This document shows positions 1 through 64,000 of a DNA stretch of 64,000 bases, piece by piece. Position numbers and translations under genes: made by a program. Source of the stretch: Dehalogenimonas etheniformans (GTDB taxonomy: Bacteria; Chloroflexota; Dehalococcoidia; Dehalococcoidales; Dehalococcoidaceae); NCBI RefSeq assembly GCF_014672715.2, contig NZ_CP058566.2, positions 1,922,001 through 1,986,000 of the forward strand, written 5' to 3'. Numbering within the stretch: position 1 is the stretch's first letter; each line of letters starts with the position of its first letter. The notes beneath the pieces are model-generated. The model made no database searches, had not been told where the DNA came from, and was given only the letters and a program-made list of their open reading frames with translations.

Positions 1-921
1 CGCAGCCGGGCCGGCTTGAAAGATCCCCGTCGGCCAATCGGCAGCTTCCTTTTCCTGGGACCCACCGGCGTCGGCAAGACCGAACTCGCCCGGTCCCTCG
101 CCTGGTTCATGTTTGGCGATGAGACCGCCATGGTCCGCATCGACATGTCGGAATACCAGGAACGGCACACCGTATCCCGCATGATCGGGGCGCCGCCTGG
201 CTACATCGGGTTTGAAGAAGGCGGCCAGTTGACCGAAGCGGTGCGGAAACGCCCATATCGCGTCATCCTGCTGGACGAGGTCGAAAAAGCCCACCCGGAG
301 GTGTTCAACGTCCTGCTCCAGCTCCTCGATGATGGTCGCCTGACCGATGGGCACGGTCGTACGGTAGACTTCAAGAATACGGTTGTGATCATGACCTCCA
401 ACGCCGGTGTCGAGACGATCCGTCGCGAATCCCGCCTGGGCTTTGCCACCGGCGGCGCTGACGGGCGTGAAGGTTACGAGAAGATGCAGGAAAAGGTCCT
501 GGGCGAGGTCCGGAAGATGTTCCGGCCGGAGTTCCTGAACCGCGTCGATGAGATCATCGTCTTCCATGAACTCGGCGAGGAACAACTGAGGCACATCGTA
601 GACCTGATGGCCAGAGAAGTTGAGCAGAGGCTTGAGGATATGTCGATCGGCATTGTCATTACCGAGGCGGCCAAGGGGTGGTTAGCTAAGGTCGGCTACG
701 ATCCTGTTTACGGCGCCCGGCCACTACGGAGGGCGATCGAAAAATTCGTCGAGAACCCGCTGGCCACCCGGATACTGAAGGGTGATTTCAAGGAAGGATC
801 GACCGTGGTCGTCGACCTCGAAGGAGATGAACTTACCTTTACAGCCAAACGAGAGGAAGCTCCAACCGGCAACAGCCATCGGAAAGGCAGAAAGCCGGCA
901 GCCAAGGTCGAGGTTTCCTAG
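1..921 (+). CDS. clpC: ATP-dependent Clp protease ATPase subunit ClpC, 3' part
   Basis: The reading frame is open from the first base, so the gene starts upstream of the window and about 306 C-terminal residues are visible. They cover the second AAA+ module: Walker A GPTGVGKT, Walker [10 protein letters not shown], the substrate loop [10 protein letters not shown], and the D2-small domain with the GARPLRRAI motif. The entry sequence [14 protein letters not shown] and the [10 protein letters not shown] segment are ClpC-like rather than ClpB-like. ClpC hexamers unfold proteins and feed them to ClpP. The lysine- and arginine-rich tail is poorly conserved in the family. A terminator follows at once, so this is the last gene of its unit. 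The family call is secure; ClpC versus another Clp ATPase is likely but cannot be settled without the N-terminus. Confidence 0.9.
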
Positions 922-939
922 TCGCAAAGGGACAAAAAA

Positions 940-970
940 GAAGGGAGGTGTAAACCGCCCTTCTTTTTAT
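940..970 (+). terminator. Rho-independent terminator after clpC
   Basis: A GAAGGGAGG...CCGCCCTTC hairpin with one mismatch is followed by TTTTTATT. It lies 18 bases after the clpC stop and also falls just past the stop of the convergent cytochrome gene. Confidence 0.8.
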
Positions 971-983
971 TAACGAGCTGGGG

Positions 984-2438
984 CTAGCGTTTCAGCCATT
1001 GGAACATGTGGGGCCATAGGCTCGTGTTAGTGGTGGTGACTGCGGTATGGCACACGTTACATCCATTGAAACGCTCCGGGTTGGTGCCGCCGTGGGCCTC
1101 CACGTATTCTCCCAAGCTCCCATTATTTCCCCCTCCCTTTGACGTCGAATGGCAAGTCTCGCATGCCCCGATAGGTAATGCCTTACCCTGGTATTGCAGA
1201 GCCTGGTAGTTGTCGGACATGACGGAGGTTGGCACCATTGCGTGTGGACTTGAATGACAACTGGCGCAGTACAAGCCGCCGTGACCGGCCGAGTTGCGGT
1301 AGAGTATCGAACCGGTATCGGCTCCTGATACTCCCGGATGGCATTGCGAACATTTCGGTTCACTTAACCAGGGCACTCGGCCTGACGTGATCGAACTCCC
1401 TACGTTAGCCAGTGTTCCGTGGCAGGCGGTGCAGTTGCCGTCCGCTGTGGTGTGGGCGATGCTGCGGCTGCAGTTGGTGTTGGCTCCCGGGTGGCAGTCG
1501 TAACAGTTCGGCTGCGGGGAGACCGTTGAATGCTTGGTGTGCATAGCCTGGGAGAGGAAGGTGCCGGCAGACCCGGGCTGGGTCAGCCCCAGCACCGGCG
1601 AACCGTGGCAGCTGGCGCATAGCACCGGTTTTTGGCTTACCAGGTTGGTGTTCTCATTCTTGTCATGGGTTGTCAAAATGTTATCGAAGGTGTTGGCCGT
1701 TCCGTGGCATTTGGCGCAGTTCATCTCTTCCGAGGTCGGCGCCGTGGCGTAGGTAGAAGCAACCACCAGACCGGCGGAGTTTTTGACCGTAATTTCGGCT
1801 ATCTGATACGGTGTCCATGCGCCGTTGTCCAGGATCGGGGTCAGCGGGATGCCGTCGACCTCAAAGTGGTCGGTCTTGTTGACCATGGAACCGGATAGTC
1901 CGTTGCTGATCGATGGATCGACGAGGTTCAGACCTTTATTCTTATCGACGTTGACCCCGAACAGCTTGAGCACGTTATCCCAGAACTGGCTGAAAACGCT
2001 CTTTCCGTAGGAGTAGGTGTTGCCCAGGATGCGGTATTCCACTGTCAAACCTTGGGTGACCACTTGCGGCGGGTTGCCCCGTTTTACCACCTGAGCCCAG
2101 ACGGTATTGTAAGGCGGCAGGACTACCGCCGAGTCGTAAGACGGATTCAGACAATGCATGCCAAGGTCATTGAAGGCCAACACGACATACTGGGTGTTCT
2201 GGAGCGTCGCTTTCTGGCTGATCAATGACGTCGGAACGGTGAGTTGGGGAAGCCCGTTGGCGTTGGTGGTGGGTGGCGGAAGCTGAGTTCCCGTAGCCAT
2301 GGGATTGGTGGTCGGGTTGTTGACCGAGCCGTTTGTTGTACCTGACTTCGACCCAGAGCACGCCGGCAGGAGCAACAGGGATGCGAAAACCATCACGGTC
2401 AGGATGATCAGTTTGTGATTTCTGTGAGGAGATTGCAT
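984..2438 (-). CDS. Octaheme c-type cytochrome, secreted lipoprotein
   Basis: The protein has eight CXXCH heme-binding motifs in its C-terminal half: CAKCH, CASCH, CYDCH, CTACH, CSQCH, CASCH, CETCH and CNVCH. The N-terminus is a lipoprotein signal peptide ending in LLLLPAC, followed by a Ser/Thr/Pro/Asn linker, so the protein should be lipid-anchored outside the membrane. The middle part, about residues 60-240, has no motif I recognise. The start at 2438 is preferred because AAGGATC lies about 8 bases upstream; a GTG at 2465 is in frame but poorly placed. Multiheme cytochromes of this kind carry electrons to extracellular or membrane partners; the partner is unknown here and no maturation or oxidoreductase genes are adjacent. 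It is divergent from pyrG and convergent with clpC. Confidence 0.88.
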   Translation of the reverse strand: MQSPHRNHKLIILTVMVFASLLLLPACSGSKSGTTNGSVNNPTTNPMATGTQLPPPTTNANGLPQLTVPTSLISQKATLQNTQYVVLAFNDLGMHCLNPSYDSAVVLPPYNTVWAQVVKRGNPPQVVTQGLTVEYRILGNTYSYGKSVFSQFWDNVLKLFGVNVDKNKGLNLVDPSISNGLSGSMVNKTDHFEVDGIPLTPILDNGAWTPYQIAEITVKNSAGLVVASTYATAPTSEEMNCAKCHGTANTFDNILTTHDKNENTNLVSQKPVLCASCHGSPVLGLTQPGSAGTFLSQAMHTKHSTVSPQPNCYDCHPGANTNCSRSIAHTTADGNCTACHGTLANVGSSITSGRVPWLSEPKCSQCHPGVSGADTGSILYRNSAGHGGLYCASCHSSPHAMVPTSVMSDNYQALQYQGKALPIGACETCHSTSKGGGNNGSLGEYVEAHGGTNPERFNGCNVCHTAVTTTNTSLWPHMFQWLKR

Positions 2439-2561
2439 GGCTTTGATCCTTGATTTATTCCTCACTTATGATAACTTCATTATTTTGAAGTGCCATTAGC
2501 AAAATTACCTAAAAATCGGCCCATTGGGTACCTATTTCCGGTTATTGCGGTCGTTAGATAG

Positions 2562-2590
2562 TTGACAACGTTCGGGAGCGTACCTATAAT
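2562..2590 (+). promoter_or_regulatory. Sigma-70 promoter of pyrG
   Basis: A perfect TTGACA (2562-2567) is separated by 17 bases from a perfect TATAAT (2585-2590). Transcription should start at or near the GGG at 2598-2600, giving a leader of about 84 nt before pyrG. Confidence 0.85.
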
Positions 2591-2597
2591 ACCCCTC

Positions 2598-2613
2598 GGG
2601 CTTGTGAAAGTCC
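2598..2613 (+). promoter_or_regulatory. 5'-terminal hairpin of the pyrG leader
   Basis: The predicted transcript begins GGGCUU, then GUGA, then AAGUCC. The two arms pair over six positions including one G-U wobble, and the loop GUGA fits the GNRA tetraloop pattern. A GGGCU start is what pyrG of Bacillus subtilis uses for CTP-sensitive reiterative initiation. No clear terminator is visible in this leader, so the parallel is only suggestive. Confidence 0.4.
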
Positions 2614-2681
2614 GCCCCGCAAAAATTTCCACTATGAACATTGCAACGACTTTCCATTTGAAAACTCGGGCATGCTTTTGA

Positions 2682-4328
2682 ATGACTAAATACATTTTCG
2701 TCACCGGCGGCGTGGTCAGCTCAGTAGGTAAAGGCATCACCGTCGCCAGCATCGGCACCGTGCTGAAAAGCCGGGGGGTCAGCGTCTCGGTTTTAAAACT
2801 CGATCCCTATTTGAATATCGACCCCGGCACCATGTCACCTTACCAGCATGGCGAGGTGTTCGTGACCGGCGACGGCGCTGAGACCGACCTCGACCTCGGC
2901 AACTACGAACGATTTATCGACATTGACCTGACCGCCGAATCCAACACCACCTCTGGCCAAGTCTATTCCGCGGTTATCGCCCGGGAACGCCGTGGTGATT
3001 TCCTGGGCGGCACCATCCAGGTGGTGCCTCACCTGACCGGCGAGATCAAGGACCGGTTCAAGAAGCTGGCCGTCAAATCCAAGGCGGATGTCATCCTCAT
3101 CGAAGTGGGCGGCACTGTCGGCGATATCGAAGGCCAACCATTCCTGGAAGCTATCCGCCAGATGCGCAAGGACGTCGGCCGGGACAACGTCCTCTACGTC
3201 CATGTTACTCTCCTTCCTTATATAGGGCCCACCCAGGAACTCAAGACCAAGCCTACCCAGCACAGCGTCAACGAGCTCCGCCGCATCGGTATCCAGCCGG
3301 ATGTTATCGTCTGCCGTTCCGATGTGCCCATACCTGAGTCGATCCGCGACAAGATCTCCCTTTTCTGCGATGTCGACCGGGAGGCCGTCATCTTCGCTCA
3401 AACGGTAGATTCGATCTATGAGGTTCCCCTGATGCTTGAGTCTGAGGGGTTGGGCGATTTCCTGGTGCGCAAGCTTGACCTGAAAGCCCATGCCCCGGAA
3501 CTCGACGCCTGGAGGGAGATGGTCTCCTGCGTCAAAGGTGCCTGCGGCTCCGTCCGCGTCGCACTGGTCGGCAAGTACGTCGAACTTAAAGATGCCTACT
3601 ACTCCGTCCGCGAGGCTTTGTCCCATGCCGGGATGTTCCACGGCCGGAGGGTCCAGATAGACTGGATTCAATCGGAAGACCTGGAAAAGCCCGGCGGTGA
3701 AAAACTCCTCGAGCACGCCCAGGGCATCATCGTCCCCGGTGGCTTCGGCGACCGCGGCATCGAAGGCATGATCAAGGCCGCGCAATACGCTCGTATTCAC
3801 AAAGTGCCCTACTTCGGACTTTGCCTGGGGTTACAGATTATGGTCATTGAATTCGGGCGCAACGTCCTGTCGCATTCCCGCGCCAATTCCACCGAGTTTG
3901 ACGCCGGCACCGCCCATCCGGTTATCGACATTATGCCGGAACAGAAAGCCGTCTGCGGCAAAGGCGGGACCATGAGGCTGGGCAACTGGCCATGCCAACT
4001 CGTGTCGGGGACCCAGGCTGCCTCCGCCTACGGGCGTGAATTGATCTACGAACGTCACCGCCATCGCTTTGAATTCAATAACCAGTACCTGGAACGCTAC
4101 GAAGCGGCGGGCATGGTCTTTTCCGGTCTTTCCCCCGATCGGAAGCTGGTGGAGATTTGTGAATTGAAAGGCCACCCGTGGATGGTCGCCTCGCAGTTTC
4201 ACCCTGAATTTACCTCTCGTCCCGGCAAGCCCCAACCGCTCTTCCGCGACTTTATCGGCGCCGCCAAAAACGTTATCCGCGAGGGCGAACAGACGGCCTT
4301 GCCGCTGACTGAAATATCTAATCCCTGA
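2682..4328 (+). CDS. pyrG: CTP synthase
   Basis: This 548-residue protein makes CTP from UTP, ATP and glutamine, the last step of pyrimidine nucleotide synthesis. The N-terminal synthase domain (about 1-270) starts with the typical KYIFVTGGVVSSVGKG P-loop and carries the SPYQHGEVFVT and TEDLDLGNYERF-type motifs. The C-terminal class I glutamine amidotransferase domain (about 290-535) has the nucleophile elbow GLCLGLQ and the HPEF catalytic His-Glu pair. Length is normal for the family. It has its own strong promoter with an 84-nt leader. The start shown is the first ATG that gives the conserved N-terminus. A transaldolase gene follows after 95 bases. Confidence 0.98.
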   Translation: MTKYIFVTGGVVSSVGKGITVASIGTVLKSRGVSVSVLKLDPYLNIDPGTMSPYQHGEVFVTGDGAETDLDLGNYERFIDIDLTAESNTTSGQVYSAVIARERRGDFLGGTIQVVPHLTGEIKDRFKKLAVKSKADVILIEVGGTVGDIEGQPFLEAIRQMRKDVGRDNVLYVHVTLLPYIGPTQELKTKPTQHSVNELRRIGIQPDVIVCRSDVPIPESIRDKISLFCDVDREAVIFAQTVDSIYEVPLMLESEGLGDFLVRKLDLKAHAPELDAWREMVSCVKGACGSVRVALVGKYVELKDAYYSVREALSHAGMFHGRRVQIDWIQSEDLEKPGGEKLLEHAQGIIVPGGFGDRGIEGMIKAAQYARIHKVPYFGLCLGLQIMVIEFGRNVLSHSRANSTEFDAGTAHPVIDIMPEQKAVCGKGGTMRLGNWPCQLVSGTQAASAYGRELIYERHRHRFEFNNQYLERYEAAGMVFSGLSPDRKLVEICELKGHPWMVASQFHPEFTSRPGKPQPLFRDFIGAAKNVIREGEQTALPLTEISNP

Positions 4329-4423
4329 TAACCAAATCCCAAACAATGATAAAATCCAAAATGACAAACCTTCGAACCTCATCTTCATCCATCTAGGATT
4401 TTTGAGTTCAAGACTGGAGCCTG
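4329..4423. repeat. Low-complexity dispersed-repeat type spacer
   Basis: The spacer contains A-rich words such as CAAATCCCAAAC and AAATCCAAAATGACAAAC, a type of self-similar filler seen between genes of many bacteria. A related stretch, in the reverse sense, lies at 30043-30126. No gene or clear promoter is seen. Confidence 0.4.
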
Positions 4424-5089
4424 ATGAAAATATTCCTCGATACCGCAAACATCTCTGAAATCAAAAAGGGCGCTTCCATGGGCGTCATCCACGGCGTGAC
4501 CACCAATCCCTCGCTAGTCGCCAAGGAAGGTCATAAGGACTACAAGTCAGTTGTTAAGGAAATCGCCAACCTCTTGCCTGCCGCAGCTCCGATCTCGGTC
4601 GAAGTGGTTTCCGAAACCGTTGCCGAGATGGTTGCCGACGGCAAGCGGTTCCATTCCTGGGCGCCGGACAACGTTGTCGTCAAGCTGCCGATGAATGGCG
4701 AAGGTCTCCAGGCCACCCGCGAGCTGGCGAAAGACGGGATCCGGGTCAACATGACCCTGTGTTTTTCGCCTAACCAGGCGATTCTAGCCGCTCATGCCGG
4801 CGCAGCCTTCATCAGCCCGTTCGTCGGCCGGCTGGATGACATCGGTCAGGACGGCATGCAGGTCGTCCGCGACATCGTCGAAATATACGAGATCCACGGT
4901 TTCAAGACAGAGGTTATCGCCGCGAGCATCCGGCATCCGTTGCACTGCACACAGGCTGCTCAAGCCGGCGCCCACATCGCCACTATTCCTTATAAAGTAC
5001 TTGAACAGATGTTGAAACATCCGCTCACTGACATCGGTATCCAGCGTTTCCTGGAAGACTGGAAAAAGTCAGGGGCATCGAATCAATGA
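4424..5089 (+). CDS. tal: Transaldolase / fructose-6-phosphate aldolase family (TalC-like)
   Basis: The 221-residue protein is a short class I aldolase of the TalC/FSA group. It moves a dihydroxyacetone unit between sugar phosphates in the pentose phosphate pathway, or cleaves fructose 6-phosphate. It begins with the diagnostic MKIFLDTAN, has the TTNPSL motif at about residue 27, and the Schiff-base lysine in VVKLPM near residue 87. The FISPFVGRLDD segment is also typical. Transaldolase and FSA activity cannot be separated by eye. GGAG lies 4 bases before the ATG. It probably is cotranscribed with rho, though a palindromic repeat sits between them. Confidence 0.93.
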   Translation: MKIFLDTANISEIKKGASMGVIHGVTTNPSLVAKEGHKDYKSVVKEIANLLPAAAPISVEVVSETVAEMVADGKRFHSWAPDNVVVKLPMNGEGLQATRELAKDGIRVNMTLCFSPNQAILAAHAGAAFISPFVGRLDDIGQDGMQVVRDIVEIYEIHGFKTEVIAASIRHPLHCTQAAQAGAHIATIPYKVLEQMLKHPLTDIGIQRFLEDWKKSGASNQ

Positions 5090-5099
5090 AAATTCGTAG

Positions 5100-5119
5100 G
5101 GGCACGGCATGCCGTGCCC
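5100..5119. repeat. Palindromic repeat family A, copy 1
   Basis: GGGCACGGCATGCCGTGCCC is a perfect 20-base palindrome preceded by GTAG. Related copies lie at 22064-22083, 25681-25712 and, inside a gene, at 37341-37360. It sits in the transaldolase-rho spacer just upstream of the rho ribosome binding site. Confidence 0.8.
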
Positions 5120-5144
5120 ATGTACCAAAAAGGTAGGAGCAACT

Positions 5145-6500
5145 ATGTCCGAAATCGATCCCGTCAACAGTATTGAACCCATCGAGGTCGCCCGCACCCC
5201 CGAACCCCCCGCGCCTCCGCCTCCCCCTCCACCCCTCGCCCTGTCCGTCCTGGAGACGATGAGCCGGGAAGACCTCCTCGAACTCGCCAAGCGCATGAAG
5301 CTAGTTGGCGTCACCGGCGCCAAGAAACAGGAGATCGTACTCCGCTTGCTGCAGGCGTTCACCGAGCAGCAGGGCAACATCTTCTGCTCCGGCATCCTGG
5401 AGATCATGCCTGACGGTTATGGCTTCCTACGCCAGGCGTCGCTTCTGCCGTCCAATTCGGACATTTACATCTCGCAGTCCCAGATCCGCCGCTTCGGCCT
5501 GCGCACCGGCGACATGATCATCGGCCAGTCGCGCCACGCCAAGCCGGGCGAGAAGTATTACTCTTTACTACGGGTCGAGGCGATCAACGATCTTAACCCG
5601 GACGTCGCCAAACAAAGACCCCACTTCGGGACTCTCACTCCCACTTTCCCGGACAAGATGATCAACCTCGAGACCGAGATGGGCCAGCTTTCGACCCGCC
5701 TCATCAACCTCATCGCCCCCATCGGCCGCGGCCAGCGCGGCATGGTTGTCTCTCCGCCTAAGGCTGGCAAAACGATGCTTTTAAAGAACATCGCCAACGC
5801 CGCTACCACCAATTACAACGATATCCACCTGATGGTCGTCCTCATCGGCGAGCGCCCGGAAGAGGTCACAGATATGCGCCGATCGGTCAAGGGCGAGGTC
5901 ATGGCCGCCACCTTCGATGAAGCCGTGGAGAACCAGACCCGCGTCGCCGAGTTGGCACTGGAACGCGCCAAGCGCATGGTGGAATCCGGCAAGGACGTCC
6001 TGATCCTGCTCGACGGAATCACCCGTCTCACCCGCGCCTACAACCTGGCCATGCCGCCATCCGGCCGCACCCTGTCCGGTGGTCTCGACCCCGTCGCCCT
6101 GCACCCCGCCAAGAAGTTCTTCGGCGCCGCCCGCAACACCGCGGAAGGCGGGTCGCTGACCATCATCGCCACCTGCCTCGTCGATACTGGCTCCCGCATG
6201 GATGACCTCATCTACGAAGAGTTCAAGGGCACCGGCAACATGGAACTGCACCTCGACCGTAGATTGGCCGAACGCAGGATTTTCCCTGCCTTCGACATCC
6301 CCCGCTCCGGCACCCGCCGCGAGGAACTGCTGATGTCGGATACTACCTTCCGCCAGGTCCAGCTGCTCCGCCGCATGGTCGCCCTCATCTCCGACGACGC
6401 CACCCACTTCGCCGAGGTCACCGAGCGCGTCCTGGACAAGCTCAAGAAGAGCCGCAATAACACCGAGTTCCTGGACAACCTCCAGCGCGGTAAAGACTAA
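5145..6500 (+). CDS. rho: Transcription termination factor Rho
   Basis: The 451-residue protein is the hexameric RNA helicase that ends transcription of untranslated RNA. After a proline-rich N-terminal stretch (PAPPPPPPP) it has the Rho N-terminal helix bundle (about 30-80), the cold-shock-like RNA-binding domain with the MPDGYGFLR motif, and the RecA-like ATPase with Walker A SPPKAGKT and the GERPEEVTDM Q-loop region. The C-terminus with RRMV...ILDKLKKS is typical. The start at 5145 is chosen because AGGAG lies 5 bases upstream; an in-frame ATG at 5109 lies inside the palindromic repeat and would add residues that look like translated repeat. A strong terminator follows. Confidence 0.97.
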   Translation: MSEIDPVNSIEPIEVARTPEPPAPPPPPPPLALSVLETMSREDLLELAKRMKLVGVTGAKKQEIVLRLLQAFTEQQGNIFCSGILEIMPDGYGFLRQASLLPSNSDIYISQSQIRRFGLRTGDMIIGQSRHAKPGEKYYSLLRVEAINDLNPDVAKQRPHFGTLTPTFPDKMINLETEMGQLSTRLINLIAPIGRGQRGMVVSPPKAGKTMLLKNIANAATTNYNDIHLMVVLIGERPEEVTDMRRSVKGEVMAATFDEAVENQTRVAELALERAKRMVESGKDVLILLDGITRLTRAYNLAMPPSGRTLSGGLDPVALHPAKKFFGAARNTAEGGSLTIIATCLVDTGSRMDDLIYEEFKGTGNMELHLDRRLAERRIFPAFDIPRSGTRREELLMSDTTFRQVQLLRRMVALISDDATHFAEVTERVLDKLKKSRNNTEFLDNLQRGKD

Positions 6501-6520
6501 CATCCACAATATATGAATAT

Positions 6521-6554
6521 AAGGAAGGGCGCCGCAACGCCCTTCCTTTTTTTT
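6521..6554 (+). terminator. Rho-independent terminator after rho
   Basis: AAGGAAGGGCG and CGCCCTTCCTT pair around a short CCGCAA loop, and a run of eight T follows. This is one of the strongest hairpins in the window. Confidence 0.93.
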
Positions 6555-6720
6555 GTCTTTGCGAGGAGGGTCATTCTTCGTCGTTTCGAAGAGAGCAGCG
6601 ACGAAGCATTCCTTCTTTGATCCATTGATTCGAACCTAACAAAGCCACCCCATTCTGTCTTTGCGAGGATTGCCTTGAATGGCAATCCGTGGCAATCGTC
6701 TCCGAATAGTACACCGAAGA
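6555..6720. repeat. Dispersed repeat family B (TTTGCGAGGA...CAATC), two copies
   Basis: Two copies of a repeat starting GTCTTTGCGAGGA are present, at about 6554-6615 and 6657-6712. The second includes mirrored GATTGCC and GGCAATC words and ends GAATAGTACACC. Other copies lie at about 10377-10425, 38881-38940 and 41836-41862. Repeats of this type are widespread in bacteria and have no settled function. Confidence 0.75.
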
Positions 6721-7214
6721 CTTTCCCCGCCCCCCAACCCCTATTTCTTTCTGAGCTTCGCGAAGAATCTCGGTACCAATTCTCCGGCAGGCTGACCCTT
6801 ATAGTCTAAAACTACTCGACATAATAAAATAATGTATAACTTTCCCATAACATCCCCTTTCCCCCTTCGTTATATCTTTTGAAACCGACAGGCTTCCGCG
6901 CCCCTTCGTATTACGTTTGGGAATGGTTATTATGAACCGTTTCGTATTTCGGAATTCGTGCTTCGGATTTGATTCCGGAGGAGTAGTAGGGATTGACACT
7001 GGTGTTATCATAGTAAGAAGTGCAGGGAGAACCCCCTGTACTGAGATGTTTTGTGATTAATCGTAAAATTCATAATGAAAGGAAGTGATGGGATTCGAAA
7101 ATGAGCCGTAAGGCGGAGTATGACACAATTGCTACCCCATAAGTCTAAGGGAATAACCAAAAATAACCGATAGACAATAACCATAATAAAATTGAAAGGT
7201 AAACTCAAAGGTCG
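6721..7214. other. Gene-free leader region of the large surface protein
   Basis: No open frame worth calling is seen. The stretch is AT-rich and includes self-similar words near 6935-6970 (TCGTATTTCGGAATTCGTGCTTCGG). An extended -10 TGTTATCAT lies at 7003-7011 and a CAGGG...CCCTG hairpin at about 7023-7039. If that promoter is right, the mRNA of the surface protein has a 5' leader of about 200 nt, long for this genome. Confidence 0.4.
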
Positions 7215-10200
7215 ATGAAACACTTAAATAAAATCTTCGGTATCGTGCTGACCGCAGCGATCGCCGCCAGCATGCTGGTGGTCTCCGCTCTGCCCGTCAG
7301 CGCTGCTGACAACGCCTGGACTGAATTCAAAGTCCCGGCTATGTCCAAACTCACTGCTTCCGGTTTCCTGACCAAGGGCATTGACGGTGCTCTTTATGCT
7401 TATACCAACACCGTCGCTGCTGGTGCCAAACTTTCCAAGTCCGTCGATGGCGGCCGCACCTGGACGTCTGTTACGACCCCTGGTGCTGCTGCCCTTACCG
7501 CCATCGCCACCTCCCCCAGCGAAGCTAACGTGGTCTACGTGGCCACTGCTGCCGCTGTTTGGAAGTCCGTTGACGGCGGCGCCACCTTTGCCGCCCAGCC
7601 CGTCGGCGCTATTGCTGGCACTACCTCCCTGGCTGTCGGCCTCCTCGGTGGCAGCTACAAAGTCTTCGCCGGCACTAACGCTGGTGTTTTCCTGTTCGAC
7701 GAAGGCGTCGCCCTGAACAACAACTTCGTATTGTTCGGTGGAACGGGCGGTAACGTCCTTGACGTCAAGCTGTCCCCGACCTTCAACACCGCTGCAGGCA
7801 TTTACGCCCTGTTCACCACTGCCACCGGTGTTGAGGTTCGTGTCAGCACCGGCGGCGCCTGGCAGACCACCTCTGCCCAGATCGCTGCCGCCGCAATCCC
7901 CACCGCTGGTGAGATCGGCTTCTCTTCCGACTTCAACCTGGCTAACACCCCGGTCCTCTTCGTCGGTTTTAACGGCGCCAATGGTGGCGTATTCCGCACC
8001 ATCGTCGCCGGCACCAGCATGGGCGGCACTGAGATTGGTACCCTCAGCGATGTCGTGACCATCGATGTCACCGGTTCCGGTGTCTTCGGTGGCGCGGTCA
8101 CTATCGTTGCTGGTACTGGTACCGGCGCTGTCTCCATCACCTCCAACGCCGGCGTCTCTGGCCTGACCGCCGCTGCGAAGAACGTGACCGGTGGCACTCC
8201 GGCGTTCGTTGCTCTTGCCAACGACTACGCCACCTCCGGTACCGTCTTCGTCCTGACGGCTGCTACCGCTGCTGATTTCGATGAGACCGGTTTCAGCATC
8301 TCCACCGACAAGGCTGCCAACTTCGTACAGGTCAGCCTTCTCGATTCCACCATCGCCAACATCGATGGTACTGCCTTCGCCGCTAATGGCGATATCTACC
8401 TGGTCTCCACCGGCGCCGCCGGCGCTCCCGTCCCGGGCGCTGGTGATGCCTTCACTCTGTCCTCAGTTCTCGGCGCGGGTGATGTAACTGTAACCGGCGC
8501 TGTCTCAATCGTGGCTGGCGCTGGTGCCACTGTCGTTGGTAATGTCATCACATTCACCGCTGCCAATGGCATCGCTACCGTAACCGCCACCGCTGCTGGA
8601 AACGTTACTTGGACCAATGGTACCGCCACTGACACCGTCGCCACTGAGACCGTTGACGCCAATGCCAGCATGACGGTTGGTGCTTCTGGTGTCGCTTTTG
8701 CCGTGGACATGAATCCCACCACTCCCCCTGGTGCCAAATCACTTTGGCGCAACATGGGCGGCAAATGGGATCGCCTTGCCACTGGCGCTGTTGCCTTCGA
8801 CAAGATCTCCGTTTCCCCCAACTATGCCACCGACAAGGGTGTTTACTATGTTGTTGGTAACACCATCTGGGCATCCTCTAATAACGGTGTATCTTTCGCC
8901 GCTACCACCGCCGCCCCCGCTGCTATCAGCAGCTACGTGATCCTGGACACCGCCACCTTCGTGGTCGCCAGCGGTGCCGACATCTACCGCACCACCAACA
9001 GCGGCTTCATCTGGAACGTAGTCAGCACTGCTGACGCTGCCATGCTTGTTCGCTCCAGCGATGCCACCACCCTGGCCGCCGTTACGGCTGCCGGTGATGT
9101 CTTCACTTCCGCTGACCTCGGCGCCACCTGGAAGGCTGCCCTTTCCACCGGCGTCGCCCTGGCCGGGGTTAGCGCCGTCACCTTCCAGAACGGCTCCAAC
9201 ACCGTCCTCTGGGGCACCACCGCCACTGGTGGTATCTCCAAGCTGGACCTCGCCGCCACCACCGTTGCCTGGACCGCCAGGACCGGTATCCCCGCCGCTC
9301 TGACCAATGGTGTCGGTATTGCCTCCGGCATCGCCGCCACCCCGGTTGTTTACGTCCTCGATGCTGCCGGCTCCCTGACCCGCTTGATCACCGATGCCTC
9401 TCAGGCTGAGAACATCGCTGCTGAAGCCACTGTCACCGCTGCCAGCAAACTGTCCATCGTTCCCGCCGCCGGCGGCAACACCCTGTGGGCTGTCACCGCC
9501 ACCAAGCTTTTCACCTTCAAAGACACCATCGCCATCATCGTCCCGAACGTTGCCGTGCCTTCTTTCACTACCAGCAGGGCTAACGTCACCTTTGATGCGG
9601 TACCCGGTGCTACCGACTACGCTGTCTTTGTAAGTGCTGGTTCCAGCGCTCAGAAAGACTACTTCACCGCCACCACCGTTGGTACCGTGGTTGTTGACAA
9701 GACAGCCCGCACAGCCACTGTCACCGGCCTAACCGATGACACCACCTACACCGTCAGTGTCTTCGCCAAGACCCCGTTCACTTCCATTGTTGGTTCGAAG
9801 ACCTTCGCGACCCAGCCGGTTACCCCTGGTTCCGGCATTCCTCAGGCTGTCTTCCCGGCTCCGGCCGCTACCGGTATTTCCATCAATCCCGGCTTCCAGT
9901 GGACTCCAGTCGATAACGCCACCAGCTACACCATCGAAGTTTCGACCTCCAACACTTTCGCCACCCTGGTCGGAACCAAGCAGACCACTACGGTCAACGC
10001 TTTCGCCTGGACCACTCCGGCTTTGGCTTACAACACCTCTTACTACTGGCGTGTTGTTGCCATCACTCCCACCGGTACGTCTGATCCTGTGGTCAGCGTC
10101 TTCACGACCATGACTGCTCCGCCCCCCACGGGTACGACTCAGCCTCCGGTGACCGTTACCAACACCACCGTTACCCTGACCACCCCGACTGAGGCCACCC

Positions 10201-10289
10201 CGGCCTACATCTGGGCCATCATCGGTATCGGCGCTCTCCTGGTCATCGTGGTCATCGTCCTCATCGTCCGCACCCGCCGCGTCGCCTAA
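7215..10289 (+). CDS. Large BNR-repeat surface protein, probable S-layer component
   Basis: The 1024-residue protein has a Sec signal peptide ending in VSA-AD near residue 31, many BNR/Asp-box-like repeats (SVDGGRTW, SVDGGATF, SSNNGVSF, TTNSGFIW, SADLGATW), a fibronectin-III-like domain at about 880-965 with SYYWRVVA, a Thr/Pro-rich linker, and one C-terminal membrane helix followed by RTRRVA. This architecture matches the BNR/Asp-box protein proposed as the S-layer protein of Dehalococcoides. Composition is dominated by Ala, Thr, Val and Gly, and codons are strongly biased to GCC, ACC and GTC, as expected for a very abundant protein. AAAGG precedes the ATG. Its own strong terminator follows. 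The role as S-layer is inferred. Confidence 0.85.
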   Translation: MKHLNKIFGIVLTAAIAASMLVVSALPVSAADNAWTEFKVPAMSKLTASGFLTKGIDGALYAYTNTVAAGAKLSKSVDGGRTWTSVTTPGAAALTAIATSPSEANVVYVATAAAVWKSVDGGATFAAQPVGAIAGTTSLAVGLLGGSYKVFAGTNAGVFLFDEGVALNNNFVLFGGTGGNVLDVKLSPTFNTAAGIYALFTTATGVEVRVSTGGAWQTTSAQIAAAAIPTAGEIGFSSDFNLANTPVLFVGFNGANGGVFRTIVAGTSMGGTEIGTLSDVVTIDVTGSGVFGGAVTIVAGTGTGAVSITSNAGVSGLTAAAKNVTGGTPAFVALANDYATSGTVFVLTAATAADFDETGFSISTDKAANFVQVSLLDSTIANIDGTAFAANGDIYLVSTGAAGAPVPGAGDAFTLSSVLGAGDVTVTGAVSIVAGAGATVVGNVITFTAANGIATVTATAAGNVTWTNGTATDTVATETVDANASMTVGASGVAFAVDMNPTTPPGAKSLWRNMGGKWDRLATGAVAFDKISVSPNYATDKGVYYVVGNTIWASSNNGVSFAATTAAPAAISSYVILDTATFVVASGADIYRTTNSGFIWNVVSTADAAMLVRSSDATTLAAVTAAGDVFTSADLGATWKAALSTGVALAGVSAVTFQNGSNTVLWGTTATGGISKLDLAATTVAWTARTGIPAALTNGVGIASGIAATPVVYVLDAAGSLTRLITDASQAENIAAEATVTAASKLSIVPAAGGNTLWAVTATKLFTFKDTIAIIVPNVAVPSFTTSRANVTFDAVPGATDYAVFVSAGSSAQKDYFTATTVGTVVVDKTARTATVTGLTDDTTYTVSVFAKTPFTSIVGSKTFATQPVTPGSGIPQAVFPAPAATGISINPGFQWTPVDNATSYTIEVSTSNTFATLVGTKQTTTVNAFAWTTPALAYNTSYYWRVVAITPTGTSDPVVSVFTTMTAPPPTGTTQPPVTVTNTTVTLTTPTEATPAYIWAIIGIGALLVIVVIVLIVRTRRVA

Positions 10290-10316
10290 CCTAAACGTTA
10301 GACAATCGGTTGGATA

Positions 10317-10355
10317 AAAAGGGGGGCTCCCACAAGGGAGCCCCCCTTTGTTTCT
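10317..10355 (+). terminator. Rho-independent terminator after the surface protein
   Basis: AAGGGGGGCTCCC and GGGAGCCCCCCTT form a 13-bp GC-rich stem with an ACAA loop, followed by TGTTTCTCCTT. It is among the strongest stems here, in keeping with a highly expressed gene. Confidence 0.92.
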
Positions 10356-10376
10356 CCTTCCCCCTTCCCCCTCATG

Positions 10377-10425
10377 TGTCTTTGCGAGGAGGGCGCAGCT
10401 CGACGCGGCAATCTGATTGGGATTG
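10377..10425. repeat. Dispersed repeat family B, partial copy
   Basis: GTCTTTGCGAGGAGGGCGCAGC is followed by CGGCAATCTGATTGGGA, the typical two halves of family B, between the terminator and the next gene. Confidence 0.65.
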
Positions 10426-10454
10426 TTCGATATGCCTGGTGATACAATAGTGCG

Positions 10455-10568
10455 ATGCAGGATAGACTTTCGGAGCACTATTCGGATTACGATTGCCACG
10501 GACCGCGATTGCGTCGTGAGTTCTCTCAAAGACAGTTTAGGGGATCGCTAATCGCTGAAAGCTCGTAA
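10455..10568 (+). CDS. Possible 37-residue leaderless upstream ORF
   Basis: A TACAAT -10 element (10443-10448), preceded by TG at 10440-10441, lies 6 bases before this ATG, the same geometry as several leaderless genes in this window. The frame runs 37 codons and stops 2 bases before the deacetylase start. The peptide (MQDRLSEHYSDYDC...) resembles nothing I know. It may be a translated leader that couples to the deacetylase gene, or only the accident of a promoter in this place. Confidence 0.3.
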   Translation: MQDRLSEHYSDYDCHGPRLRREFSQRQFRGSLIAESS

Positions 10569-10570
10569 TT

Positions 10571-11614
10571 ATGAGTATCATCGGCTACGTGTTCCACCCT
10601 TCCTACCTCCTCCATGACACCGGCTACGGCCATCCCGAGTCCGCCGCGCGCCTGGAATCGGTGATGGATTACCTGAAATCGTCCGGTCTTCTCGACAGAT
10701 TAGTCAAAGTCGAAGCCCATCGCGCAACCGGCGATGAAATTTCCCTTGTGCATATTCCGATATATAAAGAAAAAATCAACTTGATCTGCTCTTCCGGCGG
10801 AGGTAGCCTCGACGCCGACACAATTCTTTCGACTGAATCCTGTAATGCCGCGGAATATGCCGCCGGAGGCGCTGTGACGGCTGTAGAGGCGGTCATGGGT
10901 GGGAATGTAGGGAAATGCTTTGGCCTGGTCCGCCCGCCCGGCCATCACGCCTTCGCCGATAGGGGATCAGGATTTTGCATCTATAATAACATCGCCATCG
11001 CGGCACGGTTCGCCCGGCAAAAGTATGGTCTTACGCGGATCGCCATCCTCGATTTCGACGTCCACCACGGCAACGGCACCCAGTCCACCTTCAATAACGA
11101 CCCGGCCACGATGTACGTGTCGGTTCACCAGTCGCCCCACTACCCCGGAAGCGGCAGCATCGATGATATCGGGATCGGCGGCGCGAGTGGCACCAAGGTC
11201 AACATTCCGCTTCCCGCCGGCAGCGGCAACGCGGAGTATACTTCGATCTACAATGATATCGTGATGCCGGCTGTCAGGCGTTTCAAACCTGAGTTGATCC
11301 TGGTCTCCGCTGGCTACGATGCTCACCGCGACGACCCGTTAGCGGGGATGAAACTGACCGAATCAGGCTATGCGGCGATTGCGTCGAGGATTTGTATTCT
11401 GGCGGATGAACTGTGCTCTGGTAAAGCCGTTTTCTGCCTCGAGGGCGGCTACAACCTTGATGCCCTCGCCAGATCGGTCGCGGTGACTTTCAGGGTTTTA
11501 CTAGGAGAACCTGCCGAACTGGAAATGGCGATGGAACCTTTGGAATACAACTTCGGTGCACCGGACATTTCGGGGATCATTGCCAAACTCAAGAGGATTC
11601 ATCACATTGAATAG
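10571..11614 (+). CDS. Histone deacetylase family hydrolase (AcuC/HDAC-like)
   Basis: The 347-residue protein belongs to the arginase/deacetylase fold family of zinc amidohydrolases that remove acyl groups from lysine or polyamines. Visible motifs are the HPESAARL start region, RPPGHHA with the catalytic His pair, the zinc-binding DFDVHHGNGTQ, and SAGYDAHRDDPLAG with the third metal ligand, followed by EGGYNLDALARS. All catalytic residues appear present. Bacterial members act as acetoin-utilisation proteins or acetylpolyamine hydrolases; the substrate here cannot be told. No good ribosome binding site is seen, which fits coupling to the short upstream frame. It is convergent with the transporter gene. 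Confidence 0.92.
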   Translation: MSIIGYVFHPSYLLHDTGYGHPESAARLESVMDYLKSSGLLDRLVKVEAHRATGDEISLVHIPIYKEKINLICSSGGGSLDADTILSTESCNAAEYAAGGAVTAVEAVMGGNVGKCFGLVRPPGHHAFADRGSGFCIYNNIAIAARFARQKYGLTRIAILDFDVHHGNGTQSTFNNDPATMYVSVHQSPHYPGSGSIDDIGIGGASGTKVNIPLPAGSGNAEYTSIYNDIVMPAVRRFKPELILVSAGYDAHRDDPLAGMKLTESGYAAIASRICILADELCSGKAVFCLEGGYNLDALARSVAVTFRVLLGEPAELEMAMEPLEYNFGAPDISGIIAKLKRIHHIE

Positions 11615-11624
11615 GGTATTGATC

Positions 11625-11656
11625 CCTTCTCCCCGCTGGGGAGAGGAGGTAACCTA
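11625..11656. repeat. Dispersed repeat family C (CTCCCC...GGGGAGAGG)
   Basis: CCCTTCTCCCCGCTGGGGAG forms an inverted repeat and runs into AGGTAACCTAAG. Related copies lie at about 37253-37280, 38947-38985, 41866-41908 and 57593-57630. This copy touches the stop codon of the convergent transporter gene. Confidence 0.6.
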
Positions 11657-12565
11657 AGTGGTCTCGGTCCGCCTTGCCTCACAGGACATCTCGCAGGACT
11701 TGCAGGAATCGTCGCACGGTTCGACGTGGAGGGTTATTTCCAGGCGTGGCAAGCGGCGTTTTAAGTCCGCCTCCAGGTGGTCGCACATCTTGTGAGCTTC
11801 CTCGACCGAAAGCGCCCCCGGCATCACTAAGTGCAGGTCGACGAAGCGTTCGGCGCCGGACTTGCGGGTACGGATCTCATGGAAATCTACAAGCTGTCCC
11901 TTGTGCTCCGCCAGCGTATCGACAATAATTTTCTCTTCCTCCGGTGGCAGCCCGGTGTCGATGATGCCTCCGAATGACTTTTTAAGAATATCCCAGGCAG
12001 CCTTGACGATGATGAGCGCGACCCCTATGGCAACGATGGGATCGAGGATTTTGAGGCCGGTGAACTGGACAAGGGCTAGTCCTACCAGGACGCCGAGCGA
12101 GGTGATGACATCGGTGCGGAGGTGCTGGCCGTCCGCCTCGAGAGCTATCGAATCATGGACCTTGGCCTGCTTGAACAGGTTGCGGCTGACCAAAATATTC
12201 ACTATCACCGATACCGCCATGACGGCGATACCCCAGCCGAGGAGTTCGACCTCGACGCCATGCATTATCTTCTTGATCGCTTCGTAGATGATCCAGATGG
12301 CGGCCACGAAAATAAGGACCGCCTCGACGCTGCCGGAGACGTTCTCCCATTTGCCGTGGCCGAACTGGTGCTCCCGGTCGGCGGGCTTGCCCGCGGCGCG
12401 GAGGCCGAAAAAGGCGATGATGGCCGCCAGGAGGTCGATCGAGGAATGGATCGCCTCGGCCAGTATCGAAACCGATCCGGTAACAAACCCGACGATCAGC
12501 TTCAGGAAGATCAGAAGCGAGTTGGAGCCGACCGAAATAGCGGCGACGCGGCTTGCACCGCTCAT
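11654..12565 (-). CDS. Cation diffusion facilitator (CDF) transporter with Cys-rich tail
   Basis: The 303-residue membrane protein is a CDF-family exporter, which exchanges Zn2+, Fe2+ or similar divalent ions for protons. It has five to six hydrophobic helices in the first 200 residues, the transport-site motif HSSIDLLAA at about residue 41 and a second site near EADGQHLRTDV at about 144. The C-terminal cytoplasmic ferredoxin-like domain ends in HVEPCDDSCKSCEMSC, which adds four closely spaced cysteines not usual in the family. The gene starts 4 bases after the secF stop, so it is the tail of the cca-secD-secF operon. Confidence 0.93.
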   Translation of the reverse strand: MSGASRVAAISVGSNSLLIFLKLIVGFVTGSVSILAEAIHSSIDLLAAIIAFFGLRAAGKPADREHQFGHGKWENVSGSVEAVLIFVAAIWIIYEAIKKIMHGVEVELLGWGIAVMAVSVIVNILVSRNLFKQAKVHDSIALEADGQHLRTDVITSLGVLVGLALVQFTGLKILDPIVAIGVALIIVKAAWDILKKSFGGIIDTGLPPEEEKIIVDTLAEHKGQLVDFHEIRTRKSGAERFVDLHLVMPGALSVEEAHKMCDHLEADLKRRLPRLEITLHVEPCDDSCKSCEMSCEARRTETT

Positions 12566-12569
12566 CTAG

Positions 12570-13481
12570 CTAGGTTCCTGCCCGGGAAACCCTGGGCGCA
12601 AGGCGTCTTTTGTCGAAATTATCCCAGATGACGAGGATCGCAGGAGCAATGAAGAGAGAGTCGTAAGTCCCGACCAGGATGCCGATGAACATGACGATGG
12701 CCAGGTTCTCGACGGTGGCGCCGACGAACAGCATGAGGGCTAGAACGGCGATGATGGTTGTAAAGGAGGTGTTCATCGACCTGACCACTGTCTCGACGAC
12801 GCTACGGTTGACTGTCGCTTCAAAAGTGGGAGCCACGCCACGCAGCACGTTCTCCCGGATGCGGTCGTAGATCACCACGGTGTTGTTGACGCTGTAGCCG
12901 AGGACGGCCAGGATGCCGATGACGAAAACAAGGTCTATTTCCCAGCCGAAAATACTGGCCAGGATGGCGAAAATACCCAGGACGACCACGACATCGTGGA
13001 GCAGGGCAATGACGGCGCCGGTGCCGTAATGCAAGGGTTTGGGCATCCGCCTGAAGGCATAGGTGAGGTACAGCAGGATGCCGACCGCGGCCAGGGCAAT
13101 AGCTCCTGCGGCGATTTTTCGGGTGTCCCCGGCGATGGTGGGATCGATGGACTCGAAACCCTGCTCGGAGAGTGTGCCAAAGGCGGTCTCCAAGCCAGCC
13201 TCCAGGTCGTTCTTCTGGGCATCGGTGATAACGCTGATGTGGATGATGAAGTCGCCGCTGCCCGTCTCCTGGATGACGGCTTCCGGGTGGCCGAGGTCAC
13301 GCATTTTGGCGTTCAGATCGGCAAGTGCTGGGGCGGAATCGAATTGGACGGTGAGCGATGAACCGGCGGAGAAATCGATGCCCGATTTAAGCCCGAAAAT
13401 CGCCAGGCTGAGTATCGAGCCGATAACCAGCAGTCCCGAGATAATCAGAAAAATATTACGTTTGCCGATGAAGTTAGGCAT
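12570..13481 (-). CDS. secF: Protein-export membrane protein SecF
   Basis: The 303-residue protein has one N-terminal helix, a periplasmic-type domain (about 35-125) and five further helices, as in SecF. It shows the GIDFSAGSSLTVQF motif after helix 1 and the conserved FVIGILAVLGYSVNNTVVIYDRIREN segment in helices 4-5. SecD and SecF together use the proton or sodium gradient to help SecYEG release exported proteins. It overlaps the end of secD by 8 bases, consistent with translational coupling. Confidence 0.96.
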   Translation of the reverse strand: MPNFIGKRNIFLIISGLLVIGSILSLAIFGLKSGIDFSAGSSLTVQFDSAPALADLNAKMRDLGHPEAVIQETGSGDFIIHISVITDAQKNDLEAGLETAFGTLSEQGFESIDPTIAGDTRKIAAGAIALAAVGILLYLTYAFRRMPKPLHYGTGAVIALLHDVVVVLGIFAILASIFGWEIDLVFVIGILAVLGYSVNNTVVIYDRIRENVLRGVAPTFEATVNRSVVETVVRSMNTSFTTIIAVLALMLFVGATVENLAIVMFIGILVGTYDSLFIAPAILVIWDNFDKRRLAPRVSRAGT

Positions 13482-14823
13482 TGCGGTCTCCCGATTCAGT
13501 GGTGAACAGGTTCAAGTTCTTGGTCACGTTGGTGCCGATGATCATCCGCAGGAAGGTGCGGGTAACCATGATGGCGGTGAACATGCTGGCGATAACGCCG
13601 ATGCCCAGCGTCAGGGCGAACCCCTGGACCTTTTCGCCGCCGGTGACGGTGGCGCCGACCCAGACCAGGATGCCGCAGACGATAAGGGTGGTGATGTTGG
13701 AATCCCAGATGGCGCTCCATGCTCTGGAGAAGCCGGCTTCGATGGCCGCGCCCAGGGTGCGTTTGGCTCGGAGTTCATCCTTCATGCGTTCGAAGATGAG
13801 GACATTAGCGTCGACCGCCATACCGATGGAGAGGATGAAACCGCCGATGCCGGGCAAGGACAGGGTGACCGGCACCAGTTTGTATATGGCCAGGATGAGC
13901 ACCACATAAAACAGCAATGCCAGGCTGGCCAGGAAACCCGGCAGCCGGTAGAAGAAGATCATGAAGGCCATGACCAGCAGGACGCCGACAATGCCGGCCA
14001 GGTACGACAGGTGAACGAAATCGGATCCGAGGACCGGTGAGACGGTATTTTGATAAATGATGGTCAGCGGCACCGGCAAGCGGCCCGCGTTAAGTTGTTT
14101 CGACAGGAGTTGGGCTTCGCTGATGGAAAGTCCCTCGATGACGCCCTTGTCGGTGATGACCGCGTTGACGGTGGGAGCCACAGGCATGCCGTCATCACCC
14201 AGCAACGTGGTGTCGCCCTCGAAAATACCAAGGCGCTTCCCCAGCATCCTCGTGGTTACGGCTTCGCTGATCTTGGCGCCTTCGTCGGTCCATTCGAAGT
14301 TCAATAGCACTGCGCCGGTCTGGCTGTTGGTGGTCAGGAAAGTGTTGTTCTTGAAATAGCTGGAATCCAGCACCTTGCCGTCGGCTGTTCCGGTGTCGGT
14401 GGCCGGTTTCCATTTACCCAGTGCGTTCTCCCAGGTGAAGGCCTCATCGCCGGTGACCAATTCACCGAAAACAAGGAGAGCCGTAGAGCCGATACGCTGT
14501 TTCTGTGCGTCCGAAAGGGCGGTGCCCGGCAGGTCGACGACGATGCGGTCGGCGCCCTGTTGGGCGATGTTCGGTTCGCTGACGCCGAGCGGATTCACCC
14601 GGTTGGATATGACCGAGACTACGCCGCTCAACACGTTGTTCTTTTCGGAATCGGCCACATCGGATAGATCAGCTTGATATACCAGGTGCAGACCGCCCTG
14701 AAGATCGAGGCCGAGCTGGATCGGCTTGCCGAACAGGACACCCTTTCCGGTCGGCAGGACGACCAGAGCCGAAAGCACGAATAGGATAAGGATGACGATA
14801 AAACCGGGAAGGTGTTTTTTCAT
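13474..14823 (-). CDS. secD: Protein translocase subunit SecD
   Basis: The 449-residue protein has the LGLDLQGGLHLVYQ motif after helix 1, the P1 head domain with DRIVVDLPG, and a C-terminal bundle with GGFILSIGMAVDANVLIFERMKDE, all diagnostic of SecD. The start at 14823 gives the usual short hydrophobic N-terminus (MKKHLPGFIVIL); an upstream in-frame start at 14907 would add 28 unlikely residues. It lies between the CCA-enzyme gene and secF. secG lies separately at 21.8 kb. Confidence 0.96.
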   Translation of the reverse strand: MKKHLPGFIVILILFVLSALVVLPTGKGVLFGKPIQLGLDLQGGLHLVYQADLSDVADSEKNNVLSGVVSVISNRVNPLGVSEPNIAQQGADRIVVDLPGTALSDAQKQRIGSTALLVFGELVTGDEAFTWENALGKWKPATDTGTADGKVLDSSYFKNNTFLTTNSQTGAVLLNFEWTDEGAKISEAVTTRMLGKRLGIFEGDTTLLGDDGMPVAPTVNAVITDKGVIEGLSISEAQLLSKQLNAGRLPVPLTIIYQNTVSPVLGSDFVHLSYLAGIVGVLLVMAFMIFFYRLPGFLASLALLFYVVLILAIYKLVPVTLSLPGIGGFILSIGMAVDANVLIFERMKDELRAKRTLGAAIEAGFSRAWSAIWDSNITTLIVCGILVWVGATVTGGEKVQGFALTLGIGVIASMFTAIMVTRTFLRMIIGTNVTKNLNLFTTESGDRNA

Positions 14824-14909
14824 TCTTTCATTTCCATGCGGGTCGTTTTGATAGTGAATTATGTTTAATATATGTTTTTTATCAAATAGTCCGTGTTTGT
14901 AAATCAAGT

Positions 14910-16406
14910 TCAGCTTTTTGCGGCTTCAATCAGGCGTTTGGCTAACTCAAGTCCCTCTTCGCGCGTGCTGATCTCGCCTGTCGCCTGCGCTTCAACAATT
15001 TCATCCAGTATTTTGCCCAGTTCAGGTCCGGGCTTCAGGCCGAATCTCGATTGCAGTTCATTGCCGTCGATCAGCCGTTGCGGTTCTTTAGACTTCTGCC
15101 GCTCGCGCTCGGACAAGACATAGGCCACTATTTTAACATGTTCGGCGAAGTTATCAAGCTGAAGGGTTGGTCCCCGCGCCGCCAGATGGTCTGCCAGGCT
15201 TAAATAGAGCGTGGCGACTGCGGCATCACCCGCATCCCGGTGGAACCGGTAGACCGCCTTCGGTGTCGGCTGGATCGAGTCCGGGCCCATCTGGGTGGGT
15301 CGCATGTGCAGCTCGACCATGGCGGCGACGAATTTGATCTCCCTCTGTGAAAAACGCAGCCGCGACAGCATCGAGACCGCCGTTTCGGCGCCGCGGGCGG
15401 GATGCCCGTAGAACCGCACCCGGCCGTTGGGCGCCTGAGTCTTAGTCTCAGGCTTGGCGATGTCATGGATCAAAGCGGCCAGGCGGGTCAAGGCTATCCG
15501 GCTGGCCCCGGAATTCACTCCGGATTCAAAATAGCTTTGAACCGCTCTCGTCCAGGGCACAAGTTCCTGGGCTCCGGTGGGGGCGTAAGGCCAATAGCCG
15601 CGGCGCAGGACCCAATCGAGGGCTTCCACCGTCTTCATCTGGTGCCCCAGGACGTCCCAGGAGTGCTCGATGGGCTGGTCGACTCCCCGGGATGGCTCAA
15701 GTTCAGGGAAAATACGCGTGAGGAGGCCGAGCCGATCGAGGTACTCGATCGCCGGTCCTGCTGACGGCAGCGAAAACAGCTTGACCAGGTCCTCCCGGGT
15801 CCGTTCTCCGGCCACATTTTCGCAAAGTGCGGCGTTTTCGGCTATTAGACGCTCGGTCGCCGATTCAATAGTGAAGCCGAGTTCGGCGGCCAGCCGCACA
15901 CCGCGCAGTAGCCGGGCAGGATCGCTTTTGAAAACGTCCGGAGAGACGGCGCGCAGAATTTTTTGTCCAATGTCAACAAGGCCGTTTGAAGGATCGACGA
16001 TCTCCATCTGGTTGTTATTGAGCGCCGGCAAAGTAATCGAGGCCCCCATCGCGTCAACGGTGAAATCCCGGCGCATCAGGTCATCGCCCAGGTTGCCGTC
16101 GACTTCAGAGACGTCTATTTGATCGAATGCCTGCCCGGTAAGTGTTATACGGTACATCCCGGCTTCTGAATGGAGGATGAACATCGAGGCGCCAAGTTTC
16201 GCCGCCAGGGCTTCGGCGAACAGCCGGCCATTGCCTTCTATTGCCAAGTCCAAGTCCCGGACAGGCCGGCCGAGCAGGCTGTCCCGGATGAATCCCCCAA
16301 CGATGGCCGCTTCAACATTCTGAACAGCGGCAACTCCGGCAACGGCCTTGATGATCTCAAGCTGGCTGGGATTCGAAACCGAAATAAAATTTGATGAAGG
16401 CGTCAT
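14910..16406 (-). CDS. CCA tRNA nucleotidyltransferase / poly(A) polymerase family with HD domain
   Basis: The roughly 498-residue protein has the nucleotidyltransferase head with GGFIRDSLLGRPVRDLDLAIEG at about residue 37 (the DxD metal pair), the RRDFTVDAMG motif, and the RNA-binding head domain with SDPARLLRGVRLAAELGF. A C-terminal HD domain (LAALIHDIAKPETK) is present, as in many bacterial CCA-adding enzymes. It builds or repairs the CCA end of tRNA; distinction from poly(A) polymerase is not possible by eye. The ATG at 16406 lies 10 bases after a minus-strand TATAGT at 16422-16417, so the mRNA may be nearly leaderless. Confidence 0.9.
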   Translation of the reverse strand: MTPSSNFISVSNPSQLEIIKAVAGVAAVQNVEAAIVGGFIRDSLLGRPVRDLDLAIEGNGRLFAEALAAKLGASMFILHSEAGMYRITLTGQAFDQIDVSEVDGNLGDDLMRRDFTVDAMGASITLPALNNNQMEIVDPSNGLVDIGQKILRAVSPDVFKSDPARLLRGVRLAAELGFTIESATERLIAENAALCENVAGERTREDLVKLFSLPSAGPAIEYLDRLGLLTRIFPELEPSRGVDQPIEHSWDVLGHQMKTVEALDWVLRRGYWPYAPTGAQELVPWTRAVQSYFESGVNSGASRIALTRLAALIHDIAKPETKTQAPNGRVRFYGHPARGAETAVSMLSRLRFSQREIKFVAAMVELHMRPTQMGPDSIQPTPKAVYRFHRDAGDAAVATLYLSLADHLAARGPTLQLDNFAEHVKIVAYVLSERERQKSKEPQRLIDGNELQSRFGLKPGPELGKILDEIVEAQATGEISTREEGLELAKRLIEAAKS

Positions 16407-16520
16407 TAAGTACACTACTATACAAGCAGGTGATGACTACGACAAGGATAATGCCTGAAATCGCTGCGTCCTAATTTGAGTGGCGATGCCCATCCGTTGA
16501 ATTGGGAATAATCCGAATGT

Positions 16521-18941
16521 TCAGTCCAAACCTAGAGGATCAATGTCAACGCCGATGCTGGAAGATAGATTGGTTTTCGATAGGAACTCAACGATGTTTC
16601 GCCCTTTCACGATGACCTGCCACCGATATTTACCCCGGCGGCGGGGTATGAAAGCCGGCGCCGGCCCAATAAACTCAATGCCGCTGACACCGGTGGAATC
16701 GCGTTCCAGTTCCAGTGTCTTTTTAAGATCGTGCGCCAATTGCAAACCGTCGGCTTCGTTAAGGTGCTGGACGGTTAGGACCGCCAGTTTGTTGAACGGA
16801 GGATAACCCAGGATTTTCCGGTATTCCAGCTCTTTTTGGTAAAAAGTCTTGAAGTCGTGCGCCACCGCGGCGGCTATGGCATAGTGGCTGGGCTGGTAGC
16901 TCTGGACAACGACCCGCCCGGGAAATTCTCCTCGGCCCGCCCTCCCCGCCACCTGTAAAAGCAATTGAAAAGTGCGTTCCCCGGCCCGGAAATCCGGCAG
17001 GTTGAGAGCCGTATCCGCGTTGATAACCCCCACCAGCCCAACCCTCGGCAGATCAAGGCCGCGGGCGACTACCTGGGTGCCGATCAGGATGTCCGCTTTA
17101 CCGGCGCGGAAGTCGTCGAAGATCTGGTAACCTGAGTCTTTGCCGCGGGCAGCGTCGGAGTCCCAACGCAGAACCCTGGCTCCGGAGAATTCCTTCTTCG
17201 TTTCTTCTTCCAGTTTCTGGGTTCCGAGGCCGATAAACTTGATCCGGCTGCCTTTGCAGACGGGACACACTGTTGGGACTCTATACTGGGCGTTGCAATG
17301 GTGACAGACCAGGCGGTTCTCAACCGGGTGAAAGCCTAAAGGCAGGCGGCAGTGACGGCACTTCAGGACCTCCCCGCAATCCCGGCACTGGATGAAAGTA
17401 GCGCCGCCGCGGCGGTTGAAAAAGAGGATAACCTGTTCGCCGTTTTTGAGGGCAGACTCCATCTCGGCCTTCAATTTGCGGCTGAAAATGGAGAGGTTGC
17501 CGCTCTTCAACTCATCGCGCATGTCGATAAGCGTCACCGGCGGAAGCGGCGCCGAGGGGTGGGGAGTCAGGCGGTCGGGCAACTCCAGCAGGCGATACTC
17601 GCCACGCTCGGCTTTGTTGTAGGTTTCGATATCGGGCGTTGCCGATCCCAGGAGGAGCGCCGCGCCGGTCTCCAGAGCCAGGCGGCGAGCGACCTCGCGG
17701 GCGTGATAAAGGGGCGGCGTATCCTGCTGCTTGTAAGCCCATTCATGCTCTTCGTCGATCACAATGAGCCCCGGATTTGTGAACGGGGCGAAGAGGGCGC
17801 TTCGCGGACCGATGACGATGTCGTAGTCACCCTCGGCGATACCTCGCCACTGGTCGAAACGCTCTCCCAGCGACAGCTTACTATGCAGCACGGCTACCCG
17901 GCCAGGAAACCGGGCGGTGAAACGCTCGATGATCTGGTGAGTCAGGGAAATCTCCGGCACCAGCACCACAACCTGCTTGCCCTGTTTCAAGGCGTAGTTG
18001 GCGGCGTGGAGATAGACCTCGGTCTTGCCTGACCCGGTCACGCCGTGGAGCAAAAATGCTTCTCCTTTGGCTTCATCGATGCCTGCTGTCACCACGGAAA
18101 CGGCGGCCGATTGGGCGGGGGTCAGGGTATGCGCCATCGGCAATTCTACGGCCGCCGGAAGTCGCGGATTACGGCGCGATTCCTCCATAGAGATTTCGAT
18201 GAGCTTTTTGTTCACAAGGGCTGAAAGAATGGCATTGACTTCGCCAAATTCACGTCGAATCTCGGTGACAGAGAGGCGTCCGCGCGAGTTAGCCAGGAAC
18301 CGGAGGACTGCCGATTGTTTTGGAGATCTTTTTAACAGCCCTGCGGCTGCCTGTTGTGCCTTTTCAGTATCTATTCTTAAATGAGCAATCTTTTCCAGCC
18401 TGGGTTTAACTTTTATCGCCTGCAGCCTGTACCGGCGCTCTATCAAGCCATGCCCCAATAGGTGCCTTATCGCTTTCTGAGCCGCAACTTTGCCGAAACG
18501 TTTTTCCAGGGTTTTTTGATCGGTCGGAACTCTGGTGTCTAGGGTGGCCAGGAAGTTGCTTTCGAGATCGGAGAGGGGGATTTCGCCAATGTCCAGCCCG
18601 GAACGTGTAAAAACTGATTCCGCGGAGCGTTCAAAACCAGGTGGCAGCCATAAAGCCAAAGAGGGGAAAAGCGGCGCCAGGTAATGCCGGCTGATCCACA
18701 TGCCAACGGTTAGCTGTTGGGGAGTCAAACATAACGGTGGATCGATGATGCCGGAGAGTTGGCGGGTGTCGTCGAACCTCGGGGTTTCTGAAACCTCGAC
18801 TACTATGCCCTGGAGAACACGGGGGCCGAAAGGGACCAGAACCGCCTGACCGGGACGGACGGTTAGGCCGGCAGGCAGTTCGTAGCTATACGCGCTGCGC
18901 CCGGCGGCTGGGGAATTAACGCTGACCTCGGCGTAAGGCAA
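16521..18941 (-). CDS. priA: Primosomal replication protein N' (PriA helicase)
   Basis: The 806-residue protein restarts stalled replication forks. It has the N-terminal 3'-DNA-binding domain (YSYELPAGLTVRPGQAVLV), a winged helix, the helicase core with Walker [12 protein letters not shown] and DEEH box VIDEEHEWAYKQ, and eight zinc-binding cysteines in CRDC, CRHC, CHHC and CPVC pairs at about 540-590. Motif VI is in QVAGRAGRG. The TTG start at 18941 is set by GGGGAG five bases upstream; an ATG in that spacer is out of frame. It follows rplS on the same strand. Confidence 0.96.
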   Translation of the reverse strand: MPYAEVSVNSPAAGRSAYSYELPAGLTVRPGQAVLVPFGPRVLQGIVVEVSETPRFDDTRQLSGIIDPPLCLTPQQLTVGMWISRHYLAPLFPSLALWLPPGFERSAESVFTRSGLDIGEIPLSDLESNFLATLDTRVPTDQKTLEKRFGKVAAQKAIRHLLGHGLIERRYRLQAIKVKPRLEKIAHLRIDTEKAQQAAAGLLKRSPKQSAVLRFLANSRGRLSVTEIRREFGEVNAILSALVNKKLIEISMEESRRNPRLPAAVELPMAHTLTPAQSAAVSVVTAGIDEAKGEAFLLHGVTGSGKTEVYLHAANYALKQGKQVVVLVPEISLTHQIIERFTARFPGRVAVLHSKLSLGERFDQWRGIAEGDYDIVIGPRSALFAPFTNPGLIVIDEEHEWAYKQQDTPPLYHAREVARRLALETGAALLLGSATPDIETYNKAERGEYRLLELPDRLTPHPSAPLPPVTLIDMRDELKSGNLSIFSRKLKAEMESALKNGEQVILFFNRRGGATFIQCRDCGEVLKCRHCRLPLGFHPVENRLVCHHCNAQYRVPTVCPVCKGSRIKFIGLGTQKLEEETKKEFSGARVLRWDSDAARGKDSGYQIFDDFRAGKADILIGTQVVARGLDLPRVGLVGVINADTALNLPDFRAGERTFQLLLQVAGRAGRGEFPGRVVVQSYQPSHYAIAAAVAHDFKTFYQKELEYRKILGYPPFNKLAVLTVQHLNEADGLQLAHDLKKTLELERDSTGVSGIEFIGPAPAFIPRRRGKYRWQVIVKGRNIVEFLSKTNLSSSIGVDIDPLGLD

Positions 18942-18960
18942 AGCATACTCCCCTTGTTAA

Positions 18961-18989
18961 ATCGGCGTCTCCGTGATGGAGACGCCGAT
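18961..18989 (-). terminator. Hairpin between rplS and priA
   Basis: ATCGGCGTCTCC and GGAGACGCCGAT form a perfect 12-bp stem. On the minus strand only a short TTT tract follows, so termination is probably partial. It lies between the rplS stop and the priA ribosome binding site. Confidence 0.65.
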
Positions 18990-19010
18990 GAGATTCAACG
19001 ACCGGAGAAA

Positions 19011-19364
19011 TTAGGTAGCGTTTTCGCGCTCGCCTTCCTTGATGCGAGCGGCTTTGCCGGAGAGGGCGCGCAGGTAGTAGAGCTTGGCGCGGCGGACACG
19101 GCCGCGGCGGGTCATCTCGATCTTGGCGACAAGCGGCGAGGCAAACGGGAAAATGCGCTCGACGCCGACGCCATACGAAAGGCGGCGGACGGTGAAGTTA
19201 CCGCCATCGGTCCCAGCCCTCTTGCGCAGGACGATACCCTGGAAGACTTGGATGCGCTCTTTGTCACCTTCAACGATCCGGCAGTGCACCTTGACAGTAT
19301 CGCCGGGGTTGATATCCGGAAATTCGGCTTTGACGGCCGGTGGCACTAATTCATCGATTCTCAT
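19011..19364 (-). CDS. rplS: Large ribosomal subunit protein bL19
   Basis: The 117-residue basic protein has the bL19 signature: the [29 protein letters not shown] region, [14 protein letters not shown], and [25 protein letters not shown]. bL19 sits at the 30S-50S interface. Length is normal. It follows trmD on the same strand with a spacer of 160 bases, the common trmD-rplS pairing. Confidence 0.98.
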
Positions 19365-19524
19365 GATCCGGGAACTCCTTTGTTTGCCGCGCCGGTCATC
19401 ACCAGGCGGATAATTTCAATGTCACAGACTGAATAGTAAATCACAAATGGGGGGGCTATGGCAAGCCCGTTATACTCTGTCAATAGTATCGATAGTCAAA
19501 TTATTGATCATCAGACTCACAGAT

Positions 19525-20295
19525 CTACGCCTCGGGCTCGGCAAGGCGTTCTCTCATTTCCGAATCCGATTCGGATTTGATCTCGGCGAGGAGTTTTTGG
19601 TCGGTTTTGGAAAGAGTTACATTCTCCATCAGGTCCGGCCTGTGCTCGAATGTACGTTTCAAAGATTCTTTCCGACGCCATTTGGCGATCTTCGCGTGAT
19701 TTCCCGAAAGAAGCACCTCCGGTACCGGCAAACCTCGAAATTCCGGGGGGCGGGTGTAGTGCGGATATTCCAGGAGTCCCTGGCTATGGGATTCTTCCAC
19801 CTGTGATTCTTCCGACCCAAGCACACCCGGAACAAGGCGGGATACGGCGTCCACTATTACCATCGCCGGGATCTCGCCCCCGGAGAGTACGTAGTCCCCG
19901 ATGCTGAGTTCATCGTCGATAAAAGCTCTCACCCGCTCGTCGAACCCTTCATAGTGCCCGGCGATTAAGATAAGGCGGGGCTTTGAGGCCAGATCGGCCG
20001 CGATGGCCTCATTAAACAAGCGCCCGGAGGGAGAAAGAAGTATCACCCTCGCTTCGTCGCCGGAAAGACCTTTAACCGCCTCGATCGCCTCGACGACCGG
20101 GCCGGGTTTCATCACCATACCGGCGCCCCCGCCATAGGGAGTATCGTCGACGACGTGGTGCTTATCATGGGTGTAGTCCCTGATCTGATAGAGGCGGATC
20201 TCTATCAATCCTTTGTCAGAGGCGCGTTTCAGAATGCTTTCTGAAAACGGTCCAGCGAACATCTCCGGGAATAACGTCAGTATGTCTATACGCAT
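19525..20295 (-). CDS. trmD: tRNA (guanine-37-N1)-methyltransferase TrmD
   Basis: The 256-residue SPOUT-class enzyme methylates G37 of tRNAs using SAM and so prevents frameshifting. It has [13 protein letters not shown] at the start, the [17 protein letters not shown] motif, and the trefoil-knot region with [13 protein letters not shown] and DYVLSGGE. On the minus strand an extended -10 TGTTAAAAT (hexamer 20307-20302) ends six bases before the ATG, so the mRNA is probably leaderless. It leads the trmD-rplS-priA group. Confidence 0.97.
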
Positions 20296-20518
20296 CGGTT
20301 GATTTTAACACAAACAGTTTACCCCGGGTTGATCAACCGAGAGTTAGCTTTCCTGAACGTGGTACTCTGTGAAATAGCGAGTATCGGTGATATAGCTGGA
20401 GAATAATCAGCCTGGCAATGGGTTATGACGAATGATGGATGGCAAAGTATGACGCAAAATCGGTATATTCAAGCATAGTTATCTTTGACCTAATTCCGGA
20501 TTGGGAGTAGGTTATAGG

Positions 20519-20898
20519 TGTGAGTACCGGTACTAGTACTCACAGGGTCACCCAAATAAAGCGAAAGGAGGGCGAATGGTAGAGAGACAAGCCGTTCTCG
20601 GGATTTGGCTCTTTCCGTGCACATGCTCCTCGCTGGGAGGTGGGAAATCCTAGTCAATGTCCATGGCGAGGAGTCAGGACGAAGGCTCTTGAGCTTTTCA
20701 TAATTGAGGATTGAAATCCATCTGGTTTTTCTGACCAGGACGGAAAAGTAAAGGGCGAAGAACTTTCCCGAAGAACGAAAATAGAATAGGTCTCAAGGAT
20801 CCACTGGTTTTACCAAACAGGTTTTCAACCAAGGGTTCCAAAAATTCAATCTGGGGGCGGGTACCTAGGCGGACTAGCTAGGTACCCGCTCTTTTTAT
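20519..20898 (+). ncRNA. Candidate structured non-coding RNA of about 380 nt, family unknown
   Basis: There is no open frame here, but a full transcription unit is visible. TTGACC (20485-20490) lies 17 bases before TAGGTT (20508-20513). The predicted 5' end at 20519 opens with a perfect 9-bp hairpin (TGTGAGTAC with GTACTCACA). Further perfect or near-perfect stems are CTCCTCGC (20626-20633) with GCGAGGAG (20666-20673), CTGGT with ACCAG near 20722, and small hairpins between 20785 and 20835. A strong terminator closes it. It lacks the tmRNA 3' CCA arm and the RNase P GAGGAAAGUCC core, and shows no riboswitch motif I know. The next gene is convergent, so it is not a leader. Function unknown. 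Confidence 0.6.
20857..20898 (+). terminator. Rho-independent terminator of the candidate ncRNA
   Basis: GCGGGTACCTAG (20857-20868) pairs with CTAGGTACCCGC (20878-20889) in a perfect 12-bp stem, followed by TCTTTTTATT. Confidence 0.9.
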
Positions 20899-20905
20899 TC
20901 CGAAA

Positions 20906-21757
20906 TTATAAGCACGAAATCCGAGAACTTTGTTTAGAGAATACTTTGACGACGTCCCCAACCTTGAGATTAGTTACCGCCGCAGCGCTTCCACCATTAA
21001 CCGCAATCTCCAGGTAGCCTGATGATCCGATCAGAGCCATCAAGCCAATGCCTTCAGAATAGGTCTTCTTCAAGCCGCTCACGACTTTTTTGCCCAATTC
21101 GAGGCGCAGTTCGCCGCCCTGCGGCAGATCACTCTCTCGGACATCAGTGATCATGTTGCCGAACCTATCGATGAGAATAATATGACCGATAACCGTCCCG
21201 CCGGGCTCCTTTACGGCTTGTGGCAGATCCAGCATGGTCAATCTCTCAAGCGGTTCACCGAAGGCGGTCAATTCGAATCCTTTCGAAAGCATCGCGGCTA
21301 CCGGCGCCATGATATCCCGGCCGTGAAAAGTGTCGGATACAGGATGCCGGAAATGGGGACTATTGGTCACCGTTACCGCTTTGGCGCCGTTCGAGAGTTC
21401 TCCCTGGAGCAAACTACTGGAGGTTATGGCGGCATCCCGGACGTAGTTTTTAACGGCGTAAGATAATACTCCGTTATCGGGACCGATGAACTTGCCCTCC
21501 GATGTTTTTAAGGCGATGATCTTGCGGTCGGTACCGACGCCGGGATCGACCACGACCAGGTGGACGGTGTAATGCGGAAAACAGCGGTAGACGGTTGAGA
21601 GGAGGAACGCAGCCTCGAAGATGTTCTGCGGGGCAATCTGATGGCTGATATCGACAATCTGGACGTCCGGGGCAATACCCAGGATGACGCCCTTCAAGGC
21701 GGCGGCGTAGCCGCTCGTATCGCCAAAGTCGGTAGTCAGGGTGATTATTCCGGACAT
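20906..21757 (-). CDS. SAM hydroxide adenosyltransferase (DUF62, chlorinase/fluorinase superfamily)
   Basis: The 283-residue protein has the family hallmarks TLTTDFGDTSGYAAALKG at the start, the Asp pair in ISHQI and VVVDPGVG, the GPDNGVLSY motif, and FHGRDIMAPVAA. Known members split S-adenosylmethionine with hydroxide to adenosine and methionine; a few halogenate it. The hydroxide enzyme is by far the more common, and nothing here argues for halogenation. AGAGGTGGT precedes the ATG. The gene is convergent with the ncRNA candidate and lies downstream of secG. Confidence 0.92.
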   Translation of the reverse strand: MSGIITLTTDFGDTSGYAAALKGVILGIAPDVQIVDISHQIAPQNIFEAAFLLSTVYRCFPHYTVHLVVVDPGVGTDRKIIALKTSEGKFIGPDNGVLSYAVKNYVRDAAITSSSLLQGELSNGAKAVTVTNSPHFRHPVSDTFHGRDIMAPVAAMLSKGFELTAFGEPLERLTMLDLPQAVKEPGGTVIGHIILIDRFGNMITDVRESDLPQGGELRLELGKKVVSGLKKTYSEGIGLMALIGSSGYLEIAVNGGSAAAVTNLKVGDVVKVFSKQSSRISCL

Positions 21758-21826
21758 ACCACCTCTTCGAGGATCGATTCTTCTCTGAACCGATTCCTCC
21801 CGTGCAGGGAGAAGAAAATGGATGAG

Positions 21827-22045
21827 TTAAACTACCAGCAAGACCCAGATAGAGATGAGCACCAGCAGAACGACAAGTATGATGGTCATCTGGAACAGGG
21901 TTTTTTCTATGCCGCGCTTGGTGCGGAAAACGGTGTCAGCCTGTCCGAAAATGCCGCCCAAGCCACCGCCGCGCACCTGCAGCAAGGACGCCAGTCCGAG
22001 GGCTACGGCGACAATTATCTGGGCTATGAGCAAAAATGTCAGCAT
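21827..22045 (-). CDS. secG: Preprotein translocase subunit SecG
   Basis: The 72-residue protein has two hydrophobic helices (about 2-22 and 52-71) around the conserved loop LLQVRGGGLGGIFGQADTVFRTKRGIEK. SecG assists SecYE in protein export. Length and pattern fit SecG well. It lies between gatB and the adenosyltransferase gene on the same strand. Confidence 0.95.
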   Translation of the reverse strand: MLTFLLIAQIIVAVALGLASLLQVRGGGLGGIFGQADTVFRTKRGIEKTLFQMTIILVVLLVLISIWVLLVV

Positions 22046-22063
22046 GTTTTAACCTTCCTGTAA

Positions 22064-22083
22064 GGGCACGGCGTGCCATGCCC
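22064..22083. repeat. Palindromic repeat family A, copy 2
   Basis: GGGCACGGCGTGCCATGCCC, preceded by GTAA, is a slightly imperfect version of the palindrome at 5100-5119. It fills the gatB-secG spacer. Confidence 0.75.
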
Positions 22084-22092
22084 GGCAGTTCC

Positions 22093-23571
22093 TTAACTTT
22101 CTTTCAGCTTTTGCAGTATTATATCAGAAGCGACCGCCGGGTTGGCGCGTCCTTTTGACAGCTTCATCATCTGGCCGACCAGGAATTTCAGCGACTGTTC
22201 CTTGCCGGCTTTGAAATCGGCAACCGCGGCGGGATTATCGCCAATGATTTTTGCCGCCATGTCCCTTAAAGCTGAATCGTCGGATATCTGGGCCAGGCCT
22301 TTCTCCGAGATGATGGCCTCCGGTGTTTTGCCGGATTGCCACATTTCCTCGAGCACCGTCTTGGCGGTTGCGGTATTGATCGCGCCCTTTGCCGTTACGG
22401 CGATGAGTTTGGCCAGGGCGGCGGCGGGGACCTTAACGGAGAAGGCGTCGATATTCGCATTGGCGGCGTTCAGGATACGGGCGACCTCGCCGTTGACCCA
22501 ATTGGCAGCGTCCTTGGCAGTCACGTTTAGATCGGCGGATAACACGCCCTCGAAATAATCGGCGATATCTCGAGCGGAGGTCAGAATCGCCGCATCGTAG
22601 TCTGACAACTGGTAGTCGCTGACGAATCGGGTCTGACGGGCTTCCGGAAGTTCGGGCAGCCTAGCCCTGATCTGGGCGATCCATTTTTCATCGAATTGAA
22701 GCGGCGGCAGGTCGGGCTCCGGGAAATAGCGGTAATCGTGGGCAAATTCCTTGGAGCGCTGAGACACGGTGACGCCTTTTTCGTCCTGCCAACCCCGTGT
22801 TTCCTGCGGGACGCGAACGCCATTGTCGTAGTCTTTGGCCTGGCGGACCTCTTCGTATTCCAGCGCCCGAAAAACGGCGCGGAACGAGTTCATATTCTTG
22901 ACTTCGACCTTGGGATTGAACTTCGTCTCGCCGGTTGGGCGCAACGAGATATTGGCGTCGCAGCGGAAAGAGCCCTCTTCCATGTTGGCTACCGAAACGC
23001 CCAAATAGCGTAGAATGGTGCGGAGTTTCATCAGGTACTGCCGGGCTTCCTCGGGAGTCCGCATATCCGGCTCGGAAACGATCTCCATGAGCGGTACGCC
23101 GGAGCGGTTGACATCAACAAGGGAATAGCCCGGACCGCCAAGTTCGTCCCTATGGAGGAGTTTGGCGACATCTTCTTCGAGGTGGACGCGGGTGATGCCG
23201 ATCCGCCGGATCTTGCCGTCGACAGCGACGTCGATCCAGCCCTGGCGGCCGATGGGCTCATCGTACTGGGAAATCTGGTAACCCTTCATCAGGTCGGGAT
23301 AGGCATAGTTCTTGCGGTCGAACTTGCTGTTGGGCGCGATGGTGCAGTTGAGCGCCAGTGCCGTCATCATGGTAAATTCGACGGCCTTTTTGTTTATCAC
23401 CGGAAGTACGCCGGGCAAGCCGAGGCACACCGGGCAAACGCGGGTGTTGGGCGGGGCATCGGCATAATCGGAGGCGCAGCGGCAGTACATCTTGCTGGCT
23501 GTGGCCAGTTGTGCGTGGACCTCGAGTCCGATGACCGTCTCGTATTTGGAGGAGATTGTCGCGTCAGTCAT
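22093..23571 (-). CDS. gatB: Aspartyl/glutamyl-tRNA amidotransferase subunit B
   Basis: The 492-residue protein converts Glu-tRNA(Gln) or Asp-tRNA(Asn) to the amide together with GatA and GatC. It has the GLEVHAQL start, the zinc-site cysteines in CRCASDY and VCPVCLGLPG, the kinase-like domain with RKNYAYPDLMKGYQISQ and GSFRCDANISLR, and the C-terminal YqeY-like tail domain (about 330-490). The start at 23571 lies after AAGG with good spacing; an in-frame start at 23625 would add 18 unlikely residues. gatA and gatC are not in the window. Confidence 0.97.
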   Translation of the reverse strand: MTDATISSKYETVIGLEVHAQLATASKMYCRCASDYADAPPNTRVCPVCLGLPGVLPVINKKAVEFTMMTALALNCTIAPNSKFDRKNYAYPDLMKGYQISQYDEPIGRQGWIDVAVDGKIRRIGITRVHLEEDVAKLLHRDELGGPGYSLVDVNRSGVPLMEIVSEPDMRTPEEARQYLMKLRTILRYLGVSVANMEEGSFRCDANISLRPTGETKFNPKVEVKNMNSFRAVFRALEYEEVRQAKDYDNGVRVPQETRGWQDEKGVTVSQRSKEFAHDYRYFPEPDLPPLQFDEKWIAQIRARLPELPEARQTRFVSDYQLSDYDAAILTSARDIADYFEGVLSADLNVTAKDAANWVNGEVARILNAANANIDAFSVKVPAAALAKLIAVTAKGAINTATAKTVLEEMWQSGKTPEAIISEKGLAQISDDSALRDMAAKIIGDNPAAVADFKAGKEQSLKFLVGQMMKLSKGRANPAVASDIILQKLKES

Positions 23572-23784
23572 AAAATTAACCTTGTAAGTATAGCAATACA
23601 CATTTGCCCCGGCAACCGGAAACACAATTCATTTTTTAGATAACGCAGTCGAGCCACCTTAAAGTTCCCACGAATCCCACATAATTCATCCATTATTGCG
23701 TGACAAAATAAAAGTGTCATAATAGAAAAAGAGGGCAAATAAGTCGTAAATTTTCAGAAAGCTTTGGAAAGGATCGGATGAAAA

Positions 23785-24798
23785 ATGGAAATGGAATCAT
23801 CTAATATGCCGGAACAAAATCCTTCGGAACAGGCGAGGAATCCTCAGCCGGTTACGCCATCGCCAATGATGCACCAAACGGTGTCTGAACCTATAGCCCA
23901 GATGCCGCGAAAATCTCCAGGTTCGGGAGGCAACGCCCTGGTCGCCGTACTTATCGTCATACTAGCCCTGGCTACCGTCGGCAATGGCGCTCTGGCTATC
24001 CAGTCAAACTCCAAGGTGAGCTCCACCAACTCCGATCTGGCAGCGGCTCAAAGTGCCAACTCATCTCTCCAAGCCTCCATCGCGCAGCAACAAACGGCAG
24101 CCAATACGTTGTCCGCCAGCGTCGCTACGCTTCAGCAAACCGTGTCCAAACTGACCGGCACAACCACACCGACCCCGACGACCACCGATTTCGTCACCCC
24201 GGCCAAGATGATCGAGCCCCAGGTAGTGTATATCGAAGTGACTGACCGGACCGGCGGCGGCAGCGGTTCCGGCACCATCATCCGTTCCGACGGCTACGTC
24301 CTGACCAACCAGCACGTCATCGCCGGGGCGACCTCGATAAGCGTTACATTGAAAACCGGCGAGAAGTTTACCGCGACGCTGGTCGACAGCAGCGCCGACC
24401 TCGATGCCGCCATACTCAAAATGAACACCACCCGCACCGACCTGCCGACGGTCACTATCGGCTCTTCGGCTTCGGTGGTCATCGGCCAGGAGATCCTGAC
24501 CTGCGGCTTCCCCCTCGGCTCCGACCTTTTCGGCAACGCCGTTTTCGGCCCGGCTACATTCAATGCCGGCGTAGTCTCCGCCATACGCAACCTGCCTTCC
24601 GGCAATACCGATAATCCGGCCTTCACACTCAACTACATCCAGATCGATGCCGATATCAACCCGGGCAACTCCGGCGGCGGCCTGTTCACCCTTGACGGCA
24701 AGCTTGTAGGCATCCCGTCATACGGTTTTGCGACGGGCATCAATACCGCCATACCCATCGACGCTGTAAAGGCCCTCATCCAGAGTTCGGTGAAGTAA
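23785..24798 (+). CDS. Membrane-anchored trypsin-like serine protease (HtrA-type catalytic domain, no PDZ)
   Basis: The 337-residue protein has a Pro/Gln/Ser-rich N-terminus of about 45 residues, one membrane helix (about 50-72), a coiled coil (about 75-125) and a chymotrypsin-fold domain (about 138-335). The catalytic triad is visible as His177 in TNQHVIAG, Asp207 in LDAAILK and Ser296 in GNSGGG. The cell-surface orientation follows from the anchor. There is no PDZ domain, unlike DegP. GGAAAGGA lies 11 bases upstream of the ATG. The next gene is a shorter paralog, so the two arose by tandem duplication. Confidence 0.9.
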   Translation: MEMESSNMPEQNPSEQARNPQPVTPSPMMHQTVSEPIAQMPRKSPGSGGNALVAVLIVILALATVGNGALAIQSNSKVSSTNSDLAAAQSANSSLQASIAQQQTAANTLSASVATLQQTVSKLTGTTTPTPTTTDFVTPAKMIEPQVVYIEVTDRTGGGSGSGTIIRSDGYVLTNQHVIAGATSISVTLKTGEKFTATLVDSSADLDAAILKMNTTRTDLPTVTIGSSASVVIGQEILTCGFPLGSDLFGNAVFGPATFNAGVVSAIRNLPSGNTDNPAFTLNYIQIDADINPGNSGGGLFTLDGKLVGIPSYGFATGINTAIPIDAVKALIQSSVK

Positions 24799-24832
24799 CG
24801 AAAGCGAGAGAAGAAGAGAGGATGAAAACAGT

Positions 24833-25663
24833 ATGAAAAATCCAGCTTCGATCGCCATCGTAGTTGTTCTACTAATAGTCAACGGAGTCTTCGCGGCCTT
24901 TAACCTCGGGGCGTCAAGCACCATTAATTCAGCCCAGGCTAAGATCTCCGATTTGACTTCTGCCAACACCACGATCCAAACCGATCTGGCGGCGCTTCAA
25001 ACCAGCAACATCCAAACTCAAACAGCCCTGGCGGCGGTCCAGGCGCAAGTGGATAAGCTGACATCCCAAACGTCTTCCGCTGCCTCAAAATACGGCGCGG
25101 TGATGAATTCAATTAATCCTGTGGTCGTCAGGATCAATGCCACCGGAACCGGGCTGCGCGGATTCGCCTCCGGCGTCATTGTAAGTTCCAACGGGTATGT
25201 TCTGACGGTGCTCCACAACGTTGACGGCGCACGATCGATCAACGTCACTGTTTCTACGGGCGATACATTTACCGGAACGATCAGCGCTACTGATACGGTA
25301 AATAATTTGGCTTTGATAAAATTAACCTCTACTCGGACGGATTTCCCCGCGGCTGCCCGGGGATCGATCAGCACTCTCCAGGACGGGCAGATCGTGATCT
25401 CCGTCAGTTATCCTCTAAGTGATGAACTGCACGGTCCGGCGACCTTCGACGTCGGCATAGTTTCATCACTTCGGATGGATATCCCGACCAACTACTTCAT
25501 TCAGAGCGATGCCGATATCGCCCAGGGCAGCGGCGGTGGCGGGCTGTTCACTTTGGACGGGAAATTGGTTGGGATTGCCTCGCTTGGTATCGCCGACGGA
25601 ATCTACGAGTACATCCCTATAGATGCAGCAGCCACGCTGTTGAAAGGCGCCAGCATAACCTAG
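24833..25663 (+). CDS. Probable inactive paralog of the preceding serine protease
   Basis: The 276-residue protein has the same plan as its neighbour: a membrane helix (about 5-23), a coiled coil (about 30-80) and a trypsin-like domain. His128 is kept in VLHNVDG. The position of the catalytic Asp is Asn158 (NNLALIK), and the GNSGG motif has become GSGGG, which puts Gly234 where the catalytic Ser belongs. A Ser stands one place earlier. The fold motifs around the changes are intact and the frame is open, so it looks like a preserved pseudoprotease, perhaps a regulator or substrate binder for the active neighbour 34 bases upstream. Confidence 0.82.
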   Translation: MKNPASIAIVVVLLIVNGVFAAFNLGASSTINSAQAKISDLTSANTTIQTDLAALQTSNIQTQTALAAVQAQVDKLTSQTSSAASKYGAVMNSINPVVVRINATGTGLRGFASGVIVSSNGYVLTVLHNVDGARSINVTVSTGDTFTGTISATDTVNNLALIKLTSTRTDFPAAARGSISTLQDGQIVISVSYPLSDELHGPATFDVGIVSSLRMDIPTNYFIQSDADIAQGSGGGGLFTLDGKLVGIASLGIADGIYEYIPIDAAATLLKGASIT

Positions 25664-25680
25664 GTCTCGATCGACGTGTA

Positions 25681-25712
25681 CTGTAAGGACACGGCGAGCC
25701 GTGTCCTTACAG
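25681..25712. repeat. Palindromic repeat family A, copy 3
   Basis: Two 15-base arms, CTGTAAGGACACGGC and GCCGTGTCCTTACAG, flank a 2-base centre. This is the longest perfect copy of the family. It sits where the -35 region of the uvrB promoter begins and could also form an RNA hairpin at the end of the upstream transcript. Confidence 0.85.
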
Positions 25713-25730
25713 TTATGTTGGGCCATGGGA

Positions 25731-25743
25731 TATAATTCGGGAT
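25731..25743 (+). promoter_or_regulatory. -10 element giving a leaderless uvrB mRNA
   Basis: A perfect TATAAT (25731-25736) is followed by seven bases and then the uvrB ATG. No ribosome binding site is present. The best -35 match, TTACAG at 25707-25712, lies in the palindromic repeat. Confidence 0.7.
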
Positions 25744-27756
25744 ATGCCTGAATTTAACCTCGTTTCTGATTTCGGCCTGATGGGCGATCAATCCGCCGCC
25801 GTGGCGGGACTGACCAAAGGTCTCGCAGATGGATTAAAAGATCAGACCCTGCTCGGCGTTACCGGCTCGGGGAAAACCTTCACCATGGCCAACGTTATCG
25901 CCCGCTGCGGCCGTCCGGCTTTGATTATTTCACATAACAAGACCCTGGCGGCCCAGCTTTACGCCGAGTTCCGCGAATTCTTTCCCAATAACGCCGTCGA
26001 ATACTTCGTCAGCTACTACGATTACTACCAGCCGGAGGCTTACGTCCCGTCCAAGGACATGTATATCGAAAAAGACGCTGATATCAACGACGAGATCGAT
26101 AAGCTTCGCCACGCCGCCACCCGGTCGCTCCTGTCCCGCCGGGATACCATCATCGTCGCTTCGGTGTCGTGCATCTACGGCCTGGGTGAGCCTGAAGAAT
26201 ACATGCGTTTCGTCCTGAACCTCGAAAAAGGGGCGCGCTATCCCAGGACGGAGATCCTGCACCGGCTCGTCGATATGCAATACGAGCGTAACGACCTCGA
26301 TTTTTCCCGGTCGAAGTTCCGGCTTCGGGGAGATACCCTGGAATTGCATCCGGCTTATGAAGAAACAGCCCTACGCATAGAGTTCTTCGGCGATGAGATA
26401 GAACGCATGGTGAGGATCGATCCTCTGACGGGTGAAATTCTCGAAGAACTCAAGATGGTGGATATCTACCCGGCTAAGCATTTCGTGACCTCGCCGGAAA
26501 AGCTTGTCAAGGCTATCCAGGCCATACGTGAGGAGTTGGCGGGGCGGGTGGAGCAGCTTAAACGCGAGGGTAAACTCCTGGAAGCCGCCCGGCTGGAACA
26601 GCGCACCGAATACGATATCGAGATGCTGGAACAGGCAGGTTATTGCAACGGCGTGGAGAACTACGCCCGGCACCTGTCCGGAAGACCCGCTGGCTCGGCG
26701 CCGTGGACGCTGCTGGATTATTTCCCCAAGGATTTCATCCTTTTTGTCGATGAATCTCACATGTCGCTGCCCCAGATCAGGGGCATGTACAACGGCGACC
26801 GGGCCCGCAAGGAAGTGCTGGTCGAGTATGGATTTCGCCTTCCTTCGGCTATGGACAACCGGCCGCTGAATTTCTCCGAGTTTCGGCAGCGCTTCGAACA
26901 GGCGGTTTATGTCTCGGCGACGCCCGGGCCGTACGAAAAAGAGCATTCGCAAAATACCGTCGAACAACTGGTACGGCCGACCGGACTCCTCGAGCCGGTC
27001 ATCGAGGTCAAACCGACCGAAGGTCAGATTGACGATCTTCTTTACCAGATCAAGCTTCGCGTTGAAAAAAGCGAGCGCTGCCTGGTGACTACCCTGACCA
27101 AGAAGCTTGCTGAAACCCTGTCGGAGTACATCGCCGAATCGGGTATCAAGACCCAGTACCTTCACTCCGAGGTCGAGACATTCGAGCGCGTGGAAATTCT
27201 GCGCGATCTCAGGCTGGGCGTCTACGATGTAGTCGTTGGCATCAACCTGTTACGCGAAGGACTCGACCTCCCGGAGGTTTCTCTTGTCGCCATCCTCGAT
27301 GCCGATAAGGAAGGTTTCCTCCGCAGCGAATGGGCGCTGATCCAGACTATGGGCCGCGCCGCCCGTCACGTTGACGGCAAGGTCATCATGTACGCTGACA
27401 TCATCACCGGTTCGATGGAACGCGCCATCGCCGAGGTCAAGCGGAGGCGTGCCATCCAGGAAACCTATAACGCCGAGCACGGCATTACGCCGCAGGGCAT
27501 CCGCAAGGCCATAAAAGACATTACTGAACGTATCCGTACCGCCGAGGCCGTGGTCGCGGAGCAGACGGCTGAGTCCTATAAAGCCATGCCGTTGACTAAG
27601 GAAGACCTGGCTCGTCTTATCCGGGAGCTCGAATATCAGATGAAGCGGGCTGCCAAGACTATGGACTTCGAACGAGCGGCCTTGTTGCGTGATCGAATAG
27701 TCGAACTTAAGCGCGAACTTATCGAACCGGAGGCAAAACCTCGTGGCCGGAGATAA
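25744..27756 (+). CDS. uvrB: Excinuclease ABC subunit B
   Basis: The 670-residue protein is the damage-verifying helicase of nucleotide excision repair. It has Walker [13 protein letters not shown], the beta-hairpin motif [16 protein letters not shown], the DESH box in [19 protein letters not shown], helicase motifs V and VI ([29 protein letters not shown] in part, QTMGRAARH), and the C-terminal UVR domain (about 628-662) that contacts UvrC. Length is normal. The ATG is seven bases after TATAAT, so translation is probably from a leaderless mRNA. The next small gene overlaps its 3' end. Confidence 0.98.
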
Positions 27757-27901
27757 CGATCGCGGATATGCCGAAACTCGCCAGGAACGCCGCGAAAAGA
27801 AACGACAGGCGCAGAAAAACCGGATGACCCATCACGGCAAGTCCATTGCGTTGATTTACCGGCAGAGCGTGGAAAAGCGGGCGGGGAAAAGCAAAAAATG
27901 A
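27743..27901 (+). CDS. Small basic hypothetical protein (52 residues)
   Basis: The frame starts with GTG 14 bases before the uvrB stop and ends in an ATGA overlap with the methyltransferase start. The peptide is very rich in Arg, Lys and Gln (about one third charged), with [17 protein letters not shown] in the middle, and should be helical and nucleic-acid binding. Overlap on both sides supports real translation as part of a uvrB-methyltransferase operon. No family is recognised. Confidence 0.6.
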
Positions 27902-28587
27902 CCGACTCCCATTTTGACACCTCCAAAGCCGCCCGCCTGGACAATCCCAGCCGCGTCGCCGAACTCCGCATCCCTGAGCTCCTCACAGAGATCGGGGGTG
28001 TCAAGGTAATGACGGACTGCGTTGACCTTGGCTGCGGCACCGGGACGTTCACGTTGCCGATGGCGGAGATCGTGGGGAGGTGGGGCAAAGTATACGCTGT
28101 AGACGATTCCCAGGAGATGCTGGATATCCTGAAATCTCGCAAGCCCCCGAAAAACGTCATGCCCGTAAAAGCCGATTTTACCGAGACCGGTCTCGTCGAT
28201 GGAATAGCCGAATTCTGCCTGGCGGCATTCATTTTGCACGAGACAAAACAGCCGGAAAAGCTGCTGGCCGAAACTTACCGGTTATTGAAACCGGGAGGCA
28301 GGTTGCTGGTGATGGAGTGGCGGGCTGAATTCGACAGCCCCGGACCGTCGCAGAAGATTCGGGTGACGGTCGAGAAAATGTCGGCGTTAGTCTTAGAGAC
28401 AGGGTTTAGGAACTTCCAATCGGATAATTGGTCGGAAAAGCACTACTATGGCCTCGGGGTGAAGCCACTCTACGAAACAGACAAGGAACCAGATCCACTG
28501 GTATTGGGCATTGTAAAAACTTCCGGACAGTTGTTTCTTGAGACCGGAGGCGGGACCTCATTCCCGTCAACTACTAGGTTCTATTAA
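27898..28587 (+). CDS. Class I SAM-dependent methyltransferase
   Basis: The 229-residue protein has the SAM-binding loop VDLGCGTGTFTLP at about residue 41, the acidic second motif VYAVDDSQEML, and the post-I motif LLKPGGRLLVMEW at about 132. It resembles the UbiE/ArsM type of small methyltransferase. The substrate is not evident. The last 35 residues after GLGVKPLYE look unconserved. Its start overlaps the stop of the small basic gene, and its stop overlaps the convergent stress protein gene by four bases. Confidence 0.87.
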   Translation: MTDSHFDTSKAARLDNPSRVAELRIPELLTEIGGVKVMTDCVDLGCGTGTFTLPMAEIVGRWGKVYAVDDSQEMLDILKSRKPPKNVMPVKADFTETGLVDGIAEFCLAAFILHETKQPEKLLAETYRLLKPGGRLLVMEWRAEFDSPGPSQKIRVTVEKMSALVLETGFRNFQSDNWSEKHYYGLGVKPLYETDKEPDPLVLGIVKTSGQLFLETGGGTSFPSTTRFY

Positions 28588-29444
28588 CCCCCCGGAGGGT
28601 GGACTACCAGCACCGGCGTGGTGCCATAGACGACGATTTTCTCGGTCACTGAACCGAAAACCCAACGCGTCAGGCCGGACAGGCCGTGAGTTGACATGGC
28701 GATGAGGTCAACTTGGTTGTCCCGGGCATAATTCATGATCAGTTCGGCGGCGGCGCCGGTTTTGACTACCGTAGACACTGTTATGCCTTTTTGGCGCAAG
28801 GCCTCAGCGCGGCGGTTCAGGAACGTAGTCGCATCAGCTTCGATCTCGGCATCATCTATGGGCAGTGTGTAAGCGCCCATGCCGTCCACGCTGGGCAGGT
28901 ACCGGACGGGTTCAACAACCTGGGCGAGCACCACCTCGGCTCCGAAGGCCGGCGCCAACTGTACCACGATGTCGAGCGCCGCCTGGCCGATGCCGGAGCC
29001 GTCGAGCGGTACCAGAATCTTGCTGATGAGCGGCTTGTTTTCAGGCGGCGGAGATTTAATCAGTAATGCCGGCTTGTTGGTGCCTGTCATGATCTTGTTG
29101 GCCACCTTGCCGACCAGTGCTGCCCCCCGCCCCGAGGCACCGTGGGCGGAAAGTATCACCAGGTCGGCCACATGTTCCTCGATAAACCGGAGGATCTCAT
29201 CGGCGGCTTTGCCGGTTTGGAGGCTGGTCTGCCAGGCGCGCTGGCCGGGGTATTTCGCTTTGAGGCGCTCGTCGAGGTGTCGCAGGTAATTCCGGTAGAG
29301 GTTTCCGGTGTCGGCGGCGCCGGTCTCGTCGACACTGATGAAATCTAGCTGGGCGCCCAGCTTCTGAGCCAGCGCGATGCCGTAGGGGACGGTTATCTCA
29401 GCTTCCGCCGAGCCGTCGAGGGGGATTACGACTTCTTTGATCAT
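28584..29444 (-). CDS. Universal stress protein with two UspA domains
   Basis: The 286-residue protein is a tandem of two UspA domains, about 1-140 and 145-285. Each starts with the typical IPLDGSAEAE / VPLDGSGIGQ strand and carries the ATP-binding G-x2-G-x9-G(S/T) loop: HGASGRGAALVGKVANKI and HGLSGLTRWVFGSVTEKI. Such proteins bind ATP and help survival under stress; the exact role is unknown. GGCAGG lies upstream of the ATG. Confidence 0.94.
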   Translation of the reverse strand: MIKEVVIPLDGSAEAEITVPYGIALAQKLGAQLDFISVDETGAADTGNLYRNYLRHLDERLKAKYPGQRAWQTSLQTGKAADEILRFIEEHVADLVILSAHGASGRGAALVGKVANKIMTGTNKPALLIKSPPPENKPLISKILVPLDGSGIGQAALDIVVQLAPAFGAEVVLAQVVEPVRYLPSVDGMGAYTLPIDDAEIEADATTFLNRRAEALRQKGITVSTVVKTGAAAELIMNYARDNQVDLIAMSTHGLSGLTRWVFGSVTEKIVVYGTTPVLVVHPPGG

Positions 29445-29525
29445 GCGGCTTTACCTGCCTTTACATAGTCGAATGATCGCCTGTGCTGTTAGTATAACAT
29501 CGTTTGTGGCGTTGATGGCAAGAAA

Positions 29526-29554
29526 ATGACAGCCTCCCGGAGTTCACTTATAAT
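29526..29554 (+). promoter_or_regulatory. Promoter of the YkgJ-like gene
   Basis: ATGACA (29526-29531) and a perfect TATAAT (29549-29554) are separated by 17 bases. Transcription should start near 29561, only a few bases before the ATG of a short leader peptide. Confidence 0.75.
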
Positions 29555-29563
29555 ATTTCACAA

Positions 29564-29608
29564 ATGATTAACGGGCCTGGGGTGACAACCCAGGCGTTTT
29601 TAATATGA
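29564..29608 (+). CDS. Possible 14-residue leader peptide
   Basis: ATG at 29564 lies nine bases after TATAAT and opens a frame of 14 codons (MINGPGVTTQAFLI) that ends at 29608, eight bases before the YkgJ-like start. The frame runs through the terminator-like hairpin, so translating ribosomes would disrupt it. No run of regulatory codons stands out. Confidence 0.35.
   Translation: MINGPGVTTQAFLI
29575..29604 (+). terminator. Attenuator-like hairpin in the YkgJ leader
   Basis: GCCTGGG (29575-29581) pairs with CCCAGGC (29589-29595), followed by GTTTTTAAT. It lies between the promoter and the gene, so it would act as a transcription attenuator rather than as the end of a unit. Confidence 0.6.
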
Positions 29609-29616
29609 GGTGAGAT

Positions 29617-30042
29617 GTGTCCCCGGAAGAGTCTTTCCAGTGTTTCTGCTGTGGCGTCTGCTGCTCCAAGTACCAGGTGCAGATGACGGTGAACGAGGCG
29701 CATAACATCGCCGACAAACTGCGCATCGAGTGGGATGAGTTCGAGAATGATTACCTCGACGGCGCCTGGCCGGGAACCAGGACAGTTCTTTTGGGGCACC
29801 GCGAGGGGCATTGCGTATTTCTTGAAGCCCAACCCGATAACCGGGTTTTCTTCTGCCGCATCCAAAAATTCAAGCCCGAATCCTGCATCCAGTGGAACGC
29901 CGACGCCGATAAAAAGGATTGCCAGGAGGGGCTTGAACAATTGTGGGATTTGGGAACAGACGCCGAGGGACAGTTCACGGGAGACCCGGGGAAGGTGCGG
30001 GAATTGAATGCCTTCCTGGAAACACTAAATCCTGAACGCTGA
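29617..30042 (+). CDS. YkgJ-family cysteine-cluster protein
   Basis: The 141-residue protein has the pattern of the YkgJ (zinc/iron-chelating) family: CFCCGVCCSKYQV at the start, a middle Cys in GHCVFLE, then FFCRI, ESCIQW and a final Cys. The cysteines probably bind a metal ion or Fe-S cluster; the reaction is unknown for the family. GTG is the start, with AGGTGAG five bases upstream. Expression is probably controlled by the hairpin just before it. Confidence 0.85.
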   Translation: MSPEESFQCFCCGVCCSKYQVQMTVNEAHNIADKLRIEWDEFENDYLDGAWPGTRTVLLGHREGHCVFLEAQPDNRVFFCRIQKFKPESCIQWNADADKKDCQEGLEQLWDLGTDAEGQFTGDPGKVRELNAFLETLNPER

Positions 30043-30126
30043 TTTCAAACGCTCAAATCCACGTTCAAATCAAAATGCGTTAGAAATCTTAAATTTGGAT
30101 ATTTGGTATTATTTAGGAATTAGATA

Positions 30127-32808
30127 TTAGGATTTGGCGCCTGCGCGAATGGGCAGGGTCAGCAGTATGTTTGTCCCCTTGCCGGGGGCGGAATCGCATT
30201 CACAGGTGCCCCCCAGTAACGCCGCCCTCTCCCGCATCGCCGATAAACCCGTGGATTGCCCCGGCTGCAGCGAGGAAGGATCGAAGCCCCGGCCGTTATC
30301 CCATATCCCCACGCACAGGTTATCTCCATCAGGCTTCAGGCTGACGCGTGCTTCCTTGACGCCGGAGTAGCGCATGACATTAGTCAGTGCCTCCTGGACA
30401 ACCCGGAAAGTGCCTGTCGCCTGGTCGATCGGCAGGGGCGGCAGCGGTTGGCATTCGAAAGACACCTTGAGACCCGCCTGCGTGTGCAGTTGTTTGAACA
30501 GCCACTCAAGGGCTGGTACCAGCCCCAGTTCGTCAAGCACGCCAGGTCGCAGGGAGAGCGAAAGGTTGCGAACATTGCGGATGATGTCGCCTATCTGTTC
30601 AGAAAGATCTTTCAGGATCGGATGCAGTTCTTCGGGCGCTTGCCGGTCGGCCCTTGCAGCCATTAACTTAGCCACGGTCAAACCCTGGCCGATTTCATCG
30701 TGCAGTTCGCGGGCGATGGCGCGGCGTTCGGCCTCCTGCACCCCCATCAAACGGTTAGACAGGGCGCGCGCCGTTTCCTCAGCCCGACGGCGGAGTCCCA
30801 CCTGTTCCCTCAGTTCCAATTCAGCCCGCTTCAGTTCTGTAACATCGCGGGCGGCGGCGAACACGCCCAATACATTACTATTCAAGTCACGATAGACGGA
30901 GGCGTTATAAAGAACATCGGTCGACTTGCCGTCGCTTCGGCGTATGGTAAGCGGGTAACCGATGACGGCGCCATCGGCGAAGACCTGAAGATAAGCTCGG
31001 CGGGCTTTGTCCGGTTCGGTGAAGTAGTCGCAGAAATCGTCGCCGATGAGCGTTTCGCGGCTGGCTCCGGTGGCCTCGACAGTAGCCTTGTTGACATCGG
31101 TAATCTTGCCGTCCGGATTGATGGTAACCAGGGGGTCGACCGCGGCTTCGATAAGACTACGGACATAGGAGTGGGCCTGCGCAAGTTCTGCGGTGCGTTC
31201 ACTTATCTTGGTTTCCAGGCTGTCTTTGGCCTGCTGAAGTTGTTCCTCGGCCGACAGCCGCTGGAGCGCCATGCCTATATTGGCGGCGATACTCTCGAAG
31301 AAATTCACCTGTTCAGGCGTGAAACGTCCGGCTTGACGGTCGTTCAATTGAAGCAGGCCGACGATTTCATTACCCGCCGTTACCGGGAACAGACCCACCG
31401 AAGCGAATCCGGTGTGAATGCAGCGGTTCCGGGGGTTTATCCGGGGGTCCTCTTCAGGCGTTAGGGATAAAAGATCGGTCGAATTGTTAGTCCAGAAACC
31501 GCCGGCGGGTGTAAAACAGGGCATATCGGGGAGTTCGCGCCCCGAAATCAGCAGGCCGCATGTGCATTCGAGCACCGGCCGGCCCGACGGGTCCTTGAGG
31601 ACACGGCCATCGCCACCCCGGTGACACAGGAAATTTTCCTCTCTGACGAACTCATCGGTAAAGCCATCGATACCGAAATAAGGATAATCATCCCCCTGGC
31701 ACAGGCGTAGTCCTACCGCCTCAAAACCGGTGGTTTGCTTGATCAAACGCAGAGTGTCGCCGACGATCGCCTGAAGCGAGTCGTGCCGGTTCAGGATTTT
31801 AAGGATGCCGTTAAGGAGAGCCTGTTTCGATTCCTGGTTCTTGCGCTCCGTGATATCGCTGAAGATGGTGCCGAAACGATTTTTACCCGGTGAAAAGACC
31901 GAAATGCTGAAATGTTTCCCCATCGGCGGGAAATACGTCTCGAAGGACTCCGGTTCCCCGGTGAGGGCTACTCTTTCGTAAACATCAAAATAGGGCGGTT
32001 TCCCGGTGCCATACAACACGGAAGCTTTTTGGCCGATCGATTTAGCTCGCTCCAGACCGGTAGCCGCCTCGAAGGCCGGATTTACATCGAGAATGCGGTA
32101 ATCCACCGCTTTTCCGGAATCATCGAAAACCAGTTCGTGCAGGCACAGACCCTCTCGCATCGAGCGGTAGGTCGCCAGGATCTGCTCCTGCTGCCTCTGC
32201 ATCGCCTGGCGGGTTTGCCGGTGGGTGGAACTTTCGATTAACTGCCACTGACCTTTTTGCTGGATCAGGGCGAACTCATGGTTCTTGATGACGTCCAGGA
32301 TTTCGGGTGCACCGCATTTTTCCAGCGAATAGGTACACAGCGCCAGCATGTTGTACTGGCTGATGACCGAGTCTACGGCGTGCTCATAATCGGTAAACCC
32401 GTCCCAGTCGGCTTTTTCCAGCCAGAAGGTGTTGCCGCTGAGCCTCAACCCGTCGAAACCTTTGTCGAGGGCATTATTCAGCTTTTCGACCCATCCGGCC
32501 AGGACCTTGTCGGAATTGAACATGCCTTCGGGGAGGTACCAGTTGCGGTGTGATAAAATCTCTATCTGCCCGGAGGCGATCCTCGATTCCAGGTCGGGGA
32601 CGGCTTCCGCCAGTGCGGTTTTCGCCTCGGCGACGTTCAGCGGTTCCGAGGTGATCCACATGCAGAATTCGTTATTCAAAAGCCCCGAGCGGAAATAAGG
32701 CACCAGGGTATCGATCAAGTCTTGTTTGGTCTGATAGAACTGGCAGAAATGCGTGCCCCAGGGCACGTTGCCGATAATGTCGATGCCGCTCAGCCTCAGG
32801 GTTTCCAA
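30127..32808 (-). CDS. Orphan MEDS-PAS-GAF-PAS sensor histidine kinase
   Basis: The 893-residue soluble kinase has an N-terminal MEDS domain (about 8-190, WGTHFCQFYQTKQDL), a PAS domain (about 205-320), a GAF domain (about 335-500, several Cys: CHRGG, CTCG, CFTPAGGF), a coiled linker, a second PAS (about 545-655), then a NarL-type HisKA_3 dimerisation region with the phosphorylated His in ARELHDEIGQG and a HATPase_c domain (DNGRGFD, TGLSAMRERA). MEDS is known from DcmR and methanogen sensors of one-carbon or halogenated compounds. TTG at 32808 is preceded by GGAG. No response regulator is nearby, so its partner is elsewhere. Confidence 0.9.
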   Translation of the reverse strand: METLRLSGIDIIGNVPWGTHFCQFYQTKQDLIDTLVPYFRSGLLNNEFCMWITSEPLNVAEAKTALAEAVPDLESRIASGQIEILSHRNWYLPEGMFNSDKVLAGWVEKLNNALDKGFDGLRLSGNTFWLEKADWDGFTDYEHAVDSVISQYNMLALCTYSLEKCGAPEILDVIKNHEFALIQQKGQWQLIESSTHRQTRQAMQRQQEQILATYRSMREGLCLHELVFDDSGKAVDYRILDVNPAFEAATGLERAKSIGQKASVLYGTGKPPYFDVYERVALTGEPESFETYFPPMGKHFSISVFSPGKNRFGTIFSDITERKNQESKQALLNGILKILNRHDSLQAIVGDTLRLIKQTTGFEAVGLRLCQGDDYPYFGIDGFTDEFVREENFLCHRGGDGRVLKDPSGRPVLECTCGLLISGRELPDMPCFTPAGGFWTNNSTDLLSLTPEEDPRINPRNRCIHTGFASVGLFPVTAGNEIVGLLQLNDRQAGRFTPEQVNFFESIAANIGMALQRLSAEEQLQQAKDSLETKISERTAELAQAHSYVRSLIEAAVDPLVTINPDGKITDVNKATVEATGASRETLIGDDFCDYFTEPDKARRAYLQVFADGAVIGYPLTIRRSDGKSTDVLYNASVYRDLNSNVLGVFAAARDVTELKRAELELREQVGLRRRAEETARALSNRLMGVQEAERRAIARELHDEIGQGLTVAKLMAARADRQAPEELHPILKDLSEQIGDIIRNVRNLSLSLRPGVLDELGLVPALEWLFKQLHTQAGLKVSFECQPLPPLPIDQATGTFRVVQEALTNVMRYSGVKEARVSLKPDGDNLCVGIWDNGRGFDPSSLQPGQSTGLSAMRERAALLGGTCECDSAPGKGTNILLTLPIRAGAKS

Positions 32809-32957
32809 ACAGGTCTCCGTTCTCCGGGTTCGCGAGGTTAAAGACTATTGAGAAGAGTCATAACATTATACTCCGGGCTTCAATGGCCGCCCAAATTGGC
32901 TCCAGCCATGTTCAAATAAAGGTAAGCGGTATGTCTGTATCGGCTAAGGTGCATGAA

Positions 32958-32989
32958 AAAAGAAGCCCTCGGTTAAGAGGGCTTCTTTA
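32958..32989. terminator. Bidirectional hairpin terminator
   Basis: AAAGAAGCCCTC and GAGGGCTTCTTT pair perfectly, with A-rich and T-rich flanks. It lies just after the minus-strand surface protein gene, which reads toward it. Confidence 0.88.
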
Positions 32990-33009
32990 AATTCAACCGC
33001 GAAAAAACT

Positions 33010-35142
33010 CTAAAACGAGGAACGGCGTCGCAGGAGCAGGTAAACCCCGCCTCCGATGATGATTACGGCGAAGAATCCTATGGTGACCCAGGCCCAAACC
33101 GGGACGTCAGCCCAGGAGAAACCGACGACGAAGCTATTGGCGGTGCTCGGTGCCCCGACGTTGCCTGCCGCATCCGTGGCGATCACCCGCCAGTAGTACG
33201 GGGCTTTCTTTGAGACCGTCGGCAGTTTTTCGGCGTCGGTCATGGTGTAACTGGTCGTGGTCAGGCCGTCCTTTGAAACAATAAGGGTGGTGAAGTTGGC
33301 GTCGGTGGCGACTTCAAGTTTGTATGTCACCGGGTTGGACTGGTCGGTGACGGCACCCCAGGTGAAGGTAATCGGCTGCTTGGCCTTGATGCCGGACGCC
33401 GGTTCGGTCAGGGTCGGGCCGGCTGGGGCTGTTCCTTCCATGGTGAAGGTGAGTGGTTTGCCGTCTTGATCTTTATCTTTTGTAGTTTGGCCGTCGGATA
33501 CCGTCACCGGATGGGCGCCTTTGACGATTACCGGGGCTTTGAAGGCGACGGTGAAGGCTCCGGCGGTGTTGGATGTGCCGGTTGCCACTTGATTTCCTTC
33601 AAGTTTGACCGTGATGGCGGCGCCCGGTTTGAAACCGCTGCCGGTAACGGTAATGTCCTGGCCGACAAATCCCGGCGTCGCTGAGGTGTCCGGGGAGATG
33701 GCGGCGGTGATGGATGAAGTGAATACCGCCGTAGCCAGGTTGCCCAATCCGTCGGCGGCGATGATAGTATGCGCGCCTTCTACTGCGCCGGGCACGGTGA
33801 AGACCCCGCTGAATGTTCCGTTGGCTAGCACGGTGAGAGTCGCCGGAGCGGTCGGCAGGGCGATGGAATCATACGCCAGTGTTATCTGTCCGTTGGGGTA
33901 GAAGCCGGTGCCGTTGATGGTCACTTGGTCGCCGGTGGAACCTGTCGCGGCGCTGATGGTTATCTTTGCCGAAACAGTGAAATTCGCCGAGGCGAACATC
34001 GCGGCGTCGGTAGTCACTTTGGCGGTGATCACGTGGACTCCCGATGGGGAATTCGCGATAGTTAGGGTCTTTGAGAAGCTGCCTTTGGTATCAGTGGTGA
34101 CAGTCGTGCCGGTAAGCGCCGTGCCGTCGAATTCAAAACCGACCACGACGCTGTCGCCGAACCCGGTGCCGTTCACGGTGACGTTTGTGCCCACAGGACC
34201 GGAGGCGGGAGACAGGATAATCTTGGACTGGTTGATGGTGAAGGTCTTATAGGCAAAAACGGTGGTGTACGTGTTGTCTCTAACGTAAACTGTGTGCGGC
34301 CCCCGGACTGCCGGCGGGATGACGATAGCGGTGGCGGGGATCACCCCGGAAGAATTGGCGGCTACCGTTACCAGGGGGGTGCTCGTAAGGCTGTCAAAGA
34401 AAATACTGACCGAGCCCAGGGCGGTGAAACCGTCGGCGTTGACGGTGATCGTATCACCTACGGCTCCGGCTTCAGATGAAAGGCTGATGATCCTGGGTAA
34501 AATCGCCAGTTGGGTGTTGTAGGTATTGAGCGCCGTGTCGATGGCTGTCACGACATGGGGCACGGGCAAGTAAGGTGTTTGTGCCAGGGTAAATGGAACG
34601 CTGAACGCCCCGTTCGCGTTTTGAGCCGTGGTTACCTGTACCACGGGCGTCCCTGTCGTAATCGCAGTGGTGGCAAAATAGATGTTCACCGCAAGGTTGG
34701 CGCCGAAGCCGGTGCCGTTCACGGTAACCGCGGTACCCGCTGTCGCCGATATGGTTGATAATGTGATGAAAGGGGTGACTGCAAAAGTACCGACATTGAC
34801 GGGAGTCGGGTTGCCGTCGCCGAGTACCGCAATCTGGTAGTTGCCTTTGGGCACAACCGGAACCTGGAAGCTTCCAGTGACGATTCCGCCTGCGGGTATG
34901 GCTGTTGAAGCAACTACCGTTATGTTAATGGTGTTGTTCCCGGCGTCCAACCCGATGAAATGAACCGTGTAGTTGGTGCCGGTAACCTGAGTAGGTGATG
35001 TGCTGAAACTCACGAGGGTGCCCACCGGTCCTGTGGTCGGTGCCGAACTGACCGCGGACACCGGAGAAATAAACACACCTATCGCCAACGATGCGGCAAT
35101 GATGAGAGCAGGGAACAACTTGAACACCGTTCTAATCTTCAT
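33010..35142 (-). CDS. Surface protein with IPT/Ig-like repeats and C-terminal membrane anchor
   Basis: The 710-residue protein has a Sec signal peptide ending near VSA-V, about six copies of an IPT/Ig-like domain each starting with a phrase such as SATAGTAVTVNGTGFG, SGPVGTNVTVNGTGFG or TGSTGDQVTINGTGF, a fibronectin-III-like domain with PYYWRVIATDAAGN at about 620-640, and a C-terminal helix followed by RRRSSF. This C-terminal arrangement matches the S-layer-like protein at 7.2 kb, so the two probably share an anchoring mode. It is likely displayed on the cell surface. An extended -10 TGTTATAAT (hexamer 35198-35193) lies 50 bases upstream. Confidence 0.85.
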   Translation of the reverse strand: MKIRTVFKLFPALIIAASLAIGVFISPVSAVSSAPTTGPVGTLVSFSTSPTQVTGTNYTVHFIGLDAGNNTINITVVASTAIPAGGIVTGSFQVPVVPKGNYQIAVLGDGNPTPVNVGTFAVTPFITLSTISATAGTAVTVNGTGFGANLAVNIYFATTAITTGTPVVQVTTAQNANGAFSVPFTLAQTPYLPVPHVVTAIDTALNTYNTQLAILPRIISLSSEAGAVGDTITVNADGFTALGSVSIFFDSLTSTPLVTVAANSSGVIPATAIVIPPAVRGPHTVYVRDNTYTTVFAYKTFTINQSKIILSPASGPVGTNVTVNGTGFGDSVVVGFEFDGTALTGTTVTTDTKGSFSKTLTIANSPSGVHVITAKVTTDAAMFASANFTVSAKITISAATGSTGDQVTINGTGFYPNGQITLAYDSIALPTAPATLTVLANGTFSGVFTVPGAVEGAHTIIAADGLGNLATAVFTSSITAAISPDTSATPGFVGQDITVTGSGFKPGAAITVKLEGNQVATGTSNTAGAFTVAFKAPVIVKGAHPVTVSDGQTTKDKDQDGKPLTFTMEGTAPAGPTLTEPASGIKAKQPITFTWGAVTDQSNPVTYKLEVATDANFTTLIVSKDGLTTTSYTMTDAEKLPTVSKKAPYYWRVIATDAAGNVGAPSTANSFVVGFSWADVPVWAWVTIGFFAVIIIGGGVYLLLRRRSSF

Positions 35143-35463
35143 TTGCCTGCTTTATCCTCCTGACATTCCAAACGTATTCCCAATTTGCCGGTATTATAAC
35201 ACACGATTTTCCGACTGTATCCAATTTTCTTTAGAAATATTACGATAGTTTTCCCTTGCCCTCTATAACGTCCTTACCGGCAATCCGATAGCCGGATCGG
35301 CCCGGCAAAAAATATTTTTTTCGCAACCCGCCAAAAACGACACGAAACGCTTGACAGAACGCAGAACGCTCGTGCTATCATGTTAGCGCATCGGCCGGAC
35401 GTAACCGCCCGGTAAACCCCAACAAACCTGAAATGGCCCGGCTGGTGCAGAAAATTAGAACAT
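35143..35463. other. Divergent promoter region between surface protein and phage-like cassette
   Basis: There is no gene here. It holds the minus-strand extended -10 of the surface protein gene and the plus-strand promoter at 35351-35381. A run of T/A (AAAAAATATTTTTTT) lies at about 35307-35322. Confidence 0.6.
35351..35381 (+). promoter_or_regulatory. Promoter of the phage-like cassette
   Basis: TTGACA (35351-35356) and an extended -10 TGCTATCAT (hexamer TATCAT, 35376-35381) are separated by 19 bases. A leader of about 75 nt precedes the first gene. The spacing is long but the extended -10 compensates. Confidence 0.7.
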
Positions 35464-35850
35464 ATGAGCGTTTATTTACAAATGCATGGAGACGGCGAGG
35501 ATCTCGATGAAGATCCGGCAGACCTTGGCGCGCCGTGCGAAAACGCGCCTGCGGATGACGACCCCCTCCCCGAATACACCCACTACCGGGACGAGGGCTG
35601 CGGTCTTTCCAACTCCTGCCTCAACTGCCCCTTTCCCCGGTGCGTCTACGAGGTGCGCGGCGGCATGCGGCGCTATGAGAAAGACAAAAGCGCCCGGGAG
35701 ATCATCTTTCAGTACGGCCGCGGATTTAGCGCCAAGCAGATCGCCCGGATGCTGGATGAAAACCTGAGGACGGTCCAGCGGGTGATCAAGGAATTCAAAC
35801 GTGACACTGACATCGATACCGAAAATGGAAGGGAGACATGGGATGAATAG
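35464..35850 (+). CDS. Cys-motif helix-turn-helix protein at the head of the phage-like cassette
   Basis: The 128-residue protein has an acidic N-terminus, four cysteines at 46, 52, 55 and 60 (GCGLSNSCLNCPFPRC) that could bind zinc, and a helix-turn-helix at about 78-110 (FSAKQIARMLDENLRTVQRVIKEF). It stands where a small terminase subunit or a cassette regulator would be expected. I cannot tell which; the short HTH and missing oligomerisation domain favour a regulator. Its stop overlaps the portal start by eight bases. The start is the first ATG after the promoter; no strong ribosome binding site is seen. Confidence 0.7.
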   Translation: MSVYLQMHGDGEDLDEDPADLGAPCENAPADDDPLPEYTHYRDEGCGLSNSCLNCPFPRCVYEVRGGMRRYEKDKSAREIIFQYGRGFSAKQIARMLDENLRTVQRVIKEFKRDTDIDTENGRETWDE

Positions 35851-37222
35851 TTTTGATTTCAATTCGGCCGCCAACGACAGGCGCCGGCGCTACCGTGAGC
35901 TGCTGGACTTTTATCACGGCCGTCATTGGGCGGGCACTCGCCGCGAAGAAAAGCGCCTGACATTCAATTACGCCGCGGCGGTGGTGGACAAACTGACCGC
36001 CTACCTGGTGGGCGGGCTTTCAGTGAAGGCCGTGTCCCATGATGCCTCGGCCGAAACGGTTTTGAAGGCTCAGCGATTGCTGGAAAAGACGGGCGTCGGC
36101 AACAATCTCGACCGGTTGGACTACGAGACGGAGATCGATGCCGCTGTGCTGGGTGACGGCTGCTACCGCCTCGGTTGGGATGCCGCCTCGGGGACGGTCC
36201 GAGTTACCTCGCCTGATATCGCCTCTGTCGACGTGGGATACGCCATCGATGGGGTCGCCGTCGAAAAGGTCACCCTGTCATACACCGTTTTCAAAGCTGT
36301 AGCGATTCAAGCCTGGGGCTTTAATGGTGGGACAGGCATCTTGCCTGCCGGCTCAACTATTCCCGGTGGGATCGGCATCCTGCCCGTCGATTCGGACAAC
36401 GTCGATGTCGTCGAAACCTGGACCACCGCTGAATACCAGGTCGCCTGCAACGGCGAGGTCGTGACGGCCAGTCCGAACCCCTACGGCTTCATCCCGTTCA
36501 TCGTCTTCCCCAACCTCCCCAAGCCAAAATCCCCGTGGGGCATTTCCGATCTTGAGCCGCTGGTCGAGGTACAGAGGGAACTGAACCGGTCTACTTCGCA
36601 GCTTTCACGCATCCTCGAGTTGTCCGGCAATCCCATTGCCGTGTTGGAGAACGTCGAATCGTCGCAGGATATCGCCGTCGCCCCCGGCGCGGTATGGCAT
36701 ATCCCGGAGGAAGCCAAAGCTTACCTGCTCGACCTATTGCAGGGTGGCGGAGCCCAGCTCCATTTGAATTACATCGACCTACTTTTCCGCATGCTGCACG
36801 ACCTTTCGGAAATGCCGCGGGCGGCTTTCTGCGGTATGGGTCGGGACGTCTCCGGCGTGGCGCTGGAGCTTGAGCTTCAACCCCTCCTCCACCGCATCTG
36901 GCGCAAACGCCTCATCCGCACCGGCGTTTACCGCAGGCGAGCCGAGATGATGCTGGCGCTTTATGCCAAATACCTCGGCGAGAACTTTGACGGCGTCGGC
37001 ATTGAGGTCACCTGGGCGCCGGTACTGCCGCGGGACATCGCCGCCACGGTAGCCTCGGAACAGACCCTCGTCCAGAGTGGCATTCACTCGCGAAAGCGGG
37101 CCATGGCAGGGCTAGGCATCGCCGACCCCGACAAGGAATTCGCCGATTGGCTGGCGGAACGGGAATCAATTTTGAAGATGAACCGGAGCAACAACCTGAA
37201 AGCGGGAGAGAGCGCGGTATAG
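35843..37222 (+). CDS. Phage portal protein (SPP1 gp6-like)
   Basis: The 459-residue protein resembles SPP1-type portals, the dodecameric ring at one capsid vertex through which DNA passes. Typical are the start with YRELLDFYHGRHW, the FNYAAAVVDKLTAYLVG segment, EVQRELNRSTSQLSRILELSGNP near residue 245, and the stem region with ALELELQPLLHRIWRKR. The start at 35843 follows GGAAGGGAG. At about residues 161-182 there are two in-frame copies of a dispersed palindromic repeat encoding GTGILP and GIGILP, so this loop is repeat-derived. No large terminase gene precedes it. Confidence 0.85.
   Translation: MNSFDFNSAANDRRRRYRELLDFYHGRHWAGTRREEKRLTFNYAAAVVDKLTAYLVGGLSVKAVSHDASAETVLKAQRLLEKTGVGNNLDRLDYETEIDAAVLGDGCYRLGWDAASGTVRVTSPDIASVDVGYAIDGVAVEKVTLSYTVFKAVAIQAWGFNGGTGILPAGSTIPGGIGILPVDSDNVDVVETWTTAEYQVACNGEVVTASPNPYGFIPFIVFPNLPKPKSPWGISDLEPLVEVQRELNRSTSQLSRILELSGNPIAVLENVESSQDIAVAPGAVWHIPEEAKAYLLDLLQGGGAQLHLNYIDLLFRMLHDLSEMPRAAFCGMGRDVSGVALELELQPLLHRIWRKRLIRTGVYRRRAEMMLALYAKYLGENFDGVGIEVTWAPVLPRDIAATVASEQTLVQSGIHSRKRAMAGLGIADPDKEFADWLAERESILKMNRSNNLKAGESAV
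36325..36389. repeat. Two copies of palindromic repeat family D inside the portal gene
   Basis: GGTGGGACAGGCATCTTGCC (from 36325) and GGTGGGATCGGCATCCTGCC (from 36365) are two copies of one hairpin-forming element, 40 bases apart. Both are in the same frame and are translated as G-TGILPA and G-IGILPV. Peptides of this GILPV type arise from the same repeat in other bacterial genomes. Confidence 0.75.
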
Positions 37223-37252
37223 GTGACGGCGAAGGCCATCAACACTCCAACT

Positions 37253-37283
37253 TCCCTTGCCCCGGGTGGGAGAGGGGAGCACA
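37253..37283. repeat. Dispersed repeat family C between portal and scaffold genes
   Basis: TTCCCTTGCCCCGGGTGGGA is followed by GAGGGGAGCAC. It fills the spacer before the AAGGAG ribosome binding site of the next gene. Confidence 0.6.
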
Positions 37284-37305
37284 TTCATATTAGTCAAGGA
37301 GAAAC

Positions 37306-37737
37306 ATGGAAACCGAACAGGAAATCACAACCGAATGTAGGGACACGGCGTGCCGTGTCCGGGAAAATGAAGCGGCGCCGACACCCGATACCGAGATAAC
37401 AGCCAAGCTCATCGCCCGGGAGGCGGAGGTGGCGAAACTTTCTCAACAACTCGCCGAGAAAGATGATGTTATCGGGCGGCTGAACGCCAGCCTCAATGCT
37501 GCGGTTGCCGCCTATCGAGGAACAACTGTAACTCTGCACCGCGACCTGCCGGAAGAACTCATCGAAGGCGATAGCATTGCCGCCGTCGATGAATCTATCA
37601 AGAAAGCGATGTCGCTGGTCGCCCGGGTGAAATCTACGATGGCTACCACCGCCCCGCCCCTCGTCGCCGCAGGGAGGTCACGATCATCCGAGGGATTGTC
37701 CACGGTCGACAAGATCATGCTGGGTCTTTCCCATTGA
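37306..37737 (+). CDS. Coiled-coil scaffold-like protein of the phage-like cassette
   Basis: The 143-residue acidic protein has a coiled coil at about 30-65 (AREAEVAKLSQQLAEKDDVIGRLNASL) and a conserved-looking segment DLPEELIEGDSIAAVDESIKKAMSLVARVK. It lies between portal and major capsid genes, where scaffolding proteins are normally found, and its size and coil fit. Residues 11-20 (CRDTACRVRE) are encoded by a copy of palindromic repeat family A, so the N-terminus was changed by repeat insertion without breaking the frame. Function as scaffold is inferred from position. Confidence 0.65.
   Translation: METEQEITTECRDTACRVRENEAAPTPDTEITAKLIAREAEVAKLSQQLAEKDDVIGRLNASLNAAVAAYRGTTVTLHRDLPEELIEGDSIAAVDESIKKAMSLVARVKSTMATTAPPLVAAGRSRSSEGLSTVDKIMLGLSH
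37341..37360. repeat. Palindromic repeat family A, copy 4, inside a coding frame
   Basis: GGACACGGCGTGCCGTGTCC is preceded by GTAG as in the intergenic copies and is read in frame as RDTACRV in the scaffold-like gene. Confidence 0.85.
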
Positions 37738-37773
37738 AGACTGATAACGCTTTGGGTGGTGGTGCCCCGGTCT

Positions 37774-37812
37774 AGAGGTTCCAGCGAGCGGGGTTTGCGA
37801 GCTGGAACCTCT
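37774..37812 (+). promoter_or_regulatory. Large hairpin upstream of the major capsid gene
   Basis: AGAGGTTCCAGC (37774-37785) pairs with GCTGGAACCTCT (37801-37812), a perfect 12-bp stem with a 15-base loop. Flanking GGGTGGT near 37755 and ACCACCC near 37819 could extend it. It is followed by an A run rather than T, so on the plus strand it is more likely an mRNA stability or processing element than a terminator. Confidence 0.5.
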
Positions 37813-37883
37813 TAAAAAACCACCCCTTTCTACCGCGAGCATCGGAAGGGAAGGGGTAGGGGATAGGCACCGCATAATTAAAG

Positions 37884-37912
37884 CTGACAGCTGATAGCTG
37901 ACAGCTCTGTAA
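37884..37912. repeat. Dispersed repeat family E (GCTGACAGCTGATAGCTG)
   Basis: AGCTGACAGCTGATAGCTGA is a self-similar repeat of GCTGAYAGCT words. Another copy lies at 39007-39031 and a relative (ACTGTCAACTGTTAACTGTC) at about 41923-41953. It directly precedes the capsid gene ribosome binding site. Confidence 0.65.
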
Positions 37913-37927
37913 AGGAGACAACTGAAT

Positions 37928-38848
37928 ATGGCAATCACATTAACCGAGGCAGCTAAATTATCCAACGACCTGCTGAAACAGGGCGTCATTGAGACCATCA
38001 TCAAGGACTCCCCCGTTCTCCGCCGCCTGCCCTTCATCGAGATCACCGGCAACGGCTTGACCTACAACCAGGAGAAAACCCTGCCGGATATCGCCTTCTA
38101 CGATGTCGGCGACACCTGGACGGAGAGCACGCCGACTTTCGAGCAGAAGACCGCAACTTTGAAGATCATGGGCGGCGACGCCGACGTGGACAACTTCTTG
38201 AAAACCACCCGCTCGAACGTCCAGGACCTGCAAACGGCGATCATCCAGCAGAAGGCCAAGGCGCTCAAGGACAAGTTCGAGCAGACTTTCATCTACGGCG
38301 ATGAGAGCGGCAACGCCAAGGAGTTCGACGGCCTGCGCAAACTGATCGACACCACCACCGCCGGTGCCCAGGTCATCGCCATGGGCGCCGCCGGCGCCAC
38401 CCTCACCCTGGACAAGCTCGATGAGCTGATCGACGCGGTAAAAGGCGGCAAGCCCGACCTGCTCATCATGAGCCGCCGCACACGGCGCAAGCTTAACTCG
38501 CTGCTGCGGGCATCGGGCGCTCTTCTCGAAACCGACCGGGACGCCTTCGGCAATTCCGTCCAGTACTGGAACGGCGTGGCTATCGGCGTCGATGACTGGA
38601 TGCTGGATACCCACGTCGTAGCTTCGAGCGTTGAGACCGCCACCACCGGCGGCCTGTGCTCCACCATTTACGCCGTGCAGTTGGGTGAAGGGGCCCTTGC
38701 CGGCTTGTCCGCGCCGGGCATGGTCCAGGTGGAAAACGTAGGGGCGCTGGAGGACAAGGACGCCAGCCGGACTAGGGTGAAGTGGTACGCATCGTTGGCG
38801 CTGTTCTCGTCGGTCAAGGCTGCCGCACTGATAGGGGTGAAGGACTAG
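37928..38848 (+). CDS. Phage major capsid protein (HK97-fold type)
   Basis: The 306-residue protein looks like the major capsid protein of siphophage-like particles. The N-terminus (MAITLTEAAKLSNDLLKQGVIETI) is followed by a long beta-rich E-loop-like region (SPVLRRLPFIEITGNGLTYN, EKTLPDIAFYDVGDTW), an alpha-helical spine around residues 100-125 (NVQDLQTAIIQQKAKALKDKFEQTFIYGD in part) and an A-domain with PDLLIMSRRTRRKLNSLLRASG. No N-terminal scaffold or protease domain is fused. AAAGGAG lies before the ATG. Size and order in the cassette support the call; an encapsulin is less likely because portal and neck genes flank it. Confidence 0.85.
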   Translation: MAITLTEAAKLSNDLLKQGVIETIIKDSPVLRRLPFIEITGNGLTYNQEKTLPDIAFYDVGDTWTESTPTFEQKTATLKIMGGDADVDNFLKTTRSNVQDLQTAIIQQKAKALKDKFEQTFIYGDESGNAKEFDGLRKLIDTTTAGAQVIAMGAAGATLTLDKLDELIDAVKGGKPDLLIMSRRTRRKLNSLLRASGALLETDRDAFGNSVQYWNGVAIGVDDWMLDTHVVASSVETATTGGLCSTIYAVQLGEGALAGLSAPGMVQVENVGALEDKDASRTRVKWYASLALFSSVKAAALIGVKD

Positions 38849-38880
38849 TGTTAAACCTCCCCGCCCGAACCCTCCCATTA

Positions 38881-39036
38881 CTGTCTTTGCGAGGACTGCC
38901 TGACGGCAGTCCGTGGCAATCGTCCTCGAATAGTACACCTTCTCAACTCCTCTCCCCCAAGGGGAGAGGGTAGGGAGAGGGTGGTTCCCTGAAAACTGAA
39001 AACTGATGGCTGACAGCTGATAGCTGAAAGCTAAAA
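38881..39036. repeat. Three dispersed repeat families in a row between capsid and neck genes
   Basis: Family B (GTCTTTGCGAGGACTGCCTG, ending GAATAGTACACC) is followed by family C (CTCCTCTCCCCCAAGGGGAG) and then family E (ACTGAAAACTGATGGCTGAC, AGCTGATAGCTGAAAGCT). The spacer of 199 bases is almost wholly repeat DNA, yet the next gene keeps AAAAGGAG. Confidence 0.75.
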
Positions 39037-39047
39037 GGAGAAAAACA

Positions 39048-39680
39048 ATGAACCTTACAGAAATGCGCGATATGGTCCGCCGCGACCTTAAAGACACCAT
39101 ACCTGCCAACTACCGCTGGACCGATGACACGCTCGACCGCCACCTCCGCCGCGCTGTTGCCGAGTACTCCTCGGCGGCGCCGCGGCAGATGAAGCAGACC
39201 TTCATCTCCACGTTCGGTTCGATGGACCTTGATATCTCATCGCTGGCCGACCGCACCTCGGTCATGGCGGTGGAATACCCCGTCGATCTGAAACCCCGGA
39301 AGTTCCGCCCTTTCACCGTCTGGGCTGACCGGCTGACCCTGGAGAACTGCGCTCCGCCGGACGGTGGCGAGATGGCCGTTTACTACGGCATGGCACACAC
39401 CCTCGACGCCGCCGGCACGACGCTGCCTTCCCAGCATTTCGATCTCATCGCCACCGGCGCCGCATCCTATGCTGCCATCGAATGGGCAGCCTATGCCGTC
39501 AACCGGATCAACTCAGGCTCCAACGCGGCCTCGGACTATTTCCGCTGGGGCAAGGAGCGGATGGGCATCTTCCGCGATGAAATCCGGCGGCTGGCGCGGA
39601 AGAACTCCTTCCGCAGCGGCAAATTCTTCAAGCCGGTCGAAACGTACATCTGCCCGGCGGAGACGGATTTCTGGAAATAA
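39048..39680 (+). CDS. Phage head-tail connector/neck-like protein
   Basis: The 210-residue protein follows the major capsid gene, the normal place for the head-tail adaptor. The start NLTEMRDMVRRDLKD, the WTDDTLDRHLRRAVAEYSSAAP helix and the later AASYAAIEWAAYAVNRIN helix are typical of this adaptor group. No catalytic motif is present. AAAGGAG is positioned well before ATG. The specific protein family could not be named by eye. Confidence 0.65.
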   Translation: MNLTEMRDMVRRDLKDTIPANYRWTDDTLDRHLRRAVAEYSSAAPRQMKQTFISTFGSMDLDISSLADRTSVMAVEYPVDLKPRKFRPFTVWADRLTLENCAPPDGGEMAVYYGMAHTLDAAGTTLPSQHFDLIATGAASYAAIEWAAYAVNRINSGSNAASDYFRWGKERMGIFRDEIRRLARKNSFRSGKFFKPVETYICPAETDFWK

Positions 39681-39691
39681 CAAGGAGATTT

Positions 39692-39937
39692 ATGGATTTC
39701 TATCGTTTACTCTGGTCTCATCTCGGAGGCCGACCATGGACATATATCCTGCGCGACCTATGGCACAGGTTCGAATGGCTGTGGATCATCGGACTGCTGC
39801 TCAGCGGCTATCTTATCGGCCGGAACGGCTTCGACGAACTGTTGGGCTGGCTCATCGCCTTCAACCTCGGCTACGTCGCCGGACACCTTTTCTGGGGCAA
39901 GGACTACGTCCCCGGCCAGAAAGCCGATGCCGAATAA
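39692..39937 (+). CDS. Small Trp-rich membrane protein of the phage-like cassette
   Basis: The 81-residue protein has two hydrophobic helices (about 25-43 and 49-67) after a Trp-rich amphipathic start (LWSHLGGRPWTYILRDLWHRFEWLW). AAGGAG precedes it, and it begins 11 bases after the neck gene. A holin-like role is possible from size and topology, but no lysin gene is nearby, so membrane attachment of the particle is an equal possibility. Confidence 0.6.
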   Translation: MDFYRLLWSHLGGRPWTYILRDLWHRFEWLWIIGLLLSGYLIGRNGFDELLGWLIAFNLGYVAGHLFWGKDYVPGQKADAE

Positions 39938-39955
39938 AAATCTCGATAAACGTAG

Positions 39956-40043
39956 CCGTTCGTGGTGAGCTTGTCGAATCCATGAACGACGGTAAGGCCG
40001 AAATCTTGTTCACCCTTCGACAGGCTCAGGGCGAACGGAGTTG
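39956..40043. repeat. Dispersed repeat family F (CCGTTCGTGGTGAGC ... CCTTCGACAGGCTCAGGGC)
   Basis: CCGTTCGTGGTGAGCTTGTC (from 39956) and CACCCTTCGACAGGCTCAGG (from 40012) are two related, oppositely oriented elements that are common in many bacterial genomes. They fill the spacer before the tail/fibre gene. Confidence 0.75.
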
Positions 40044-40086
40044 GTAGAGATGATTATTGGTTGTTTTTTATTCAGAGGAGAAACCG

Positions 40087-41859
40087 ATGCATGAATTGTC
40101 ACCCTCACTCCTCGCCGCCCAGCAATCGCCCAGCCGGGAGGGATTCGTTTCATTCGTTTTACACAAGCATCCCGCCTGGAAAATACTCTGCACCGGAACC
40201 GAAGAAGACTGCCTACACGCCGCGACTTTTGCCGGCGACGGCTCAATCATTCGAGCGAGATTGGGTAACGTGGCCGACTCCCGCAAACTCTACTTCCAGC
40301 GTATAGCCGCGCCGGATGAGACCAGCAACTTCTCCGTTTGGACGTACACCGGCGAGTACAATGCCGTAGCCATTGCCGTCGCCACCCTGGGCGCCGAAGT
40401 CTCCATCCTGTGGATCAAGAGTGATCGCTCGATTAGGCGCATCAAGTCCACGGACTACGGCGCAACCTTTGGTGCAGCCGAGCTTGTAGACTACTCGCCG
40501 ACGACGTCCTGCGGCGGCTTGTCCATGGCCTATAAACCGAATGGCGACCTTGTGGTGTTCTACGCCGACCAGGCGACCCTCTATGTCAAAGAAGAGTTAG
40601 ATAATGTATGGCAACCCAGGACCGCCTGGAACAAGACCACAGACGCTCTCACCGGCATTTCCTGCGCCTATGACGGCGATTTCAACCTGGTAATCACCGG
40701 TTGCGATACTTCCGGCAACTGTCGCCTCTGGTCTCTGGTCTACGGCGATGGATCGGCTCTCCCGGCTGGGACGTGGGGTGACCTCAAGGAGATCGCCACC
40801 TCACCCGCCGCCGAAGGTTTTGAGTTCTGCTCGGCGTTCCTCGATAAATCAGATGTCTACCACTGCGCCTACGTCGAGAAGTTCACCGGCGACGAGGCAT
40901 ATTCCCGCGTTTACCTGACTTCAACCGTTCCCGGCGCATCTTTCGACGCGTGTCTGTGGACGGAACCTCAGCCGATGGACATCACCGGAGATTACGGCGT
41001 ATCCATTGCCCATTCCACAGATTCATCGTGGCTTTGTTCAGCCAACTCGGTGCGACGGGCTCCTGTCGATGCTTGCGAGATCGATTTGACCTCCACCCTC
41101 ATCGCCGCTCGATACGATCTCACCGAGACCGGCGGCAAAGCTGTTATTGAACTGGACAACTCAAATCTAGGCCCGTCTCCCGCCGCCCCCGGCGATGAGG
41201 TCATCGTCAGCCCCGGCTACATCACCGACGACGGCGCCGAGACGAGCGAGGGACTGTCATTCACCATCAGCCGCATCGAGAGATCAAACGGCAAGATTCT
41301 CATCGAGGCTTCGGACGGCTGGCAGAAACTGAAGGGCTGGCGGGCTAAAAACCTTTTCCGCTGGAACGCATCTGCCTCGATAACCAGCATCAAGGACATC
41401 ATCGCCTGGGTGGTGGGGAGGGTGGGGCTGCGGCTGGAAGTTGTCTTGGCCTCGGACACTATCGAGACACTCTGCCCGGACTTCTGCTTGAATCCCGGCG
41501 CTGATGGTTTTTCGGCGGTCCGGCGCCTGCTATCGATGGTCCCCGACCGGCTCTTCATCGAGGGTAGCGCAGCTTATCTCAAAAATCCGGTTGCCGATGA
41601 GGGTCCAGGCTACGCCTACGGCTCTGAACATGGATTCGCTGCTTGCCTGCTTGCTGAATCCAGTATTGTTTCCACCTGCGAGATCGCTACCCCGAACAAC
41701 TGCGGCCAACAGCTCTATGACGTCATTGAGGTCACCGACGAGGCTTCCGGCCTCTCCGCCGCCCGCTACCGGGTGACTGGCATCGCCCTGGACTACCGGC
41801 CTATGAGCGGCAAATACAAGATGAAATTATCACTCTGTCTTTGCGAGGACTTGCCTTGA
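40087..41859 (+). CDS. Large tail/fibre-like structural protein
   Basis: The 590-residue protein starts at 40087, after GAGGAG. The N-terminal half (about 30-320) shows repeated beta-propeller-like blades (DRSIRRIKSTDYGATF, GGLSMAYKPNGDLVVFYAD, ISCAYDGDFNLVITG). The C-terminal half (about 340-590) has features of a tail-tip or hub protein, such as DLTSTLIAARYDLTETGGKA, VSPGYIT and ITSIKDIIAWVVGRVGLRLE. The last eight residues (CLCEDLP) and the stop come from a copy of repeat family B, so the original C-terminus was replaced. Attachment to a host surface is inferred from architecture only. Confidence 0.65.
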   Translation: MHELSPSLLAAQQSPSREGFVSFVLHKHPAWKILCTGTEEDCLHAATFAGDGSIIRARLGNVADSRKLYFQRIAAPDETSNFSVWTYTGEYNAVAIAVATLGAEVSILWIKSDRSIRRIKSTDYGATFGAAELVDYSPTTSCGGLSMAYKPNGDLVVFYADQATLYVKEELDNVWQPRTAWNKTTDALTGISCAYDGDFNLVITGCDTSGNCRLWSLVYGDGSALPAGTWGDLKEIATSPAAEGFEFCSAFLDKSDVYHCAYVEKFTGDEAYSRVYLTSTVPGASFDACLWTEPQPMDITGDYGVSIAHSTDSSWLCSANSVRRAPVDACEIDLTSTLIAARYDLTETGGKAVIELDNSNLGPSPAAPGDEVIVSPGYITDDGAETSEGLSFTISRIERSNGKILIEASDGWQKLKGWRAKNLFRWNASASITSIKDIIAWVVGRVGLRLEVVLASDTIETLCPDFCLNPGADGFSAVRRLLSMVPDRLFIEGSAAYLKNPVADEGPGYAYGSEHGFAACLLAESSIVSTCEIATPNNCGQQLYDVIEVTDEASGLSAARYRVTGIALDYRPMSGKYKMKLSLCLCEDLP

Positions 41860-41956
41860 ATAATATCCCCTCGCCCGCTTACGGCGGGAGAGGGCTAGGG
41901 TGAGGGTTTGCACAACCATGAAGACTGTCAACTGTTAACTGTCTACTGTCAACTAA
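41836..41956. repeat. Repeat families B, C and E between the last two cassette genes
   Basis: CTGTCTTTGCGAGGACTTGC overlaps the end of the tail gene. CCCCTCGCCCGCTTACGGCG with GGAGAGGGCTAGGGTGAGGG follows, and then ACTGTCAACTGTTAACTGTC. Confidence 0.75.
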
Positions 41957-41964
41957 GGAGAACA

Positions 41965-42174
41965 ATGAATATCAAACAGGCGTTACTCAAAAGCTTCAAT
42001 ACCGCCACTTTCATCGCCACGGTCCAACTGGTCGGTTCATCCCAGGCTTACCTTGAAAATATCACGGTAGCCCGCAACATTCCGACGGCAGAAATGACCG
42101 CGGGGCGTGCGGTGGCTGTCCTTTTCTTCGATGAATTCAGGGCGAACGATGCGGTGGTGGCGGCGGTGTGGTAG
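41965..42174 (+). CDS. Small terminal protein of the phage-like cassette
   Basis: The 69-residue protein (MNIKQALLKSFNTATFIATV...) has a compact predicted beta-strand-rich body with conserved-looking ITVARNIPTAEM and AVLFFDEF segments. AAGGAG lies seven bases before the ATG at 41965; an earlier in-frame start would read through repeat DNA. No family is recognised. It is the last gene of the cassette before base composition turns AT-rich. Confidence 0.6.
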   Translation: MNIKQALLKSFNTATFIATVQLVGSSQAYLENITVARNIPTAEMTAGRAVAVLFFDEFRANDAVVAAVW

Positions 42175-42218
42175 TTTTTTAGATTATTGACATCAAGGAT
42201 TACAATAAAGAAAAGAAG

Positions 42219-42398
42219 ATGAAAATTGTCATTGGAATTCTACTAGGTTGGTTGGTGCTTGATATAGCACTGTTGTTTATTCACCCTTCTTTTCTTAATC
42301 AACAAATTTGGTTTTGGACGTTTCACCCTTCGATACCATCCACTGCTTTAGTTATCACGCTTTTAGTACGTGCCGGACGGCCGAAAAAAGTTACCTGA
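42219..42398 (+). CDS. Small membrane protein, tandem copy 1 (59 residues)
   Basis: The frame begins MKIVIGILLGWLVLD and has two hydrophobic stretches (about 2-21 and 42-51). The first 30 bases and the region upstream (TTACAATA...AGAAG) nearly repeat those of the gene at 42456, so the pair is a tandem duplication that has diverged after the first helix. AAGAAG serves as a weak ribosome binding site. Function unknown. Confidence 0.55.
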   Translation: MKIVIGILLGWLVLDIALLFIHPSFLNQQIWFWTFHPSIPSTALVITLLVRAGRPKKVT

Positions 42399-42455
42399 AA
42401 TCTTTCTTATCTTGGTGTTGTGGAATTGACCCTGGTTTACAATAGAGATTAGAAG

Positions 42456-42647
42456 ATGAAAATTGTCATCGGAATTCTACTGGCTTGGTTGGCTATCATT
42501 CTTATCATCGGATTTTCGGGTGTTCCTCTAAAAGCGGGATCCGCGTTTGCCGATATTTGGATGTATTTTGGGCAGCCTCTAATCCCGATCGTCGGTCTGG
42601 TTATAGCGGTTGCGGTGAGGGCGCTCCTAGAAAAAAAGTCCGCATAA
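42456..42647 (+). CDS. Small membrane protein, tandem copy 2 (63 residues)
   Basis: MKIVIGILLAWLAIILIIGF forms the first helix; a second spans about 42-55, followed by a charged end (RALLEKKSA). It shares its start and upstream sequence with the gene at 42219. Function unknown. Confidence 0.6.
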   Translation: MKIVIGILLAWLAIILIIGFSGVPLKAGSAFADIWMYFGQPLIPIVGLVIAVAVRALLEKKSA

Positions 42648-42701
42648 TCTTTTAGTTTAAAGCCACCACATCATTTCATTGGAACAAAGGTTAAAAAAAG
42701 A

Positions 42702-42986
42702 TTGAATATGGATATGTTAATGAAACCCCGGGTTATAAGCATCGCCTCAATGGGTATTATTCTGTCCACGTTCGCCTGGGCCTTATTTTCCAATTTGCTA
42801 GGATTTAGTAGTGATATTATGGCCTTAACAACTGCGACAATCGGGGTTGGATTGATGGGGTTTGCTAGCTACAGATTGCCGATAAAACCCAAAGTCGAGT
42901 ATGTAATAATTCTTATTCTCATTTTCACGCTCAGCTACTTTCTGCTGTTTCCAATTTTAGGAACCAATTTTGCCAAATTTATTTGA
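42702..42986 (+). CDS. Small hypothetical membrane protein (94 residues)
   Basis: The protein has three hydrophobic segments (about 11-32, 38-55 and 66-85) and no charged domain. It starts with TTG at 42702 or ATG at 42708; AAAGG lies 12 bases before the TTG. The DNA is AT-richer than the surrounding genes, as with its neighbours. No family is recognised. Confidence 0.5.
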   Translation: MNMDMLMKPRVISIASMGIILSTFAWALFSNLLGFSSDIMALTTATIGVGLMGFASYRLPIKPKVEYVIILILIFTLSYFLLFPILGTNFAKFI

Positions 42987-43079
42987 TCAAATCGAGCGAG
43001 AAATCTTTTAAAGTGCACATATCCATGCAAGTATTAAAATTTATTTTGCTCCTGGTTTCTGCAAGACGTTGGTGATCAA

Positions 43080-43508
43080 TTGAAAATATCTTCGGTCGTC
43101 CTAACCATACTTGGCTTGCTCTCTACATTTTTCTCGTGGGTTGTCGTTAGTTTCAGTGAAAACGACGGTGATATTACCGTCACTGTTCCCACTCCAAATA
43201 TCTATTACGAGATCGCTTTGGTTGTGATTACCTTGTTGATCATTACGATAGCAATTGGACAATTATCCAAGAAAATGTATCTCTCCAAAATTCAACTAGT
43301 GTTTGGATTGTGCACTGGATTATTGACCTTTATTATGATCCAAGAAATCAATTCGCCCTATTTTTATTTAAGCGGACGTTTCCCTTTAGTCTATGCTTTA
43401 CGTTCCGGTGGATTGTTGGTGTTTCTCGTTAGCTTAATTCAATTTTTAAATGCAAGACAGAAAGAACGAGCTTTGGAACAGGAATCAGGTAAACGATTAT
43501 CCCCGTAA
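43080..43508 (+). CDS. Hypothetical membrane protein (142 residues)
   Basis: Four hydrophobic segments are visible (about 5-25, 45-62, 73-90 and 105-123), with a charged C-terminal tail ([18 protein letters not shown]). TTG at 43080 is the likely start. No good ribosome binding site is seen. The last 12 bases overlap the end of the DUF2200 fragment on the other strand, so the C-terminus may be newly formed. Confidence 0.5.
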
Positions 43509-43697
43509 AATCTTATCCATTGCTCTTCCATTTGCTAACTCATCGACCAGCTTATCCAGATATCGAATCTCCCGCATCGTCGGTTCTTTAATATCCTCAA
43601 CCCTGATGCCGCAGATCAGATCCTGTATAAGCGTGCGGTAGGGGTTGGGGTGGGGGAGTGATAAAGGAGATTGCTTTCTAAAAAGTATAAATGACAC
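43497..43697 (-). pseudogene. C-terminal fragment of a DUF2200-family gene
   Basis: The last 49 residues ([20 protein letters not shown]...) match the C-terminal part of the intact DUF2200 protein at 45306-45656 at about 80 percent of positions, including the motif CGIRVEDI and [15 protein letters not shown]. The first 65 or so residues of the family are missing and are replaced by unrelated sequence. It is a broken partial duplicate. Confidence 0.75.
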
Positions 43698-43765
43698 AAG
43701 ATAAGGAAAATTGACATTAGCTGTATAATGGAAATAACCTGTTGTCTAAGTAAAAGGAGGTCGAA

Positions 43766-45187
43766 GTGTTCAGAAAAGCTCGTCTGGTTGCTCTCATTTC
43801 TTGCGTCCTGGCGGTGACACTCCTTTTACCCTCCTGTCAGCTTGCCGTCGATAAAACCACCACTTCGCCGCCCCCGGCGGACTCTTCCTTACCTCCGCCA
43901 ACCACGACCAGCTCCGGCCCGCCGGCAGTAGGTTCCCCGGCGGGGGAATTAGCTCCTTTTGATTTGGGTTTAGTATCGAATATAGGGGGGAAGATCGCGG
44001 CCGGTATAGCCGGCCCCGCCGCCAGCGCCGCCTTTAGCTGGATAATGAAACAGGCGGGACTGGGCTACCTTATCGAGGACCAGACGACCCAGACTCTGAA
44101 CCAGATTACCTCGCAGCTAAACCAGCTATCCACCCAGATCGCAGCTTTGCAGCAACAGCTTAATAATGTGGAATACGACACCGTGGCTGCCGAACTCCTG
44201 CCCATCGTGAGCAAGATCAAGTCCGCGCATTTGCTGATAGCTTCCCTGGCTGAAGGCAGGAAGGTACCAACCGGGACAACCCTACCTCCTACCCAAAAAA
44301 CGCCTCTTACCGCGGGCGAGGAGCAGATGATCAAGGACATATTAAACTACATCGGTGGGCCGGACGGACTCTACGTCAACAGGACTGTGATTTCCGACGC
44401 CATGACTGGAGATTTGCTGTCGAGCGGCTTGATCGAGAAATGGAGTCGAGTGGTAGCCGGCAAACATCATTTTTTTAACAAGGCCGACTCCGATAACCAG
44501 CAGCGAATGTACGGCTACTGGTTAGCCCTTCAGGCGATCCAGGAAGAGTTGATAATCGAATACATGCACTACATGGACTATACGACCACCGCCATCGAGA
44601 ACGAGTTCATCGAGTACAATAAGGCCAAGGCCGCTCAAAAGGCTAAAATTCCGTGGGAACTGCCGGACAAAGGTTGGCTGGTGGTTCCTTTGGTTCCTAA
44701 CCCACCTTATATTCCCGCCGGAACCTGCATTATGATCGACGCCCGCACTTTCGCCACCAGGGGCAAGATGACTTACGCCGTAGCGGTCAATACCCTGGCT
44801 ACTCTCAATAGCGCCGATATCACGCGGAACAACTGGGAGATTCCGGTGGGGGGTTACGATTATAGCCGGCTCGATGGAATTGTAAACGAACCCGGGAACT
44901 ACCTGAAAGCGATGTTCTGGAACCCGTATCCCACGCTTAGCGTCAATCAATGGATGGTATCGCAGGGCTGGACTGAGATGCCGGTAGACATGTATACCGC
45001 GTTCAGCTTCTGGACGTCGGGCCCTCCCGACGTCCGGGTAGCGTATCTGTCTTCGGAGAACAGTGGCAAAGGCGGCGTGAAGGTCGTTGGCGCAGCAGGA
45101 GGTGTGGGCATCCCGGAATATACCGGAACACACTATCTCTTGCCGGTGCGCCTGCTGAATCAAAACGAGTTCTACTTTTGCACCTAG
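43766..45187 (+). CDS. Hypothetical lipoprotein with coiled coil
   Basis: The 473-residue protein has a lipoprotein signal (LLLPSC, Cys24), a Ser/Pro/Thr-rich linker, a small hydrophobic Gly/Ala segment (about 72-95), and a coiled coil at about 105-135 (QTLNQITSQLNQLSTQIAALQQQL). The C-terminal 250 residues are globular and rich in Trp and Tyr, with no known motif. GTG is the start, after a perfect AAAGGAGG. It lies between the DUF2200 fragment and the intact DUF2200 gene, which suggests it came in with a rearrangement. Confidence 0.75.
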   Translation: MFRKARLVALISCVLAVTLLLPSCQLAVDKTTTSPPPADSSLPPPTTTSSGPPAVGSPAGELAPFDLGLVSNIGGKIAAGIAGPAASAAFSWIMKQAGLGYLIEDQTTQTLNQITSQLNQLSTQIAALQQQLNNVEYDTVAAELLPIVSKIKSAHLLIASLAEGRKVPTGTTLPPTQKTPLTAGEEQMIKDILNYIGGPDGLYVNRTVISDAMTGDLLSSGLIEKWSRVVAGKHHFFNKADSDNQQRMYGYWLALQAIQEELIIEYMHYMDYTTTAIENEFIEYNKAKAAQKAKIPWELPDKGWLVVPLVPNPPYIPAGTCIMIDARTFATRGKMTYAVAVNTLATLNSADITRNNWEIPVGGYDYSRLDGIVNEPGNYLKAMFWNPYPTLSVNQWMVSQGWTEMPVDMYTAFSFWTSGPPDVRVAYLSSENSGKGGVKVVGAAGGVGIPEYTGTHYLLPVRLLNQNEFYFCT

Positions 45188-45212
45188 TCAGGGAATCCCG
45201 GCCTGATAGTTG

Positions 45213-45245
45213 ACCGCCGCAGCTTCGCCTGCGGCGGTTCTTTTA
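45213..45245 (+). terminator. Rho-independent terminator after the lipoprotein gene
   Basis: ACCGCCGCAG and CTGCGGCGGT pair around CTTCGC, followed by TCTTTT. Confidence 0.88.
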
Positions 45246-45305
45246 AAGCCATGGTGCTGACTGTCTTTTGACCCGGCGATAAACGGGAAACACCGCGAGT
45301 CGCCG

Positions 45306-45656
45306 TTATTTCCACAAAATCTTCTCCATCGCTTTTCCCTTCGCCAGCTCATCGACCAGTTTGTCCAGATAGCGGATTTCCCGCATTATCGGTTCTTCGA
45401 TATCCTCCACCCGGATACCGCAGATCAGGCCTTTAATCAGGGTTCGGGAGGGGTTGAGGCGAGGAGCCTTGGCAAAGAAGGTCTCAAGACTAGTGCCGTT
45501 TCCGAGTAACGCTTCCAGCTCCGCCTGGCTATAACCGGTCAACCAATGGATGATCTCATCGACTTCCGTCTTTGTCCGTCCCTTTCTCTCGGCCTTGGCA
45601 ATGTAATGCGGATACACGTTGGCGACAGGCATGGTATAGAGATTGTGTTTGGCCAT
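45306..45656 (-). CDS. DUF2200-family protein
   Basis: The 116-residue protein begins [29 protein letters not shown] and has the [11 protein letters not shown] and [17 protein letters not shown] motifs of the DUF2200 family. It is cytoplasmic and helical; its biochemical role is not known. GGGGAT is upstream of the ATG. A C-terminal fragment of a second copy lies at 43497-43697 in the same orientation. Confidence 0.85.
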
Positions 45657-45803
45657 GGAGATCCCCCTTAATTATCAGGCTTTAATCTACCATGTCGACC
45701 GGCGGAGCAAAAGGTACGGGTCAGTTTGACGCAACTCGGGAGCCCGGTTAGAGTTAAACCGGATCCCATTAGGTTTACCGGAAATCATCGCTAGGAGAAG
45801 ATC

Positions 45804-46226
45804 ATGGCTGAGAAGAAACCTTCGCAAGGATTGTCGGAAGATGAAAAGGCGGCATTGCAAGAGCACTTACAAGAGATTGCAGCAGGCAAGGCGGCAGAGG
45901 GCGAAGGCGCCGTGATGGCCAAGATCGCCGAGATGTCGGAACCGGATCGCGCCATGGCCACCCGTGTCCACGCTATTATCATGGCCGCCGGTCCGGGGCT
46001 CAAGCCGAGGACGTGGTACGGAATGCCGGCGTATGCCAAAGACGGCAAGGTCGTTTGCTTCTTCCAGAGCGGACTGAAATACAAGGTGAGATATTCGACG
46101 TTAGGCTTCCAGGACGCCGCGAACCTCGACGAGGGCAATATGTGGCCCAGCGCCTTCGCCATCAAAAAGCTGACCTCCGCCGAAGAGGCGAGGATCACCG
46201 CTTTGGTGAAGAAAGCCGTGAGCTGA
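45804..46226 (+). CDS. YdhG/DUF1801-like protein
   Basis: The 140-residue protein has a charged helical N-terminus and a domain at about 50-135 with [18 protein letters not shown] and the later [24 protein letters not shown], which resembles the DUF1801 (YdhG, Fe-chaperone-like fold) family. GGAG lies upstream of ATG. Function unknown. Confidence 0.75.
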
Positions 46227-46236
46227 GTCGGTCCGG

Positions 46237-46536
46237 TCAACCCTGATCGATCATCCGGATAAAAGCGCTCAGGACGAATATCGAAAGGCCCAGTCCGACT
46301 GTGATCAAAATCCAATCGTACGGTTTTAGTTTGGATCGGGGGATTGGTATCTCCCCTTTGGTATTCATGAACGACTTGATTCCATGAACCATAATTGCGA
46401 TTCCGGGAATTATCATCAATAACACTGTCAGCCCGATGGCGCCGAGGCTGTCGTTTAATATGAGCCATGCCAATCCGATCACCAGCAGGACTCCGCCGGT
46501 AGTAAAGGCTAAGCGCGTTTCCTGGCGTCTATCCAT
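46237..46536 (-). CDS. Hypothetical membrane protein (99 residues)
   Basis: Three hydrophobic segments are visible (about 11-27, 30-50 and 75-92) around a charged loop (KGEIPIPRSKLKPYD). The start at 46536 follows from the natural N-terminus MDRRQETR; an open frame extends upstream but reads the neighbouring gene in the wrong frame. No family is recognised. Confidence 0.6.
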   Translation of the reverse strand: MDRRQETRLAFTTGGVLLVIGLAWLILNDSLGAIGLTVLLMIIPGIAIMVHGIKSFMNTKGEIPIPRSKLKPYDWILITVGLGLSIFVLSAFIRMIDQG

Positions 46537-46558
46537 GATTTGTTTGCGGGAAGAAGGG

Positions 46559-46795
46559 CTACTTTCCGTCTTTGGTCGCCTGGCGCAGGCAGTAGTTGCA
46601 GAGCATGATACAGTTGGAAGAGGTCGGCAGACCTTTGGAGTTGAGGGCGTGGTAGTTGGCCGCAGAGGTTCGCCAGAAGGCGGTATCGCATCGCTTGCCG
46701 GTGTGAATGCCGCACCCGGACGTGCACTCGCAGGTGGCTTCCGCCCGCTTGTAAACGAACTCCCTGATTTCCCAGGGGAAATCGAGTTCCGGCAT
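46559..46795 (-). CDS. Small Cys-rich HNH-like protein (78 residues)
   Basis: The protein has six cysteines: CECTSGC and C in KRCDTAF, then CIMLCNYC. The layout, an N-terminal FPWEIREFVYKRAEATCE followed by two Cys groups with an HAL motif between, resembles very small HNH/zinc-finger proteins, though a full HNH catalytic set is not seen. AGGAT precedes the ATG. It lies just upstream of the membrane protein gene on the same strand. Confidence 0.55.
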   Translation of the reverse strand: MPELDFPWEIREFVYKRAEATCECTSGCGIHTGKRCDTAFWRTSAANYHALNSKGLPTSSNCIMLCNYCLRQATKDGK

Positions 46796-46883
46796 AGATT
46801 TATCCTGCCCTGATTATAGTCTCCCGGCACCGTAAGTCAACGATTTGTTTTCAAAAATTGTGCCGTTGGTCTACAATTCCCCC

Positions 46884-47291
46884 GTGGATGAATCCAAACC
46901 CTTAAGCCATGTCAAGCCTGTTCTGATCGCCGCCCTGGTGTGCGACGTGGCGGTGAAAGACCCCACCACCGGGAAAATCTCCCTCATCGGTATCTTTGAT
47001 AAGATTCACGTCAAGCAATTTCCCGCCCAGCGCCCCGTTTCCCTCTATGCCAAGCTCACCGAGGCGGAGGGCAATTACCAGTTCCAGGCTAAATACGTTT
47101 TTTCCAACACCGGCGAGACCCTCGCCGAAGCCAAGGGCGAGTTCGCCGCCAAAGAGAAGCTGGGAACCATCGAGCTCAACCTCCAATATCCCCCTCTCCC
47201 GATCCCCGGCGAAGGCCGCTACGACTTCCAGATCTGGGTCAACGGCCAATTCCTCGGCCAGACCTTCATCGACGCCGCTATTATGGGTTGA
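46884..47291 (+). CDS. DUF6941-like hypothetical protein, probably leaderless
   Basis: The roughly 135-residue protein contains LIAALVCDVAVKDPTTGKISLIGIFDKI, typical of a small family of unknown function (DUF6941-like), and a predicted beta-sandwich (VSLYAKLTE, YRFQ-like strands, FQIWVNGQFLGQ). GTG at 46884 lies six bases after TACAAT (46872-46877), so the start codon probably coincides with the transcription start. Function unknown. Confidence 0.65.
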   Translation: MDESKPLSHVKPVLIAALVCDVAVKDPTTGKISLIGIFDKIHVKQFPAQRPVSLYAKLTEAEGNYQFQAKYVFSNTGETLAEAKGEFAAKEKLGTIELNLQYPPLPIPGEGRYDFQIWVNGQFLGQTFIDAAIMG

Positions 47292-47653
47292 TCTGCAACT
47301 ACGATTGAATATTTGCCGTTGAGTAGAGCAGTGCGTCCACTGTAAACTATCGTGTGTCAACTCGCTTTAAATGTGACCTAAGTCATGTTTAAGAGGCTCA
47401 AAAAGCCTTAAAATATCCTGCAAGGTTAAACAGGATAACCGAGACAGACAAGAAATCTCCCATCTCTTCTCAACAAAAACCAAACTGCTTTGGAAAATCC
47501 CCGCCATTCGCCACTGAAATTCCCCAATCTCCCTCGATAACTCCTAAGAGTTATCCCCCATTCCGCCAAAAATACCTCTCACGAGGAATACCTTAAATAC
47601 AGCTTCTAAGTTAGACTTAACATAATCCCTCGCAAGACAAAAATGGAGGAAAA
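47292..47653. other. Gene-free region upstream of the heme stalk gene
   Basis: No gene is seen. A perfect inverted repeat lies at 47536-47555, and TGTGACCTAAGTCATGT at about 47371-47387 resembles one and a half CRP/FNR-type half-sites. A CATAAT -10-like hexamer lies at 47621-47626. Confidence 0.4.
47536..47555. promoter_or_regulatory. Inverted repeat, possible operator
   Basis: GATAACTC and GAGTTATC form a perfect 8-base inverted repeat with a 4-base centre, about 65 bases upstream of the -10-like CATAAT. No T run follows, so it is not a terminator. Confidence 0.35.
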
Positions 47654-48187
47654 ATGAAACGTCAGACTCTAATCACTACCGTCGTCGCCTTGTGTACCCT
47701 TTGGATTGGAAGCGCCACAGGTCTTCTATTCCAGCATAACACCCCGGCGACGTCCGTCCTGCCGATCCCTGTTTACTCCGATGCCGCGACCCTGCCGCCG
47801 GCTCCGGTCGACGAAGGCAATCTGGCGGCTTTGATCCCGGCCACGACCAATCCGGTGGTAGAACCTTCGGTAACCCCGGTCGTCACGGCTCCTGTGGTGA
47901 CTCCGGCTCCGGTTCCCGCCACCACTCCCGCTCCTGTACCGACCGTTGTTCCTGATCCGGTCCCGGCGCCTCTTCCGACTACCCCGGTTCCGGCTCCCGT
48001 TCCTACTCCTGCTCCATTACCCACTCCTACCCCTGCGCCGATTCCAACTACAACTCCTACCCCGGTACCGACGGTGACTTCGCCGCCTGCCCCAACTCCC
48101 GCCCTGCCCGCGGTTCCGACCGGCAGCCTGATCAAGACTCACAAATCCCTGCCGGAATATCAGGGGCTTTGCGTCGCCTGCCACTAG
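47654..48187 (+). CDS. Membrane-anchored Pro-rich stalk with a C-terminal heme c motif
   Basis: The 177-residue protein has an N-terminal hydrophobic helix (about 5-24), then about 100 residues of PVPTPAP-type repeats, and ends in KSLPEYQGLCVACH. The only Cys residues are those of the CXXCH motif, and its His is the final residue. A His eight to fifteen residues earlier (THKSL) could be the second heme ligand. It looks like a single heme held away from the membrane by a rigid stalk. GGAGG precedes ATG and a terminator follows, so the short C-terminus is not due to a missing piece nearby. Partner unknown. Confidence 0.7.
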   Translation: MKRQTLITTVVALCTLWIGSATGLLFQHNTPATSVLPIPVYSDAATLPPAPVDEGNLAALIPATTNPVVEPSVTPVVTAPVVTPAPVPATTPAPVPTVVPDPVPAPLPTTPVPAPVPTPAPLPTPTPAPIPTTTPTPVPTVTSPPAPTPALPAVPTGSLIKTHKSLPEYQGLCVACH

Positions 48188-48203
48188 TTAAAACTGAATA
48201 GAG

Positions 48204-48242
48204 AAAAGGAGGCCCGGTGAAAACCAGGCCTCCTTCTTTTTG
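48204..48242 (+). terminator. Rho-independent terminator
   Basis: AAAAGGAGGCC and GGCCTCCTT pair with an inner GGT/ACC step, followed by CTTTTTGA. Confidence 0.9.
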
Positions 48243-48308
48243 ACCTCGAAAATGTTGGTGTTATTCTTTGGGTGTTAGGGTGCTTTATTGATTCAGGGAG
48301 GGTGACAG

Positions 48309-49025
48309 ATGAAAATTCGAGGCGTTTACATCGCGGTTGTCGCGGCTTTAATGATATTCGCCCTGGCCGCTGTGGGGTGTGTGACCAATAATCCTACTAC
48401 GACAACGGCTCCTCCCGGTACGACCGGCACTGTCGCTCCCCCGATAACCTATTACCCAGGCGGCGGTTACGGTCCGGGCGGGATGATGGGCAACGGCGGC
48501 ATGATGATCCCGGGAACGGGCATCTACGACCCGAACGCCCAGCGGCTGACCCTGGCCCAGGCCACCGCCATCGCCAATAAGTTCATTACCTCCCGGCCTG
48601 ATCTGGGCTTCAAACTCGGCGAGGTGATGGAGTTCCAATTCAACTTTTACGTCGATTATATCGAGACAAGCACCGGCATCCACGCCTTCGAATCTCTGGT
48701 CGATCCCTACACCGGCGACCTCTACCCCGAACCCGGTCCTTCCGTGATGTGGAACACTAAATACTGCATGATGTCGGGCGTGCTATGGGGCATATCCGCC
48801 GGTACCAGCCCGATGTCTCTGACCGCATCTCAGGCGCAGACCACCGCCCAGTCTTTCCTCAACGGTTATTTGCCCGGCTCCAAGGTGTCTGATGCCTCGC
48901 AGTTCTACGGCTATTACACCATGGATTTCACGTTAAACGGCAAGACCTACGGCATGCTTTCGGTCAACGGCTACACCGGCCAGGTCTGGTATCATAACTG
49001 GCACGGCCTGTACCTGGGACCGTAG
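48309..49025 (+). CDS. Lipoprotein with two PepSY-like domains
   Basis: The 238-residue protein has a lipoprotein signal (LAAVGC) and a Thr/Pro and Gly/Met-rich linker (GGYGPGGMMGNGGMM). Two similar domains follow: RLTLAQATAIANKFITSRPDL to VDPYTGDLYPE, and SLTASQAQTTAQSFLNGYLPG to VNGYTGQVWYHNW. This resembles tandem PepSY-type domains, which are often found in exported proteins and may bind peptides or inhibit proteases. GGGAGG is seven bases upstream of ATG. Confidence 0.7.
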   Translation: MKIRGVYIAVVAALMIFALAAVGCVTNNPTTTTAPPGTTGTVAPPITYYPGGGYGPGGMMGNGGMMIPGTGIYDPNAQRLTLAQATAIANKFITSRPDLGFKLGEVMEFQFNFYVDYIETSTGIHAFESLVDPYTGDLYPEPGPSVMWNTKYCMMSGVLWGISAGTSPMSLTASQAQTTAQSFLNGYLPGSKVSDASQFYGYYTMDFTLNGKTYGMLSVNGYTGQVWYHNWHGLYLGP

Positions 49026-49034
49026 CTGTGACTA

Positions 49035-49481
49035 TCAAGGTATGATAGCCGCTTGCGTCACCGTGATCTGGTAACTATAAGCGTCGAGGTGGCCGAACTT
49101 GCCGTACTGGAAAAGTCCGGTGATTTCGACGTGGCCGTATTTTTCCGGATACCCTGACGGCGTGTTCGTCTGTTGCATGAGATTTTGATACACTGCCTGT
49201 CCCAAGTCCCCAGTTATCCAGATGAGCGGCTGGACCGGAGTGACGTTCGATGGGTCGAATGTGGACTGGACCAGGGCTGAAGCCAGAGCAGAGATCTCGA
49301 AGCCAGAAAAATAATAGCCATTTACAGTGACCGCTCTGCTGTTGTACAGGGCTGGATGGTCGATAAGCTCGCTAAAGCTGAACGGGACCGTCTTCGGTGT
49401 TCCGGCGCCGCAGCTGGTCGCCATGGCGATCAAAAGCAGCGTGATTCCGACCGGTAACCAGCGTGCCAGGATTGTTTGCAT
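49035..49481 (-). CDS. Small hypothetical lipoprotein
   Basis: The 148-residue protein starts at 49481 with AAGGAAAA upstream, and has a lipoprotein signal ending in ATSCGAG. The rest (PFSFSELIDHPALYNSRAVTVNGYYFSGFE...) looks like an OB-fold similar to other small exported proteins that open with a phrase about place, Leu and Val. The open frame extends 100 codons upstream but that part has no coding character. Function unknown. Confidence 0.65.
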   Translation of the reverse strand: MQTILARWLPVGITLLLIAMATSCGAGTPKTVPFSFSELIDHPALYNSRAVTVNGYYFSGFEISALASALVQSTFDPSNVTPVQPLIWITGDLGQAVYQNLMQQTNTPSGYPEKYGHVEITGLFQYGKFGHLDAYSYQITVTQAAIIP

Positions 49482-49656
49482 TGCGGTTTTCCTTTTCAAA
49501 GTCCCAATAAGGATAACGAAAGACTGCGGCAAAGGTTTGGTCCTTGACATCATCTTTCCTCCAAGGCCTGAGGCTGGGTTCGGGCATTTCCTTTCATCAC
49601 CACACTCTATGTCTCTTCCCGGTATATAATGGTCAGTATCCTGGTTGAGGGGTTCC

Positions 49657-50226
49657 ATGAACCGGATATTTAAGATCGCGGTTTTATTGTTAGCTTTAGT
49701 TCCACTCCTGGCAGGATGTGTTAAAGCATCTCCAGCAGGTACTGAGACAACTCTCCCACCTTCACAGAGTATCTGGTCCAAGCAGGGTACCCGCCCTTAC
49801 GGCGTCATGGGGTTGCCCATGCCAGTAACTTTGACTGATGAGGACAAGGACAGGTTCTCTTTCGTCGCCAGGATCAGCAGTTCAGTGTTCGAGGTTGAAG
49901 CGACATCCTTCCTTTGGGTCGCAATCATCTGGACAAACAGCAGTGTTGTTGACACCGTCTGGGTTTTGGACGAACAGACGGCGCTCAAGGGAATTCCCGC
50001 CAACGTCAATCCCAACGCACTATGGTATCCAGGAGTAACCTTAACCCACATCGAAGGCAATATCACCTACCAGATGCAAGTTGCCTATGATTATGACAGT
50101 GAGATGATAGTATACTCCAACGGCTCCTATGTCCCGGTTCACTGGGGGCAACCACCCATCACCCTGCCGGTCACGATCACCTCTCTTCCGACCGGAAATT
50201 TGCCGACGCAAATATATTACCCATAA
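49657..50226 (+). CDS. Hypothetical lipoprotein
   Basis: The 189-residue protein has a lipoprotein signal (LLAGCVKA) and a mostly beta body without known motifs (SFVARISSSVFEVEATSFLW, VWVLDEQTALKGIP). ATG at 49657 follows GAGGGG, and TATAAT at 49625-49630 gives a short leader. It is divergent from the small lipoprotein at 49035-49481. Confidence 0.65.
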   Translation: MNRIFKIAVLLLALVPLLAGCVKASPAGTETTLPPSQSIWSKQGTRPYGVMGLPMPVTLTDEDKDRFSFVARISSSVFEVEATSFLWVAIIWTNSSVVDTVWVLDEQTALKGIPANVNPNALWYPGVTLTHIEGNITYQMQVAYDYDSEMIVYSNGSYVPVHWGQPPITLPVTITSLPTGNLPTQIYYP

Positions 50227-50228
50227 CT

Positions 50229-50487
50229 TTCTTTCGAGCTGATGTGATTGGTATCACCGGCTAGGTCGTTGTTCACCAGCTTGACATAAATTGTGTGCTA
50301 CCCCGCCGCTACCCCGGTGAATGTGTAGGTGGTTCCGGAGACATGCGCCCAGACCCCGAACGGCGGAATGGATGGCTGGCCGGGAGTCGTCGGCGGCTGG
50401 ACATCGAGGTAAAAAATGAACATGTCCCTTGTTGGCGACATTCGGCTGGCCCTGCTTATCGACGACGTTGAAGTTGCTGACCTGCTG
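50229..50487 (-). pseudogene. Remnant of an exported Ig-like domain protein
   Basis: Reading the minus strand, NFNVVDKQGQPNVANKGHVHF is followed after a shift of one base by YLDVQPPTTPGQPSIPPFG, VSGTTYTFTGVAAG, then an in-frame TAG and HTIYVKLVNNDLAGDTNHI. Joined, these match domains of the type GHVHFYLDV...TTYTFTxVAAGxHTIYVxLVNND. The shift is at a run of six A (plus-strand 50411-50416). The N-terminus is missing; the fragment begins right after the SnoaL-like gene. Confidence 0.7.
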
Positions 50488-50493
50488 TGTGTG

Positions 50494-50892
50494 TTAAAAC
50501 GCGCCGCCCGCATTGGGCATATCCGGGGTGACCTGCTGGGTGACATCCCAGTATTCGACGATCTTTTCTTCATCGAACCGGAACAGGTGGATCTGCCGCA
50601 AGCCTCCGGCGCCTGGCTTCGCCTTGTCGTTCAATAGTTGCGTATAGGCTGCCGCCATGTTGCCATCAACCAGGGCATAGCGGACGACAAAGCTGGCATC
50701 GGGGTTCTGGGCTCGTCCTTCTTTGTTGGCGGCGGTCATCGCCTTGGTAAGATCCGCCATGCCTCCGGTGATGTAAGGGTTGTGGGTCTTACAGTCCTGA
50801 GAGCACAACAGGAGCAACTCGTCGAACTTCTGGGCGGCGATTAATTCAAAGAACTTGTTTACGATTTCGCGTTGTTTTTGTAAACTTGGCAT
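50494..50892 (-). CDS. SnoaL/NTF2-like protein
   Basis: The 132-residue protein has the NTF2-like fold pattern of SnoaL-type predicted cyclases or ester hydrolases: REIVNKFFELIAAQKFDELLLLCSQD, HNPYITGG, and the C-terminal IHLFRFDEEKIVEYWDVTQQV. Many members have unknown substrates. Its stop is directly followed by the surface-protein remnant. Confidence 0.85.
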   Translation of the reverse strand: MPSLQKQREIVNKFFELIAAQKFDELLLLCSQDCKTHNPYITGGMADLTKAMTAANKEGRAQNPDASFVVRYALVDGNMAAAYTQLLNDKAKPGAGGLRQIHLFRFDEEKIVEYWDVTQQVTPDMPNAGGAF

Positions 50893-51066
50893 CTCTCGTT
50901 CCTCATGTCTAACATTATTCTTCTCACCAATTTTAAACTATTACGCCCCGTGGCAAAATCCGTAAAACTACCTGATAATCTCCAGAAAAGGCACCTATTT
51001 TTCGGCAAGCCGGAACGGACGGTTCTCGATGTTTTTCCGGGCGGCTTTTATTGATAAACTGGGGTC

Positions 51067-51603
51067 ATGGAATATGTAGCCCTGTTCAGGGGTCTCAACG
51101 CCGGCGGAAAAAGCACAGTTAAAATGGCTGAACTGACCAAGGCTGTTTCGGAACTGGGATATGAAAAGGCGCGCTCGTACCTTCCGAGCGGGAACATCAT
51201 TTTCGAGACCGATGAAGGTTCAAAGACGGTTACCCGGACGTTGGAAGACCTGGTCCTTGAACACTTCAAAATAGAAACGAAGATAGTCGTCAAAAGCTGC
51301 CATCAATTGACCCGGATCGTGGCGGAGATGCCGGGGGAATGGGAGAACCGGAAAGATCTTCGGCGCCGCGTCGTTTTTATCCGGGAGCCTGTCACACCCG
51401 ATGATGTCCTGCGTGAAGTCGAGACCAGGGAAGGCATAGATTTTATCGAAGCCGGGTCCGGCGTACTGTACATGTCGACTTTAATGACCGCCTTGACCAG
51501 GAGCTGGTTTACTCGGCTGATCACCAAACCGATCTACAAGGAACTCACGATCAGGGATTACGGAACCGTCCTGAGGATTCTTGAACTGATGGCCTGCCGT
51601 TAA
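51067..51603 (+). CDS. DUF1697-family protein
   Basis: The 178-residue protein begins MEYVALFRGLNAGGKSTVKMAEL and carries SYLPSGNIIFET, the usual opening of DUF1697 proteins, whose function is unknown. Family length is normal. TAAACT (51055-51060) lies six bases before the ATG and no ribosome binding site is seen, so the mRNA may be leaderless. Confidence 0.88.
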   Translation: MEYVALFRGLNAGGKSTVKMAELTKAVSELGYEKARSYLPSGNIIFETDEGSKTVTRTLEDLVLEHFKIETKIVVKSCHQLTRIVAEMPGEWENRKDLRRRVVFIREPVTPDDVLREVETREGIDFIEAGSGVLYMSTLMTALTRSWFTRLITKPIYKELTIRDYGTVLRILELMACR

Positions 51604-51669
51604 TGCCAACCTCATCCGCTTGCGATTAGATCGATCTTCGGCCTTTGACAGTGCCTTGGCCAGAGAATC

Positions 51670-52032
51670 TTAAGTTGTCGTCGGCGCTCCCGCTACCGGA
51701 GTCATTTTCACCGTCAACTTATTGTTGATCGTGGTAATGATGAACGAAACCTCGGCTTGCTCATAGTCAAAAAGGCTTATATAAAATTTGTAGGCGCCGA
51801 CCTTGATACCGGCGAAGATGACGTTTCCATTGCTGTCCGTAAGACCTGTCAGCTTCAGTTGTCCACCCGGCTGCGATTCCGAGGCTACTTTGGCTCCCTC
51901 CAAGGGCGCATTAGACTTTCCGGTGACTGTGATCTTGAAATCGACTTTATCGGGAATTGTCGGTCCCTGCGCGCAAGCTAAAGGGAATAGAGCCAGCAGA
52001 ATTGCCGTGAGGGCGATAACAATCTTTTTCAC
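51670..52032 (-). CDS. Small lipoprotein with a carboxypeptidase-regulatory-like domain
   Basis: The 120-residue protein has a lipoprotein signal (LFPLACAQ) and one beta-sandwich domain: FKITVTGKSNAPLEGAKV, then GLTDSNGNVIFAGIKVGAYKF. This is the pattern of Cna-B or carboxypeptidase-regulatory-like domains on exported proteins. GTG at 52032 is the start, with GAGG upstream. Confidence 0.75.
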   Translation of the reverse strand: MKKIVIALTAILLALFPLACAQGPTIPDKVDFKITVTGKSNAPLEGAKVASESQPGGQLKLTGLTDSNGNVIFAGIKVGAYKFYISLFDYEQAEVSFIITTINNKLTVKMTPVAGAPTTT

Positions 52033-52181
52033 CTTGTCAGGCCTCTTTTCAAATTATCTCCTCGCCTAAGTGAAGATCATAAGGCAAGTATAATTGAAAT
52101 CGGCGCCTTCCTCCACCGCACGGCCGACGCTTCTTTTAACGTTCAACCGAGAATCAAAAGTACCGAAGATGTAAATAAGAC

Positions 52182-52210
52182 TTGACAAATAGTTTATAAC
52201 GCATTACAAT
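52182..52210 (+). promoter_or_regulatory. Promoter of the membrane protein/XRE pair
   Basis: TTGACA (52182-52187) and TACAAT (52205-52210) are separated by 17 bases, giving a leader of about 22 nt that contains GGGGGAG. Confidence 0.85.
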
Positions 52211-52238
52211 ACGCTCGATATCAGGTTGGGGGGAGTTT

Positions 52239-52619
52239 ATGAAGAATCGAGTCACCGATAAAGCAATCTATCTCACAGCCGTCGCCATGGCGATCGCTTG
52301 GGTCTTTGCTGCGACGCTGCTGGGAATACTTCACACAAACCTTGCCGTTAGGATCCTGATCGGCATGGTGCCCGTGGCGGTGCTGGTGTACCAGGTCTGG
52401 TTGTGTTTCCGCTACACATTGGGGCAAGACGAGGTCCAGAAGAGGATCATCCTTGAGGGTCTATCCATCGCTTTTATGATTGCCCTTCCGGTGATCTTCT
52501 TCGTCGGCTTCCTCATGGAGGCTGGTGTCAGCCTGCCGTTCCGGTTCATCGATGCCGGCTACTTTCTGGAAGTGATGCTCGTGATCGGCTACACCATCGC
52601 CTGGAGGCACTACCAGTGA
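52239..52619 (+). CDS. Hypothetical membrane protein paired with an XRE regulator
   Basis: The 126-residue protein has four membrane segments (about 10-28, 35-55, 74-93 and 103-121) and a cytosolic loop RYTLGQDEVQKRIILEG. Such proteins often sit beside a very small XRE regulator. The next gene starts inside its stop (GTGA overlap). A strong promoter and GGGGGAG precede it. Function unknown. Confidence 0.8.
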   Translation: MKNRVTDKAIYLTAVAMAIAWVFAATLLGILHTNLAVRILIGMVPVAVLVYQVWLCFRYTLGQDEVQKRIILEGLSIAFMIALPVIFFVGFLMEAGVSLPFRFIDAGYFLEVMLVIGYTIAWRHYQ

Positions 52620-52804
52620 AAAACCGACTGCGGGTACTTCGGGCTGAGCGGGACTGGACGCAGGAAGACCTGGCGCAGCGGCTGGGCGTCTCCCGGCAAG
52701 CCATTATTGCCATCGAAAAGGAAAAGTACGACCCCAGCCTGCCGCTGGCATTCAAGATGGCTGAACTCTTCGATAGACGCATCGAAGATATTTTCGGATC
52801 TTGA
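52616..52804 (+). CDS. Small XRE-family transcription regulator
   Basis: The 62-residue protein is a complete helix-turn-helix domain of the HTH_3 type: LRVLRAERDWTQEDLAQRLGVSRQAIIAIEKEKYDPSLPLAFKMAELF. It is the compact YgzD/YozG-like form that accompanies membrane proteins. GTG overlaps the stop of the membrane protein gene, so translation is coupled. It probably controls its own operon. Confidence 0.92.
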   Translation: MKNRLRVLRAERDWTQEDLAQRLGVSRQAIIAIEKEKYDPSLPLAFKMAELFDRRIEDIFGS

Positions 52805-53265
52805 CTGATCTGACTCATTATCCTTTCCTTTCTTCATTGTGACGTCATTGGCGGCTGTCGATTGCCGGCCTCTGGGTTTCTTCTGGATAACCACCAGAAG
52901 TGGAATTTCGACAAATGGGCTGAAAACTGCCGTTTGTTTTTAAATTTTTAACTAAGTGGTAACAACATTCACCATTTTTTGTATGAAATAATGCAAACAC
53001 AAAAATAAATATATTTGATAATAAATAAACGTATGTCGGTGTTTGTTGACATCATTTTTGATGAAAATTCCATAAATCATTAAAAGTAGTACTTTTGGTT
53101 AGGTCAGATAAACTAAATGCATCTTGAAATACACTATTTCGGCGCAAATAATTGGTAGGGTTTTACCAAATATTCCCGGGGATTTCATGAACAGAGGAGG
53201 TGGTGCAAATCAATAATCGCCGACGATCCATGGATTGTCATCATTTTGAAAATGGAGGAGAAACG
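52805..53265. other. AT-rich gene-free region
   Basis: No gene is seen. From about 52925 to 53150 the DNA is strikingly AT-rich for this genome. TTGACA at 53046-53051 with CATAAA 19 bases later is a possible promoter for the exported protein at 53266, with a leader of nearly 190 nt. The stretch may also be a horizontally acquired edge. Confidence 0.4.
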
Positions 53266-53994
53266 GTGAAAAGGATTTTACTCATGGTTGCCATGGCATT
53301 TGTCATGGTACTTTCCGGAGCGCTGGTTGTTTCGGCCGCACCGAAAGGAATTGATTTTAACGGCGCCCACTTCAATCTAAATCTTGTTGGTAAATCCAAG
53401 ACAATGCCGGGCGATTATAACAATCCCGACCGGCATACAATGTTCGTCCCAACCGATACCTCGGATTTCGAGTTTGATCTGAACACCCCGAACAACTTGG
53501 ACCAGACTACGATGGCTGGCGTCAAAATCAATATGACCCAGGGTTCTGAATTTGCTGTTCTCGACGGCAATGCCACCGATGGTCAGGGATCCTTCCAGCT
53601 TGGCCCCGGCAAGTATCGCGTTTACATTGCGGTCAAGGCCAAAATGCCCAAGACTTCAGGAACTGTTGACATCACTGGATGGGTCCAAGCCTACGACAAC
53701 CTCGGCCAACTTTGGTATTACATTCCTGTTGGAGACGTTTCAGTTAGCAAAGGTAAGGTGTGGACGGACGCTTCCACTCTTTTCTATGTTAACACTTCCG
53801 AGGATCAGTTTGGATTCCTCACTGGCGGCGAATCCAACTACGAACAAGGCTTAGGCATGTGGGTATTTGACTATATGGCTGGACTCGACGCTTGGGTCAC
53901 CGACGACTATAATTTCTCTGACTTGGCTTACTTCTGGCAATTCCAGAACGATGGTGCCAAATTGATTCAAGTACGTTTCTATCCCGTCAACTAA
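53266..53994 (+). CDS. Hypothetical exported protein
   Basis: The 242-residue protein has a Sec signal peptide (KRILLMVAMAFVMVLSGALVVSAA) and a beta-rich body. Recognisable phrases are GPGKYRVYIAVKAKMP and GTVDITGWVQAYDN, but no family is recognised. GTG at 53266 is chosen because GGAGGAG lies seven bases upstream. It is flanked by an AT-rich leader and a strong terminator, so it is a single-gene unit. Confidence 0.75.
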   Translation: MKRILLMVAMAFVMVLSGALVVSAAPKGIDFNGAHFNLNLVGKSKTMPGDYNNPDRHTMFVPTDTSDFEFDLNTPNNLDQTTMAGVKINMTQGSEFAVLDGNATDGQGSFQLGPGKYRVYIAVKAKMPKTSGTVDITGWVQAYDNLGQLWYYIPVGDVSVSKGKVWTDASTLFYVNTSEDQFGFLTGGESNYEQGLGMWVFDYMAGLDAWVTDDYNFSDLAYFWQFQNDGAKLIQVRFYPVN

Positions 53995-54033
53995 TACCCC
54001 ACGGTCCCTGAACTATAAAATAATATCGTGTCA

Positions 54034-54072
54034 CAAGGGCTGGCGTAGTACGCCAGCCCTTTCCCTTTCTTT
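54034..54072 (+). terminator. Rho-independent terminator
   Basis: AAGGGCTGGCGTA and TACGCCAGCCCTT pair around a G, followed by TCCCTTTCTTTT. Confidence 0.9.
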
Positions 54073-54164
54073 TGGTAGATCGGAATTACATATTTGTTTA
54101 AAGGAGTGATATTTTGTAATATTTAGCGTCGCTCGATCGAAAACTGGGAAAGGAAGTTTGGGAA

Positions 54165-54563
54165 ATGGTGCAATACCACACCGACCACACCCTCCCTGCT
54201 GATTCGGAGATTTTTGTTTTTGGCAGCAACCTCAAGGGTATTCACACCGCCGGTGCCGCGCTGTTAGCCAGGCAACAGTTTGGCGCGGAACCGGGAATTG
54301 GTATGGGACCTACCGGACGATCTTACGCTATCCCCACCGAGACCGGCAGTTTTAAACCCAGGAGCCTCCCCGAAATCGAAAAATCAGTCAACGATTTCAT
54401 CGAATACGCCGGGAAAAATCCGGCGAAAAAGTTCTTCGTAACCAGGGTAGGTTGCGGATTGGCTGGCTACGAGAACCACCAGATCCTGCCGATGTTCAGG
54501 AATTGTCCGCAGAACTGTTCCCTTCCGAAAGAATGGCGAGAAGTCTTCGAGGATATGGCTTAG
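54165..54563 (+). CDS. A1S_2505-like / macro-domain-related protein
   Basis: The 132-residue protein has IFVFGSNLKGIHTAGAALLARQQFGA, then GRSYAIPTE, and FFVTRVGCGLAGYE, the pattern of the A1S_2505 phage-type family that resembles macro domains, which bind ADP-ribose. The role is unknown; members occur in phages and in bacterial chromosomes. AAAGGAAG precedes the ATG. Confidence 0.8.
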   Translation: MVQYHTDHTLPADSEIFVFGSNLKGIHTAGAALLARQQFGAEPGIGMGPTGRSYAIPTETGSFKPRSLPEIEKSVNDFIEYAGKNPAKKFFVTRVGCGLAGYENHQILPMFRNCPQNCSLPKEWREVFEDMA

Positions 54564-54607
54564 ATAAAAATGCTGGGTTCTATCGAACCAGCATTCTGTA
54601 GTTGGCT

Positions 54608-55144
54608 TTAGTCCAAAAACTCGATGCAAGCCGGCGGCCGGGGTCTTATCTCAACCTCAATGCCGACTTCTTTGAACAGATCGATGAAGGAGTCGTCGGC
54701 GTACTTGCCGTAACTCACGAACCGCTTGATTCTGACATTGGCTAGCATCTTGGCGCACAGGATGCAGGGGGTGTGAGTACAGTAGACAGTCGCCCCCTCC
54801 AAATTTACCCCGTGCTGCGCCGCCTGGATGATGGCGTTCTGCTCCGCATGGACCGCCCGGCAGATCTCGTGGCGGGTGCCGGAGGGAATGTTTTTCTGAT
54901 CGCGCAGGCAGCCGAGTTCCAGACAGTCACGGGTACCAGCGGGAGCGCCGTTGTAGCCAGTGGTCAGGATATGCTTGTTTTTGACCGCCACCGCCCCGAC
55001 ATGGTGCCGCCGGCAGGTGCTTCTCTCGGCCACCACTGCCGCGATTTTCAGAAAATATTCATCGATGTTGGGCCGTTTGAGGGCTGTGGATACTGGATTA
55101 TTTGTAGTATTGGTAGTATTTAACATTGGTAGTATTGATTTCAC
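54608..55144 (-). CDS. dCMP deaminase (ComEB-type)
   Basis: The 178-residue protein has the zinc cytidine-deaminase motifs HAEQNAI (about residue 98) and PCILCAKML (about 127). RRHHVGAVAV and TGYNGAPAGTRDC are typical of dCMP deaminases, which make dUMP for thymidylate synthesis. GTG at 55144 overlaps the stop of the kinase gene (GTGA). A short repeat of ACTACCAATACTAC-type words at the start adds a Thr/Asn-rich N-terminus of about 20 residues. Confidence 0.92.
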   Translation of the reverse strand: MKSILPMLNTTNTTNNPVSTALKRPNIDEYFLKIAAVVAERSTCRRHHVGAVAVKNKHILTTGYNGAPAGTRDCLELGCLRDQKNIPSGTRHEICRAVHAEQNAIIQAAQHGVNLEGATVYCTHTPCILCAKMLANVRIKRFVSYGKYADDSFIDLFKEVGIEVEIRPRPPACIEFLD

Positions 55145-55719
55145 CCGAATGTGTTATTACCGGCGTTTTCATCGAGTTGGTGCATCAACTGCTCCACCTG
55201 CGCCCGCAGTTCCTCGAAACTGCCGCCGTTGACCACCATGTAATCCGCCACGGCGACCGGTCCGGCTTTGGAAACCTTTTCGATCTCTGATTTATCGCGG
55301 GAGAATGTCTCTTCCCGTGTCAGGGGCCTCACGGCGCGTGTCGAAAGCCTCTGGGCTCGGGTAGTTGGAGAAGCCCATACCGCCGCCACTGCCAGATTGT
55401 CCCCGTAGCGCTCCTTGAGGAACAGGTACTCCTCCCAGGAGTACATCCCGTCGATAACCACCGGCCCTTTTTTCAAAGCTTCATCGATGCGGGGCAAGTT
55501 AAGTTTGGCGTAAGCCGCCATCCCCAATTCGGACCTCAGTGCTTCGCGCACGGCGCGCTCGTTAGCCTCGTTGAGTGGCAGTCCGCGCTTTTTAACCTCT
55601 TCGTCCGTCACATCGCCGAAACGGATGCGGGTGTAACCGTGACTCTCGAACATTTTCGAGGCGGCGGTCTTGCCGGCGCCGGCCATGCCGACCATGGCGA
55701 TGATTTTAGGCGTGCTCAT
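55141..55719 (-). CDS. P-loop nucleotide kinase-like protein
   Basis: The 192-residue protein has Walker A VGMAGAGKTAA and a fold like dephospho-CoA kinase or adenylate-kinase-like archaeal UPF0200 proteins: VVIDGMYSWEEYLFLKERYGDNLAVAAVWASPTTRAQRLS and RDKSEIEK. The likely substrate is a nucleotide or CoA precursor. Its overlap with the dCMP deaminase gene suggests a shared role in nucleotide supply. Confidence 0.8.
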   Translation of the reverse strand: MSTPKIIAMVGMAGAGKTAASKMFESHGYTRIRFGDVTDEEVKKRGLPLNEANERAVREALRSELGMAAYAKLNLPRIDEALKKGPVVIDGMYSWEEYLFLKERYGDNLAVAAVWASPTTRAQRLSTRAVRPLTREETFSRDKSEIEKVSKAGPVAVADYMVVNGGSFEELRAQVEQLMHQLDENAGNNTFG

Positions 55720-55820
55720 TGGGGGACATTATAGGGGGAATCGGGCGGCTGGGACAAACGGGTATTATCCGAAGGTCTACCCAAAATTGTTCGATCAAGT
55801 TAATACTAATTTGGTAAAAT

Positions 55821-55847
55821 AAAAGAGGTGGGCTGCCCGCCTCTTTT
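55821..55847. terminator. Bidirectional terminator
   Basis: AAAAGAGGTGGGC and GCCCGCCTCTTTT pair with one mismatch around a T. A-rich and T-rich ends allow function on both strands. It ends the minus-strand SRPBCC gene. Confidence 0.85.
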
Positions 55848-55849
55848 AA

Positions 55850-56365
55850 TTAGATATGGTCCCGTCTCGTTTCCCTTAATTCTTCTTCTTTTACCAGTTT
55901 CTCCAGAATCCCGTCGAGTCGTTCATAGGACTCGATGACGCCCTCCCGCATCCCCGATTGAAGCATGCCGTCCCGGTCGGCGACTGATTGGAACACGGTC
56001 TGCTCCGTCACCCTGGAGCGGCCGTCTGGCAGTTCCTCGAATTTAGTCGTCACCAGCGATACGTGTCCGGCCATGTCTTCGAACTCGAATGTATCGATAA
56101 TGAGTTGGGGCGTTTTTACTTCGTGGTAAACTCCATGAAAACCGAACTCCTCGCCGTTTGGATTAATGTGAGTGAACCGGTAAGAGCCTCCCGGTTTGGC
56201 TTCGAGATAAGTGAACGTCATTTCCATATCTCGGGGACCCATCCACTGTACCATAAGCTCCGGGTGTACGGAGCACCTGAAAACGAGTTCCCGGGGGTAA
56301 TCGAACTCCCTCTCGACGATGACCTCCTGTTTGCCGTGGTCAGCGGTGATGTTTGTGGTAGCCAT
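55850..56365 (-). CDS. SRPBCC/AHSA1-like protein
   Basis: The 171-residue protein has the START-like fold of the AHSA1 group: VEREFDYPRELVFRCSVHPELMVQWMGP, then PGGSYRF, and a C-terminal helix with REGVIESYERLDGILEKL. These bind hydrophobic ligands. The start at 56365 lies eight bases after GGAGG; an in-frame start at 56389 would add eight residues. Confidence 0.88.
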   Translation of the reverse strand: MATTNITADHGKQEVIVEREFDYPRELVFRCSVHPELMVQWMGPRDMEMTFTYLEAKPGGSYRFTHINPNGEEFGFHGVYHEVKTPQLIIDTFEFEDMAGHVSLVTTKFEELPDGRSRVTEQTVFQSVADRDGMLQSGMREGVIESYERLDGILEKLVKEEELRETRRDHI

Positions 56366-56565
56366 GTGGGCGACCTCCTTAAAATCCATTCATTTCCAAT
56401 ATTACTACGGCTCTTTTGGAGCTCATAATATTCTGATAGTCGAGGTGATGTTCTGCGCTAAAAATTAAGGGCGTTTGGAGGTGAAAATTCGGTAGTTTTA
56501 CGGATATATGGAGGTGCCCCGGGGGTCCATGATTGAAATCACCATAAGTTTAGGAGGAGAATGTC

Positions 56566-57018
56566 ATGGCGGAAAAAACATTGTACGAACGTCTCGGCGG
56601 AGTGTTTGCCATTGCGGCGGTGGTCAACAAGTTCAGCGACGATATTCTGAAAGATCCGGTTGCCGGACTGAATTCGCCGAATCCCGACCTGAGGGCTTGG
56701 GGCACCCACCAGGCGGAGCGGTTGCCCGGTCTAAAATTCATGCGGACGCTGTGGGTCTGTACTGTCGCCGGTGGGCCGTTCAATTACGTTGGAACCCGGC
56801 CAGGCGAAACTCAGATGGGTTTGGAAAAAGCCCATTATAACCTTCACATCTCACCTGAGGAGTTCGATGCTGTGGCCAATGTTCTGGCCCGAACGCTCGA
56901 CTTTTATAAGGTCCCCGCTAAAGAGAAGGGCGAGGTCCTTTCGGCTTTCACCGCTCACAAGCAGGAAGTTAATCTGGGGTACTTCGCGGTTCATACCATG
57001 GCCGGGATGAAGCACTGA
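56566..57018 (+). CDS. Truncated hemoglobin (group 1-like)
   Basis: The 150-residue protein is a bacterial globin: LYERLGGVFAIAAVVNKFSDDIL at the start, QAERLPGLKFMRTLWVCTVAGGPFNYVG in the middle, and AHYNLHISPEEFDAVANVL with the likely proximal His. It probably binds O2, NO or related gases; in an anaerobe protection from NO or O2 is likely. GGAGGAG lies six bases before the ATG. Confidence 0.9.
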   Translation: MAEKTLYERLGGVFAIAAVVNKFSDDILKDPVAGLNSPNPDLRAWGTHQAERLPGLKFMRTLWVCTVAGGPFNYVGTRPGETQMGLEKAHYNLHISPEEFDAVANVLARTLDFYKVPAKEKGEVLSAFTAHKQEVNLGYFAVHTMAGMKH

Positions 57019-57120
57019 AGCTGGCATACTCCAGTGTCGGAAAGAAAATATTGCGGCGTGGTTGTGGCTGGGTATGTTCCCGGTCACAGCCAGCCGTTTG
57101 GTGTCCCTTTACATCACAGG

Positions 57121-57456
57121 TTAGTCTGACTTCTGGCTTTTGATTTCATTCTCAAGGACATAGCTCAGGATTGTCCTGATGATTACCAGGCCGCCAAGGA
57201 TCGCCAGTTGCTCCAGCGTCGGGGTCACGATGGTGCGCATGATGTCCGCGGCTATCAGAAACTCTATTCCCAGGAGCAGATGTGAGCCCAGGGAATAGCG
57301 GATCTTTTCAAAATTGAACAGCTTGTCATTTCCAGCTTCGAACTGGCCCCATTCCTCCTGCGCAACTCTGATGATGGCAATAACGACGCCATAAATAATG
57401 ATGACGCCGGCAATAAGGCTTATCCCTAAACTTATGAATTCAAGAACGTGGGTCAA
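57121..57456 (-). CDS. DUF1622 membrane protein
   Basis: The 111-residue protein has three hydrophobic segments and the typical DUF1622 pattern: FISLGISLIAGVIIIYGVVIAI, then RYSLGSHLLLGIEFLIAADIMRT, and GGLVIIRTILSYVLENEI. Function unknown. TTG is the start, with GGAAGG eight bases upstream. Confidence 0.88.
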   Translation of the reverse strand: MTHVLEFISLGISLIAGVIIIYGVVIAIIRVAQEEWGQFEAGNDKLFNFEKIRYSLGSHLLLGIEFLIAADIMRTIVTPTLEQLAILGGLVIIRTILSYVLENEIKSQKSD

Positions 57457-57592
57457 CAGTTCGCGCCTTCCAGGTTGATCTTAATTATTTATACCCCATA
57501 ACCACCGCAGCTCAAACAGGGCGGTGATGCACTGTTGTCAATTGAGGGATGAGGGACACCAATTCTTGCCAATCCCTACGTTTGTTCTTATA

Positions 57593-57630
57593 TAGCCCCT
57601 CCCAGGGAGAAGGATCAGAGGGTGAGGGAG
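57593..57630. repeat. Dispersed repeat family C, solitary copy
   Basis: TAGCCCCTCCCAGGGAGAAG is followed by GATCAGAGGGTGAGGGAGG, as in the copies at 38.9 and 41.9 kb. Confidence 0.55.
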
Positions 57631-57735
57631 GTTTCCCATCTGGCAATTGGACTGGGGAACCCTTTTTGTTAGTTGATACTTAGGCGTTGTTTGGATTTTG
57701 ATATTATCTTGAACCGAAAGTGATAATATAACGCC

Positions 57736-59025
57736 ATGCCAAATTCAAATGTCTCGCCCTTCATCCTCATCGGCGCCGCGGTTATCGCCATGGTTTGCCT
57801 CGTTGTCGCTTTCCATTTCTACCGCCGCCGTCACCTCATCGATGACACGCCCACTTCGAAGACCCAGGGCGTCTTCATCGGCCTTTCCGAACTCAAGGGT
57901 ACCGCCGAAAGCGAGACCCCCCTCGAAAGCTACCTCGCTGCCGCCCGCTGCGTCTGGTACAGCTACAGGGTTGAGGAGCACTATGTCCGAACCTCTGTTG
58001 ATGCCAAAGGCCGTCCGACGACCCACAGCGGTTGGGAGAGCGTCGAAAAAGGCTCGAAAAGCGTTCCCGTGTTCCTCAAAGATGACACCGGCGTTATCCG
58101 CGTGTTGCCGGGTGGGGCGGAAGTACACGGCCAGGAGGTATTCAAGAAAGAGGTCAAGCGCGACGATCCGCTTTACTACGGCAAAGGCCCCGACCGTTCG
58201 ATTTCCGGCTCGACCCACCGGCGGCGCTTTATCGAGGAGGCGATACCGCTTCATACCGGCATTTACGTCATCGGCCAGGCGCGCGTCCGCACTGATGCCG
58301 TTGCCGCCGAAATCGCCGCCAGCAAGGGCTCCTTATTCATCGTCTCCGTGCATCCCGAGAAACAGCACAGCGACATCTTCCGAGTATGGTACTGGCTGTG
58401 GCTCGGCATAGGGTTGGTTGCGGCGATGGTTGGGGCGGGAGTCTATTTCAGCCAAACCGCAGTTTTTGCCAGTATAGTCGTTCCAGTCGTTTTTGCGGCG
58501 TTCATTTATGGCCTGGCTGCATTTATCGGCTGGGTCTGGACTGCCTACAATAGCCTGGTCAACCTCCGGGCGAGAGTGCGCCAGGGTTTCTCCCAGATAG
58601 ATGTCGAACTCAAACGCCGCGCCGATCTCATTCCCAACCTGGTGGCCGCCGTCGAGGGCTACCGAGCCCACGAAAGCGGACTTCAGCAATTGGCCGCCGA
58701 GCTGCGAAACCAACAGACCCTCACCATGGATACCCGGGACGGAGAACTTAAAGGCCTCGCCGCCAGGTTGTCGATCGTTGCTGAAAAATATCCGGATCTC
58801 AAGGCCAGCCAGTCATTCCTGGCGTTGCAGACGTCTCTCTCCGAGACCGAACAAAGGCTCGCGCTCGCCCGGGACTATTACAATTCGATCGCCACCTTTT
58901 ACCGGACTCGCCTCGAGATTTTCCCGGACGGGGTTCTGGGGAGATTGCTCGGTTTCAAACCGATGGCTTTGCTGGAAGCCGCCACCTTTGAAAGGGCTCC
59001 GGTTGAGGTGAATCTGGCAGAGTGA
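57736..59025 (+). CDS. GIDE-LemA fusion membrane protein
   Basis: The 429-residue protein joins two known parts. After an N-terminal helix (about 7-27) comes a GIDE domain (about 40-170, FIGLSELKGTAESETPLESYLAAARCVWY, LKDDTGVIRVLP). Two membrane segments (about 214-232 and 240-268) lead into a LemA domain (about 270-425, NSLVNLRARVRQGFSQIDVELKRRADLIPNLV). LemA forms coiled four-helix bundles at membranes. The ATG is six to eight bases after overlapping -10 hexamers (57722-57729), with TTGATA at 57698 as -35. An NfeD-like gene follows. Confidence 0.9.
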   Translation: MPNSNVSPFILIGAAVIAMVCLVVAFHFYRRRHLIDDTPTSKTQGVFIGLSELKGTAESETPLESYLAAARCVWYSYRVEEHYVRTSVDAKGRPTTHSGWESVEKGSKSVPVFLKDDTGVIRVLPGGAEVHGQEVFKKEVKRDDPLYYGKGPDRSISGSTHRRRFIEEAIPLHTGIYVIGQARVRTDAVAAEIAASKGSLFIVSVHPEKQHSDIFRVWYWLWLGIGLVAAMVGAGVYFSQTAVFASIVVPVVFAAFIYGLAAFIGWVWTAYNSLVNLRARVRQGFSQIDVELKRRADLIPNLVAAVEGYRAHESGLQQLAAELRNQQTLTMDTRDGELKGLAARLSIVAEKYPDLKASQSFLALQTSLSETEQRLALARDYYNSIATFYRTRLEIFPDGVLGRLLGFKPMALLEAATFERAPVEVNLAE

Positions 59026-59100
59026 AGCTTTTACACCGCGTTTACACGGTAACATGGATCTAATCTTACGATCTAACATTGGGTTCACATTGAGGAGGTT

Positions 59101-59163
59101 GTGGAAAAACTGGACCAGGCCAACAAAATAACGGCGGCTTGGGAGAGAATACACAACAAGTAG
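59101..59163 (+). CDS. Possible 20-residue microprotein
   Basis: The frame (GTG start, VEKLDQANKITAAWERIHNK) follows GAGGAGG, though the spacing is short. The peptide is a neat amphipathic helix. It ends 17 bases before a perfect hairpin, so it could be a small independent unit between two membrane-protein genes. Evidence is thin. Confidence 0.3.
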   Translation: MEKLDQANKITAAWERIHNK

Positions 59164-59180
59164 TCAATTCGAACGATGTC

Positions 59181-59213
59181 AAAGAGCCCTCTTTGCGAAG
59201 GCTCTTTGTTTCT
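59181..59213 (+). terminator. Hairpin before the NfeD-like gene
   Basis: AAAGAGCC (59181-59188) pairs with GGCTCTTT (59200-59207), followed by GTTTCT. It probably ends the transcript of the GIDE-LemA gene or of the microprotein. Confidence 0.6.
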
Positions 59214-59234
59214 CGAACGCTGTATAATCACGCT

Positions 59235-59633
59235 GTGAAACGGATAAATCCCAGGATCATCATCGCCATAATCGCGTCTTTCCTCGATGAACTGCTACTG
59301 GTCGTTGCGGTGGTGTGGATTCTGCCGAAATTCGGGATATCGGTGCCTGTCTGGCTCGTGGTCTTGCTCGCGGTCCTTTTTTTATTCTCCGGAGCCTGGG
59401 CTTTCGTGGTGGTGAAGCGAAAACCCAGCCTGGGTTTCGAGAATCAGGTTGGGATTAAAGGGATTGCTGGAACCATTATCGGCAGGAAAAAAGGGCTGGT
59501 TAGGATCGGTCGGCAGAATTGGTCGGCACAAACGGGAGGACCTGAAATTCGGCCGGGATGCAAAGTTGTGGTCGTATCGCAGAACGCCCTTATTTTGACC
59601 GTTGCGCTGGATGAATCTGACGAACCGGTGTAG
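59235..59633 (+). CDS. NfeD-like membrane protein, probably leaderless
   Basis: The 132-residue protein has two membrane helices (about 8-28 and 36-58) and a C-terminal OB-fold (about 72-128, GIKGIAGTIIGRKKGLVRIG, GCKVVVVSQNALILTVAL), the design of the short NfeD group that partners membrane proteases or SPFH proteins. GTG at 59235 lies six bases after TATAAT (59223-59228). The open frame extends upstream to 59139 but that part lies before the promoter. Its end overlaps the convergent oxidoreductase gene by 44 bases. Confidence 0.82.
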   Translation: MKRINPRIIIAIIASFLDELLLVVAVVWILPKFGISVPVWLVVLLAVLFLFSGAWAFVVVKRKPSLGFENQVGIKGIAGTIIGRKKGLVRIGRQNWSAQTGGPEIRPGCKVVVVSQNALILTVALDESDEPV

Positions 59634-60972
59634 GTGAAATATTCGCGTTATTGTGGAAGAAATTCGCAGGGTCATAACGCTTTTTGACTTCCACCAACCG
59701 TTCCCAGGTCTTACCGGGATAGGCGTCTCTTATCCTGTCTTTCTCATTAAGCCCAAGAAAATTGACGTACACCGCGGGATTTCCCTGGTCGAGCAACTTT
59801 GCGAATGACTCCGCCCATTGTTGGCGCGCTTTTCGTTCATCCTCGGTTCCATAAAAAGCCGCGATATTGGCCATGATAGGAGCTTTCCGGTTGGCATAGG
59901 CAGTTTCGTCAATCGGAACCCGGCTCATCGCACCACCGAGAACTCTTAGTTGAAGCGCCCGCATCGGCGCGTCAATCGAATTGAGATGAGCGATGATTTT
60001 TGCTAAGTTAAAGTCGATCGTGTTCAAGTGCAGGTTTAACCCAACGGCTTTCGGGTGGTAGCTCTCATCTTCCGGGAAATAGATTTCCTTATACCGCATC
60101 GGTTTGACCATATCCACAATAGGTTTAGCGAGCGCGCGAACAGGAGCGATCACTCTTTCACCTTCTTTTGGGTCTCCCGCGTAGACCATCAGCGCTATTA
60201 CCGAGAGTTTACCGATCTGGTCTTTATCAATACCGGGCATCGGAGGAGTCGGCATAATGTTGATGATCGTCGACAATTCGTCAGGGGCTTTTTGGGCAAT
60301 ATCCACAAAACCCGCAATCACCTCGGCGGTTGCGGGTAAAAACATCATTCCACCATAACATTCGGCAAGATCATGAAGTTGGTACTTGAATTTCGTGACA
60401 ACGCCAAAGTTGCCGCCACCGCCGCGAATCGCCCAAAAAAGATCAGGATGATTGTCTTTATCTATTCGTAAAATCTTCCCATCAGCAGTCACTATCTCTG
60501 CGGCTAATAGGTTATCGATTGTCAGTCCAAATTTTCGAACAAGATATCCAACACCTCCGCCCAGAGTAATTCCGCCCGAGCCTACTGAGCCGGTGTCACC
60601 GAATCCAAGTACAAGGTTATGTTTATCAAGTTCATTTGTGACCTCACCTGAGGTGAGTCCGGGCTCCGCCCATGCTGTTTTCAATTCAGTATCGATTTCG
60701 AGTTGCCGCATGTCGGTAAAGTCAATCACGATGCTATCGTCGATAACACTATAACCGGCAACGCTATGTCCGCCGCTACGGACTGCCAACTCATAATTGT
60801 TTTCTTTGGTAAAAGCGATGGTTTTCTGAACATCTGATGCATCCTTGACTCGAACAATCGCTTTCGGCTTCCTGTCGAATCCGCCGTAGAAAAGTTTCCG
60901 GGCTGTATCATAGTCCTGGTTATTCGGGAGAATTACTCTTCCTTTGATAGCTCTGGCAAAATCTTGCAGCAT
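59590..60972 (-). CDS. FAD-linked oxidoreductase (PCMH/BBE family)
   Basis: The 460-residue protein has a PCMH-type FAD domain with ARKLFYGGFDRKPKAIV, RSGGHSVAGYS (the His that can bind FAD covalently) and GSGGITLGGGVGYLVRKFGLTIDNLL, plus a C-terminal BBE segment (YPGKTWERLVEVKKRYDPANFF). The second FAD-linking Cys of bicovalent members is absent (GDTGSVG). Such enzymes oxidise sugars or alcohols and reduce O2 or another acceptor; the substrate is unknown. The start at 60972 follows AAGGGG. An earlier in-frame ATG at 61071 is less likely. Confidence 0.9.
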   Translation of the reverse strand: MLQDFARAIKGRVILPNNQDYDTARKLFYGGFDRKPKAIVRVKDASDVQKTIAFTKENNYELAVRSGGHSVAGYSVIDDSIVIDFTDMRQLEIDTELKTAWAEPGLTSGEVTNELDKHNLVLGFGDTGSVGSGGITLGGGVGYLVRKFGLTIDNLLAAEIVTADGKILRIDKDNHPDLFWAIRGGGGNFGVVTKFKYQLHDLAECYGGMMFLPATAEVIAGFVDIAQKAPDELSTIINIMPTPPMPGIDKDQIGKLSVIALMVYAGDPKEGERVIAPVRALAKPIVDMVKPMRYKEIYFPEDESYHPKAVGLNLHLNTIDFNLAKIIAHLNSIDAPMRALQLRVLGGAMSRVPIDETAYANRKAPIMANIAAFYGTEDERKARQQWAESFAKLLDQGNPAVYVNFLGLNEKDRIRDAYPGKTWERLVEVKKRYDPANFFHNNANISPTPVRQIHPAQRSK

Positions 60973-61313
60973 CACTTCGTCCACCCCTTGATATTCGATA
61001 ATGTTATAGTACTCGCTCTGGCGTTGAAACCCTATATGGATGAGTGAAAACATTGTGAATTCTTGTTTCATCCGCTCAAAACAAAGGATTTTCTATAAAG
61101 CTTCCATTTCCTGAATAGTTTTGCTGCGAATATAGTGGTCAACCTCACTTTGTTAGGGAAGAAGCAACCTAAGTCCATTACGCGGCGGAAATGCGGAAAA
61201 CGCTTGTATCATTAGAACACGTGTGAGTACAGCCGCTGGTGCGACGGGGTGGAAGGGAAAAGCAATGGCTAAAGAAATATTGGTTAAAGCGGTTCTTCTA
61301 AACTCTGAGAAAG

Positions 61314-61775
61314 TCAGTTCAAAATCAGTTTTGTTTTGATTGCCTCGTAACCTTTTACCATCACGCGGTTGTGATTCCACATCAACACTGGTTTGAAAAC
61401 TATACCGAGTGCGTTCATCAACCAACCGGATGTTGATACATCCCATTGGTAAATGGTTCGGCAGCCATCGCCCTCCTCCTCGAGAGTCCAGATTCCCTCA
61501 CCCTCAAGGTCGCCGGTTACTTTCATTTTCAGCCGCTTCCCGTTCTCGATTTCGGTGATTTCCAGGGTAAAAGCGAGCTCACCGACTAATCCCTGGACGG
61601 CGGCGTTAATACGTTGACCGATTTTGAGCGATTTGTCATGACCAATAATTTCAAAACGCTTCACCCCCGGCCACCATTGGGGCATCGTTTCACCATCCCG
61701 GATCAGTGACCAAACGCGATCGGGTGGAGCATCAAAGTGCCACTTTGTCACGAAATGGTATTTCAAATTGTCCAT
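61314..61775 (-). CDS. SRPBCC-family protein
   Basis: The 153-residue protein has a START/SRPBCC pattern: YHFVTKWHFDAPPDRVWSLIRDGETMPQWWPGV, then LEITEIENGKRLKMKVTGDLEG and WNHNRVMVKGYEAIK at the end. It likely binds a lipid or other hydrophobic ligand. The start at 61775 follows AAGG and lies 20 bases after the stop of the membrane protein gene, so the two form an operon. Confidence 0.85.
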   Translation of the reverse strand: MDNLKYHFVTKWHFDAPPDRVWSLIRDGETMPQWWPGVKRFEIIGHDKSLKIGQRINAAVQGLVGELAFTLEITEIENGKRLKMKVTGDLEGEGIWTLEEEGDGCRTIYQWDVSTSGWLMNALGIVFKPVLMWNHNRVMVKGYEAIKTKLILN

Positions 61776-61795
61776 GATGTGTGCCTTACTCTTTT

Positions 61796-62443
61796 TCAGC
61801 CTTGTGGCAAATCCCCCAGTATCGCCTCGCCTTTGACCAGCCATGACACGCCGAAGGCTACGATGGCGATCGATTCCAGCCAGAAAGTCGGATGCAACGC
61901 GTTGATCGCATCATTCTTTGGCAGTATTCCCCCGAGGAACATGACGAGTATGCACCCCAGGATAACCCAGCCGCAGACCCGATACACGATATTACGCTCT
62001 AGCTTGCGGGGAGTTGGAGTTTGGGTGGGATCTGTTTTTGTAAAGAGAAACAACGAAAAATAGGCCAACATCAGGAACATGCAGGCCGCAAAGATCAGGT
62101 GAAAAGTGCCTACTGTCTTTGCCAGGTCTGATGGTTGCATCTCCGGTGTCGCCGGAAACAAAGCCACTCCGATCGAAAATATGCATGCAAGGATGCCAGC
62201 CGGACCGTCGCCCTTGTACCCTCGGTATGAAAAAAGAAAAACGCCGATCGCGCACAGACTTCCGACGAATATGTTTCGCATGCCGGTGTAGTAATAGGAA
62301 CTGATGGAATTTTGAATGCCGGGGCTTTCGAATATCCATTTGCCGATCACAAGGACGAAAGGCAGCGAGATGCCGATTATGCCTACCGCCTTGCGTAAGG
62401 TCAGGTAGCAGCGGACTAAAACGTCGTTGGACTGCTGGGCCAT
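61796..62443 (-). CDS. Hypothetical multi-pass membrane protein, probably leaderless
   Basis: The 215-residue protein has about six membrane helices with SSYYYTGMRNIFVGSLCAIGVFLFSYRGY, a DUF998-like phrase, and a conserved-looking LFPATPEMQPSDLAKTVGTFHLIFAACMF. Function unknown. On the minus strand an extended -10 TGTTATAAT (hexamer 62455-62450) ends six bases before the ATG, and there is no ribosome binding site. It heads a two-gene operon with the SRPBCC gene. Confidence 0.75.
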   Translation of the reverse strand: MAQQSNDVLVRCYLTLRKAVGIIGISLPFVLVIGKWIFESPGIQNSISSYYYTGMRNIFVGSLCAIGVFLFSYRGYKGDGPAGILACIFSIGVALFPATPEMQPSDLAKTVGTFHLIFAACMFLMLAYFSLFLFTKTDPTQTPTPRKLERNIVYRVCGWVILGCILVMFLGGILPKNDAINALHPTFWLESIAIVAFGVSWLVKGEAILGDLPQG

Positions 62444-63249
62444 TAGGAAATTATAACACCGGCAAAAAGCGAAGATTCAAATTGCTTTGGGTGGATGGTG
62501 GGCGCTATCAGTCAATAGACAGAACTTTTAGCTTAACATTCAGCCTAACCCCGAGATGAATGTGGGTGCGCCTAGATCAAGATAACAATCTAGCTTCTTG
62601 TGACGGGAAAAAATTTGAATCGATTGACTAGAGTCTCTATGTCAGAGACTGAACACGGTGGCGCTTCGTGTTTAATACAAAACCCTGTCAGTTTTAATTC
62701 CTAGGTCACTGTCATATTTTTGCTTATTTCGGCACTTATCACTTTCCACTATCCTGTTTCTAGTATCTCATTTAGGAAGGCGTAGGGTATTGACTGGAAA
62801 GTAAAAATAGCTTTGACAAGATACTAAAGAGGAAAGTAGCAGGATAGTAGATTTAGCTTTGAATGATCCACCGTAGGCTGGTAATTGGAAAGTAGACGAT
62901 ACTGGAAAATTAGCTTCGACTGGATAGTGACTGGAAACTAGCACGGGCGAAGTGAATCAGTCGCCCAGCAGAGTGGAATAATCAAAATTAAAAAACAATC
63001 ACCTGAACAAAAGCAGATAAAGTGACCTGGACGGGGAGACGGAGGAGAGTCGTGCGCTCTCCGAAACGCAACCGGATGTTTTTCAATGAATCGATAGGAT
63101 TTCGCCCGAAGGAGTTCAATTGTCCCTCGGGTGTTTTTAGATGTTGTCTCTTTCAAGGAGTCGGACACTGCCTGAAGCACGACTTATCCTGGAGTGGATT
63201 TCCTTTGAGCTATTAAGGGGGGACGACGTAGGATATTCGATGTTCCTAT
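62444..63249. other. Gene-free region of about 800 bases
   Basis: No convincing gene is seen. It contains a patch of self-similar repeats (62740-62945), a hairpin GGAGAG/CTCTCC at 63044-63062, and a terminator-like hairpin at 63105-63139 (CCCGAAGG with CCCTCGGG, then TGTTTTTAG). The last two could belong to a small plus-strand RNA, but no promoter is obvious. Confidence 0.45.
62740..62945. repeat. Self-similar repeat patch (CTGGAAAGTAG / GATACT / GGATAGTAG words)
   Basis: Words such as ACTGGAAAGTA, GATACTAAAG, AGGATAGTAG and TTAGCTTYGAC recur several times. The first part (CACTTTCCACTATCCTGTTT) is the reverse complement of the later GGAAAGTAGCAGGATAGTAG-type words, so the patch is partly inverted. 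It resembles the CTGGAAACTGG-type filler found in many bacterial genomes. Confidence 0.6.
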
Positions 63250-63795
63250 TTACTTTAGATTTATTTTATATTCAACTAGTATTTTAGATTGTTTGTATAC
63301 CTGAGGCAATAAATGATCCCGGAGCTTTAGGAGTATATTTGCCAAAAACTCTTTTTCAATATCAGTTAAACACTCCATCGAATCATGGCCGGCGGCTTCA
63401 ATGTCTTGTCTGGCGTTCTCGAAAAGATCCCTTCCATTTTGAGTTAGTTCTACTCTAACCATGTGTTTCTCTTTGAGGTCTTTATGCTTAGTGACCAGAC
63501 CTTGGTTTTCTAGTCTGCCGATCATTGCCGACACTGCTGCAGGTTCAAAAATCACAGACTTAGCTATCGAGTACGGAGTAGGCAAACCATTGAAGTTATT
63601 GATTTCATGTAATATCGCGAATGCTTCTCCGCTAAGATTAATTTTCTTTTTCTTTAGCCAACGTGACCATAACTTCGTAAGCAAATGGCTACTTTGGAAA
63701 AGCAAAATTCTTAAATACCAGTCAAGATCTATTGTTGGCGATGGAGTGACCGCGGGTTTCTTAGGCACTGCAAGAGCCCATCCTTTCTGCAGCAT
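63250..63795 (-). CDS. MarR-family transcription regulator
   Basis: The roughly 181-residue protein has a winged-helix core of the MarR type: NLSGEAFAILHEINNFNG, PTPYSIAKSVIFEPAAVSAMIGRLENQGLVTKHKD as recognition helix, and the wing KEKHMVRVELTQNGRDLFENA, followed by the dimerisation helix. An N-terminal extension of about 25 residues is unusual. The start is uncertain: ATG at 63795 or TTG at 63825, neither with a clear ribosome binding site. It is divergent from the gene at the right edge and a palindromic operator lies between them. MarR regulators adjacent to controlled genes are known in Dehalococcoides. Confidence 0.87.
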   Translation of the reverse strand: MLQKGWALAVPKKPAVTPSPTIDLDWYLRILLFQSSHLLTKLWSRWLKKKKINLSGEAFAILHEINNFNGLPTPYSIAKSVIFEPAAVSAMIGRLENQGLVTKHKDLKEKHMVRVELTQNGRDLFENARQDIEAAGHDSMECLTDIEKEFLANILLKLRDHLLPQVYKQSKILVEYKINLK

Positions 63796-63889
63796 TCTAT
63801 CTTTATTCGACAGCTCGAGCAACAATAACTGTTTAATTGGTCGTTTAGAGTCAATCCTAAAAAATTCTTGGTTCTAATACTTTAGGACG

Positions 63890-63933
63890 ATGACACTAAC
63901 AGATAGTAGACCTATACTAGTAGACGTCTACTA
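63890..63933 (+). promoter_or_regulatory. Promoter with overlapping palindromic MarR-type operator
   Basis: ATGACA (63890-63895) and TATACT (63913-63918) are spaced by 17 bases. TAGTAGAC occurs at 63904-63911 and 63918-63925, and its reverse complement GTCTACTA at 63926-63933, so the last two make a perfect 16-base palindrome right after the -10. A repressor bound there would block the promoter. Confidence 0.7.
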
Positions 63934-63956
63934 TCTCTCTATTGAGGGTGAGACCA

Positions 63957-64000
63957 ATGCGATTTCTAGTTATCGAACCTGTGCGAGCAGATTTGGAGGC
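63957..64000 (+). CDS. Start of a gene controlled by the MarR operator (partial)
   Basis: ATG at 63957 follows GAGGGTGAG and opens MRFLVIEPVRADLE, which continues beyond the window. Fourteen residues are too few to identify a family. Its position behind the operator suggests it is the main target of the divergent MarR protein. Confidence 0.55.
   Translation, partial: MRFLVIEPVRADLE

Follow-up and report, generated by a model that had tools for sequence, protein, structure and literature searches.

A conserved phage-derived structural cassette in Dehalococcoidia, likely part of a domesticated, GTA-like particle system

Known gene transfer agents (GTAs) are limited to few lineages, their bioinformatic detection outside the alphaproteobacteria is an open problem, and their genes have been described as dispersed yet retained (PMC11841831). 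The RcGTA type of Rhodobacterales and Caulobacter has vertically kept head and packaging genes without replication genes, occupies several loci and has a TerS without detectable DNA-binding domain (PMC11841831). The system of Dehalococcoidia reported here resembles it in its vertically kept head and packaging genes, in having no replication genes beside them and in its several loci; no HTH family was detected in the four of its TerS-type proteins that were scanned. It differs in phylum, in a cassette without recognised tail tube, tape measure or protease, and in its SU10-like adaptor, lectin hub and recA-linked LexA-like boxes. The profile of its major capsid protein (MCP) found no PDB chain at E 0.01, a search that bears only indirectly on homology to the RcGTA structural genes. 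Brachyspira VSH-1, Desulfovibrio Dd1, Bartonella BaGTA and Methanococcus VTA share with it independent phage origins, dispersed genes and presumed host-chromosome cargo; unlike it, they are experimentally supported. Phages with a phrog_212 capsid (YuA/Ab18-like Pseudomonas phages, SSU5, Rowa) have an MCP about 40% identical over its full length, but are complete phages of 43-103 kb among the records listed. Phage SU10 has an adaptor of the same family as that of the cassette, and for the cassette portal no more than 8 phage records were hit, with 21-24% identity. The Dehalococcoides prophage of Waller et al. 2012, known here through its citation in PMC3462421, comes from a related host group, carries phage-type genes and is reported to be activated by starvation; as far as that account goes it is siphovirus-like, whereas of the locus described here only remnants remain in probable Dehalococcoides genomes. 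No description of the present system was found in the literature searched, and the 2026 Dehalogenimonas pangenome paper mentions neither capsids nor transfer agents.

The window analysed is a stretch of 64,000 nt from the closed, 2.07 Mb chromosome of Dehalogenimonas etheniformans. An earlier note on this DNA had described an eight-gene structural cassette with all frames open, a promoter in front of it, and ribosome binding sites before all genes but the first. The ORF check of the window found the eight ORFs (35464 to 42174) all present and open, with domain matches for portal, MCP and neck (Table 1). The promoter, TTGACA-N19-TATCAT, was also there and is conserved in two relatives, and the coiled-coil, MCP, adaptor, hub and last genes each have a Shine-Dalgarno-like AGGAG stretch in front, which the first gene lacks.

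Table 1. Features of the cassette, its promoter and neighbour (window coordinates) and of the distant terminase genes (genome coordinates)
Feature	Coordinates	Strand	Basis
IPT/TIG-repeat surface-type protein, divergent neighbour	33010..35142	-	TIG 1.2e-11; tie to cassette uncertain
Cassette promoter	35308..35381	+	upstream box CCAAAAACGACACGAAACG, -35 TTGACA (35351), operator AGAACGCTCGTGCT (35363-35376), -10 TATCAT (35376-35381)
Multi-Cys (probable Zn) and HTH protein, first gene, putative regulator	35464..35850	+	conserved Cys/HTH residues
Portal, SPP1 Gp6-like	35843..37222	+	PF05133 9.9e-21, phrog_64 2.1e-34
Coiled-coil protein, probable scaffold	37306..37737	+	position directly 5' of MCP
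Major capsid protein (MCP), HK97-type/HK97-fold	37928..38848	+	phrog_212 1.7e-73, PF05065 4.6e-11
Head-tail adaptor (neck), SU10-type	39048..39680	+	PF24175 SU10_adaptor 3.2e-7, above cut-off
Small hydrophobic protein, possibly membrane	39692..39937	+	genus-conserved; no Pfam/PHROG family
Receptor-binding hub, 590 aa: N-terminal lectin/sialidase-like beta-propeller and C-terminal gp27/Mu gp44-type baseplate hub (by inference)	40087..41859	+	AlphaFold model and Foldseek
OB-fold protein, 69 aa, probable spike/hub tip	41965..42174	+	AlphaFold model pLDDT 93.7
TerL genes, intact copies	680,854-682,206 and 431,343-432,695 of genome		search of genome

The Cys and HTH residues of the first protein are invariant or nearly so across 25 aligned sequences, its HTH_23 match being below cut-off in the Pfam/PHROG scan. 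The same scan gave no family match above cut-off for the coiled-coil protein, whose gene is, in almost every cassette locus, the one immediately before the MCP gene. The AlphaFold model of the hub (pLDDT 89.5) forms a beta-propeller of the fucose-lectin/sialidase kind over residues 38-330 (Z 26 to fucose lectins in the structure comparison), and Foldseek matched the model to the hubs of Bas63, PhiTE, P1 and Mu (E 1e-8 to 2e-11) and to tail proteins in BFVD; the C-terminal remainder is by inference from the model the part that would correspond to the matched gp27/Mu gp44-type baseplate hub. The best Foldseek match of the OB-fold protein was the P2 gpV spike, a weak one (E 5.5e-3) with a generic OB fold. 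A PDB sequence search for hub relatives was discarded, as it returned unrelated seed proteins and none that was convincing. The idea that the small hydrophobic protein, or the proteins that take its place elsewhere (clusters 8, 9, 19, from other families), might be holins was likewise dropped for lack of any holin family match; in a simple hydropathy scan, no 19-residue segment of the window's protein exceeded 1.5.

The divergent IPT/TIG gene stands beside the cassette in many relatives, and an IPT/TIG surface-type gene was also seen near TerL at loci where TerL is detached from the cassette (L090, L091, L097, L098). It is possibly a functional partner of the TerL/cassette system, an association that remains uncertain. 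The slot between MCP and adaptor varies (L037-L050), holding decoration-, LamG-lectin- or tail-fibre-like genes in other families and being empty in D. etheniformans.

The earlier note had also listed genes as missing, and the Pfam/PHROG scan of the cassette and ten flanking ORFs agreed in finding no terminase, protease, tape measure, integrase or lysin. For the terminase this holds only locally: a search of the genome, which the note had proposed, found two intact TerS-TerL pairs about 1.3 and 1.5 Mb from the cassette, along with a remnant at 609,332. No replication or integration genes were seen in the cassette or the ten flanking ORFs, the rest of the genome being unannotated, and the contiguous integrase, replication and lysis set expected of a temperate phage is absent from the same interval. 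The TerL proteins match Terminase_6C, and in both copies we observed intact Walker A (RQGGKNE), Walker B (DEAQD) and GTPW motifs and intact RNase H-type nuclease motifs (D in GLDFGGEG, DATG, HDD). Among four TerS-type proteins scanned no HTH family was detected (structure not predicted).

In relatives TerS-TerL lies beside or near the cassette. TerL was detected in 46 of 50 chosen genomes, portal in 28 and hub in 27 of 30. Some lineages have the modules spread over up to 200 kb of closed chromosome, still retained, as in genome G152 (hub 475,663, portal 561,915, MCP 674,471, TerL 677,873), and some hold the MCP apart from the portal and hub genes (L055-L057). This scatter fits the GTA pattern, since dispersed but retained genes have been described for GTAs (PMC11841831).

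The MCP is found in 170 of 393 genomes sampled from the class, essentially one copy each, and in 7 of the 8 of the genus, without stops among the matches listed. Matches inside the genus have 75-84% identity and those outside it mostly 52-77%. All eight cassette genes have dN/dS between 0.03 and 0.24 in the closest pair, G083/G189 (MCP 0.066, small hydrophobic protein 0.027), hence purifying selection acts on all of them. The arrangement of the genes is the same throughout the order and across families, and rpsU-yqeY lies 3' of the cassette in at least eleven of 80 named contigs. Within the order, distances of MCP, portal, hub, adaptor, coiled-coil protein and TerL correlate with those of RpoB (Mantel rho 0.60-0.83), as do those of the HTH gene at 0.37 (permutation p 0.0005-0.0035). 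The weaker correlation of TerL within the genus (0.39, p 0.08) fits its having several copies. Other Chloroflexota classes carry the MCP at 46-56% identity, some with portal, adaptor and TerL nearby, so the origin of the cassette may be older than the class.

The cassette and the distant terminase have one common promoter/operator, AGAAC-N4-GT[G/T]CTAT, which is also found before recA. The default promoter scan with 16-18-nt spacers did not detect the cassette promoter because its spacer is 19 nt; the sequence TTGACAGAACGCAGAACGCTCGTGCTATCAT is kept nearly base for base before the cassette in the two relatives (L031/L032). The operator core, G[A/T]AC-N3-Y-GTGCTAT, also lies 5' of TerS-TerL pairs elsewhere in the same genomes. 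Of 74 independent regions upstream of cassettes across the order, 54 contain it (shuffles 0.7, reversed control 0), as do 14 of 25 regions upstream of TerS (shuffles 0.1). Of 66 sites within 1.4 Mb of sequence around cassettes, 55 lie 5' of the HTH gene or TerS, a zone that makes up 1.2% of strand-positions; it should be noted that related loci are not independent, hence the formal p-value makes the enrichment look stronger than it is. In other orders and other Chloroflexota classes the box is AGAACATATGTTCT or similar, a LexA-type palindrome known as the Gram-positive LexA/DinR box, and the canonical GAACN4GTTC was seen in other orders. Such boxes stand before detached pieces (coiled-coil-MCP, TerL, portal), with 18 of 58 sites lying in 4.8% of the positions (binomial p 1e-10), a count in which some palindromic sites were scored on both strands and two loci overlap.

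The D. etheniformans genome holds 30 copies of the core (reversed control pattern 0). Their neighbours include recA and dnaE by Pfam and, by reading of the sequence, clpC-, glyA- and pilT-like genes and several TerS copies and remnants. The box precedes recA in two species (D. etheniformans and G189) and a mutS-like gene in sister species G200. Four other genomes of the genus have an altered cassette promoter, and in G068 and in G146 the cassette and TerS of the one genome have a changed upstream sequence in common. We read this pattern as predicted co-regulation of the dispersed parts. The repressor at the shared operator is probably LexA, an inference made without a located LexA gene or binding data, and the particle system is probably under SOS control, for which there are no expression or binding data. 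Many non-SOS genes share the recA-linked box; as there are about 30 genomic sites, several before housekeeping genes, it is not excluded that the box belongs to a promoter type of general use and is not specific to the SOS response. The HTH protein of the first gene as sole reader of the operator is a weakened candidate, since G049 (probable Dehalococcoides, L084) keeps the box before TerS despite loss of most of the cassette. An HTH-like ORF still scores there, so the test is not conclusive.

Some further observations concern the promoters. About 30 near-identical modules of roughly 75 bp (CCAAAAACGACACGAAACGCTTGACA...GWACNNNYGTGCTATAAT) are dispersed in the D. etheniformans genome (e.g. L332-L360), several with a TerS start or TerS-like remnant 6-7 nt downstream, which looks like the spread and later decay of a TerS-TerL unit. 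The ATG so near the -10 in these modules suggests leaderless mRNAs. A second half-box, TTAGAACATATGAGC, overlaps the start codon of the first cassette gene (window 35452-35470), and L036 has a fuller box, AGAACTAATGTGCT, near the start of that gene. A canonical-type box, GTACATTTGTTCTATTTT, lies about 31 bp from TerS copies in divergent orientation (L338, L350), followed in L338 by an ORF of 422 aa of unknown family.

The cassette has been lost in some relatives. Sister species G200 (RpoB 97%) keeps both flanks of the locus, with about 0.7 kb where D. etheniformans has about 10 kb; genome searches found no MCP, portal or hub, and an intact TerS-TerL is retained. In the sister genus (probably Dehalococcoides) TerS-TerL persists in all three genomes studied; at the rpsU-yqeY locus two have a truncated portal and hub and the third little or nothing of the cassette. 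Given the clean loss in G200 and these mere remnants, the cassette is dispensable in some lineages. In other cases part of it stays behind, since portal still matches in 4 of 18 members of the order with little or no MCP signal. The sister-genus remnants at rpsU-yqeY imply that the cassette predates the split, for which 496 million years has been used as calibration (PMC13390414).

We consider it likely that the cassette supplies the structural half of a domesticated, GTA-like DNA-packaging particle passed on by vertical descent, production, cargo and transfer being inferred. The earlier note had offered such a particle, with packaging genes elsewhere, beside a remnant kept by chance, and the first is the one supported by selection, single-copy retention, synteny, host-tracking and a TerS-TerL with the same operator. 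The GTA traits of phage-derived structural and packaging genes, of long-term vertical inheritance under purifying selection (with lineage losses), of several chromosomal loci (TerL about 1.3 and 1.5 Mb off; G152 modules over 200 kb) and, for the cassette and ten flanking ORFs, of no replication or integration genes alongside are met. An ordinary prophage remnant, retained by chance and decaying, would account for the clean loss in the sister species, the reduced remnants in the sister genus and the absence of integrase, replication and lysis genes from the cassette and ten flanking ORFs. It has only the faintest chance against eight open frames at dN/dS 0.03-0.24, a locus and gene order shared across families and the class-wide presence of the MCP (170/393). 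The note had expected dN/dS near 1, or sister strains without the cassette at this locus, if it were decaying: dN/dS was well below 1 in the closest pair and the same gene order recurred across families, whereas one sister species does lack the cassette, a lineage-specific loss given that the remaining members of the genus and a large part of the order retain it. Judged from purifying selection, a class-wide intact MCP, deep synteny and RpoB-tracking divergence, the cassette is not a decaying prophage, and a domesticated particle that already existed when the sister genus split off would be the best explanation of these sequences.

Divergence that tracks the host, conserved host neighbours, a mostly single copy per genome and modules scattered in closed genomes also leave very little room for an active temperate phage family that repeatedly infects the class and gives each genome its own prophage. 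Capsid relatives about 40% identical do exist in phages and 80 IMG/VR contigs carry the cassette (L179-L258), but these are only 4-16 kb long and 168 of their 225 other ORFs have homologues in host loci. As most of their other ORFs match the host, these 'viral' contigs are probably misclassified host DNA, which suggests that host genes make up many of the short 'viral' contigs in IMG/VR. Portal and TerL together imply DNA packaging, and both are retained, TerL as a complete motor; no tailocin sheath or tube was recognised. Both points count against a domesticated particle with another job than gene transfer, such as a capsid compartment, a killing particle or a device for export after DNA damage, for which we see a small chance. 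That reading would suit a hub, spike and lectin without tail tube, an MCP that stands apart from portal and hub genes in some lineages, and the operator tie to recA. The system is thus classed as GTA-like, not as a proven GTA. To the fuller proposal, of a Chloroflexota GTA of independent origin, older than the sister-genus split, SOS-controlled, near-tailless (capsid, portal, adaptor, lectin hub, OB spike) and suited to wall-less hosts, we give an even chance.

As to how the GTA-like particle might work, we infer that upon DNA damage a LexA-type repressor would leave the boxes at the promoters of the cassette and the separate TerS-TerL operons. Coiled-coil scaffold, MCP and portal would form a procapsid, into which TerL would pack host DNA via the portal; since no DNA-binding domain was detected in TerS, packaging is proposed to be unspecific. 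The SU10-type adaptor would seal the head and bear a very short tail of hub and OB-fold spike, presenting the lectin propeller for cell binding. No tail-tube or tape-measure gene was recognised, hence the particle may be tailless or use unrecognised genes. Dehalogenimonas is reported to lack peptidoglycan (PMC10284905), so that release would not need a lysin. What the sequences themselves show is the identity and conservation of the genes, the selection on them, their co-divergence with the host, the intact TerL motifs and the shared operator; LexA as the repressor, assembly, DNA cargo, release and delivery are all inferred. If true, a GTA-like system would be present class-wide in Dehalococcoidia, organohalide-respiring bacteria included, it would be a candidate route for the movement of dehalogenase genes, and the conserved operator would predict a means of induction.

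Two small repeats were seen 3' of the cassette. Two adjacent small membrane-type genes have starts 88% identical (42197-42255 and 42434-42492), and a DUF2200 gene further downstream has a partial copy (43497-43655 and 45306-45464).
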